Assembly: GCA_008080835.1 (NCBI GenBank) | Contig: VMDK01000001.1 | Coordinates: 1 to 35,934 of the forward strand | Length of the DNA: 35,934 nucleotides | Direction of reading: 5' to 3' | Origin: Sphingobacteriia bacterium | Lineage (GTDB): Bacteria > Bacteroidota > Bacteroidia > NS11-12g > UBA9320 | Shown here: one piece after another, positions 1 to 35,934 of the stretch | Numbering within the stretch: the stretch's first letter is position 1 | How the letters are laid out: each line of letters begins with the position of its first letter | Notes under the pieces: model-generated | What the model saw: the letters and a program-made list of their open reading frames with translations, nothing else | What the model was told of the DNA's origin: nothing | Databases searched by the model: none | Program-made: the position numbers and the translations under genes

Positions 1-411
1 TCTCTCGGCAATGCGTATGGTAGTTTGAATCAATATGAGGAGTCGGTAAAGGCTTTCAACAAGGCTATTAAGTTGAAACCCAACGACTACACGTACTACT
101 TGAATCGTGGGGTGACTCATGGTCGGGTAGGAAATGATTCGCTGGCCTTGTCGGACTTTGAAAATGCACTTCGACTATCGCCATCCTGGGAAAAGGTCGG
201 TATACTCAATTATATAGTCACTGCTGCTTTCCAATCACGGCAAAACCAAAAGGGTATTGATGCATTGATCGGACTCACGGCGCTACAACCGAACAACGTG
301 AATCTATACCAACGCTTGTATCAGGTGTATTCCCAATTGGGAGATGCAGAGAATGCAGCAAGAATGGAGCAAAAGCTCCGGGAAATGGGTGCTACTCCAA
401 CTCCTCAATGA
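1..411 (+). CDS. TPR-repeat protein, C-terminal part
   Basis: The reading frame is open from the first base of the window, so the gene starts upstream. The visible 136 residues contain tetratricopeptide repeats: one reads GNAYGSLNQYEESVKAFNKAIKLKPND near the start (split here: G-N-A-Y near residue 3, A-F-N-K-A-I near 18, L-K-P-N-D near 25). A second unit follows with the pattern NRGVTHGRVGNDSLALSDF and LRLSPS, and a third, weaker unit ends with LQPNN and a QLGDAENAARM helix. TPRs make antiparallel helix pairs that bind partner proteins; the specific role cannot be told from this fragment. The TTG codon at 25 is not needed as a start. The convergent oxidoreductase pseudogene ends 2 bases after the stop codon. 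Confidence 0.85.
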   Translation, partial: SLGNAYGSLNQYEESVKAFNKAIKLKPNDYTYYLNRGVTHGRVGNDSLALSDFENALRLSPSWEKVGILNYIVTAAFQSRQNQKGIDALIGLTALQPNNVNLYQRLYQVYSQLGDAENAARMEQKLREMGATPTPQ

Positions 412-412
412 T

Positions 413-2047
413 CTAGTTTTCGGCTAAATATTCATGGACGAACTTGATCGCCATCGACCCTTCTCCGACCGCTTAAGCCACCCGATTCATGGCTCCTGCT
501 CTCACATCACCGGCAGCGAATATTCCGGGAACACAGGTCTCCAGCATATACGGATCCCGTTCGCGCTTCCAGAATTGATGGTAATCCGGATGCTTCATTA
601 GCCCATTTCCGGTCTCGAGGAATCCGCGATCGTTCTTGACCACGTCAATGCTCAACCATTCCGTGACCGGTTTGGCCCCAATGAAGATGAACAGCGCACC
701 TGCTTCTTTTTCGTATTCCTCACCGCTCTCATTATTTCTGAGAACAAGAGATTGCAATCGGTCGACTCCTTTGGCCTCCAGCAATTCGGTATGTCCGTGA
801 ACCTCAATATTCTCTGTTTGATCGATCTGGTCGATCAGGTACGATGACATACTTGGGGTCAAATCTGGTTTGCGTATGATAATGTGCACGCTGCGGGCAA
901 ATTTGCTCAAATACATAGCTGCTTGCCCGGCACTATTACCTCCTCCCACTACATATACATCTTCATTTCTGCAGGCTCCTGCTTCAGTGGTAGCTGCGCC
1001 GTAATACACTCCCGCTCCCGTGAAGTCGTCAACTCCTGTGGTGATGATCACCGATCTTGTATTGACAGTAGTATCATCCGACAGGTGAAGTATCTTGTAG
1101 TTGTCGCTCAGTTCGATCTGCTTCACTTCCTGAGGCAGTAAGAATTCGATCCCGAAGCGGGTAGCCTAGGTGATCGCTCGGCGGCTTAATTCTGCTCCGC
1201 TCAATCCCTTCGGGAATCCGAGATAGTTCTCGATACGCGAGCTCGTCCCAGCCTGTCCGCCAGGTGCTCGTTTCTCGATGAGGACCGTTTGCAATCCTTC
1301 ACTTCCGCCGTAAACGCTTGGTGCCAATCCGGCCGGACCGGCACCAATGATCGCTACGTCGTACATAGGCTGACTGGCTTTCACCTCCATCCCGATCTTC
1401 TTCCCTACTTCGGAGCTTGGAGGGTTTTTCAATACCGATCCATCTTCAAAACTGAGCGCCGGTAGGTCGCTCATTTCGAGCTCATGAAGTTTCATGAACT
1501 CATCGGCCTCGGGATCGTTCTCAACGTCGATCCACTTGTACGGGATCAGGTTTCCCGACAAGAAATCTTTGATCGCATGAGAGGTTGGTGACCACTGGTA
1601 ACCGATGATCCGAATTCCTTTGAACGGAGGGATATAGTTACTACTCCACTCATCGAGTTGATCGTGGATGACCGGGTACAGTTTTTCCTCAGGTGGATCC
1701 CACGGCTTCATTAAGTAGTAATCGAGCTGAACGTCATTGATCGCTTTTATAGCTGCTTCTGTGTCGGAATATGCCGTCAGGAGGATTCTCTTTGCATCCG
1801 GATAGAATTGGCGTGCTTTTTCGAGGAAATCCACTCCGAGCATCTCGGGCATTCTTTGGTCCGAAAGGAACAGGGCTACTTCTTCCCCTTTCTTCTTGAG
1901 CTCTTCGAGAGCTTCCAGGGCCTCATTGGCCGATTCTGTGGCCAGGAGTCGATAGTCTTTACGAAATTCTTTTCGCATGTCGCGTTGCACGCTCTTCAGC
2001 ACCGCAGGGTCGTCATCGACCATGAAAATTATTGGTTTCGTCGCCAT
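413..2047 (-). pseudogene. Fused response regulator / Trx-like / FAD-NAD(P) oxidoreductase, interrupted by two in-frame stops
   Basis: One continuous minus-strand frame of about 544 codons is broken by TAG at 1166-1168 and TAA at 473-475, with no frameshift. Domains in order: a receiver domain (acidic DDD at 11-13, phospho-acceptor Asp63 in LSDQRMP, Lys114 in LMKPWDPP); a thioredoxin/glutaredoxin-like domain (about 143-220) whose active site reads YQWSPTSH, so no CxxC; and an FAD/NAD(P) pyridine-nucleotide reductase (GAGPAG at 235-240; GGGNSAGQAA after the first stop). The reductase also lacks the CxxC of true thioredoxin reductase. After TAG the frame continues ATRFGIEFLLPQEV; after TAA it continues AVGEGSMAIKFVHEYLAEN and stops at 413. 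Simplest reading: CAG became TAG and TCA became TAA. It sits 3 bases after the kinase, so it was probably the kinase's output partner. Alternatives are sequencing errors or stop readthrough. Confidence 0.85.
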
Positions 2048-2050
2048 GTT

Positions 2051-3064
2051 CTATCCGTTTTTAGGTATGCAGATCTTGAATTCGGTATTTCCCGGTTCAG
2101 ACTTTACATACACTTGTCCGTTGTGTTTATCGTGAATAATGGTATGAACCAATTCCAATCCGAGTCCGGTTCCTTTTCCAATATCCTTGGTGGTATAAAA
2201 TGGATCAAAAATTCGATCCAGAACATCTTCCGGTATTCCTGTACCCGAATCCCGAACTGCTACATTTATGAACTCCTCATCATGATGTGTTTCAATGACC
2301 AATTTTCGATCTTCTGAATCCTCCATTGCATCAATAGCATTGTCGATCAAGTTGGTCCACACTTGGTTCATCTCACTTGGTAATACATTAGCCTCGAGCG
2401 GCCCATCGATGAAGTTCTCCTCTAATTCGATGTTCATTTTACGGAATTTGTGGTTGAGCATCGTGATCGTGCTCCTGATTCCGTCGTGAAGGTCGGTCTT
2501 GTGTTTCTCCGATCCTCGATCCATGTGTGTGTAACTCTTGATGCTCGTCACGAGGTCGTTTATGCGTTGTGAGGCATCGCGTATCTCGCTCACCAGTTTT
2601 TCCGTTGTGAGGAGTTGTTTGTACCAGCGCAAAACGGGCTGTAAGTCATCACTCCCTACGATCTGCTTGACCTTCTCCAACTCTTCTTCTCCGATACCGT
2701 ATTCCACAAAGTCTTCCGACATTTCCTCGCTTCCTTCAATATTCTGATCGTCGAGCCAATCCAGCAGGTCGTCTTCCTTTTCAGTCCGCTCCATCATGTT
2801 CAAATTGCGAGGCCCCTCCTTGATCCGATTGAACAGGATATCATTGACGGCATCCACTTTGGTCTCATCCATGATCACCTTGATCACTCTTTTGAACGCT
2901 TCAGGTTGAAAGCCGAGATGCTTGGAAAGCTCCTGTGCACTTCTCACCACTGCGGCTGAAGGATTGTTTAGTTCATGGGCCAATCCTGCACTGAGTTTAC
3001 CTAAAGCCATCATCTTCTCATTCTGTTGGCGTTGTTTGGTAAACATCCTGATCCGGGAACTCAT
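2051..3064 (-). CDS. Sensor histidine kinase, probably lacking its N-terminal sensor domain
   Basis: 337 residues. The HisKA dimerisation segment begins almost at once, with phospho-acceptor His30 in SAGLAHELNNPSAA; the ATPase domain has the N box (Asn242 in NLIDNAIDAM), G1 box DSGTG at 272-276, F box FDPFY at 287-290 and G2 box GKGTGLGL at 296-303. No transmembrane segment is present. Kinases of this type (ELNNPxAA after an RQxEK helix) commonly carry an N-terminal cyclic-nucleotide-binding domain; here the frame upstream of Met1 is open for only 12 codons before a stop at 3098-3100, and that stretch merges into a palindrome array. I infer loss of the sensor domain. The oxidoreductase/response-regulator gene follows after 3 bases, so the two form one transcription unit. 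Start chosen is the first ATG; activity of the shortened protein is uncertain. Confidence 0.8.
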   Translation of the reverse strand: MSSRIRMFTKQRQQNEKMMALGKLSAGLAHELNNPSAAVVRSAQELSKHLGFQPEAFKRVIKVIMDETKVDAVNDILFNRIKEGPRNLNMMERTEKEDDLLDWLDDQNIEGSEEMSEDFVEYGIGEEELEKVKQIVGSDDLQPVLRWYKQLLTTEKLVSEIRDASQRINDLVTSIKSYTHMDRGSEKHKTDLHDGIRSTITMLNHKFRKMNIELEENFIDGPLEANVLPSEMNQVWTNLIDNAIDAMEDSEDRKLVIETHHDEEFINVAVRDSGTGIPEDVLDRIFDPFYTTKDIGKGTGLGLELVHTIIHDKHNGQVYVKSEPGNTEFKICIPKNG

Positions 3065-3156
3065 TACATGAACAAATGCCGTCGTGAGAGTTTGATATTA
3101 AAGTCTTAGGAATCTCGCGGAAAATTCATGTGCCGAATCGCCGGGCCTCATCTAGC

Positions 3157-3177
3157 GGGGTAGATGTTATCTACCCC
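3157..3177. repeat. REP-like palindrome 1 (A type)
   Basis: Perfect 9-bp arms GGGGTAGAT and ATCTACCCC around the loop GTT; one more C/G pair flanks it, giving 10-bp arms. Confidence 0.8.
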
Positions 3178-3270
3178 GATGAATCCAGAATCCGCAGACC
3201 TATTTAATGCTCAATCAGTATGCAGATGTCCGTTGAGGAGGACCATTTTTAATCCATTCTGCCATCTAAC

Positions 3271-3291
3271 GGGATAGATATCATCTACCCC
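3271..3291. repeat. REP-like palindrome 2 (B type)
   Basis: Arms GGGATAGAT and ATCTACCCC around a 3-base loop; one arm position mismatched relative to palindrome 1. Confidence 0.75.
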
Positions 3292-3394
3292 TATGAATTC
3301 GTGACTATAAACCGAAACGCCGTGAGAGTTTGATGTTGAAGTCTTTGGAATCTCGCGGAAAATTCATATGCCGAATCGTTAGGCCTCATCTAGC

Positions 3395-3415
3395 GGGGTG
3401 GATGTTATCTACCCC
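3395..3415. repeat. REP-like palindrome 3 (A type)
   Basis: Arms GGGGTGGAT and ATCTACCCC around GTT. The single A-to-G change is compatible with a G-U pair in a folded strand, so the hairpin is preserved. Confidence 0.75.
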
Positions 3416-3509
3416 TATGGCTAAAGCGCTCTTAGTTTTTATTGAGCGTTCAACCAATCTAGACGTCTGTTGAAGAGGTCCAATTATTAATCCATGATGC
3501 CATTTTAGA

Positions 3510-3530
3510 GGGGTAGATACCATCTACCCC
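3510..3530. repeat. REP-like palindrome 4 (B type)
   Basis: Perfect 9-bp arms GGGGTAGAT and ATCTACCCC around ACC. It lies 26 bases from the stop codon of the transposase gene, on its 3' side. Confidence 0.8.
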
Positions 3531-3556
3531 TCCCCTGAACCTTCACCACAATCCAC

Positions 3557-3928
3557 TCAATGATGCTCTGCTTGATTATGAATGTAATGTATAAGCGCTT
3601 TGAGACGAGACTTGTCTACCGTATGCAAGCTATAGCCTCTCTGCCATGAAAAATCCACGAGATGAGGAGAGATGCCTTTGATCTCCCTGGAGGATATGCG
3701 CTTTAAATCTCTGACAAAATCAGATATCGTCGAGGTTATTGGCGCATGACATAACAGGTGGACGTGATCGAAATATCCTCCGAATGCTATTGGTTGAACT
3801 CCCAACTCTTGACACAACCTAAAAAAGACGCGATTCAAATACCCCATATGTCGGTGGTGGAGTATTGGCCGATGGTGTTTAGTTGAAAAAGTTAGGTGAA
3901 TATATGCTTGAAGATAGTTTCTGTACAC
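3557..3928 (-). CDS. IS200-like / REP-associated Y1 transposase, C-terminally short
   Basis: 123 residues of the Y1 HUH single-strand DNA transposase family (TnpA / REP-associated transposase). The HUH metal-binding pair is His55 and His57 in DHVHLLC. The WQRGYS segment (96-101) and the C-terminal helix with the candidate nucleophile Tyr115 in HYIHNQAEHH are present. Family members usually run 20-30 residues beyond the NQxxHH segment; here the stop follows directly, so the protein is truncated or a short variant. No terminal repeats or partner TnpB gene are seen. Four palindromes lie directly 3' of the gene, the arrangement typical of REP-associated transposases, which act on REP hairpins. 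Whether the enzyme is active cannot be told. Confidence 0.85.
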   Translation of the reverse strand: MYRNYLQAYIHLTFSTKHHRPILHHRHMGYLNRVFFRLCQELGVQPIAFGGYFDHVHLLCHAPITSTISDFVRDLKRISSREIKGISPHLVDFSWQRGYSLHTVDKSRLKALIHYIHNQAEHH

Positions 3929-4091
3929 CAGACAAAATTGTGGTGAAAGACCTAATTTTTGCTCGCGCTAAAACTGCATTGTGGTGCACTTATTGCATTT
4001 TACTTTCATCGAAAAAAGCCCTGCCCTTGCCAAGCAACAGTAATTCTGATCGCATTTTTTAATTCCTTTGCGCCGCCTTAAATAAGGAATC

Positions 4092-6116
4092 ATGAAAAAA
4101 TTATTGTTGTTGAGCGCTGCTGCGATAGGATTCACACAGTGCCAGAAAGGACTTAATCAAGAGCAAAATATGGACGAGAAAGAAGTCGTAGCGTTTGATG
4201 TCAATCACATGGATAGTTCTGTCTCTCCTTGTGAGAATTTCTACACGTATGCGATCGGAAGTTGGCAAAAGGACAACCCCGTTCCTTCAACGGAAAGCAG
4301 GTGGATGGCTTTCAACATCCTTCACGATGAGAACAAGAAAAAGCTTCAAGGAATTCTGGACGAAATGTCCCAGCTTGAAGATGCGGCCAAAGGATCTGAT
4401 GAGCAATTGATCAGAGATCTGTACCTAAGCGCGTTGGACACGAACGGCAACACGGAAATTGGACTCGCACCCCTGAAACCTTTCTTGGAAAAGATCAATG
4501 CTATCAGCACAGTGGCTGACTTGAACCGTACGTTGGGAGAGTTGGCGCCAAATGGAATTGGTGGCCCGATGGGTATCTATGTGACTGTAGACCGCAAGAA
4601 CAGTAATGCCTATGTTGTGGGTGCATCACAATCCGGATTGAGTCTTCCTGATCGCGATTACTACCTCAGCGATGACGCCAAAATGGTTGACATCCGTCAG
4701 AAGTACGTGAATCATGTGAACCGAATTTTCAGTCTGGCAGAAATGCCTTCAGAAGGGATCGGAGAGCGTGTGCTGGCACTGGAGACCAAGATCGCCGACA
4801 TCAGCTGGCCTCGTCAGGAGCTGCGCATAGCTGAGAAAACTTACAATCGATATGTACTCACTGAATGGAATGAGGGTCTTGACAATATTGACGCTGCCAT
4901 TTTCATGGAAGCTGCCGGCTATCCGCAAGTAGATGAGATCGTAGTTGGTCAGCCTTCATTCTTTGAGAAAATGGACGAACTTATGTCGGAGATCCCATTG
5001 GAAGAATGGAAGACCTGGATGACCTGGAAGGTCCTTCGTTCGTACTCCTCAGCTATCAATGACGAATTTGAGAAAGCCAGCTTCGAATTTTACAGCACGG
5101 AATTGCGTGGTGTGAAGGAAATGAAACCGAGAGATGAGCGGATCCTTGAGCGCATCGACGGTAACATGGGTGAACCTTTGGGTAAGCTTTTTGTGAAACA
5201 ATATTTCCCACCTGAGTCCAAAGAATATGTGGCTGAAATGATCGAGAATCTTCGCTCTGCGTATCGCGAGAGCATCAACAACCTCGATTGGATGGGTGAC
5301 AGCACGAAAGAAAAAGCATTGAAGAAGCTCGATGCCTTCACATACAAGATCGGGTATCCTGACAAATGGGAAGATTACAGCTCCCTGCAGATCAGCCCGA
5401 AAGGATATGTAGGTAACCTGATCAACATCCGCAATTTCGGATATAGGCTGATGCTTGATAAGCTAGGCAAACCGGTTGACAAAGAGGAGTGGCATATGAA
5501 TCCACAGATGGTGAATGCGTACTATAATCCTGTTGGAAATGAAGTAGTGTTCCCGGCCGGGATCCTCCAACCACCATTCTTCCATCCTGAGTTCGATGCA
5601 TCCATTAACTATGGCGGTATCGGAGCAGTGATCGGTCACGAATTCACTCATGGATTTGACGATCAGGGAAGCAAGTACGATTGGGATGGTAACATGAACA
5701 ATTGGTGGACTGAAGAAGACCGCTCAAGATTTGATAGTCTTGCAAGGGTGCTGGTAGACCAGTTCAATGCAGTCGAAGTATTACCCGGAAAACACATCAA
5801 CGGGACCATGACACTGGGAGAGAATATTGCCGACTTAGGTGGCTTGACGCTTGCTTATGGTGCCTTGAAAATGCATCTCAACGGGCAGGAGTCTGAACCG
5901 ATCGACGGTTATACCTGGCAGCAACGATTCTTCCTTGGATGGGCTAATGTGTGGAAGGGAAATATCACCGAAAAGGAATTGGAAAATCGTCTGTTGACGG
6001 ATTATCACTCTCCTGCTGAATACAGAGTCCGAGTGCCTCTTCAAAACTTGTCTGAATTTCAAAATGCATTCAGCTGTGAGCCACCGGTTGACCTGAAGAC
6101 TGTGAAGATCTGGTAG
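4092..6116 (+). CDS. M13 family (neprilysin-like) zinc metallopeptidase
   Basis: 674 residues, full length for the family. The zinc site is HEFTH at 516-520 (His516, His520, catalytic Glu517) with the third ligand Glu577 in ENIADLGG (577-584). The substrate-binding NAYY motif is at 475-478, and the protein ends in the typical VKIW. The N-terminus has a Lys-Lys start, a hydrophobic stretch and Cys17 in GFTQC, which may be a lipoprotein signal; Gln at -1 makes the lipobox imperfect, so plain secretion is possible. M13 enzymes cleave oligopeptides outside the cytoplasm, which suits a cell-surface or periplasmic peptidase. It is monocistronic: transposase upstream on the other strand, and a terminator hairpin 25 bases after the stop. 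The ATG at 4092 follows a purine-rich AAATAAGGAATC. Confidence 0.95.
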   Translation: MKKLLLLSAAAIGFTQCQKGLNQEQNMDEKEVVAFDVNHMDSSVSPCENFYTYAIGSWQKDNPVPSTESRWMAFNILHDENKKKLQGILDEMSQLEDAAKGSDEQLIRDLYLSALDTNGNTEIGLAPLKPFLEKINAISTVADLNRTLGELAPNGIGGPMGIYVTVDRKNSNAYVVGASQSGLSLPDRDYYLSDDAKMVDIRQKYVNHVNRIFSLAEMPSEGIGERVLALETKIADISWPRQELRIAEKTYNRYVLTEWNEGLDNIDAAIFMEAAGYPQVDEIVVGQPSFFEKMDELMSEIPLEEWKTWMTWKVLRSYSSAINDEFEKASFEFYSTELRGVKEMKPRDERILERIDGNMGEPLGKLFVKQYFPPESKEYVAEMIENLRSAYRESINNLDWMGDSTKEKALKKLDAFTYKIGYPDKWEDYSSLQISPKGYVGNLINIRNFGYRLMLDKLGKPVDKEEWHMNPQMVNAYYNPVGNEVVFPAGILQPPFFHPEFDASINYGGIGAVIGHEFTHGFDDQGSKYDWDGNMNNWWTEEDRSRFDSLARVLVDQFNAVEVLPGKHINGTMTLGENIADLGGLTLAYGALKMHLNGQESEPIDGYTWQQRFFLGWANVWKGNITEKELENRLLTDYHSPAEYRVRVPLQNLSEFQNAFSCEPPVDLKTVKIW

Positions 6117-6141
6117 AAGATCGTTTTTACTGATACATAAG

Positions 6142-6171
6142 AGCCGGCGACTGATAGTTGTCGGCTTTTTT
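6142..6171 (+). terminator. Rho-independent terminator of the M13 peptidase gene
   Basis: Stem AGCCGGCGAC (6142-6151), loop TGATA, complementary arm GTTGTCGGCT (6157-6166) with two G-U pairs, followed by a run of T to 6171. It also overlaps the 3' end of the convergent gene. Confidence 0.85.
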
Positions 6172-7651
6172 ATTGAATATAGTAGATAAAATAAGTCCCT
6201 CGCTGAAGTATCAGATCCATCCCCTGCTTGTTCAATTCTTTCGTAGCTAGGATGTGCGTGATGCCATTTCCTCTGAGATTATCTAACCGGGTGACATCCA
6301 GCTTGTGGTAGTAATGATTAGCCTGAAAAAACTGGTGGAAACCGGATGCCTGGACGTCAAAGTCTCCGTAGACCAATGTTAGTCTATCATACCACTTATC
6401 CATGAATTTTGGATAGTGTAGTATCGATTTGAAAGAGACGAATAAAGGAGCATGAGAGGCGAACTGGAAACCAGTGATATGAATTGGCTGAATGACCAAG
6501 TGTTCTTTGCTTCCCATCTCCTTTCTGAAATCGTGACCGATCTGTACAAGGTCCGGATCGGTTGAATTCGTGTATGAGAAATTACCCGGCTGCATCCACA
6601 GCGCACCACATGCAAGGAGAGTGACAACGATTAACGAAAGGGTCGTCCAACGGTCGAGCAACTCTACTCGGATCTTATTCATGAACGATACCAGAGCAAT
6701 CCCAAACCACAAACGGATCCAAATGCTGGATTTAAACCACTGTGTTTTGGCGATCAACTCCGCTTCGAACACCTCAACACCAAGCCAGTAAATCGCCATG
6801 CCTACCAAGGTCACACCCAGCCATGCGACAATACCCTTGTGCCTTTTGAACATCCAAGCAGTCAACAGGAACATTGCAACCATTAAGACCATATCCATAA
6901 GCGGAAATTGGGATGGCAAGTAGTGATGTGGGTTTCGAAATCGGAACATCAGGTCAAAGTAGGAATGGACTCCTTCTCCTCCCGATTTCAACATGAACAA
7001 TCCTGTCAGAACACCTACACCAATGACCGAATTGACCAAGGCCAACACGGAGGATCTACTTCTCAGTGAATGCGAATCGCTGAACATCCAATACGCGATC
7101 ACAAGCACAAGCGCTTGAATCCCCACGAGAGGATGAAATAATGTGCAAACTATGAGTATAAGCGGGAGCCATGCATATCTCTTGGATACTACTATGTATA
7201 GAGCGAGAACAGCGAATAGCAATCCTAATGACTCACTGATAAAATGGGCACTGTATAGATCATTCGCCCCGGGAGAATGAGCGTAGAACGCAAAGACTAC
7301 CACAAGTGGCAAGAAGAAATTCCAGTTTGATGATAAGAAGCTGTCTCCAATTCGGATGATCAAGACGAACATGGCCAGGTAGACGAGCAGGTGTGAAATA
7401 AAAAATGCCAGCGGTAGCAATGACTCACTAAATAAAGACATGAGTTCCACAAAGGCGGTCCTGACTGACCATTCTCCACCGGAAGAAGCGATCAAAAAAT
7501 CCGTGCTCAGCCCGGTATTTCCTTGAGCATACAGTATCTGACCCAGAACTTCCTCCTGGTCGCCATCACCAAAATGGTAACTAATTCGCCACACCAGCGC
7601 CGAATAACACGCAATAGCTGCCAGGAGATATTTATACCAATTCGATCTCAC
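6170..7651 (-). CDS. Multi-pass membrane protein of unknown function
   Basis: 493 residues with an N-terminal membrane anchor and roughly ten further hydrophobic segments up to about residue 350, then a soluble C-terminal part of about 130 residues. The first loop carries an acidic cluster, FGDGDQEEVLGQ (27-38), followed by a long extracytoplasmic loop and HSPGANDLYSAHFISE. This layout resembles GT-C-fold glycosyltransferases (acidic motif in the first loop, many helices, soluble tail), but I cannot assign a family and the similarity is an inference. The soluble tail includes THILATKELNKQG. No operon partner: the next minus-strand gene upstream ends at 7878, 227 bases away. The stop overlaps the convergent terminator of the M13 gene. 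Confidence 0.75.
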   Translation of the reverse strand: MRSNWYKYLLAAIACYSALVWRISYHFGDGDQEEVLGQILYAQGNTGLSTDFLIASSGGEWSVRTAFVELMSLFSESLLPLAFFISHLLVYLAMFVLIIRIGDSFLSSNWNFFLPLVVVFAFYAHSPGANDLYSAHFISESLGLLFAVLALYIVVSKRYAWLPLILIVCTLFHPLVGIQALVLVIAYWMFSDSHSLRSRSSVLALVNSVIGVGVLTGLFMLKSGGEGVHSYFDLMFRFRNPHHYLPSQFPLMDMVLMVAMFLLTAWMFKRHKGIVAWLGVTLVGMAIYWLGVEVFEAELIAKTQWFKSSIWIRLWFGIALVSFMNKIRVELLDRWTTLSLIVVTLLACGALWMQPGNFSYTNSTDPDLVQIGHDFRKEMGSKEHLVIQPIHITGFQFASHAPLFVSFKSILHYPKFMDKWYDRLTLVYGDFDVQASGFHQFFQANHYYHKLDVTRLDNLRGNGITHILATKELNKQGMDLILQRGTYFIYYIQ

Positions 7652-7877
7652 CCGGAACGAAGGTATATGAGAAGGATTACATATCCCCGATGTCAGAAAA
7701 ATTGAGTCTCTCTCAGATTACTGTTCTGAACGGTTGGAGAGGATACAGGTCCGTTTGCGTCCAAACTGCTTCAGTTTCTTGGAGGGGATTTCGAGACGTC
7801 GTAATTTGTCTATGGGGAGGCGGGTAGCTCTCCCGCCACCGTCCATAGGCCTCCATGAATGATCAAATAGCGCATGG
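7652..7877. other. Intergenic stretch with a composite hairpin at 7810-7848
   Basis: No supported gene. The notable element is an inverted repeat: outer arms CTATGG (7810-7815) and CCATAG (7843-7848), inner arms GGCGGG (7819-7824) and CCCGCC (7832-7837) around a 7-base loop, with a small internal loop between the two stems. It lies 30 bases downstream of the original DUF1684 stop codon. There is no T-run on either strand, so it is not a classical terminator; it could be an RNA 3' structure or a small palindromic repeat. Confidence 0.5.
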
Positions 7878-7979
7878 TCAATGCCAACGCTGAATACCTG
7901 CCGGAATGCTCAATTCGAGATGATTCTCCTTCGGTGGTATCGGACAAGAAAAACGATAATTATATGGGCAATACGGATT

Positions 7980-8113
7980 ATAACGGTTTGCAGCTACCCG
8001 AAGGTGGCGATTTCGAAGCACTTCATTGTCAATTTAGCACCATAGTTAATTAGAAGCACAAAAATTAAAATAACCCACAACCGCCCCACTTGCGGGTAGG
8101 TGCGGTTATGGGC
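7980..8113 (-). other. attC-like recombination site of the cassette
   Basis: Read on the minus strand: R'' box GCCCATAAC (8113-8105), L'' arm CACCTACCCGCAAG (8102-8089), a variable central part of about 85 bases, L' arm CTTCGGGTAGCTG (8003-7991), spacer CAAACC, and R' box G^TTAT (7984-7980). L'' and L' pair except for one mismatch and one extra base, like the extrahelical bases of attC. The unpaired spacer between R and L arms is asymmetric (CG against GGTTTG), as in known sites. GTGG/CCAC and CG-rich arms extend the stem inward. In the integrated form only the five bases GTTAT pair with R''; the circular form would restore nine. The GTTATGG core departs from the textbook GTTRRRY. Confidence 0.8.
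8074..8112 (-). terminator. Possible intrinsic terminator overlapping the attC 5' half
   Basis: On the minus strand CCCATAACCGC (8112-8102) can pair with GCGGTTGTGGG (8084-8074), with one G-U pair, followed by a T-rich TTATTTTAATTTTTG. It would end transcription of the cassette gene 14 bases after its stop. It competes with the attC fold because both use the R'' box. Confidence 0.55.
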
Positions 8114-8125
8114 TGGTTTTGATTA

Positions 8126-8896
8126 TTAATTTTCTTCTCTCTTTCTAATTGCAAGTGGAATAGCAAATTTTGGTAAAAATGAGATTAGATTAGTTGCCAG
8201 TTTCAAAATGTAATTATAGATTTCCTTGTATATATAAAATGCGATAAGCAAAAGAAATGATCCTGCTATACTCATAACTCCTATTTTAATGTAATCTCCA
8301 AAATTGTCATAATCTCCAACAATTTGTTGAGGAGCTAATCCGCTGAATATCTCCATTCCTGGAAAAATACTTAGTAACAATGCAGGGTATTCACTTAATG
8401 GTGCATACACAAAAGAACCCACTAGCGCAGCAAAGATTTGAAGTATACCTGCGTATAAAAACAACACGAACAGTAATTCACCTATTACCAAAATTAATTT
8501 CGGTAAGGTTTTTACAAAAACAAAGGATAACAAACCGTCATATTCGATGGTTTTCATTTGTTCTGTTCGCTTTTTTAAGACACTAAATAAAGCCCAAGCG
8601 GTTAAAATGCTAATTGCGAAGCCAAGGATTAGACCAACAACAGCTCCCGCTTTTTTGCCACCACTTAAATACTCGCTTGAAATGTAGCTTTTCACAAAGC
8701 CGGAATCTCCAAACAATCCATCAATACTGAGATAAATTCCGCCTAGCAGAAGACCAACAGCTAAAATAGAAAGTAAAAGTGTAATAATGTTTTTAAAAAC
8801 ATTTCCATCATCTAGTCTTCCTAAAAAAGGAATAACTAATTTGTTGTAGCCTTTATCAGCTATCGATAAGGATACGAAAGGTAAATTTTTTTCCAT
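8126..8896 (-). CDS. Cassette-borne multi-pass membrane protein of unknown function
   Basis: 256 residues. An N-terminal cytoplasmic stretch (MEKNLPFVSLSIADKGYNK) is followed by about five hydrophobic segments (near 36-58, 85-107, 130-160, 168-185 and 205-228), with charged loops such as LKKRTEQMKT between them and a basic tail ending RKREEN. I recognise no family. Codon use is AT-rich, unlike the genes on both sides. It is the only gene of the cassette-like segment, in the same direction as the operon it interrupts, so it may be read both from the operon and from its own promoter. Its stop lies 12 bases before the attC core box, as usual for cassettes. Possible roles, such as a phage-defence effector or a transporter accessory, are not shown by the sequence. 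Confidence 0.8.
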   Translation of the reverse strand: MEKNLPFVSLSIADKGYNKLVIPFLGRLDDGNVFKNIITLLLSILAVGLLLGGIYLSIDGLFGDSGFVKSYISSEYLSGGKKAGAVVGLILGFAISILTAWALFSVLKKRTEQMKTIEYDGLLSFVFVKTLPKLILVIGELLFVLFLYAGILQIFAALVGSFVYAPLSEYPALLLSIFPGMEIFSGLAPQQIVGDYDNFGDYIKIGVMSIAGSFLLLIAFYIYKEIYNYILKLATNLISFLPKFAIPLAIRKREEN

Positions 8897-8992
8897 TTTT
8901 TAAAAATTAAAGTTTCCTACTCTTGCGGCTTTTCGGATTTCGCCCCGTTTTTTATAGTGGCTTCTGGACTCCACCTTTGCTTTTCAATTTTA

Positions 8993-9017
8993 CAAAATAA
9001 TTTTTAAAAACTATCAA
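8993..9017 (-). promoter_or_regulatory. Possible cassette promoter
   Basis: Minus strand TTG at 9017-9015, then 15 bases, then TATTTTG at 8999-8993, close to the Bacteroidota -33 TTG / -7 TAnnTTTG pair but one base short in the -7 box. It lies within the unusually long (about 178-base) leader of the cassette. Confidence 0.35.
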
Positions 9018-9570
9018 AGTTGTCCCCTGGTGGTTCTCTTGTTTGTCCGCTATGTCTGTTTAACTTGCCCATAACTGAGGTTAAAATCGACCCAGACCCA
9101 TTTGGACATTTCCTTTAAATGAAAATCCAGATACCGCCCTCCACCATAACTCTGCAGGTGTTTACTGCTATCAATGAACGGACAAAATAGTCCATCGTAC
9201 TCCGGATGCTTCTTCAGATAATCCAGATTTTGATAGAGCGTCAGCTTGTGCTTCGAATCACCGAGAGTGAACTTCAATATACCGTATCGACGATACAGAG
9301 GTGTTCGCTCCGTCGAAGTGGCCATCCAAAACTTCTTCTTGAAGATCAACTTCCGGAACTTGGCTTTGACTTTATATGACTCGTCGATGTTGTAGTAGTT
9401 CAGCCCATAAAAGAGCTTGAGATCTTCTTCTAGCAGGATCGATTTCGCACTATCAGCAAATATCCTATCAATACTGTCGCGGTAGTTCTGGACCTTCAAT
9501 GCATACGGCGACATGGATTGAGCGATCGTGAAGATCGGAGTGAACATGACTGCCAGCAATACCAATCGTA

Positions 9571-10341
9571 TCATAGTTCATCCTCCACTTTATACAGGTT
9601 CCTCAAAAGGAAACTCAACCCAATGGATGCATACCAGTCGGGAGCCTCACGCGACATTCCAATTCCCACACCTAGATCGAACTGAAGGTCCTTTTTCCAT
9701 TCCCAGGTGCTACCAAGATCCAAAGCTTGGAAGTATTGAAGGTCATTTCTCGACCCGTACATCTCTGCGAACAAAGCGAAATTGGATTCCCCATAGGTGA
9801 TCTTGAAAGTCCAGTTCAAGGTGGTTTGCTCCATCTGCCACCAATCCAGGTTCAACATATAGGATATGGAAAAATTAGGATCAACCTGATGATGGAAGAT
9901 CAGACCCATATCAGGCCTTAGGGACCCTGAATCAGTTGGAATTCGGACGTGTGAGCTGAAGGCGATGCTTGGAATCACATCGTATGCGGATAGTATCTCT
10001 GTTTTCAGACCGAACCGAGGGTCCTGAATGAAGACTGGGGAACTGGCTCTGGCACCATTCTCAGTGAACGTCTGGTTCACCCCTCCTAACAACCTGAGTT
10101 CAGTGCGCTCAAATGCTCCGAAACGCAATGCACTGGTATTCCAATTCACGTGAGAAACTGAACTGCCGGGAACGCGTCCTGTATTGATGAACATCCCCGT
10201 CTCAAACTGCAACCCCGCTTGTTCTACTGTGTTGTATGCATCGGTAAATCCGGGACGATCCGTATTTAAGGGTTTATTCTGACTAAATCCTGCCGCCGAA
10301 AGGAGCATGCACAAATAGAAAGCAACTGTTCTTCGCATCAT
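9571..10341 (-). CDS. Outer-membrane beta-barrel-type protein, similar to the MetA phenol-degradation family
   Basis: 256 residues from the ATG at 10341 (an upstream GTG would place seven extra residues before the signal peptide). Signal peptide MMRRTVAFYLCMLLSAAGFSQ, then NTDRPGFTDAYNTVEQAGLQFETG, the characteristic opening of the transporter family named for phenol-degradation MetA (PF13557-like). The rest alternates in amphipathic strands with aromatic ends (LRLLGGVNQTF, LNWTFKITYGESNFALFAEMYG) and ends in barrel-like LDLGVGIGM and WYASIGLSFLL. It is likely an outer-membrane barrel; the substrate is unknown, and in Bacteroidota the family name does not imply phenol catabolism. It lies 27 bases after the radical SAM gene and overlaps the DUF1684 start by 4 bases, so it belongs to the dnaE operon. 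Confidence 0.7.
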   Translation of the reverse strand: MMRRTVAFYLCMLLSAAGFSQNKPLNTDRPGFTDAYNTVEQAGLQFETGMFINTGRVPGSSVSHVNWNTSALRFGAFERTELRLLGGVNQTFTENGARASSPVFIQDPRFGLKTEILSAYDVIPSIAFSSHVRIPTDSGSLRPDMGLIFHHQVDPNFSISYMLNLDWWQMEQTTLNWTFKITYGESNFALFAEMYGSRNDLQYFQALDLGSTWEWKKDLQFDLGVGIGMSREAPDWYASIGLSFLLRNLYKVEDEL

Positions 10342-10368
10342 TGCGAAAGTAACGTTCGACACCCGTAA

Positions 10369-11433
10369 TTAAAACAGACGGAGCTGGTCAGGTCGTCGCC
10401 GGAACAGGGACGTGTTGAGCACCAACTCCTTTTCCGAATACTCAAACTTCTTGCGTGCTAAATGAACTTGTTGTCTGATTATGTCGGAGACATTACCCTT
10501 ACCCTTCATTCGTGTTCCGAATTCTGAACCATTGGTCTTCCCTCCGTGTAGTCCCATAATCTGATTCATGACCTTGTTCTTCCGATCCGGGTAGTGCTCC
10601 TCAAGCCAATCCTCGAATAAAAGACGAATGGGACCGCTCAATCGAATGGTCGTATAGTGGAAACTGATCGCGCCGGCTTCACGACCCATTTTTGCTATGT
10701 CCATGATCTCGTGGCTGTTCATTCCCGGGATGATCGGCGCCATCATCAGATTGACAGGGATCCCTGCTTTCGATAACTCTTCTACCGCTTTCATCTTTGC
10801 GCGGAATGCAGATGTTCGAGGCTCCAACAATCGGCGAAGCTTTTCATTCTTACTCGTGATACTCATACTCACCGATACCAATTGCTTCTTAGCCATCTCC
10901 CGAAGTATATCTATATCCCTTGTCACGAGAGCATTTTTTGTGATCATGCCCAAGCTTTGGTCGTGCTCCGCACAAACCTCCAGAATTGCTCGGGTGATCT
11001 TTAGTTTCCGCTCAACGGGTTGGTAGCAATCGGTATTTCCCGAAAGCATGATCGTCTCCCCTTTCCAACCCTTGGACCTCAACCGTTCTCTCAAAAGGCT
11101 TGGTGCATCGGGCTTGACCAATATCTGTTTCTCAAAATCAAGACCGGGATTGTAACCCCAATATTCGTGAGTGATACGGGCATAGCAATAGATGCAACCA
11201 TGCTCACAACCTTGATACGGATTCATTCCCCAGTTGAAACCTATATCGGGGCTATCGATCTTATTCAGGATGCCTTTGGGATAGATCTGCTGATAGTTGG
11301 TGGGTTTGTCCTCCTCTTCTTCCTCATTTTGATTGAATTCCGGATCATTCTCATAGCTGAGTTTCTCAAAACGATTATCGAGCTGGAGTTTTGTTCCTCG
11401 TCCCTTTGGTTTCTTTCGGGGATCCTTTCTCAT
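10369..11433 (-). CDS. PA0069-family radical SAM protein
   Basis: 354 residues. The iron-sulfur cluster motif is Cys76-x3-Cys80-x2-Cys83 in NPYQGCEHGCIYCYAR, the spacing and context typical of the PA0069 family, related to the spore photoproduct lyase-like group of radical SAM proteins. Further family landmarks are SGNTDCYQPVE, TKNALVTRDIDIL and MMAPIIPGMN. The N-terminal 60 residues are basic then very acidic (NEEEEEDK). The reaction is unknown. The start codon overlaps the dnaE stop by 4 bases (ATGA), so it is translationally coupled to the error-prone polymerase; this suggests, without proving, a role linked to DNA damage. Confidence 0.9.
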   Translation of the reverse strand: MRKDPRKKPKGRGTKLQLDNRFEKLSYENDPEFNQNEEEEEDKPTNYQQIYPKGILNKIDSPDIGFNWGMNPYQGCEHGCIYCYARITHEYWGYNPGLDFEKQILVKPDAPSLLRERLRSKGWKGETIMLSGNTDCYQPVERKLKITRAILEVCAEHDQSLGMITKNALVTRDIDILREMAKKQLVSVSMSITSKNEKLRRLLEPRTSAFRAKMKAVEELSKAGIPVNLMMAPIIPGMNSHEIMDIAKMGREAGAISFHYTTIRLSGPIRLLFEDWLEEHYPDRKNKVMNQIMGLHGGKTNGSEFGTRMKGKGNVSDIIRQQVHLARKKFEYSEKELVLNTSLFRRRPDQLRLF

Positions 11434-14400
11434 GGGCGGTTCTCTTTTGATGTGGCCATTCTCTGTTTCTTCGCCTTCATGAGCATTTGCTGTTCATAGA
11501 CCGATATATCTGCATACCTCGGATCCTGTATCACCGGAAGCATGTGCATCTCTCGTACCTCGATGGAAACGGCACCAAACTCCTCTACAACCTTCCCCGT
11601 GACCCGATAAACTCCCTTACCTCGAAATGGGAACTTCTCCGTTACCGGTGGAAAATGAACGGTATCCAGAAATGCCCCGTTCCGGTCGAGAAACGTACCA
11701 AAGTACATTCGCTCCCCTTTGGAAGTATTTGTTTTCTTGACATGGATCAGATACCCTGTGACCGTTGCTTCGCGACCTGCATGTTTCAAAAGCTCTCCGG
11801 CCGATATTCCGGCATCCGTCTGCTCCCGCAAAAGCATGAACGGATTGCACAACGGAAATCCGAGCAATTCCATTTGGTCGAAAGCGTCCTCATACTTCTC
11901 TGTGAGAAGGGTCGGGAGCTGATACTCCTTGGGTTTCGGTTCAAAAAGAGTCGGCATGAGCTTCTTCTTCGGCTTGTGCCCCAGCAGTAAATGAGCCTTC
12001 CACAGCAGTGCTTTTTTTGAGAGACCGGTAAAGCGAAAAGCTCCTGCACGGATCAGCAAAACCAGCTGCTCCAGACTGATCGCGACGCGCGAAATGAACT
12101 CATTGAGCGAATGAAACTCCCCTTGCATCTTTTTGCTGTGCAGAAGACATTCCATGGCGGTATGCTCGAACCCGCGTATACGATGAAACCCAAGATAGAT
12201 CGTCTTCCCCTCGATGCGGGAAAGGGCACCGCTTTTGTTCACGCAAGGTTCCTCGACCGCCGCACCACAAAGCCGAGCCTCGTTCAGATAAAGCTCCGGA
12301 CTGTAGAACCCTCCCCCATTATTGATCGTGGCCACCATATACTCCCTCGGATAGTAGGCTTTGAGGAACAAGCTCTGATAACTCTCCACCGCATACGACG
12401 CCGAATGTCCTTTTGCAAAAGCATAACCGGCAAAGCTCTCTACCTGTCGCCATACCTCTGCGGTCAGCTCCTTCGTATGTCCCTTCTCCACACAGTTGCT
12501 GAAGAATTTATCCTTGACCCGGGCGAATTCCTCCCTGGAGCGGAATTTTCCGCTCATCCCACGACGAAGGACATCGGCTTCTGCCAGACTCAACCCCGCG
12601 AAGTAGTGCGCTACCTTGATCACATCTTCCTGATATACCATCACCCCGAACGTGTCGGGCATGATCTGCATCATCACATCGTCCTCCGGTGGACGACGCT
12701 TCGGGTCCCGAAAGCGCAGTATATACTCCCGCATCATCCCCGACCGGGCCACTCCCGGACGTATCACCGAACTCGCGGCGACCAACCCCAGATAGTCCTG
12801 TACCCGCAACTTTTGCAGCAGCATACGCATGGCCGGTGATTCCACGTAAAAACAACCGATCGCCTTACCCTCACGTAAATGCTCCTTAATCTTCGGGTCA
12901 GACCGGAATCGCTTCATGTCGTGTATGTCGATCGCCTCCGAATCGGGGTGATTGCTACGAATGATCTCCAGCGTATCCTTGATCTTACCCAGTCCGCGCT
13001 GACTCAGAATATCAAACTTGTACAAACCCACATCCTCCGCCGTGATCATGTCGAAATGCGTGGTCGGAAAGCCCTTCGGAGGCAGGAAGGTCGCGGTGTA
13101 CCGATGTATGGGTTCTTCAGATATCAGAATACCCCCGGCATGTATGCTCAAATGACTCGGGAGGTCCTGTATATGGCGACTATACTTGATCACGAGTTGT
13201 GATAGTTCATCGAGCTTGGTGAACGAGAAACGGCCACTACTGAGCATGTCGATCTCGCGCTTGGGCAAGCCAAATACTTTTCCCAACTCCCGGATGGTGG
13301 CCCGGAATTGAAAGGTGCTGTAGGTAGCCAAAAGACTCACGTTCGGAAAGCGATCGAATATGTAATTGGTCACGTCATCACGATCGGCCCAGGAGAAATC
13401 AATGTCGAAATCGGGCGGGTTCTTCCGGTAAAGATTGATGAAGCGCTCAAAGAACAGGTCGAGGTCGATCGGATCCACGTCCGTGATGCGGAGTATGTAG
13501 GCCACGATGCTGTTTGCTCCACTGCCACGTCCCACATAGAAATAACCCTTGCTCCGAGCATAACGTACAATGTCCCAACTGATCAAAAAGTAGGATACGA
13601 AACCCTTCTTGCTGATGATGTCGATCTCCTTCTCCAGACGCTCAAGCAACTCGTCATCCGGATGCGGATACCGGTAGCTGAGCCCTTCCGTACACAAGAT
13701 GCGAAGCAACTCCAGATCATCCTCCGCCGACCCGGTATAGGTCTGCTGATTCTTGTGCTCCATGTCGTCCCCGAAATCGAAGTCGAACTCACACATGTTC
13801 AGCACGCGCTCCGATCGCTCAAGCAGATCCGGCCATTCGCGATATACCTCCAGCATTTGTTCCGGGGAAAGAAATGCACAGTTCGGCGATGATTGCTCGG
13901 AAACGGCCAACTTACTCAACAAAACATTGTTGTCGATCGCACGGAGTAACCGGTGCGTATTGTAGTCACGCTTATTGCGAAACGTACCGGTATTGAACGC
14001 CAGCAAGCGATCCGGCAACACATCACCCGAAGAAAAGCGCAGTCGATTCAGATCCTCCGGTGCCACACCGAGGTATTCATTATGCCTCAGGACCGCCCCC
14101 TCATAACTGTGATATGGATAGATGACCACGGCATGCTCAAACATCGGAGCACGATCGGGGATCGGAATGCCTTGATGAAGATGACCCGACAAATACCGAT
14201 TGATCTCCATGAAACCATCGTTGTTGAGTGCCAATGCCACAAAACACTGTCGGGCACCATTTCGGAAATCAATTCCCAGGACCGGAGCAATGTCTCTGCG
14301 CTGCGCCAACCGGACGAACTCCATGCAGGCTGATGTGTTGTTGATATCCGTCAGCGCCATACGCTCAACACCCCACTGCGCAGCCATGTCAAGGATCTCT

Positions 14401-14456
14401 TTCGGCGAAAGTATCCCGTATTTCAAACTGTAGCAGCTGTGGTTGTTCAAGTACAT
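11430..14456 (-). CDS. dnaE: DNA polymerase III alpha subunit, error-prone (DnaE2/ImuC-like) type
   Basis: 1008 residues, shorter than replicative DnaE (about 1160). An N-terminal PHP domain (1-200) starts MYLNNHSCYSLKYG; the HxH metal motif reads N4-x-H6, so the first His is lost and PHP exonuclease activity is unlikely. The C-family polymerase core has GRGSGANS (309-316), catalytic aspartates in PDFDIDF (Asp349/351/353) and Asp482 in YKFDILSQRGLG. A helix-hairpin-helix region follows near 840, and an OB fold near 905-985 (EATVTGYLIHVKK). It lacks the C-terminal clamp-loader-binding tail of replicative DnaE. Length and the PHP change fit the accessory polymerase used for mutagenic lesion bypass. 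It is first in an operon with the radical SAM gene (4-base overlap). No ImuA/ImuB or Y-family polymerase is in the window. Confidence 0.9.
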   Translation of the reverse strand: MYLNNHSCYSLKYGILSPKEILDMAAQWGVERMALTDINNTSACMEFVRLAQRRDIAPVLGIDFRNGARQCFVALALNNDGFMEINRYLSGHLHQGIPIPDRAPMFEHAVVIYPYHSYEGAVLRHNEYLGVAPEDLNRLRFSSGDVLPDRLLAFNTGTFRNKRDYNTHRLLRAIDNNVLLSKLAVSEQSSPNCAFLSPEQMLEVYREWPDLLERSERVLNMCEFDFDFGDDMEHKNQQTYTGSAEDDLELLRILCTEGLSYRYPHPDDELLERLEKEIDIISKKGFVSYFLISWDIVRYARSKGYFYVGRGSGANSIVAYILRITDVDPIDLDLFFERFINLYRKNPPDFDIDFSWADRDDVTNYIFDRFPNVSLLATYSTFQFRATIRELGKVFGLPKREIDMLSSGRFSFTKLDELSQLVIKYSRHIQDLPSHLSIHAGGILISEEPIHRYTATFLPPKGFPTTHFDMITAEDVGLYKFDILSQRGLGKIKDTLEIIRSNHPDSEAIDIHDMKRFRSDPKIKEHLREGKAIGCFYVESPAMRMLLQKLRVQDYLGLVAASSVIRPGVARSGMMREYILRFRDPKRRPPEDDVMMQIMPDTFGVMVYQEDVIKVAHYFAGLSLAEADVLRRGMSGKFRSREEFARVKDKFFSNCVEKGHTKELTAEVWRQVESFAGYAFAKGHSASYAVESYQSLFLKAYYPREYMVATINNGGGFYSPELYLNEARLCGAAVEEPCVNKSGALSRIEGKTIYLGFHRIRGFEHTAMECLLHSKKMQGEFHSLNEFISRVAISLEQLVLLIRAGAFRFTGLSKKALLWKAHLLLGHKPKKKLMPTLFEPKPKEYQLPTLLTEKYEDAFDQMELLGFPLCNPFMLLREQTDAGISAGELLKHAGREATVTGYLIHVKKTNTSKGERMYFGTFLDRNGAFLDTVHFPPVTEKFPFRGKGVYRVTGKVVEEFGAVSIEVREMHMLPVIQDPRYADISVYEQQMLMKAKKQRMATSKENRP

Positions 14457-14474
14457 TTTTCAGCAAAAGGGCAT

Positions 14475-14482
14475 CAAATATA
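14475..14482 (-). promoter_or_regulatory. -7 promoter element of the dnaE operon
   Basis: Minus-strand TATATTTG, a perfect match to the Bacteroidota -7 consensus TAnnTTTG, 18 bases upstream of the dnaE ATG. A clear -33 TTG is not seen at the usual distance, which fits a promoter depending on or blocked by a regulator. Confidence 0.6.
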
Positions 14483-14483
14483 T

Positions 14484-14500
14484 TGCTAATATTTTTAGCA
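14484..14500. promoter_or_regulatory. Candidate operator of the dnaE operon
   Basis: Perfect inverted repeat TGCTAA-N5-TTAGCA, one base upstream of the -7 box and filling the space towards -33. A dimeric repressor bound here would block RNA polymerase. It is not the proteobacterial or Bacillus LexA box; the damage-response regulator is only an inference from the gene it controls. Confidence 0.55.
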
Positions 14501-14843
14501 TTCTAATTTTTTACTTTTATTTGCTTTGTGATTATGGATTTAGCTGAGCTCTCAATTACTACAAACACAAGGGTGCCGCGTCCAGATCAAAGGAATAAGC
14601 GTATTGTATTGCACTCACCAGAGGACTGTCACAGGTAACTGTCTGTGAATCAGTGTTACGACGCGCTGCAGAAGGCGGTGCGCGCTGGCAGGAGAGTGCG
14701 AGTGGCGGGTTGAGCGAATTGGGGTTTGGCCGGCTGGTGAGGGGCTGGTGGTGCGACAGGCCAAACGAAGTGCTTATCGCACTCTCGGATCTTTTTGCTT
14801 CTTTTTGTATCAAGACAAAAAGAAGAGTATAATATAAAAGCCA
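14501..14843. other. Intergenic region, GC-rich element and 10-bp inverted repeat
   Basis: No gene is supported between dnaE and the SRAP gene. Bases about 14655-14770 are much richer in G and C than their surroundings, and are bounded on the right by CTTTTTG and the perfect inverted repeat CTTCTTTTTG (14798-14807) / CAAAAAGAAG (14816-14825) with an 8-base loop. A long minus-strand reading frame across this part overlaps the SRAP start and has no recognisable domain, so I treat it as chance. The organisation recalls dispersed intergenic elements of Bacteroidota genomes, from memory only. The repeat ends 18 bases before the SRAP ATG and could also act in its expression. Confidence 0.5.
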
Positions 14844-15653
14844 ATGTGTGGACGTTACGTAGTCGTAAGTGAACTCAAAGAGATCGAGAAGAAATTCAAC
14901 GTGAAAACGGATCAACCCGAGCAATTCGGGATGAATTTCAATATCGGTCCGGGATCCCTGGCGCCTATCATCAGTTCGGCGAAACCCGATGTGCTGCAGT
15001 TCTCACAATTCGGACTCACACCATTCTGGGCCAAGAAGAAAATGTACCTCTTCAATGCCCGAAGCGAAGGGGATCACAACAAGGAAGACGACCCCAGATA
15101 TACGGGAGCACGAGGCATCATCACTAAGCCTGCATTTCGCAAACCCATACGCTCCAAAAGATGTCTGGTTGTTGCTGATTGCTTCTACGAGGGTCCCAAG
15201 AAAGAACGACTGAGCAAACCCTTTCTCGTCTATCTACAAAAAGGGAAAAGACCCTTTGCCTTTGCAGGGATCTACGACGAATGGGTGGACCAGGAAACAG
15301 GCGAGGTATCAACCGGGCATAGCATCATCACCACCGTGTCCAACAGTCTTACGCAGAAGATCGGACACCATCGCTCACCGGTCATACTTAAAGAGTCCGA
15401 CTACAGCACATGGCTCAACCTCGACACCCCACTTGAAGGGGTCACAACTTTGCTCGAGCCATATCCGGGAAAAGAAATGAATGCGTATCCCGTTTCCACC
15501 CGTATGAAAAATCCACGTGAAAACGACAAAGATCTGTTACTCCCCGTAGGTGAACGAGTCACGAAAGAATTCGACTACGAAATACACCGCAGCCTCAAGC
15601 TCTTTGGGATGGGCCAGTCCCCCGCAAGGAACCGACGCTTGAATGAAGAATGA
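14844..15653 (+). CDS. yedK: SRAP-family abasic-site DNA-protein crosslink protein (YedK/HMCES-like)
   Basis: 269 residues. The protein begins MCGRY, so after methionine removal Cys2 becomes the N-terminal nucleophile that bonds covalently to abasic sites in single-stranded DNA. Other family positions are present: NARSE (71-75), CFYE with Glu116, and HxRSPVIL with His175. The family protects abasic sites at stalled forks and is often associated with the SOS response. It lies divergent to the dnaE operon across a 387-base region, which fits a shared DNA-damage context. Its stop is one base from the stop of the convergent desaturase gene. The start is fixed by the need for Cys at position 2. 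Confidence 0.93.
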   Translation: MCGRYVVVSELKEIEKKFNVKTDQPEQFGMNFNIGPGSLAPIISSAKPDVLQFSQFGLTPFWAKKKMYLFNARSEGDHNKEDDPRYTGARGIITKPAFRKPIRSKRCLVVADCFYEGPKKERLSKPFLVYLQKGKRPFAFAGIYDEWVDQETGEVSTGHSIITTVSNSLTQKIGHHRSPVILKESDYSTWLNLDTPLEGVTTLLEPYPGKEMNAYPVSTRMKNPRENDKDLLLPVGERVTKEFDYEIHRSLKLFGMGQSPARNRRLNEE

Positions 15654-15654
15654 T

Positions 15655-16743
15655 CTACTGACGTCCGAGACGATACAGCATCTTCCCGTGGTACTTCAAT
15701 GCCGAGCGGAATGTGCTGAAGGAATTATAAGGCAGATTGAACTCCTGAGCCGTCTTTTTGACGATCTCTGAGATCTCCCGGTAATGCACATGGCAAATGG
15801 TCGGGAACAAGTGGTGTTCGATCTGATAATTCAAGCCTCCCACAAACCAGGAGAAGATCCGCTTCTTCGGTGCAAAGTTGGATGTGGTGCGCAACTGATG
15901 CTCCGCCCATGAGGTCTCGATCGTTTCGTTCTCCTCGGGATTCAGGAAGTCAGACTCCGGTAAAACGTGTGCAGGTTGGAAGATACACGCCAAACTGAAT
16001 CCGGCTACGAAATGCATCAACAGATAGCCCAATACGATCTGCCACCAAGCAAATGGCAACACGATCAGTGGTACTACCAATGTGATGATATAGTAGAATA
16101 TCTTGGACAAGACCATACGCGTCATCAACGTCCCGAATCCTTTCTTGATGGATTTCGTCAACCCTTTCCGGTTGTATCTGGTCATCTGAAGGAAGTCCTT
16201 GAACGTTGACCAGAACATGGTCATCATACCGTAGAAGAACCAAGCGTACAAGAACTGAAGTCTGTGAACTGGACGCAGTTTTTCATTCGGAGAGAACCTC
16301 AGAAAAGGAGCCGTCTGAATATCCTCATCGAGATCTTGGATATTCGTGTAGGTATGATGCAGTACATTGTGCTGGATCTTCCAATTGTTGTCGTCACCTC
16401 CGACCAAAATGATCAAGGCACCGAGCATTTTGTTTACCGTAGGATTCTCGCTGTATGCTCCATGATTGGCGTCATGCATGATCGACAAACCTATACCCGA
16501 CATTCCGAATCCCATGATGACCCAGATCAACATCATGACCCAGACATTTGTCAGACCAAGTGTCAACATCAGTGTATAAGGTACAAGGTATAGTGCGATC
16601 ATGAAAACGGTCTTGAAGACCATTCGACCATCCGCGTGTTTGGAGATATTGTTCTCCTTGAAATACTCGTGAACACGAAGCTTAACCGTGCTATAGAAAT
16701 CGTTCGCCGTTGGGCGAGCAAAGCGTACTTTTTTAATATCCAT
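15655..16743 (-). CDS. Membrane fatty acid desaturase (front-end, acyl-lipid/acyl-CoA type)
   Basis: 362 residues with four hydrophobic segments in two pairs (about 45-85 and 210-255). The three histidine boxes that hold the di-iron centre are HDANH (90-94), HNVLHH (125-130) and QIEHH (307-311); the Gln in the last box marks front-end desaturases such as delta-6 enzymes. No cytochrome b5 domain is fused, so an external electron donor is needed. It introduces a double bond into membrane acyl chains; the position cannot be read from sequence. It is transcribed alone, with a good -7 box upstream. Confidence 0.92.
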   Translation of the reverse strand: MDIKKVRFARPTANDFYSTVKLRVHEYFKENNISKHADGRMVFKTVFMIALYLVPYTLMLTLGLTNVWVMMLIWVIMGFGMSGIGLSIMHDANHGAYSENPTVNKMLGALIILVGGDDNNWKIQHNVLHHTYTNIQDLDEDIQTAPFLRFSPNEKLRPVHRLQFLYAWFFYGMMTMFWSTFKDFLQMTRYNRKGLTKSIKKGFGTLMTRMVLSKIFYYIITLVVPLIVLPFAWWQIVLGYLLMHFVAGFSLACIFQPAHVLPESDFLNPEENETIETSWAEHQLRTTSNFAPKKRIFSWFVGGLNYQIEHHLFPTICHVHYREISEIVKKTAQEFNLPYNSFSTFRSALKYHGKMLYRLGRQ

Positions 16744-16755
16744 TAAGAAGTGCTA

Positions 16756-16787
16756 ACAGCTTTTAGCTGTAAAATCGCACAAAAATA
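16756..16787 (-). promoter_or_regulatory. Desaturase promoter -7 box and leader inverted repeat
   Basis: Minus-strand TATTTTTG at 16787-16780 matches TAnnTTTG exactly, 37 bases upstream of the ATG. Just downstream, ACAGCT (16756-16761) and AGCTGT (16765-16770) form a perfect inverted repeat around TTT, near the predicted start of transcription, and may be an operator or a leader hairpin. Confidence 0.5.
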
Positions 16788-16815
16788 ACCAATTCAAGCT
16801 TGTTCGTAGGTCGGA

Positions 16816-17619
16816 TCAAGGGTTGGACAGCTGAACCGATCTGAGCAGCTCTCTCTTCGTCGCATAGATCCTGCCATTTTCCCATCGAACATGATCTATG
16901 TCAGGGTCGCAGAATAAGGTGTCCCTGACAAGCAATTGAAGGTCGATCCGCTGTAGACATTTTCCTTTCCAGAACAGCATATTTCCCTTACGCACCTGGA
17001 TCTCATTCAGGTCCTTCACCTTGATCGTCCGAATGTATTGGGCAAATATGTCGAACACCGCCACTCCATTCTCAGGATCGAGCAGATACACATTTTTTCC
17101 ATCTTCATACATAGCAATAGGTACCCAATCGACATCCGTCCAAAGGGCTGCTGCAGGACTCTCGGCACGAACATTCAACTCCTTGTCATATTTCATCAAT
17201 CGGGCATCTCCCGCATCGAAGACCCACAATCCGTTGTCGTAGGATCGACAAACCGCACTCACCTCCACGTTGCTGATGTTTCCCAGATCCAACTCCCCCC
17301 GCTGACTCAATTGATTGTCGATGAACAGTACTTTTTGCTGACCGCGGTAGTACAGATAGATCTCGAACGGGTTGCTGGCATCCATTTGAGTGAGCTCTCC
17401 GTAGAGCATGTAGTTGACACTCTCCATCTTCCTGCCCGAACGGTCGTACTTCGTTATCGAATTTTGCTTATCGATCACATAGACGTTCCCTAAATGGTCT
17501 GTATGGAAAGCACCTCCGGCAAATGGAATTCTCCAGATTTCCCGGTCACTTCCCGCCTGCAATGCGGGTAGTATAAAAAGCAGGATCAACCAAATACTAT
17601 GCGCTTTTGTGCGAGTCAT
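16816..17619 (-). CDS. Secreted beta-propeller-like protein of unknown function
   Basis: 267 residues from the ATG at 17619, chosen because it begins a good signal peptide (MTRTKAHSIWLILLFILPALQAGS); the upstream open frame adds 24 residues without signal features. Repeated blades with hydrophobic-Tyr/Val-hydrophobic strands are visible: FHTDHLGNVYVIDKQNSITKYD, NGLWVFDAGDARLMKYD, KNVYLLDPENGVAVFD, WENGRIYATKRE. This pattern suits an NHL/six-bladed propeller fold. No catalytic motif is recognised. The start overlaps the end of lpxH by 23 bases, so it is co-transcribed with it. Confidence 0.7.
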   Translation of the reverse strand: MTRTKAHSIWLILLFILPALQAGSDREIWRIPFAGGAFHTDHLGNVYVIDKQNSITKYDRSGRKMESVNYMLYGELTQMDASNPFEIYLYYRGQQKVLFIDNQLSQRGELDLGNISNVEVSAVCRSYDNGLWVFDAGDARLMKYDKELNVRAESPAAALWTDVDWVPIAMYEDGKNVYLLDPENGVAVFDIFAQYIRTIKVKDLNEIQVRKGNMLFWKGKCLQRIDLQLLVRDTLFCDPDIDHVRWENGRIYATKRELLRSVQLSNP

Positions 17620-18364
17620 CTTCAAATTTCTCCAATCGGAGTTCTTGGCCGTCGAACACCGCATAGGTACTGTGGTGTATCCATTCGCCAAGGTTTATGT
17701 ACCGACTTCTCTCGTCTACTTTCAGGTCCAAAGGCAAATGGCGGTGACCAAAGATATAATAGTCAAAGTGCTCCTTGGTCTGACGGTCACGAGTATACTG
17801 CAACAACCATTCCTCTTCCTCTTTGAAGACCTCGTCATGAGCTTGATTCGCCAATCGGCTCTTGGAACTGAAATAATTGGCCAACCCGAACCCTAACCGC
17901 GGTGGCAACACAGAAAATAACCACTGACAGATGGGATTGCGAAAGATCTTCTTGAGAAATTTGTAGGACCGATCCCCGGGACCCAAACCGTCCCCGTGGT
18001 GAACAAGAATTCGCTTGCTATTCTCCTCTAGTATCAATTCGTCGGATACCACAGGAATGCCAAGTTCCTTTTCGAAATAACCGAACATCCACATGTCGTG
18101 ATTGCCTTTGAAGGCTGTGATGCGAATGCCTTGGTCACGTAGTTCTCCAAGTTTACCCAGAAGTCGAACGTAGCCCTTAGGCACCACATATTTGTACTCA
18201 AACCAGAAGTCGAAAATGTCGCCAACGAGATAAATGGCCTCGGCGTCTTTCCGTGCCATTTCCAACCAGCGAATGATCTTCCTTTCCCGGTCCAGACTCT
18301 TTTCGTGATCGGGAATGCCCAGATGAAAATCAGAGGCGAAATAGTATTTCTTTCCTGGGTTGAT
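17597..18364 (-). CDS. lpxH: UDP-2,3-diacylglucosamine diphosphatase (LpxH), no standard start codon
   Basis: Calcineurin-like metallophosphoesterase of lipid A synthesis, splitting UDP-diacylglucosamine to lipid X and UMP at the inner membrane. Metal-binding motifs are SDFHLG (the D-x-H pair), GDIFDFW, GNHD, HHGDG and GHRH, in the right order. The first ATG in frame (18265) would omit SDFHLG, which is required for metal binding, so the true start must be upstream. In that frame an unbroken YYFASDFHLGIP segment extends to a stop at 18374-18372, but the codons after the stop include no ATG, GTG or TTG; the only AUN codon is ATC at 18364, giving I-N-P-G-K-K-Y-Y where M-x-x-x-K-K is expected. 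Use of ATC, or an ATG-to-ATC change or error, is the likely explanation. Confidence 0.85.
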   Translation of the reverse strand: MNPGKKYYFASDFHLGIPDHEKSLDRERKIIRWLEMARKDAEAIYLVGDIFDFWFEYKYVVPKGYVRLLGKLGELRDQGIRITAFKGNHDMWMFGYFEKELGIPVVSDELILEENSKRILVHHGDGLGPGDRSYKFLKKIFRNPICQWLFSVLPPRLGFGLANYFSSKSRLANQAHDEVFKEEEEWLLQYTRDRQTKEHFDYYIFGHRHLPLDLKVDERSRYINLGEWIHHSTYAVFDGQELRLEKFEDDSHKSA

Positions 18365-18397
18365 GGGCTTTGGTCTTTAGTCCTTGGTATTTGGGGA

Positions 18398-21300
18398 TTA
18401 ATGCTTGATCAGTTTTTCCGTTTGGATCTTATTACCCTGAACGATCTTCAGTATGTAAACACCTGACATCTCAGCACTCAGATCCAGTTCAGCTATTCCT
18501 CGGTCGGTTTGACCTTCTGAAATAACTCTACCGCTCATGTCTGTAACGGTATACACTCCCAATTCGTTGCCATCCGCAGAAATTGTAAAAATACCGGATG
18601 ACGGGTTTGGATATACCTCCCACATTTGAGTCGACTCCAACTCCTCTTCTGTATTCAAACCATACCCGATTGTGAAATGATACGTGAGTTTTTTTCCAAA
18701 GTCCAAGTTGAATGCGACATTCTTCACCCCATCCGTCTGACGAAGTCGAAGGAATCCTGTTCCAACCTGAGGGATCAATGGATAGGTCAAACCGAATCCA
18801 TTCTCGGTTACTACCTCCAGTTTGTAGCAACCCGCATCGAAATTGACTTGATCACGAGACAACTCTCTTGCTGGTGCACCGATCTTCGAGTAAACCACAT
18901 CGCCTCTGTCGTTCGTAATGGTCAGATCCGCATCCTCGATGTCGTTATTCCGGAACATCACTTCCAAGTTGCTCGGTAACAATTCCGGACTATTGTAATC
19001 TACGGTGACTTTGTTGTTCTGTGCATAGTCATCAGTCTTTCCATTTGCCAGTGCCACTTCTGCATAGAACTTGTTCACTTCATCCGGTGAGACATAATCC
19101 CAGATCGCAAAAGGAAGATCGATTACTTCTTCTTCCATGAAACCGAGATTTCCTTCCCAATAGAATTGGATCGGATTTCCACCTACCACTCCGTATTTCA
19201 ACAGAGCTCCAACCAGTGGTTCTTTGCCCTTATTCTGAAGCACGATCTTTGGTGTCGTACACGTAGGGTTGATACGGCTGTAGAATTCCCAGTTATTCGG
19301 ACTGATAATGTCCTTGATAGCTGCATCCAGCTCATGGGTTATCGCGTCGTACTCGACCAAATGCATGCTCACCACATAGTTTCCGTTTCCTTGTCCGACG
19401 TTATTGGATGGCACATCCTCGATGTCGTAATCTATGGCCACCTGATCTTCTGTGATCAGATCCGTCAGTTCGAATATGTAGTCATCAACCGGAGCTGATG
19501 GACACCATCCCGCACGTGGTGGAGCCCAGTTTCCTCCTTGGTCACTTACAGGGTTCAACGCACACTTGTCGTCTTGCCAGATATCCCAGGCAAATTCCTG
19601 TTTACCATTGATGAACAGATAGTGTTCCTTGTCGGCCCACTCACAGCAGTGGATCTTTCCACCACCTGATTCGCCGTTATGTCCGTGCCCAGTGATGCGT
19701 GTGATCAGTTTGAAAGTCTCTGACTCCGGAAGCAGATCCAGCGTGTCATTCTTGAAGTACGTATCGTCTGCTATCGACTTGTACTGTCGACTTTCACGGT
19801 TGGATAAGTACTGAACATTCTTCACTTCCCTTGGAGGGGTTCCTTGGATGAACTCGAATCGCAAGTCGATCAGTTCCTGCTGGTTTCCTGCACTCAACGT
19901 GACATCCCCCTGCAACAGATCTACATAATCCGTTACATCATAGACCCAACGGAATCCATCCGGACCGAGATCCAGACCAATACCATACGGCGTGATGAAT
20001 CTTCCGATCTCTACCCGGTTGATGACCTCAAACACATCGTAGTACGGGTTGTATGTTAAATATCCTGCAGTCGTACTAGGCACCCAGGTCGAATCAACTT
20101 TGGAGCCGTCGGAACCAAGGTCGAAGATCCATCCTGCAGCATATCCACCATCATATCCGGTGAGTTGGAGTGGGTCAGTTGCGTTGTCGAATAGCTCGAC
20201 ACATTGCACTCCAACCGGTAGCTCTACGGTCCTCTCGACAGAATCGAGGTGCCAGTTTTCCTGAGCCTTGTAGAAGTGGACCACAGGTCGAACGTTCCCC
20301 ACATTTCCGGCAAGATTGTAGCTCGTTCCAAAATGAGGCATCAATGTATGTGTACCGAGTACTCGCCCAACTATAGATGCGTCCTGAGTGGATCTGAATT
20401 CGTACGGTCGTCCTGAAACGAACTGAGTCGGTTCGAAATCAAATTCAAATAACAGGTCCGAAAAGGATGAGTGTATATTCGTCAGTTCTTTTTTCATCCA
20501 GTCGGAGATCTCCTTCTGTGTCAGTTCCGTATTCCAAACACGAAGCTGATCGAGACTGCCTCGATACTGATTGTTCCTATTTCCACTTCCAAAGATCAGC
20601 GTTCGTATACCTTTCATGGTACGAGTGCTTCCTGTACCGGAGTGCCATAGGGTACTGTTCAAATAGATCTTCATCGAGCCGGTATTCGCGTTCTTCACGA
20701 ATGCCCAATGATTCCAGCCTCCTTTGATCTCATCATCACCTGCGGCTTTATTAATTCGATCGTAGCTGCCTCCATCGTTTCCGGCATCCCAGTACACCGA
20801 GCTATTCCCCCATGGGAGATGAATGTTCAGTACACGGTTGCCGTTTTTATCCTTTGCCTCCAGCGCACTTGTATTGACCGGAAGGCGGTCATCTCCAAAT
20901 GCCCAAAAACTGATGGTGATCTGTGAATCCAGTGTACTCATCACTTGATCCGCATCAGACAGATCGAAGAAGCCGTTGTTGTCCAGTTTTATGTAATGTC
21001 CCGAATCTGATGCAATTACTTGAGAAGGTAAAGTGGTTTGCTCGGCTCCAATGGTACCACCTAGTCCTCCCGCGCCATTAGTCGCAGCAAACTCGAGGAT
21101 CACATCGGAGGTTCCATCCCAGTTGAATGGTTGGTGGAAATCAAAATGCACGTGAGCCGGCCATGGTTGAAATTTGCCCGCTTTGTGTACCTCAACCATA
21201 TTTTCGTTTTGAAAATCCGTAGGCGCAACACCTGTCGAATGTCCCATACGGATCGTCATGTCTGAGAACATGAATCCATTCACAGAATTGAAAGCCAGAC

Positions 21301-21841
21301 TAGTGATCTCTCCAGCCTGAAGTCCAGAGGCTTGAAGTTCCGATGCCGTATACACGAACTGCACTCTTCCGTTGGCCATATCATCCAAACTGTAGGTCGT
21401 GTTTGCATTGCCCACAACAGCTGAATCGACCATTATGGTTGAATCAACCACCTTGAAATACAGATTGTAGTATTGTTTATAAAGCGACTTATTCAAGGTC
21501 ATCAAAACAGAATCCGGACTTGTCCTTCCCAGAATGTAGTTGGGATGCTCCTTCTTTGTGGAATCCAGTCGGCCGGTACTATCTGTCACGATGGTGTAGC
21601 TGAGATAATCCCACTCTCCACAATCAAATCGATCTCGGGTGGTCTGTGGGTCACATTTCAGCGTATAATGCATGAGCACTTTTTCCCATGTCTTCCCTTC
21701 CGTTGGGAAGTTCCAGGTACCACTTCTCTTGGTGATATCATTGAACGTCAGCGTTTGAACGTTGACTGTGTCCTGTGCAAATGTCGCTTGGACAAAAAAG
21801 CCGGCGACGAATGCCAGCAGCGCGATCCGAATTCCTTTCAT
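18398..21841 (-). CDS. Type IX-secreted PNGase F-like protein with LamG domain
   Basis: 1147 residues. Signal peptide 1-23 (ends ATFAQ). Residues about 45-90 (TWEKVLMHYTLKCD, DCGEWDYLSYTIV) match the N-terminal part of peptide-N-glycosidase F-like proteins; residues about 540-860 contain the second part (FNDATDPLQLTGYDGGY, GHGHNGESGGGKIHCCEW, WDIWQDDKC). A laminin-G-like lectin fold (about 281-460; ITISFWAFG, NHWAFVKN, LDQLRVWN) lies between them. The last 75 residues are a type IX secretion sorting domain (VYPNPSSGIFTI, MSGRVI, MSGVYILKI, KLIKH). Several Cys pairs fit an extracellular location. It may release N-glycans from glycoproteins, but catalytic acids are not verified, so activity is an inference. 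It is separated from lpxH by about 33 bases on the same strand. Confidence 0.85.
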   Translation of the reverse strand: MKGIRIALLAFVAGFFVQATFAQDTVNVQTLTFNDITKRSGTWNFPTEGKTWEKVLMHYTLKCDPQTTRDRFDCGEWDYLSYTIVTDSTGRLDSTKKEHPNYILGRTSPDSVLMTLNKSLYKQYYNLYFKVVDSTIMVDSAVVGNANTTYSLDDMANGRVQFVYTASELQASGLQAGEITSLAFNSVNGFMFSDMTIRMGHSTGVAPTDFQNENMVEVHKAGKFQPWPAHVHFDFHQPFNWDGTSDVILEFAATNGAGGLGGTIGAEQTTLPSQVIASDSGHYIKLDNNGFFDLSDADQVMSTLDSQITISFWAFGDDRLPVNTSALEAKDKNGNRVLNIHLPWGNSSVYWDAGNDGGSYDRINKAAGDDEIKGGWNHWAFVKNANTGSMKIYLNSTLWHSGTGSTRTMKGIRTLIFGSGNRNNQYRGSLDQLRVWNTELTQKEISDWMKKELTNIHSSFSDLLFEFDFEPTQFVSGRPYEFRSTQDASIVGRVLGTHTLMPHFGTSYNLAGNVGNVRPVVHFYKAQENWHLDSVERTVELPVGVQCVELFDNATDPLQLTGYDGGYAAGWIFDLGSDGSKVDSTWVPSTTAGYLTYNPYYDVFEVINRVEIGRFITPYGIGLDLGPDGFRWVYDVTDYVDLLQGDVTLSAGNQQELIDLRFEFIQGTPPREVKNVQYLSNRESRQYKSIADDTYFKNDTLDLLPESETFKLITRITGHGHNGESGGGKIHCCEWADKEHYLFINGKQEFAWDIWQDDKCALNPVSDQGGNWAPPRAGWCPSAPVDDYIFELTDLITEDQVAIDYDIEDVPSNNVGQGNGNYVVSMHLVEYDAITHELDAAIKDIISPNNWEFYSRINPTCTTPKIVLQNKGKEPLVGALLKYGVVGGNPIQFYWEGNLGFMEEEVIDLPFAIWDYVSPDEVNKFYAEVALANGKTDDYAQNNKVTVDYNSPELLPSNLEVMFRNNDIEDADLTITNDRGDVVYSKIGAPARELSRDQVNFDAGCYKLEVVTENGFGLTYPLIPQVGTGFLRLRQTDGVKNVAFNLDFGKKLTYHFTIGYGLNTEEELESTQMWEVYPNPSSGIFTISADGNELGVYTVTDMSGRVISEGQTDRGIAELDLSAEMSGVYILKIVQGNKIQTEKLIKH

Positions 21842-21920
21842 AAGTAGTGCAAATGTCCAGAAAATTCAGATATGTCGTGTAGTTCGAACGTCAATGTTGA
21901 TAGGTAGTATGGCTGGCCAC

Positions 21921-21951
21921 TTGCAATTTCATGCTTCCGGGAACATATTTG
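21921..21951 (+). promoter_or_regulatory. Promoter of the Thr/Ser-rich lipoprotein gene
   Basis: TTG at 21921-21923, 20 bases, then CATATTTG at 21944-21951 (seven of eight bases of TAnnTTTG counting the free positions), 22 bases before the ATG. Spacing fits the Bacteroidota -33/-7 promoter. Confidence 0.5.
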
Positions 21952-21973
21952 CGCGACCTAAACCAAACTTGGC

Positions 21974-22663
21974 ATGACCAACACATTCCTTAAATGGACC
22001 ATATTGATCGGATTGATCACCGCTATCTGGCTGGGCTGTTCCGATGATACTGTAACCCCCGGAACGACCACCACCACAACCGGAACGAGCACTACTTCGT
22101 CAACCGGTTCGACCACCAACTCCTCAACAGGATCAACTACAGGATCCACTACTTCCAGTTCAACCACAGGTTCTACAACCGGGACCTCGACTACCGGATC
22201 AACTACTGGATCTACCACAGGTAGCACAACAGGAGGAACCACCGGCGGGACAACCGGAGGAAATTTCACCGAAGAGTGGAGTTTTCAGATCATGGATACT
22301 ATGATCGAGGCAACGTCTTTCCTTGCCGACTATGGTGACAGAATCTATGTATCCGGTCTGGATGTTAATCAGAACTTGGTGATCGACTTTGCACTTCCGG
22401 CGAAAAAAGGACAAACCTATAGTGATCGTGCATTCTCAGAAGAGAGCAGGAACGATTTGGCCAAAGGGATCATTTACGTAGGATCCGACCAATGGGTATT
22501 GGTGTCGGGTACAACTTCTGTTTCCAAGAATTCCGGTAATAGGATCTCAGGTACGTTTGAAGGTAAGGCTTACCTCTATGATTACACTTCTGGTTCTCCG
22601 CGACTGGCTGATTCCACTCAGGTGAAGAACGGAGTGTTCAAGGATATTTACGTAAAGGGTTGA
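21974..22663 (+). CDS. Lipoprotein with Ser-Thr-Gly repeat linker
   Basis: 229 residues. A lipoprotein signal ends in WLGC with Cys22 as the lipidated residue, followed by SDD, an acidic start that in Bacteroidota often favours export to the surface. Residues about 30-96 are almost only Thr, Ser and Gly, with STTG/GTST units in imperfect tandem; the DNA is correspondingly repetitive and likely to change length. The folded part (97-229; EEWSFQIMDTMIEATSFLADYGDRIYVSGLD) has no recognised family and looks beta-rich. The linker may hold the domain away from the membrane and could carry O-glycans (inference; Bacteroidota glycosylate D-S/T motifs). Its stop abuts the stop of the convergent HhH gene with no space. 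Confidence 0.8.
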   Translation: MTNTFLKWTILIGLITAIWLGCSDDTVTPGTTTTTTGTSTTSSTGSTTNSSTGSTTGSTTSSSTTGSTTGTSTTGSTTGSTTGSTTGGTTGGTTGGNFTEEWSFQIMDTMIEATSFLADYGDRIYVSGLDVNQNLVIDFALPAKKGQTYSDRAFSEESRNDLAKGIIYVGSDQWVLVSGTTSVSKNSGNRISGTFEGKAYLYDYTSGSPRLADSTQVKNGVFKDIYVKG

Positions 22664-23368
22664 TCAGGCTTTTTTCCCGCCTTTGAGCTTTGACTGAAGG
22701 AGATCAAGCTCGTCCCATAATTCCAGATCGGCGAGTTTCGCCTGCTCGGGCCAGGTGGCTGGGTCATGTACCTTATATGCAGGATTGGCGCTGTGCACGA
22801 TCTCTCTCACGCGATCAACATCAGCTTCTGCCAGCATCTTGTAAGTCAGGATGCCATGCTTGTGCAGGATCTCCTCGATCTTTGGTCCAATACCCTCGAT
22901 CTTACGCAATTGATCCAGAACGATCTTGTTGGATGATGCCGGGGTATCTTCCTCCACTCCTGAGGGTATCGTGCCGGCTTTCAAGGGTTCTGATCTGCTC
23001 AATTGCTCGGCTTTTTTGCCAAATCCCTGACGCTCCATTTCAGTGAGTTGTGCCTTCAACCTCGCACGATCGTTTTGTGCTACTTCCAGGTCTGCTTTGA
23101 GCAATTCGTTGGACCGTTCGAATTGAAGTAGCCTGGCCTGCATCTGAGCAGATTCCGTGTCATCGGACGCTTCCTGACGAGCATGCTGAAGTTGTTGCTT
23201 GAGCTCTGCAATGGTTTTTTCATCACGGAGAATACGCTGTTTGTATCCTGTGCTCAGAAAATTTCGGAACAAATACCCCAGAGCAAAAGCGCCTGCCAGC
23301 ATTAGTACGATGGTCAATAGATCTTTGACCTGTTCCGGGCTGAACCCGAGTATATCCAAATTGATCAT
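22664..23368 (-). CDS. Membrane-anchored coiled-coil protein with helix-hairpin-helix domain
   Basis: 234 residues from the ATG at 23368 (a GTG lies three codons upstream). One transmembrane segment (about 15-38), a coiled coil (about 45-120, rich in Glu, Lys, Gln and Leu), a low-complexity link, then LRKIEGIGPKIEEILHKHGILTYKMLAEA (residues about 160-190), a DUF4332-like helix-hairpin-helix related to the 5' nuclease-like HhH proteins. A second short helical motif follows (YKVHDPATWPEQAKLADLELWDEL). HhH motifs of this sort bind DNA or mediate protein contacts; here the anchor puts the domain at the membrane. It follows the OmpA-like gene by 18 bases, a pairing I believe recurs in Bacteroidota, so the two probably act together. 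Confidence 0.75.
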   Translation of the reverse strand: MINLDILGFSPEQVKDLLTIVLMLAGAFALGYLFRNFLSTGYKQRILRDEKTIAELKQQLQHARQEASDDTESAQMQARLLQFERSNELLKADLEVAQNDRARLKAQLTEMERQGFGKKAEQLSRSEPLKAGTIPSGVEEDTPASSNKIVLDQLRKIEGIGPKIEEILHKHGILTYKMLAEADVDRVREIVHSANPAYKVHDPATWPEQAKLADLELWDELDLLQSKLKGGKKA

Positions 23369-23386
23369 TGCTGTCACTCTGTATGT

Positions 23387-24283
23387 CTAATTGTTCTTTG
23401 TAAAAATGTCTGTTCGCTCGTTCCGGTCTGCACCGTCATTACTCAATGGCTCTTTTGTTCCTTTAGAATCAGTGGTGATCCGATTTGGGTCCAGACCCAT
23501 ATCCCACAATAATTTCTTGACGGCCCATGCTCTCTTCCTACCCATTTGGTAGTTCTCCTCTTCCCCATTCAAACGATAGCTGTGACCGATCACATATATC
23601 TGCTCCTTGCTATCGATCATTCGCACTACGAAATCTCGCAGTTGCTCTTCCTGTCCGGAACTAAGCTTCTTCACCACGGTTCCCGGTTTGAAAAGAACAC
23701 TGCTGAACTTTTTTCCTCCACTAAAAGATTCTCGCCTGGGTTGTACCGGTTCTCGCTTTGGTTTTACCACAGGCTCATCATCGGATTGCCAGGGCGCATC
23801 GGTTGGCGGATCGATGCTCACGTTGGCTGCATCGCTCCCAACAATGTTCAAACTGACTGCTTCGAAGGTGTCGCCGCGTTCGTTGTTGCGGGCTATACTC
23901 AAGACGTCCATTCGGATCTTTGAGGTATCAAGGAATCGGGTGGCAAGCTCTTTAACGACCATCGCCCTGCGGAATGCTCTGTTAAATCCATTTTGCTCTT
24001 CGTTCAGATAATGCCCGGAGATGTTCAGAACATCATCCTCAAACATCCCGTCAACCAATAGTTGGAGTTCAGATTCGAAGCTGTCGCCAACGATGACTTC
24101 GTCGCTTCCATCAAAGGTCCAGACAGTTTCAGGTGGCAGTCCGCTATTTGTTCCTTGCTCAGTTGTCGCTGCAGAGACATTTTGCTGAAGGCAGTGCCCG
24201 TGCATCACACACATGTAGTAATAGCTGCAGAGGACCAGCCAAATGAGGAATATGAAACCGACTAAACCAGTTCGAAAATTCAT
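23387..24283 (-). CDS. Membrane protein with two OmpA-like domains
   Basis: 298 residues. An N-terminal membrane anchor (about 7-24) is followed by a Cys-containing stretch (CVMHGHCLQQ), then a divergent OmpA-like domain (about 55-155; LNISGHYLNEEQ, FRRAMVVKEL) and a clear one (about 195-295; FKPGTVVKKL, IYVIGHSYRLNGEEENYQMGRKRAWAVKKLLWDMGLDPNRI). A Pro/Lys/Arg linker separates them. Such domains bind peptidoglycan, though peptidoglycan-binding residues in the first domain look degraded. The protein would tether the inner membrane to the cell wall. It lies 31 bases after the WYL regulator and 18 bases before the HhH gene on the same strand, so the three can form one operon. Confidence 0.8.
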   Translation of the reverse strand: MNFRTGLVGFIFLIWLVLCSYYYMCVMHGHCLQQNVSAATTEQGTNSGLPPETVWTFDGSDEVIVGDSFESELQLLVDGMFEDDVLNISGHYLNEEQNGFNRAFRRAMVVKELATRFLDTSKIRMDVLSIARNNERGDTFEAVSLNIVGSDAANVSIDPPTDAPWQSDDEPVVKPKREPVQPRRESFSGGKKFSSVLFKPGTVVKKLSSGQEEQLRDFVVRMIDSKEQIYVIGHSYRLNGEEENYQMGRKRAWAVKKLLWDMGLDPNRITTDSKGTKEPLSNDGADRNERTDIFTKNN

Positions 24284-24314
24284 GGTCTTACGTGATGGTC
24301 AAAGTTAGCACAAA

Positions 24315-25319
24315 TCATTGGTCGTCATATTTAGCCGAAGCGCTGCTGATCTCTGCGGCGATCGTCCGTCTCAAAGATTCTGGCTCAAGCACCTCTATGC
24401 TGTTTCCATACGAAAGAAGAAGGTTTTTAAATTCGTAATTCACGATCACCTTGAGTGTGAAAATGACGAATTCTTCTCCTTTATCTGTTGCCTTCAAACT
24501 ATGATGCCAGGGTTGTGACTCCACATAAGGCCACTCGCGGGCAAGGATCCGAATCTTGGCTAGGACGGGTTCCGAATCATTCACTGAGACACCTATGGCA
24601 TTCTTGTAATATGCGGATGCGTCAAATTCCTGATCGCGATAGCTTGTAGTATAATCTGGCTCCATGGAATCAATGCGTTCGAGAGCAAGTGTGCGTATCT
24701 GCGAGTAAGCTTCGTGCCAGCCCACCAGATACCAACGGTTGCGGTATTCCTTCAAAAAGTACGGATGGATCAAGTGCGTACTTTGTCGACCCGAGCTGAA
24801 TGAGAAATACCCGATCCGAACAACCGTCTTTCTGCGAATATGACCCAGTAATTCATCGATCCAGTCGCCGCCACCATCTGCAGTGGAAGTCTCAAATGCG
24901 ACCACTTTCTTGTCGTCGTCTCCGGTTCCGCTCAATCGGATCATCAGCTTCTCACTTAGCTTTTGTACAGCTCCTGAAAAGGTAGAGAAGATGCCTACGT
25001 CGCGATATTGATCGAGCAATTTGGCTGCAAAGCTGAGCGAACTGAGCTCTTCGTTGTTCAACGGGATCCGGTCAATGGAATAATCCGGATCGGAATATCG
25101 GTAGCCCTGATTCGGAACATTCTCGATCGGAGCCTCATAACCCAGCGAAAGATCATTGCGCATCGCTCGGATATCCTCGGCGATCGTGCGCCAGGATACA
25201 TCATGAGTCGTAGCCTCTGAGCACGCATCGATCAGATCGTCTTTAGAAGCGATCCCCCTATTGATCAGGCAGCGGTTTATGGCGCGATATCGTATGAGTG
25301 CGTCTTTATTGGCGGGCAT
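24315..25319 (-). CDS. WYL-domain transcriptional regulator
   Basis: 334 residues. An N-terminal winged helix-turn-helix (about 5-70; DALIRYRAINRCLINRG, VSWRTIAEDIRAMRNDLSLGYEAPI, ending with the wing NQGYRYSDPDYS) is followed by a WYL domain (about 155-240) with the motif RNRWYLVGWHEAYSQIRTLALERIDSM (key residues W-Y-L, H, and R-x-x-x-L-x-R-I) and a WCX-type C-terminal extension. WYL proteins bind nucleic-acid or nucleotide ligands and often control DNA-damage or defence genes. A near-perfect palindrome lies 15 bases upstream of its start, between it and the divergent small gene, so self-regulation and control of that gene are likely. Confidence 0.88.
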   Translation of the reverse strand: MPANKDALIRYRAINRCLINRGIASKDDLIDACSEATTHDVSWRTIAEDIRAMRNDLSLGYEAPIENVPNQGYRYSDPDYSIDRIPLNNEELSSLSFAAKLLDQYRDVGIFSTFSGAVQKLSEKLMIRLSGTGDDDKKVVAFETSTADGGGDWIDELLGHIRRKTVVRIGYFSFSSGRQSTHLIHPYFLKEYRNRWYLVGWHEAYSQIRTLALERIDSMEPDYTTSYRDQEFDASAYYKNAIGVSVNDSEPVLAKIRILAREWPYVESQPWHHSLKATDKGEEFVIFTLKVIVNYEFKNLLLSYGNSIEVLEPESLRRTIAAEISSASAKYDDQ

Positions 25320-25334
25320 TCAGCGACTTTTTTT

Positions 25335-25359
25335 CGGAATGCAGATACACTGCATTCGG
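25335..25359. promoter_or_regulatory. Candidate operator of the WYL regulator
   Basis: Inverted repeat with arms CGGAATGCAG (25335-25344) and CTGCATTCGG (25350-25359) separated by 5 bases; the inner 8 base pairs are perfect and 9 of 10 match overall. It lies in the 72-base divergent region, close to both start codons, as expected for a dimeric regulator's site. Confidence 0.65.
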
Positions 25360-25391
25360 TCATTGTTCCTTTGAATCAAAGAAAAGGAATT

Positions 25392-25772
25392 ATGAAGGAT
25401 CAAATCTATAAACAACGGTTTTTTGAAGCGGGAAATTCGGAATTTGCTGTTTCCATTTCAAGGGTAATGAGCTCCAACGGGTCATATATCTATGTGATCG
25501 ATAGTTCGGAGAACATGTTCGACTTCAAGGATTTCAAAATGCCTGTCTTCGACAGCTGGGCTGAAGTATGGGACTATTACACCTCCAACTATCCCGGATG
25601 GTGGAATTACAAGCCATTTTTCATCCACAGCAAGGTGAATGGATTTCTGCTTTTGGAATTGCGCAAAGCCATCCGTAGCCTCAGCATCGCGGGCAAGGAT
25701 TTCTGGCAAAATGCCATTCGTCCGTTCTGGAAGAGTTGTCTGAAAGAGGACCTGCAGGAGTTGCTTCGATAG
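25392..25772 (+). CDS. Small conserved-looking protein of unknown function
   Basis: 126 residues from the ATG at 25392, preceded by AAAGGAATT. The protein is rich in aromatic residues ([20 protein letters not shown]), followed by [23 protein letters not shown] and a basic/acidic helical end ([13 protein letters not shown]). It has no signal peptide or membrane segment, and no family is recognised. It is divergent from the WYL regulator across the candidate operator, so it is probably a target of that regulator. Confidence 0.65.
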
Positions 25773-25827
25773 GCACATGATCCTTATCAGCCATTTCATC
25801 CGGACTGATCTACCTACTTTTACCCCC

Positions 25828-26175
25828 ATGTCCGACGAAATGAAACCCTGCCCTGTATGCCAATCCCCATACGGCTATTTCTCCGGTAGAACCATGTGGG
25901 TCTGCCCGGAATGCGGAAACGAATGGGACCCGGCTGAAGAGGTTAAAGAAGAGGAAGAAGGACTCGTGGTCAAAGACGCGAACGGGAACCGATTATCCGA
26001 CGGCGATACAGTTGTCGTGGTCAAGACCCTGCCGGTAAAAGGAGCATCCGGTCCGATCAAACCAGGAACGAAGGTGAAAAACATCCGCTTAGTTGAAGGC
26101 GATCACAATATCGATTGTAAGATCGACGGTTTCGGCGCTATGGCGCTGAAGTCAGAATTCGTGAGAAAGGCCTAG
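25828..26175 (+). CDS. yjdM: YjdM/PhnA-family zinc-ribbon protein
   Basis: 115 residues from ATG 25828 ([12 protein letters not shown]). The N-terminal zinc ribbon has CPVC and [10 protein letters not shown], an acidic link (EEVKEEEEG), and a C-terminal SH3-like domain ([42 protein letters not shown], here cut at VVVV and KGAS). This is the standard layout of YjdM, once called PhnA but not a phosphonatase; its role is unknown. An in-frame start at 25777 would add 17 hydrophobic residues not found in the family, so it is not used. The convergent small membrane gene ends one base after its stop. Confidence 0.92.
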
Positions 26176-26176
26176 G

Positions 26177-26440
26177 TCAGCCGCTGAAATACCCCATCAC
26201 CAGGTAGAATACCCCGATCATGAAGAGCATGTAAAGCACCTGATAGGGGAAAAGAGAGACCTCCTCGCGTGCTTCTTTCTCCGTACGCTTTCCGCTTAAA
26301 GTCCGATAGATCCTGTAGGCTCCAATTACCGGAACCAGCCAGACCATGGTGTCAAATCCATCGAAGTACGAGTAGAGAATGAAGGTGATCAAAGCGAAGC
26401 TCACAAACTCGATCAAAGCTGTTCGTGTCCTTGAATTCAT
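26177..26440 (-). CDS. Small membrane protein of unknown function
   Basis: 87 residues with three hydrophobic segments (about 10-27, 30-43 and 65-85) and a basic cytoplasmic-type loop RTLSGKRTEKEAREE between the second and third. No family recognised. The short gap to the convergent yjdM gene and normal codon use support a real gene. Confidence 0.6.
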   Translation of the reverse strand: MNSRTRTALIEFVSFALITFILYSYFDGFDTMVWLVPVIGAYRIYRTLSGKRTEKEAREEVSLFPYQVLYMLFMIGVFYLVMGYFSG

Positions 26441-26549
26441 TGCCTCAAGTTACAAATTATTGGTTTAAGTGTACGTGAATACCTTGATGTGGAGCCTATT
26501 TACTTGTGCTACATTAACAAAGACAATTGATTACCTTCCCAAAAAAAGT

Positions 26550-27056
26550 ATGCAACATCCTAGTTTGTTAAAGTACATATTCATCATTGCTGTTTTATCA
26601 TCCTGTGTTAAAAAAGAGTTGAACGAACATGCAAATGGCCCTGAGCATCGAAATCAGTACTCGGATTCACTTGTCAAAGCGGAAAATGCATACATCATTG
26701 AATTGAATATTCGTTTTGCCGAAGAACAATACAACTCCTTGCTAGATGAGTACTTTGAATTGAAAACAAATTCAAGTGGTGATACAATATACCGACCTAT
26801 CATGTTGGAAATTGCGTCAGCACGTCCCATGGTTCAGCATACTCCGGATTCTACTTCGAATACAATCACAGAAGTTGAATACACCATGGAAGTGCCAAAA
26901 TGGAGCGTTGTTCCAATCAATTTCTTGAAGATTGCCTCAGTTGAGATGCTAGACGGTGAAATGCAAATCGAATATGAAAGTTCAGATCCCCCCGAGGGCT
27001 TTTCAGATCTGGTGGAATTTTTTGACAAACAGGTAAGACCTGTGCACTTGAAATAG
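26550..27056 (+). CDS. Lipoprotein of unknown function
   Basis: 168 residues from ATG 26550, chosen because it begins a lipoprotein signal (MQHPSLLKYIFIIAVLSSC, lipidated Cys19); the open frame upstream adds 27 residues before it. The mature part starts VKKELNEHANGPEHRN, then a helical segment and a beta-rich end (ITEVEYTMEVPKWSVVPINFLKIASVEM, split near VPKW). No domain recognised. It is more AT-rich than its neighbours. After its stop an 8-bp palindrome AAGTAAAT/ATTTACTT (27077-27094) could be a weak terminator, but no T-run follows. Confidence 0.65.
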   Translation: MQHPSLLKYIFIIAVLSSCVKKELNEHANGPEHRNQYSDSLVKAENAYIIELNIRFAEEQYNSLLDEYFELKTNSSGDTIYRPIMLEIASARPMVQHTPDSTSNTITEVEYTMEVPKWSVVPINFLKIASVEMLDGEMQIEYESSDPPEGFSDLVEFFDKQVRPVHLK

Positions 27057-27139
27057 AGTCCTCACCCCTGCCTCTAAAGTAAATTGATTTACTTGGACTT
27101 CTGACCAGCTCAGAGCGTCAATCACTGAAGGAACAGCAA

Positions 27140-27904
27140 CTACACCGATAACTCCGCATAGCTCGCGCAGTGATCCGAATGATTGTCCTCCGGTAGGATG
27201 GCGCTGCTCTTCAGAGCATTCCCCAGTGGCTCAGAGATAGCGATATAATCGATGCGCCAACCCTTGTTCCGTGCTCTTGAATTGGCTCGGAAACTCCACC
27301 AGGTGTAATTGTCAGGCTTGGGATTCAATGTGCGAAAAGTGTCCACGAATCCGCTATCGAAGAACTTGCTCATCCATTCCCTTTCCTCCGGTAAAAAGCC
27401 TGACGATTTCTTGTTGCTCACCGGATCGTGGATGTCGATCTCCCGGTGGCAGATATTGTAGTCGCCACAGATCACGAGATTCGGATGTGTCTTGCGTAAC
27501 GCAGCTACGTGATCATAGAAGTAGTCCAAGAATTCAAACTTCACGTCTTGTCGAATATCTCCGCTGGAACCAGATGGGAAATAAGCACTGATCACGGAAT
27601 AACCATCGAAGTCCGCACGAACCACGCGCCCTTCGTAATCGAACACTTCATGTCCGCATCCGTACTCCACATGCTTCGGTTCCTCCTTGCAGAGGATCGC
27701 CACCCCGGAATAGCCCTTTTTCTGGGCAGAATACCAGTAACAATGGTATCCCAGGTTTTCAAATTCCGACACGTCAAATTGGTCCGCGTTCGCTTTTAAT
27801 TCCTGAAAACAGACCACATCCGCATTCTCCCTGGCCAGGAATTCTACAAGTCCCTTGCGCATAGCAGCGCGGATCCCGTTCACGTTATAAGTCAATACCT
27901 TCAT
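27140..27904 (-). CDS. xth: Exodeoxyribonuclease III
   Basis: 254 residues, the normal size of the ExoIII/AP endonuclease family. Metal and active-site positions are visible: Asn7 in YNVNGIRAA, Glu35 in CFQELKA, Tyr in VISAYFPSG, Asp and Asn in GDYNICH, the Asp in WWSFRANSRARNKGWRIDYI, and the final Asp-His in NHSDHCA. The enzyme cuts at abasic sites and removes 3' blocks in base-excision repair. It follows the YkvA-type gene by 7 bases, probably in one operon. Confidence 0.95.
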   Translation of the reverse strand: MKVLTYNVNGIRAAMRKGLVEFLARENADVVCFQELKANADQFDVSEFENLGYHCYWYSAQKKGYSGVAILCKEEPKHVEYGCGHEVFDYEGRVVRADFDGYSVISAYFPSGSSGDIRQDVKFEFLDYFYDHVAALRKTHPNLVICGDYNICHREIDIHDPVSNKKSSGFLPEEREWMSKFFDSGFVDTFRTLNPKPDNYTWWSFRANSRARNKGWRIDYIAISEPLGNALKSSAILPEDNHSDHCASYAELSV

Positions 27905-27911
27905 AGTTCGT

Positions 27912-28334
27912 TCAAATGCCTAAATGCTCTTCGTCGATCGGTCGGGTTTGCTCCCATTCCTCGAATTTTTGAAGCTCTCCCCGAATGTTCTTGATGACGA
28001 ACGCAATGATACCCGCATCGTCAATAAAACCCAAACCGGCAATGAAGTCCGGGATCACATCAAATGGGTTCACGAAATAGATGATCGCCGCCAAAGCGTA
28101 CAACAAAGTGTTCACTGAAACACTGCGATAATCGCCAGAGACATACGCGCCGACCAAGCGCTGAAGCGTCTTCAGATCATCGCTGAATTTGCTAATATCC
28201 TTTCGGTGACTCTTCGCCTTCTTGATCGCCTTATCGACAAGCGTGCGCGTACGGCTCCCGTCCTGCAAGAGTTCACGGGCTTTCTCCTTGGCTTTGTTAA
28301 AGCCGCGTGGCGCATTTTCAGAGTTTTTGTGCAT
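27912..28334 (-). CDS. YkvA-family (DUF1232) membrane protein
   Basis: 140 residues. The C-terminal half has the DUF1232 signature: LLYALAAIIYFVNPFDVIPDF, then GLGFIDDAGIIAFVIKNI, with the conserved NPxDxIPD and DD residues. The N-terminal half is basic and helical (KAKEKARELLQ, KKAKSHRKDISKF). Family members are small inner-membrane proteins of unknown role. The start ATG begins MHKNSEN. It lies between the Clp-N gene (61 bases upstream) and xth (7 bases downstream). Confidence 0.9.
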   Translation of the reverse strand: MHKNSENAPRGFNKAKEKARELLQDGSRTRTLVDKAIKKAKSHRKDISKFSDDLKTLQRLVGAYVSGDYRSVSVNTLLYALAAIIYFVNPFDVIPDFIAGLGFIDDAGIIAFVIKNIRGELQKFEEWEQTRPIDEEHLGI

Positions 28335-28395
28335 TGTTTACGTCATGACAAACATAGCCATCTGGAAACGTGACCAACATTAAGTTCAGAATATT

Positions 28396-28872
28396 TCAGT
28401 AGCGGTAGAACACGTACTTCCCATAGTTCCTAAAAAAACCTGTAAAACTGAACTTGAAAAGCCATCGTTTCAGCCCATGTAAACGGATACCCGAGTCCTT
28501 CAGGACTTTTTCATAGATCATTCTGTTTTCACGTGTGTACCCCAGGATCCCGAAGTAAATATGTGCGGGTAAGACGGTTTTGTCGCCGACCAACCAGCAG
28601 TGAAATCGACATAGCTTCAAAGCATCCTCCATTTGCTTGCTGAGTACATAATCTGCTTTGCCTTTCAGAACGAGTTGCTTGCCCCTGGTCTTCTTCAATA
28701 TCTCTTTCAGATCGCTGATGCTGATCTTGACATTAAACCTACTATCCTCGTTGAACTGATTGAATATCAGTAGATAATGCTCCGCGCCCACATAGTTGTT
28801 CCCAAGCCGTTTGGCAGTTTCTTTAGCTGCGATCAGTGCATTCTTGGCTTCATTTGAAAACGGTCTGGCCAT
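28396..28872 (-). CDS. Stand-alone Clp N-terminal repeat domain protein
   Basis: 158 residues from the ATG at 28872 (MARPFSNEAKNALIAAKE). The first 35 residues closely follow the opening of the ClpB/ClpC N-domain (FSNEAKNALIAAKETAKRLGNN, then YVGAEHYLLIF), and a second, weaker repeat follows (SKQMEDALKLCRFHC, LPAHIYFGIL). No AAA+ ATPase follows, and the protein ends in a basic aromatic tail (KRWLFKFSFTGFFRNYGKYVFY). Isolated N-domains may act as adaptors or decoys for the Clp ATPases; this is inference. The start at 28872 is preferred over the in-frame upstream codon because homology begins there. Confidence 0.8.
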   Translation of the reverse strand: MARPFSNEAKNALIAAKETAKRLGNNYVGAEHYLLIFNQFNEDSRFNVKISISDLKEILKKTRGKQLVLKGKADYVLSKQMEDALKLCRFHCWLVGDKTVLPAHIYFGILGYTRENRMIYEKVLKDSGIRLHGLKRWLFKFSFTGFFRNYGKYVFYRY

Positions 28873-28914
28873 TGGTGGGTTTGCCCTTCGGGTGGAGCCA
28901 AAAGTACAGATCAT

Positions 28915-29139
28915 CTGTCGAATTCTGCGCTCATATTCCGAACGGGATTTATCATCTTAGAAACATAGAACTTGCCCTCAATTCATTGGAGATTTCTTCC
29001 AGTTCATATTTCAATGTATTGGGAAGTGTCCATAGCGCTGGTTTTCAGATGCATACTCGTTGATAAAATTACACGAAGCCGCGTGTGTTTACGTTTATCA
29101 TTGCAGGTACGGTATTTGAACTATACCCCTCGAACTTCC
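28915..29139. other. Divergent intergenic region
   Basis: 225 bases between the Clp-N gene and the GH3 fusion gene. The plus-strand frame of the GH3 gene is open back to 28972 but carries no signal or domain, so it is leader. No clear -7 box or palindrome was found. Confidence 0.4.
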
Positions 29140-32049
29140 ATGAAAAAGTGGCTGATCATATTTCTGGTCTTCAGCGCGGCTTTTAAGTCGGCGACGCCTC
29201 CCCTATTCCCGGAAGGCAAGTCGTGGGTCGACAAGCAAATGGCGTCCATGACGCTCGATCAAAAGATCGCACAGTTGATGATGATCGAAGTGCGCCCAAC
29301 CTATGGCGCAGCACATTTGGCTTCGGTCAAATCCACGATCGACAAATACGATGTAGGCGGTGTCATCTTCTTCAAAGGCGATCCGCTGCAGCAGGTCAAG
29401 CTGACCAACGAATACCAGAAAATGAGCAAAGTGCCTCTGATGGTAGCCATCGACGGCGAGTGGGGACTGGCCATGCGACTGAGCAATACCACCTCATATC
29501 CATATCAGATGGGGCTGGGTGGTATCCGCGATAACGACGTCATTTATAAAATGGGCCGACAGATCGGTCGCGATTGTCAAAGAATGGGCATACATGTCAA
29601 CTTCGCTCCGGTGGTCGACATCAACAATAACCCGAACAACCCGGTGATCAATTACCGCTCCTTCGGAGAGAACAAGTACAACGTGGCGGCCAAAGGTTGG
29701 GCATATGCCAAAGGCATGCAAGACGAGAAAGTGATCGCATGTGCCAAACATTTCCCGGGTCATGGCGATACGGACGTCGATTCGCACAAAGACCTTCCGG
29801 TCATCAAGCACAATATGAAGCGTCTTGAGAGCGTGGAGATGCATCCATTCAAGGAACTCATCGACAGTGGTGTGATGAGCGTCATGACAGCGCATTTATA
29901 CATTCCGGCCATCGACAAGCGCAAGCGTGTGGCGATATCCATTTCCGACAAAGCGATCAACGGAATTCTTCGCGACAAACTCGGATTTCAGGGACTCGCA
30001 TTCACTGACGCGCTCAACATGCAAGGTGTGGCCAAATACCACGAGACCGGTGCTTTGGAGGTGAAAGCACTGGAAGCCGGAAACGACATCTTACTCGGTC
30101 CGGTGGATGTTGGTAAGGCCATCACGATGATCAAGAAGGCGATCGACGACGGCACACTCAAGCTGGACTATATAGAGAACAAGGTGCGTAAGGTGCTGCA
30201 TGCAAAATACTTTGTGGGACTGAACAAGTTCGAGCCGATCCAGGAATATGGACTGGAACAGGATCTCAACAACGGTTACTCCACCTATTTGCTTCATAAG
30301 CTCATCGAAAAGCAGGTCTGCGTGGTTCGCAACGAAAAGGGCTTGCTGCCTATCGATGTGGCAGATGATCTCAAGATCGCTACTGTGGCCATTGGGGCAT
30401 CAACAACCACCGAGTTCCAAAAGACCATTTCCAAATATCACGACGCCACACATTTCCATACGGCTTCTTCGACGAGCGGTTCAGCGCTGGTTGTATTAGA
30501 ACGCGAGCTGCGCGACTACGATCTGGTGATCGCATCCTTACATGGCACAAGCAAGTTCCCATACAAGAACTACAAGGTAAACCCGCAGTCGGCCAATATC
30601 CTCGAAGCGATCGGTAAGCGCGTTCCGGTAGTATTCGTGGATTTTGGGAACCCATACAATCTGAAATACTTCCAGGGACAGCATACCGTGGTCATGGGTT
30701 ATGAAGACCGCGATGTGCATCATCAAAAAACCGCCCAGGCACTCTTTGGAGCCATTGGCGTGGATGCAAAACTGAGCGTCACTGTAGGTGAATACAAGGA
30801 AGGCGAAGGCGTGAGTTATAAGCCTCTCCCGCTACTCCAATACGGCGTCCCGGAAGAGGTCGGCATGAACTCCGAGCTCATGAAAAAGATCGACAAGGTA
30901 GCTGAGGAAGCCATCAGCATAAAGGCAACTCCCGGTTGTCAGGTTCTCGTGGCTCGACACGGAAAAGTGATCTGGGAGAAGTCTTATGGGTACCACACAT
31001 ACAGCAAGAAACGACGAGTGGAGGACGAGGATCTATATGATATCGCCTCACTCACCAAGATCGCCGCGACCACTATTTCACTCATGAAACTGGCGGAAGA
31101 CGGTGCGATCGATCTGGATGATGAGTTGAGCCGATACCTCGGTGACCTCGACACCACGAACAAGAAAAAGATCACCATTCGCGATGTGCTCACGCATTCC
31201 TCCGGACTCAAAGGCTGGATCCCATTCTACCGCGCCACAGTAGCTGATCCTATCGCATACGACTCCATTTACCATACCACACCGGATGACCGGTTCTGTA
31301 TCAAGGTCGACGACGACCTTTACATGTGCAAGGACTACCAGGAAGTCATCTTCGGCGAGATCTATACTTCGGATGTGGACCGTCCGGGCCATTACCGCTA
31401 CAGCGATCTGGGAATGATACTCCTTCGCTATCTCGTGGAGAAAGTCACTCATACACCATTCGACCGATACGTGGACAGTGTATTCTACCAGCCTATGGGC
31501 TTGCGTAAACTCACCTATCATCCGCTGCGAAAGTTCAGCAAGGACGAGATCGTCCCGACCGAGAAGGACGCCGATTTCCGCAAGGGCGTGATCCACGGAT
31601 ATGTGCACGATCCCGGAGCTGCTATGCTTGGTGGAGTAAGCGGACATGCAGGCTTATTCTCCAACGCTTCCGATCTGGCGGCATTGATGCAAATGCTCAT
31701 GTACGGCGGTGTGTACAACGGCTATCGGTTCCTGCACCCCAAGACGGTCAAAGAATTCACGTCGTACCAAATTCGGGGCTCCAGACGTGGTCTTGGCTTC
31801 GACAAACCAGAACCGAGTTCGCGCAAGATCAACCCAACCTCAGACTACGCCTCAGGTCTCACCTTTGGCCATAGTGGTTTCACCGGTACCCAAATGTGGG
31901 CCGACCCACAATACGGACTCGTGTACATCTTCCTTTCGAACCGAGTCCATCCGAGTTCCAACAACAAGCTTCTCATCCGCAAAAGTGTACGCACGGAGAT
32001 CATGAATGCGATCTATGAGAGTATGAAGGGGGAGAAACTTCAAGGGTAA
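29140..32049 (+). CDS. GH3 glycosidase (NagZ-like) fused to a serine beta-lactamase-type hydrolase
   Basis: 969 residues from ATG 29140, which begins a signal peptide (MKKWLIIFLVFSAAFKSATP). Residues about 28-385 are a family 3 glycoside hydrolase of the N-acetylglucosaminidase type: KHFPGHGDTDVDSH (203-216) carries the general acid/base His-Asp loop, and the nucleophile is Asp290 in FTDALNMQGV. A GH3 C-terminal-like part follows (about 390-550). Residues about 575-960 are a class C beta-lactamase/DD-peptidase-like domain with Ser637-L-T-Lys640 (SxxK), Tyr754-S-D (YxN position) and HSGFTG at 911-916 (KTG position). Both activities act on peptidoglycan or its fragments, so a wall-remodelling or recycling role at the periplasmic face is likely. 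This fusion is known in Bacteroidota. It is monocistronic or leads the small genes downstream. Confidence 0.93.
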   Translation: MKKWLIIFLVFSAAFKSATPPLFPEGKSWVDKQMASMTLDQKIAQLMMIEVRPTYGAAHLASVKSTIDKYDVGGVIFFKGDPLQQVKLTNEYQKMSKVPLMVAIDGEWGLAMRLSNTTSYPYQMGLGGIRDNDVIYKMGRQIGRDCQRMGIHVNFAPVVDINNNPNNPVINYRSFGENKYNVAAKGWAYAKGMQDEKVIACAKHFPGHGDTDVDSHKDLPVIKHNMKRLESVEMHPFKELIDSGVMSVMTAHLYIPAIDKRKRVAISISDKAINGILRDKLGFQGLAFTDALNMQGVAKYHETGALEVKALEAGNDILLGPVDVGKAITMIKKAIDDGTLKLDYIENKVRKVLHAKYFVGLNKFEPIQEYGLEQDLNNGYSTYLLHKLIEKQVCVVRNEKGLLPIDVADDLKIATVAIGASTTTEFQKTISKYHDATHFHTASSTSGSALVVLERELRDYDLVIASLHGTSKFPYKNYKVNPQSANILEAIGKRVPVVFVDFGNPYNLKYFQGQHTVVMGYEDRDVHHQKTAQALFGAIGVDAKLSVTVGEYKEGEGVSYKPLPLLQYGVPEEVGMNSELMKKIDKVAEEAISIKATPGCQVLVARHGKVIWEKSYGYHTYSKKRRVEDEDLYDIASLTKIAATTISLMKLAEDGAIDLDDELSRYLGDLDTTNKKKITIRDVLTHSSGLKGWIPFYRATVADPIAYDSIYHTTPDDRFCIKVDDDLYMCKDYQEVIFGEIYTSDVDRPGHYRYSDLGMILLRYLVEKVTHTPFDRYVDSVFYQPMGLRKLTYHPLRKFSKDEIVPTEKDADFRKGVIHGYVHDPGAAMLGGVSGHAGLFSNASDLAALMQMLMYGGVYNGYRFLHPKTVKEFTSYQIRGSRRGLGFDKPEPSSRKINPTSDYASGLTFGHSGFTGTQMWADPQYGLVYIFLSNRVHPSSNNKLLIRKSVRTEIMNAIYESMKGEKLQG

Positions 32050-32104
32050 TTGAACCCAATAACCAGCACAATCATTACTTTTATTGGCGATTATTTCACT
32101 TGGT

Positions 32105-32620
32105 ATGAAGAATCCCTCCATTTACACAAATGCACCCAAGTACGCTCATTACTATATAGATCAGGTTGAGTCGAATGATTTGATCACAGAGTTTGAGAAA
32201 AGTAAAGAACTAACACTCGCCACGTTCAAGCTGATCACCTCGCAGAACGAAAACTATTCGTTTGCACCTGGTAAATGGACAGTGAAACAGGTCATGCGAC
32301 ATGTCGTTGATATGGAACGGATCTTTGCGATCGGGGCATTTCGTTTTTCTCACTTCGATAATACTGAGTTGCCGGGCGTGGAAGAAGATGACTATGTGGA
32401 TGAACGAATACCCGAGATCAGCCTATCGGATCTCAAAGATGAGTATCTCGCTGTGCGCACTGCAACTGTTTGGATCTACAGAAACAGCACCGATGAAATG
32501 CTCGACTTCAAAGGAATAGCTAACAAACAACCATACACCGCCAGATCTCTGGGGTTTGCCACGATCGGGCATAACATTCACCATTGTAACGTGATTCGGG
32601 AAAGGTATTTGGGTATTTAA
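32105..32620 (+). CDS. DinB-like (DinB_2) four-helix protein
   Basis: 171 residues from ATG 32105. Helices follow the DinB/YfiT fold, with metal-type histidines in VMRHVVDMERIF and GHNIHHCNVIRERY and the conserved KWTVKQVM opening of that helix. Family members are putative metal-dependent thiol S-transferases; the substrate is unknown. The name DinB here is the Bacillus four-helix family, not DNA polymerase IV. A start at 32084 would add seven residues before MKNPS and is less likely. The SRPBCC gene begins 14 bases after the stop. Confidence 0.88.
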   Translation: MKNPSIYTNAPKYAHYYIDQVESNDLITEFEKSKELTLATFKLITSQNENYSFAPGKWTVKQVMRHVVDMERIFAIGAFRFSHFDNTELPGVEEDDYVDERIPEISLSDLKDEYLAVRTATVWIYRNSTDEMLDFKGIANKQPYTARSLGFATIGHNIHHCNVIRERYLGI

Positions 32621-32634
32621 ACACTGCGACACAT

Positions 32635-33036
32635 ATGAAAGAATCCTTCGTCCTTAAAGAAACACTTGAATCCGAACCTTCCACGATCTATCAAGCCTGG
32701 TTAGACGGTGAGCTGCACAGCCAAATGACAGGTGGAGAAGCCCATTGCAGTAACAAGATAGGCGGCAGCTTTTCGGCGTGGGACGGGTACATTACCGGTA
32801 AGAATATTGAGTTGGTCGAAGACAAAAAGATCGTACAAACCTGGCGAACCACTGAATTTGAAGAAGAGGACGAGGATTCAATCCTTAACATTGAGTTGAC
32901 AAGAACGTCGAACGGTGCAACGGAGATCACGTTGACGCATACCAATATCCCCGAAGGTCAGACCCAATATGAGCAAGGCTGGATCGATCATTACTTCAGT
33001 CCAATGAGAGACTTCTTTAACGGCGAACAGGAATAA
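32635..33036 (+). CDS. SRPBCC (AHSA1-like) domain protein
   Basis: 133 residues, one START-like hydrophobic-cavity domain. Typical features are the opening LKETLESEPSTIYQAWLD, the turn GGSFSAWDGYITG, the strand KKIVQTWRTTEF, and a C-terminal helix (QGWIDHYFSPMRDFF). AHSA1 proteins bind small hydrophobic ligands or partner proteins; no specific role is indicated. It is in a compact plus-strand run (14-base gaps on both sides). Confidence 0.9.
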   Translation: MKESFVLKETLESEPSTIYQAWLDGELHSQMTGGEAHCSNKIGGSFSAWDGYITGKNIELVEDKKIVQTWRTTEFEEEDEDSILNIELTRTSNGATEITLTHTNIPEGQTQYEQGWIDHYFSPMRDFFNGEQE

Positions 33037-33050
33037 TCATTCAAAACGTT

Positions 33051-33512
33051 TTGGAAATCAAAGCACAATTGAAAGACGTCCAGATCCTCCAGCGTGAGTT
33101 GACTCCGCAGGAAACCGAACAGGTAAACGCCGGATTCGATGCACTCAGTCTGGAAGAAGGTGTAGCATTGGAAAGCAGGGAACCCATCAATCTGTTGGCT
33201 ATGAAGGAAAATGAACTGATCGGATGTGCCACGGGATCGGCACACAAGAACGGAGAGGAATATACCGGCTGGTTCCATCTGACCGATCTGTACGTGGAAA
33301 AGGAATATCGCGATCAGGGAATGGGTTCGGAGTTACTCAATGAGTTGGAAGAGACGCTCCGGCAAATGGGAATCCGACACATCTGGCTCTGGACATCGGC
33401 GGAGCCAACGCTCCGGTTTTATAGAAGACACGGATACACCCAATTCACGGAAATGGAGAACTGGTACTCTGACGGGAGCAGCCGGATTGGAATGAGAAAA
33501 ACAATAACGTAA
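33051..33512 (+). CDS. GNAT-family N-acetyltransferase (TTG start)
   Basis: 153 residues. The acetyl-CoA binding motif is LYVEKEYRDQGMGSELLNEL (Q/RxxGxG/A type) near residue 82-100, followed by the C-terminal strand and helix PTLRFYRRHGYTQF. The substrate is unknown. The only start that includes the first strand is TTG at 33051, 14 bases after the previous stop; the next in-frame ATG would delete 51 residues. The stop overlaps nothing, and the DUF2071 ATG follows at once. Confidence 0.88.
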   Translation: MEIKAQLKDVQILQRELTPQETEQVNAGFDALSLEEGVALESREPINLLAMKENELIGCATGSAHKNGEEYTGWFHLTDLYVEKEYRDQGMGSELLNELEETLRQMGIRHIWLWTSAEPTLRFYRRHGYTQFTEMENWYSDGSSRIGMRKTIT

Positions 33513-34235
33513 ATGAGCTTCCTCAAAGCTGAATGGCGAAAACTGGCGATTGCCAATTATTCTATTGACAAGCAGTTGCTGGATGAATTTGTTCCCTTCG
33601 GAACTGAACTGGATCTATGGAATGACAAGTGCTATGTCAGCCTGGTTGGGTTCATGTTTCTGAACACTAGACTCTTGGGGGTGAAAGTACCTTTCCATGT
33701 CAACTTTGAGGAAGTGAATCTGCGTTTCTACGTCAAGCGATTTGAGAACGGAAAATGGAAACGAGGTGTAGTCTTCATTAAGGAGATCGTTCCCAAAAGA
33801 GCACTGACTTTTGTGGCAAATACCGTCTACAACGAGAACTATGAAACGATGCCTATGTCTCACCGATGGACCGAAAACGAACGCGAGCGGACCGTTGAAT
33901 ACCGCTGGTCAAAGAATGGAAAGAACTACAGCTTCGAGGTCAACGCAAGCACAGACAGTCATGAAATAGCTCCGGAGAGTGAAACAGAATTCATCACGGA
34001 ACACTACTGGGGTTATGCAAAAGTATCCGATGAAAGATCCAATGAATATGAAGTAACGCACCCTAAATGGAGAGCCTATCAAGTGAAAGATTACGTGATC
34101 GAAGTGGACTTCGGCGCAGTGTACGGCGATGAATTCGGATTTCTGAATTCATTGCAACCCTGTTCAGTCATGCTTGCGGAAGGGTCAAAGATCACCGTGG
34201 AGAAGAAACGAACTCTAAAAAGCGATCCTGACTGA
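33513..34235 (+). CDS. DUF2071 (YqjF-like) protein
   Basis: 240 residues matching DUF2071 in layout: AEWRKLAIANYSIDKQLLDEFVP at the start, VSLVGFMFLNTR, VPFHVNFEEVNLRFYV, and the later EHYWGYAK and THPKWRAYQVKDY strands. The protein is beta-rich and cytoplasmic; no catalytic site is known. The ATG comes directly after the GNAT stop codon, so the two are translated together. Confidence 0.88.
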   Translation: MSFLKAEWRKLAIANYSIDKQLLDEFVPFGTELDLWNDKCYVSLVGFMFLNTRLLGVKVPFHVNFEEVNLRFYVKRFENGKWKRGVVFIKEIVPKRALTFVANTVYNENYETMPMSHRWTENERERTVEYRWSKNGKNYSFEVNASTDSHEIAPESETEFITEHYWGYAKVSDERSNEYEVTHPKWRAYQVKDYVIEVDFGAVYGDEFGFLNSLQPCSVMLAEGSKITVEKKRTLKSDPD

Positions 34236-34241
34236 TAATCC

Positions 34242-34261
34242 GATCCGAACTACTTTGGATC
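34242..34261. terminator. Possible convergent hairpin
   Basis: GATCCGAA (34242-34249), loop CTAC, TTTGGATC (34254-34261), with one G-U pair, between two convergent stop codons. No T-run on either strand, so termination is uncertain. Confidence 0.4.
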
Positions 34262-35934
34262 AGATCGACAACATCAACCGCACTAAAAAATTCCTCCCCG
34301 CCTGCGGGTAGACATAGTTATAGCTTGCCCTTTGTTCGCCTAGGAAGCCGCCAAATGTGTAGCCATTTGGAGCATAGTCCACATCTAGCAAGTTGTTCAC
34401 TTGTCCGCTCAGCTCCCAGCTGCTCTTGCCCATTTTGAAGCGATAATTTGCTCTAAGGTGCATGAGGTAGAACCCTTCAAGCATGCGATCGGAACTGGAG
34501 GAATTGTCGAGGAACTGATCGCTCACCGCTTTCTGGATCAGACTCAGGTCCAGTCCTTTCAAAGGATGGTAGTTCAACACCAATGAAGCGATATAAGCGG
34601 GTGATAATGCCAGATCCGTGTTCTCGTGTACCACTTTCACCTGACCACCGTTGTCCCAGTCCTCCACGAATTCCACGTAGTTCACGATCTTATTCATGGA
34701 GAAATTGGCATTCCCGGCGACCTCCCATTTGTCGTTCAAGGTATAACCTCCTTCCAGCTCCACGCCACGTCGATAGCTGCGATCCACGTTCTCCCGTGTA
34801 GCGGCTCCTACATCATTGATCCGACCGGTGAGTACCAATTGATCTTTGTACTCCATGGCATATAAGTTTCCGCGCAAATAGTACTTCTTACGTTCCCAGC
34901 GGGTGCCTAGTTCGATGTTGTGCAGGCGTTCGCTCTGTGGTCTACTTTCAGGCGATGACTCAACGTAATCCGTGCGCACGGGTTCTCGATTGGATTGTGC
35001 ATAGGAAAGGTATGCATTCGTGAATGCCCCCAGCTTATAGCTCAAACCGACCTTCGGGTTGAAGAACAAGAAATCCTCCTTTCGGTCTATGGGGTTCTGA
35101 TTCCGGTCGGGTCCCACGAATTCGTAGTTGATCCATCGCACCTGCAGATCTGCAAACGCTGTGACCTTCTTTTTGATCGTTCGTGTGTGCTTGAGGAATG
35201 CATTTGCCTCTTGTTTAAGCGCTGTGTTCTGATAGTATCGGTCTCCCAATTCGCTGTTGGAGGCATACTCTGCCCAGATCACCTCTCCGTAATGTTCTCC
35301 TTCGTACTGTTGTGCCGCTATACCCAAATTCCAAACTCTGCTGGAACGTCGATGTTCCATTGAAGCCATCGCACCGTAAAAGTGGTTGTCGAGCCAGCGA
35401 CGTCTAATGAAATTACCGTCAGATATCGTATCCCCACCGATGAACAAAGTATCCATTCCATAGAATGCGAAATCGGTATCATCAAGCCAGTTCTCGGTAT
35501 TCTGGAATTGCTCATAGTAGCCGTATCCTCTCGTATAGTGGACTGCCGTTTTTAGGGAGAGACGCTTGTTGAACTGATGTGTGAAGAATCCCTGATAATG
35601 GTCTTGATTGTAGTTGTCGACCTCATTCTCGTACGTGTAATAATTGTATGTGCTGTTGTCACTGTTCTCGAGATTCTCACGATAGCTACCATAGATCCCA
35701 AGGTCATCTATGAAAGTAGTCAGTGCAGCCTCGTCCCCTCTGAATTTTGGCTGAGGTACGCCGTACCAGGCCTGATAAGTGCGCTCGAACCCCTTCATGA
35801 CCACGAGTTTGAGCAGACTCTTTTTCCAATAACGACCGGCAGTCAGGAACATGGAACTCAGATCTGATGACGCTCGATCAATAAATCCATCCGACTTGAT
35901 ACCCGAAACGCGCCCCTGAAGTCCCCATTGTCCG
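34260..35934 (-). CDS. TonB-dependent receptor, C-terminal barrel (5' end outside window)
   Basis: The minus-strand frame is open to the last base of the window, so the gene begins outside; about 557 codons are seen. Near the visible start GRVSGIKSDGFIDRASSDL is the standard beginning of the TonB receptor barrel, followed by many aromatic-ended strands (FTHQFNKRLSLKTAVHYTRG, YGYYEQFQNTENWL), the conserved RSSRVWNLGI and LSYKLGAFTNAYLSYAQSNREP, and the terminal strand RNFLVRLMLSI. ENVDRSYRRGVELEGGYTL is the usual late-barrel motif. Such receptors import siderophores, vitamin B12 or glycans through the outer membrane; the plug and TonB box are outside the window, so the substrate is not indicated. 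The segment around the strand GMDTLFIGGDTI is a long extracellular loop. Confidence 0.93.
   Translation of the reverse strand, partial: GQWGLQGRVSGIKSDGFIDRASSDLSSMFLTAGRYWKKSLLKLVVMKGFERTYQAWYGVPQPKFRGDEAALTTFIDDLGIYGSYRENLENSDNSTYNYYTYENEVDNYNQDHYQGFFTHQFNKRLSLKTAVHYTRGYGYYEQFQNTENWLDDTDFAFYGMDTLFIGGDTISDGNFIRRRWLDNHFYGAMASMEHRRSSRVWNLGIAAQQYEGEHYGEVIWAEYASNSELGDRYYQNTALKQEANAFLKHTRTIKKKVTAFADLQVRWINYEFVGPDRNQNPIDRKEDFLFFNPKVGLSYKLGAFTNAYLSYAQSNREPVRTDYVESSPESRPQSERLHNIELGTRWERKKYYLRGNLYAMEYKDQLVLTGRINDVGAATRENVDRSYRRGVELEGGYTLNDKWEVAGNANFSMNKIVNYVEFVEDWDNGGQVKVVHENTDLALSPAYIASLVLNYHPLKGLDLSLIQKAVSDQFLDNSSSSDRMLEGFYLMHLRANYRFKMGKSSWELSGQVNNLLDVDYAPNGYTFGGFLGEQRASYNYVYPQAGRNFLVRLMLSI

Follow-up and report, generated by a model that had tools for sequence, protein, structure and literature searches.

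The locus analyzed here raises the question of whether an array of short palindromes, lying directly 3' of a Y1 HUH transposase gene, represents a REP/RAYT unit (REPtron), as stated in the original prediction, or another form of association between a single-strand transposase and repeated hairpins. It resides in the window, i.e., the whole stretch of 35,934 nucleotides that was analyzed, which corresponds to contig C16 of the host assembly (2.39 Mb, 149 contigs, 94.6% complete). The predicted origin from a Bacteroidota genome agrees with the presence of T9SS sorting domains. The observation itself proved to be real: the unit is REPtron-like in its working, fails defining RAYT tests, and shows no two-ended insertion sequence (IS) architecture in the window. 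It is probably best described as a REPtron-like unit based on an IS200-type transposase (class 1, subclass 1.2-like), with the GGGGTAGAT-NNN-ATCTACCCC hairpins most likely representing the recognition ends of TnpA.

Palindrome array and its dispersal in the host genome

Four 21-nt palindromes were indeed found 3' of the transposase gene, two of them matching the pattern exactly (copy 1, 3157..3177, plus strand, GGGGTAGAT-GTT-ATCTACCCC; copy 4, 3510..3530, minus strand, on which it reads GGGGTAGAT-GGT-ATCTACCCC) and two featuring one mismatch each (copy 2, 3271..3291, plus strand, GGGATAGAT-ATC-ATCTACCCC; copy 3, 3395..3415, plus strand, GGGGTGGAT-GTT-ATCTACCCC). Allowing up to three mismatches, these four matches in the window compare with a mean of 0.02 in shuffled sequences, and none of 100 shuffles reached four. 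As predicted, the palindromes are arranged as pairs in two tandem units of approximately 238 bp (3080..3317, holding one A-B palindrome doublet, and 3318..3555; neither is assigned to a strand). The units have diverged, sharing 78% identity over 216 nt, and a 102-nt direct repeat (90% identity) recurs at a spacing of 238 nt. The stop codon of the transposase gene and copy 4 are separated by 26 nt. All four copies lie on the 3' side of the gene, and no copy was detected 5' of it by the covariance model applied to the genome.

In the host genome, 20 matches to the pattern were obtained with up to three mismatches and 16 with up to two, compared to one and none, respectively, for the reversed control. 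A covariance model built from 18 palindrome copies recovered these copies and an additional degenerate one, resulting in 19 sites distributed over seven clusters on contigs C9 (two clusters), C16, C28, C64, C67, and C91, a count that refers to a fragmented assembly in which repeats may be collapsed. The palindrome is therefore not restricted to the locus at which it was noticed. Copies inside the clusters are mostly spaced by 87–125 bp. According to the ORF calls, 17 of the 19 sites are located outside ATG-initiated ORFs of at least 100 aa, and the overlap of the other two, both on C64, is limited to the upstream part of a single ORF, for which a lipoprotein start (MKQIFTALIAVFILLGC) downstream of both palindromes is more likely the true start. 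Based on these calls and on this one start-codon judgement, all 19 sites were taken as intergenic. The genome-wide count and the intergenic bias, proposed as checks in the original prediction, both turned out in favor of a dispersed palindrome family.

Pairing within the stem amounted to 95.7%, compared to at most 60.5% in slid controls, and a compensatory T-A to C-G change was observed at one stem position in three copies. The consensus of the 5' flank is CATnTAnC; a shared outer stem around the palindrome (CATCTA...TRGATG) paired no better than shuffled sequences. Between clusters, only the palindrome and its short flanks are shared, with no long internal sequence in common, and the units of approximately 104 bp on C67, as well as those of approximately 238 bp on C16, represent local tandem duplications. 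Accordingly, the repeats of approximately 100 nt between the palindromes, which had appeared as part of the repeated structure, are a local repetition and do not extend to the other clusters.

The palindromes might instead be regulator sites, terminators, or mRNA-stability hairpins that neighbor tnpA by accident. Such a role would be in line with the intergenic position of every copy, with the perfect palindromes as apt targets of dimeric DNA-binding proteins, and with the convergent genes flanking three of the clusters. However, two clusters are located in divergent upstream regions, Rfam yielded only sub-threshold matches and none at the gathering score at the window locus, and neither tandem arrays of two to four copies nor the class-wide linkage of palindromes to the transposase family described below would be expected. 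Moreover, as the seven clusters have about 14 neighboring genes among some 2,000 (estimate), a chance adjacency to the transposase gene would have a probability of <1%. This reading is considered very unlikely. The absence of a T-run after the hairpins led to the rejection of terminators in particular.

A search with the exact palindrome in 84,980 species genomes resulted in 12 single matches, nearly all of them in unrelated organisms. This number is about the chance level, and hence no second genome harboring the palindrome family of the window was found. The genus of the host is represented by this single genome, and the 37 other genomes of its family contained no copies except for two single matches with two mismatches. 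A synteny comparison of the insertion yielded no clear ortholog of the neighboring histidine kinase within this family.

Classification of the transposase

The gene adjacent to the array (3557..3928, minus strand) encodes a TnpA-Y1 single-strand transposase of 123 aa, assuming a GTG start, with DHVH as HUH motif and the catalytic tyrosine in YIHNQAEHH. It matched the Pfam family Y1_Tnp (78.9 bits, E 4.5e-22) and the NCBIfam IS200/IS605 model NF033573 (65.1 bits; cut-off 55), whereas the RAYT model NF047646 was not matched. The catalytic core is complete, since H55, H57, Y115, and Q119, which are invariant in the alignment, are all present. The motifs DHVH, WQ, and YIHNQAEHH correspond to the signature of TnpA-Y1 subclass 1.2 (DH[IV]H, WQ, Y---Q--HH) as defined by Quentin et al. 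2018 (PMC6006769), and the window enzyme shares with this subclass a low copy number and a Bacteroidota-type host. An AlphaFold2 model (pLDDT 89.9) found its best Foldseek matches in the TnpA proteins of ISDra2 and IS608 (E about 1e-8), the E. coli RAYT being more distant (E 8.5e-6). In a tree of 105 proteins, the class 2 RAYTs, including E. coli RayT and the RAYT on contig C5 of the host, were placed apart from the window protein with a support of 100/99; because the position of the window protein next to the IS200 enzymes may be aided by the lack of a C-terminal tail in both, only the statement "class 1, not class 2" is derived from the tree. Judged by motifs, tree, and modeled fold, the enzyme is assigned to the IS200 type (class 1) with a subclass 1.2 signature. 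No second class 1 Y1 gene was found in the host genome. The frame of tnpA is intact, and no tnpB is located beside it.

In contrast to subclass 1.2 proteins, the window protein does not feature the C-terminal tail of approximately 30 aa (mostly 26–31 aa in the homologs), its stop codon following straight after HH. Given the absence of this tail, the gene could be decaying, although the IS200-type enzymes in the alignment end near the same point.

The first proposal, namely a classical RAYT/REP unit composed of a class 2 transposase and GTAG-footed REPs, has to be measured against these results. As in the known systems (REPtron, REPIN, BIME; E. coli rayT, Stenotrophomonas, Pseudomonas GI-GIII), a Y1 HUH gene lies beside dispersed intergenic palindromes, and these form BIME-like doublets about 70–145 bp apart as well as tandem clusters. 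However, motif, NCBIfam model, tree, and fold all group the enzyme with IS200, and YIHNQAEHH, being of the class 1 type Y---Q--HH, contradicts the class 2 motif Y---NP of RAYTs (PMC6006769). The 5' GTAG or GTGG foot at 0–2 nt from the stem is missing, GTAG being present only inside the stem GGGGTAGAT; the copies are few (about 19, compared to the tens to hundreds expected of RAYT systems); and the palindromes lie on one side of the gene, whereas a RAYT gene is positioned between two inverted REPs. Furthermore, the genome possesses a real RAYT on contig C5 (G000:C5:4417-5132, L026), identified by NF047646 and representing the only other Y1 gene found. Its palindrome, CTGTCRCGGAT-N4-ATCCGYGACAG, is unrelated to that of the window and occurs in 14 copies genome-wide (none for the control), three of them around the gene, so that each of the two Y1 genes is accompanied by a different palindrome family. 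A classical RAYT/REP unit is therefore hardly credible for the window. The designation "REP-associated transposase" is accurate insofar as a Y1 HUH transposase is found beside dispersed palindromes, but the enzyme is not a RAYT; likewise, "REPtron architecture" describes the layout of a repeated, dispersed, and intergenic family, but not its footless, low-copy, and one-sided form.

A third palindrome family (CGTAGTCACCGCTCA...TCGCTAAAGACTACG) was encountered in the host genome with nine copies on contigs C9, C11, C12, C17, C27, C39, C50, and C65. Its two ends are accompanied by GTAG and its complement, which resembles the "double foot" of subclass 2.4 REPs, and no cognate gene was found for it in the host genome. 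On C9, C11, and C65, intergenic regions are shared between copies of the three families.

Palindromes at homologous loci and shared ends in relatives

A survey covered 80 homologous loci of up to 20 kb each, selected within a single class by similarity to the window protein. Palindromes were scored as repeated if their arms paired perfectly over 7 bp or more and had a 7-mer in common, a criterion that misses diverged copies. Such palindromes were present at a distance of up to 1.3 kb from the transposase gene in 36 of the 80 loci, whereas of 300 control windows taken within these loci, only 10 contained them (Fisher p = 2e-19). Per kb of intergenic DNA, the density was 3.1 near the gene and 0.35 elsewhere. 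The palindrome sequences vary from genome to genome. The CGACCCC-NNN-GGGGTCG type was detected in 59 out of 395 genomes, and in 45 of these, the transposase is encoded as well (odds ratio 8.0, p = 6e-12, uncorrected for phylogeny). Within the tree, in which some rows are unscored, a 14-member clade included 10 palindrome-positive loci, and a 12-member clade included none. The data thus say that a palindrome association of the subclass 1.2-type transposase is common in this class. In many homologs, palindromes are located on both sides of the gene, unlike in the window, and most homolog-bearing genomes carry one or a few copies of the gene.

Further arrangements were noticed among the homologs. 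In one genome (G038; L194-L199, L202), the pattern CATAGGGC-N3-GCCCTATG yielded 57 matches with up to two mismatches (control: 5), some of which form doublets about 95–120 bp apart. At L047/L087 and L068/L102, tandem arrays with runs of three to six copies are made up of two alternating palindromes unrelated to each other (A-B-A-B).

In two relatives, the palindromes delimit defined elements. In the genome G063, the ends of five two-palindrome elements of approximately 200–230 bp, and of three more copies matching partially, correspond to both flanks of the tnpA gene. On the plasmid of Persicobacter sp. JZB09 (CP012861.1), four doublets with a start-to-start spacing of 143–145 bp carry the left-type and the right-type palindrome that also form the ends around tnpA, arranged in identical order; these doublets, two extra right-end copies, and the tnpA element itself reside within about 13 kb (L231, CP012861.1:278800-292500). 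The gene-free elements of the plasmid and of G063 (approximately 190–230 bp) thereby resemble MITE/IS200-type pairs in having both ends of the tnpA locus, whereas the dispersed copies in the host genome are devoid of a long common internal sequence. At several loci (L086, L092, L098, L100, L110, L154, and L231), the main palindrome is accompanied by a second, shorter hairpin lying about 12 nt further out, mostly with a stem of 5–6 bp and a 3-nt loop, the stems being unrelated between genomes. Such a two-hairpin end was looked for in the host genome and was absent.

Based on these elements, the window might also be interpreted as the remnant of a conventional IS200-like element that lost one end, while the other was amplified to an array, the dispersed copies being old solo ends or MITEs. 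It would fit that the Persicobacter and G063 elements resemble an IS whose left end differs from its right end, accompanied by gene-free copies having the same ends, as would the shortness of the window protein for its subclass and the one-sided palindromes. With IS200/IS605 members (IS608, ISDra2, IS200), the enzyme shares fold, catalytic motif, and protein length, and presumably also the use of hairpins as substrates. In contrast to these members, the window gene is not framed by a hairpin end on each side, and a conventional IS with one palindrome per end, named in the original prediction as the competing possibility, is accordingly not what the window contains. Moreover, the gene exists as a single copy with intact frame and catalytic core and without tnpB instead of several near-identical copies, low copy numbers per genome are the rule for the homologs, unlike for an active IS, and the palindromes of the window type also occur in dispersed arrays without a gene, which have nothing but the palindrome and its short flanks in common. 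A decayed IS is thus regarded as unlikely. Points against the REPtron-like unit on an IS200-type enzyme, preferred in this study, are the one-sided palindromes, the short protein, the lack of a two-hairpin end, and the proportion of only 45% of homolog loci scored with repeated palindromes, with none in the 12-member clade.

Proposed mechanism and relation to the earlier survey

In a REPtron-like unit of this kind, the hairpin would fold in single-stranded DNA, for example on the lagging-strand template, and TnpA would bind the folded structure. The tyrosine of YIHNQ would then cut adjacent to the hairpin, and the cut piece could be rejoined or inserted at another place. Doublets about 90–125 bp apart may spread in this way and seed further intergenic sites, whereas recombination or slippage between close palindromes may have generated the local tandem units. 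Binding, cleavage, and mobilization of the palindromes by the enzyme, as well as the origin of the tandem units, are proposed here from the arrangement of the sequences.

In the survey by Quentin et al. 2018 (PMC6006769), subclass 1.2 was listed as REP-free. The automatic REP search applied there needed a GTAG or GTGG tetranucleotide at 0–2 nt from the stem, and consequently, palindromes without this tag would go unreported. The trait "no REP association" holds neither for the window, with its repeated palindrome, nor for the 36 palindrome-positive homologous loci. A later paper on an association of subclass 1.2 with palindromes was not found in the literature searched, although one may exist elsewhere. 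Tentatively, and with less confidence than is placed in the reading of the window itself, the subclass 1.2 tnpA genes of the class may constitute an independent kind of REPtron, widespread and descended from IS200-type enzymes. It would recognize hairpins without GTAG, which in several genomes are paired at a distance of about 12 nt, and would spread left-end/right-end doublets; in the host, the ends would have been separated from the gene and would persist as dispersed arrays. If true, this would represent a second domestication of single-strand transposition, apart from the class 2 RAYTs. The loci offer a natural intermediate between gene-carrying insertion sequences and domesticated REP systems, and Persicobacter sp. 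JZB09 is a named genome that allows a direct comparison of the ends, the copy with the gene, and the copies lacking it.

Elsewhere in the window, the ORF at 473-1126 encodes the C-terminal part of a thioredoxin reductase. The N-terminal part is found in the ORF at 1166-2047, together with a response-regulator receiver and a short match resembling glutaredoxin. The two ORFs (473-2047) possibly represent one gene split by a frameshift.

Follow-up and report, generated by a model that had tools for sequence, protein, structure and literature searches.

In the 35,934-bp stretch of DNA analyzed here (the window; contig VMDK01000001.1 of assembly GCA_008080835.1, from a Sphingobacteriia bacterium of the phylum Bacteroidota), a single mobile gene cassette has cut a chromosomal DUF1684 gene in two. 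We consider it about 90% probable that this cassette belongs to a gene-capture system widespread in Bacteroidota that is laid out like an integron but appears to use a different enzyme and different recombination sites. The initial annotation had described a 1091-bp AT-rich segment that splits a DUF1684 frame and can be excised exactly at two GTT boundaries, and this observation is confirmed. Its interpretation, capture of a single integron-type cassette at a secondary GTT site of a Bacteroidota chromosome without a nearby integrase, is only partly supported: secondary-site capture and the lack of an integrase in that assembly hold, whereas "integron-type," in the sense of IntI plus a standard attC, does not find support. 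Below, L and G numbers are our serial designations for the retrieved loci and genomes, respectively.

The insert occupies positions 7984 to 9074, with its sense strand on the minus strand, and has a GC content of 35.2%, against 46.2% in the flanks taken. The DUF1684 gene, also on the minus strand, is broken after residue 167-168. Its 5' part lies at 9075 to 9574 (the present open reading frame runs on to 9050; Pfam ID PF07920, E value of 1e-22), whereas the severed 3' part, with the NPYC...SCPIPPKEN motif and the original stop codon, lies at 7878 to 7983. Removal of the insert restores a frame of 201 residues. On its own, this frame test is weak, as 5% of 300 nearby random rejoinings give a frame as long, and the weight therefore lies on the comparison with relatives and on the score of the hairpin site. 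A search for intact copies of the gene, which had been set as a test beforehand, used the DUF1684 frames of 29 relatives (the loci given for the best matches of 35 matching relatives). Of these, 28 span the junction and all 28 are uninterrupted there, in most cases with a motif of the form DFN..YNPYC.YN...SCP.PP.EN running across it, whereas the 29th (L029) is cut off by its contig before the junction. The severed 33-residue tail is identical to those 28 in 13 to 23 of 33 positions, from which we infer a recent insertion. A search of the genome contig collection for loci related to the DUF1684 part, and searches of viral contigs and plasmids for relatives of the gene carried by the insert, returned nothing. 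The 493-residue protein encoded next to the DUF1684 gene (6170 to 7651) shows only a subthreshold match to DUF6798.

Read on the minus strand, the insert starts with the box GTTATGGGC (9067 to 9075), which we read as G|TTATGGGC, taking the G as target and TT onwards as cassette; the cut inside GTT is inferred. This box or its complement occurs just twice in the window, at 8105 and 9067. It is followed after 96 nt by a full-length match to the Rfam family RF03081 (DUF805 RNA) at 8910 to 8979 (74.2 bits against a gathering threshold of 51.1), which the initial annotation had missed and which is the only hit in its genome at an E value of ≤1. The cargo gene (8126 to 8896) encodes a 256-residue protein with four TM-like segments and no match in Pfam, NCBIfam, or PADLOC. 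It is 90% identical to a relative in G017 and 66% identical to one in G044, and the dN of 0.047 and dS of 0.483 against G017 indicate a selected gene; its predicted structure (pLDDT of 56) was too poor for a structure search. The insert ends with a 138-nt foldable attC-like site on the minus strand (7976 to 8113), which begins with GCCCATAAC and whose last 8 bases are target DNA. The bottom strand of this site folds better than all but 1 of 200 shuffles (z score of −2.74), whereas the leader region does not fold better than shuffles by energy alone. The sequence GTTAT stands at both ends of the insert.

To see whether this site belongs to a family, we searched a collection of one genome per species for the pattern GCCCATAAC-N(100-130)-GTTATGGGC, which returned at least 80 stretches with 82 sites. 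Because about 116 chance matches are expected (18 fixed bases, 31 gap lengths, and 257 Gb of sequence), only sites with paired arms count. With an arm score of 8 or more and a spacer difference of 2 to 5, thresholds that were set after looking at the data, 40 of the 80 stretches look like one family; judging by their titles, 36 of these are from Bacteroidota, one is from Ignavibacteria, one is from an unclassified bacterium, and two (L086 and L132) come from other phyla and are doubtful. Of the other 40 stretches, 8 are from Bacteroidota, two of which (L135 and L136) were also taken into the family. The final alignment included 38 sites, chosen from the 82 pattern sites plus L038, L063, and L070, which are the same places as L121, L135, and L150. 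We left out L145, L114, and L120:2090 as near-copies or second sites; L086, L089, L132, and L156 as doubtful; and the perfect palindromes L109 (51 to 181) and L151 (1648 to 1780), which are probably assembly foldbacks. The rest looked like chance matches. A pattern search of viral contigs gave two hits, neither of which was taken into the family (L155 has unpaired arms and L156 has symmetric arms). Outside the box, which is invariant only because it was the query, the covariation score is 0.421, against 0.122 in shuffles (0 of 500 as high) and 0.06 to 0.10 when the partner is slid. All 16 inner-stem pairs show two-sided changes, but shuffles reach 15.3 on average, so this measure carries no weight alone. 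The site consists of a box, one unpaired base, an inner stem with mismatches, a long loop, the returning stem, five unpaired bases, and a second box, with structure conserved over sequence.

A covariance model of these sites (R1), trained on sites chosen by an exact box pattern, finds matches at an E value of ≤0.01 in 45 of 58 genomes (that of the window and 57 others of its family and order, three of which gave training sites), with up to 38 per genome, and, by construction, in all 36 genomes picked for a pattern match, with up to 90 per genome. The window's own genome contains exactly one site, the one in the window, which was not in the training set (match at 7980 to 8109, model positions 5 to 132, 87.9 bits, E value of 8.6e-21). 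In the 20 kb around each of six canonical IntI genes, R1 finds no site at an E value of ≤1.

The NCBI integron-integrase model (TIGR02249) reaches its cutoff in none of the 58 genomes, in a search in which no control genome gave a hit. In a separate search, the same model passed its cutoff in 5 of 6 proteobacterial genomes, which serve as positive controls, and in 1 of the 36 genomes with family sites (G068); another of these, the Ignavibacteria genome G077, has an IntI-like N-terminal fragment cut by its contig end (L170, 1447 to 1809) together with family sites. Instead, many of the 36 genomes encode a tyrosine recombinase that matches the first ~180 positions of that model at 108 to 135 bits. 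Six such proteins (364 to 583 codons) have the XerA-like NF040815 as their best or second-best NCBIfam match, over the cutoff in four of them, and keep the R, K, HxxR, H, and Y positions but lack the insertion present in the L160 IntI, which is the IntI-specific patch III domain. A profile built from five of them finds such proteins at an E value of ≤1e-60 in 26 of the 36 and 26 of the 58 genomes, but not in the window's own genome. Thus, 10 of the 36 genomes with pattern sites lack the recombinase at this threshold, and 45 of the 58 have sites but only 26 have the recombinase. The two genome sets share two assemblies (G079 is G015 and G083 is G044), so that one of the 67 listed recombinase matches is counted twice. 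Of these 67, 53 reach into an extra N-terminal domain (from profile position 32 or earlier), for which single members score weakly to HARP or DUF5710, mostly below the Pfam cutoffs, and whose predicted structure (mean pLDDT of 75, pTM of 0.49 for the model) shows strands and helices. Fourteen of the 67 have a stop codon in the matched stretch, some only at its end. The nearest solved structures are XerA (5hxy) and IntI4 (2a3v). In a quick tree, IntI forms one clade and joins these recombinases apart from two Xer-like proteins of the window's genome (98% support), although those branches are long and one short outlier (L257) falls inside.

Arrays of these sites lie next to this recombinase. We examined 20 of the 67 matches, chosen mostly for the length of their contigs, with up to 20 kb of surrounding sequence. 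All 14 with more than 2 kb of sequence after the gene contain an R1 site at an E value of ≤1e-3: in 12 the sites are strong, downstream, and on the same strand, whereas in L295 the hit is weak and in L303 it is weak and 5.6 kb upstream of the gene. The six windows whose contigs end within 1.4 kb of the gene (L300, L301, L304, L305, L306, and L308, five of them within 0.3 kb after the match) contain none; several listed R1 sites also lie at contig ends, as if the arrays break assemblies. Of 20 control windows around DUF1684 genes of relatives, one contains a site, a weak one (34 bits). At least three arrays (in G049, G046, and G057) are divergent from the recombinase gene. A named example is plasmid NZ_CP041688.1 of Chryseobacterium sp. 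SNU WT5 (L358), where the recombinase, annotated as "site-specific tyrosine recombinase/integron integrase," is followed by mostly codirectional genes, with R1 sites right behind a RidA gene and behind the next gene and two more near an IS110 transposase gene and a group II intron (RF02001) at 12272 to 16668; some IS110-type elements and group IIC introns target attC sites. However, the related C. oryzae plasmid gave no R1 hit, and plasmid H1 (L359) has the recombinase but no R1 hit. A shorter recombinase of the same broad XerA family is encoded on a Flagellimonas plasmid beside erm(F) (L360, 7986 to 8804), and matches to the C-terminal two-thirds occur on Acinetobacter and Klebsiella plasmids.

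The arrays obey the integron cassette rule, according to which the first box of a cassette's site pairs with the start of that same cassette and not with the start of the next one. From 157 R1 matches we used the 103 in loci with two or more sites, left out pairs over 3.5 kb, and dropped 7 for lack of an anchor; anchored on AAC and GTT, 59 neighboring pairs could be read, of which 46 were informative. Pairing with the cassette's own start is better in 43 and worse in 3, and it is 6 of 6 beyond GTT in 34, against 2 for the alternative. In the 29 pairs whose start box is not the query box, the count is 26 to 3, with 21 at 6 of 6. An unanchored version gave 40 to 9 with 2 ties. The box GTTATGGGC, as given in the initial annotation, is the commonest of many variants (30 of 59 cassette starts, after a search that favored it). 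The cassettes measure 381 to 3398 bp (median, 892 bp) in the pairs under 3.5 kb, and one contig of Flavobacterium sp. BFFFF1 (L078, 1 to 8000) has 11 sites in 8 kb, most of them with boxes different from GTTATGGGC. Used forwards, the first complete site of each of 12 arrays predicts the box at the array's start. This box is found at a 6/6 match 70 to 240 bp after the recombinase stop codon in 11 arrays, and at a 5/6 match at 27 bp in L299, where the second, complete site was used and a partial earlier one was passed over. This attI-like place is often preceded by an A/T-rich TATA-A stretch.

RF03081 is over its cutoff in 23 of the 58 genomes. Of 29 such loci from relatives, 11 have an R1 site within 1.5 kb at over 35 bits, on the same strand in all 11, and 18 have none over 35 bits. 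Where a start box can be read, the RNA begins 64 to 104 nt after it in 12 of 13 cases, as measured by hand (230 nt in L047). The head of the window cassette is identical in 133 of 174 nt to that of the first cassette of a Bacteroidales array that carries a different gene. We infer from this a traveling expression module, although only 3 hits occur in eight array loci, so that many cassettes lack it. The array of G017 (L070, 7385 to 8522) has a 230-nt exact duplication 600 bp apart and repeated cassette heads, with four DUF805 RNA hits there but only one R1 site in that genome.

Single off-array sites exist in several genomes. Of 20 windows picked because a site looked isolated, and thus not giving a rate, 14 have just one R1 site, and none of the 20 has the recombinase in a frame of 200 codons or more. 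A start box could be proposed for 8 of these 14, but none shows a clear spanning frame (one 73-codon stretch is reached by 18% of random joins). Disruption of a conserved gene, as in the window, therefore looks unusual in this small sample.

In our preferred reading, a XerA/IntI-related tyrosine recombinase that lacks the patch III insertion and often carries an extra N-terminal domain would cut within a GTT core and capture circular cassettes whose folded ~135-nt attC-like sites are recognized by structure. Its home platform would be the recombinase gene, then within about 70 to 240 bp an attI-like GTT(A/G) core, and then a tandem array of cassettes. In the window, one cassette with the DUF805 RNA leader at its head would have moved as a circle and been inserted into a GTTAT sequence of the DUF1684 gene by a recombinase now absent from the assembly (lost, on another replicon, or acting from elsewhere). 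The analysis directly demonstrates the insert, its junction, the empty sites in relatives, the site family and its covariation, the adjacency of recombinase and arrays, the cassette rule, and the box after the recombinase gene. In contrast, recombination and its catalysis, the strand that recombines, the exact cut, the agent that acted in this genome, the recency and route of entry of the insertion, and expression through the leader are all inferred, in part by analogy. A broader reading, which we regard as likely but less certain, is that Bacteroidota carry a second, largely unrecognized integron system: a sister lineage of IntI without patch III, often with its own N-terminal domain, its own attC class, and DUF805 leaders that travel with the cassette, present in a large share of the phylum and placing cassettes both in arrays and singly around chromosomes.

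The best surviving alternative, although unlikely, is an ordinary integron cassette inserted off target by a canonical IntI that is lost or located elsewhere. The GTT core, the single site per cassette, the cassette rule, and the attI-like box are all integron logic, off-target activity is documented for IntI (PMC10127599), genomic attG insertion sites were reportedly described in 2024, and reviews list Bacteroidota among phyla with integrons (PMC8618304, PMC9668308). One of the 36 site-bearing genomes does have IntI over the cutoff and one more has the contig-cut fragment. However, no IntI is over the cutoff in the 58 genomes, R1 finds nothing in six canonical integron windows, including that Bacteroidota one, the boxes do not follow GTTRRRY, and the arrays lie beside the other recombinase. 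It is even less likely that host Xer recombinases mobilize these cassettes, with the adjacent recombinase being incidental: by our reading, the window's genome has two Xer-like and one phage-type recombinase and nothing closer, but the 14/14 against 1/20 adjacency and the box just after the recombinase gene argue against this. Misassembly is similarly doubtful; the genome is a 149-contig assembly and several listed sites of this family lie at contig ends, but both junctions are at the predicted core and no other copy of the cassette exists in the assembly. A transposon or similar element with a hairpin end (IS200/IS605-like or a nonautonomous IS) is the least likely, because, despite the hairpin near one end, a 14-nt 86% inverted pair around the two boxes, and the GTTAT at both ends, which could be read as a 5-bp target duplication but is expected also for a cassette inserted at GTTAT, the insert has no transposase gene and its only long gene is the 256-residue cargo, without a family match, one arm of the inverted pair lies about 120 nt inside it, and elsewhere the same boxes and sites form arrays with different genes that obey the cassette rule.

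The IntegronFinder survey names a single complete integron in Bacteroidetes, in Salinibacter ruber (PMC9024848), published taxon-specific attC models for 11 taxa include none from Bacteroidota (PMC8352920), and IntegronFinder asks for the IntI-specific domain (PMC9668308). If the present reading holds, a major phylum has a common cassette-capture system that such criteria would pass over. This would make it testable whether patch III is needed to recombine folded sites, suggest a role for an orphan Rfam leader, and give a clean natural case of off-array gene disruption. A 2021 classification notes that the IntI insertion "is not fully conserved" in its integron-like subgroup (PMC8138268), so part of this recombinase family may already sit in such trees; as far as titles and the beginnings of abstracts show, our literature searches, which did not extend to preprints and most subscription papers, found no description of this system and none tying the recombinase to cassette arrays.

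Among known systems, the XerA-type recombinases (NF040815, "site-specific tyrosine recombinase/integron integrase") are close to the recombinase described here, which differs in often having an extra N-terminal domain and in the cassette array behind its gene; XerA acts on dif. The leader in the window is a full-length RF03081 DUF805 RNA, seen here as a cassette-head module. As in CALINs or single attC sites lacking an integrase, the window has an isolated cassette site without an integrase, but the site is of the Bacteroidota family and not one found around canonical IntI genes. With chromosomal integrons (IntI/attI/attC), the system shares tandem cassettes, a GTT core, one foldable palindromic site per cassette, pairing of R″ with the cassette's own start, and an insertion point next to the recombinase gene. 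It differs in that the recombinase lacks the IntI-specific domain and falls outside the IntI clade in the quick tree, the box is GTT(A/G)NNNNN rather than GTTRRRY (of 29 boxes other than GTTATGGGC, position 5 is a purine in 11 and position 6 in 14), the spacer has 1 against 5 unpaired bases, and in the 12 strong windows the array runs in the direction of the recombinase gene. The system is laid out like an integron, but by two defining features, the IntI domain and the canonical box, it is not a standard member.
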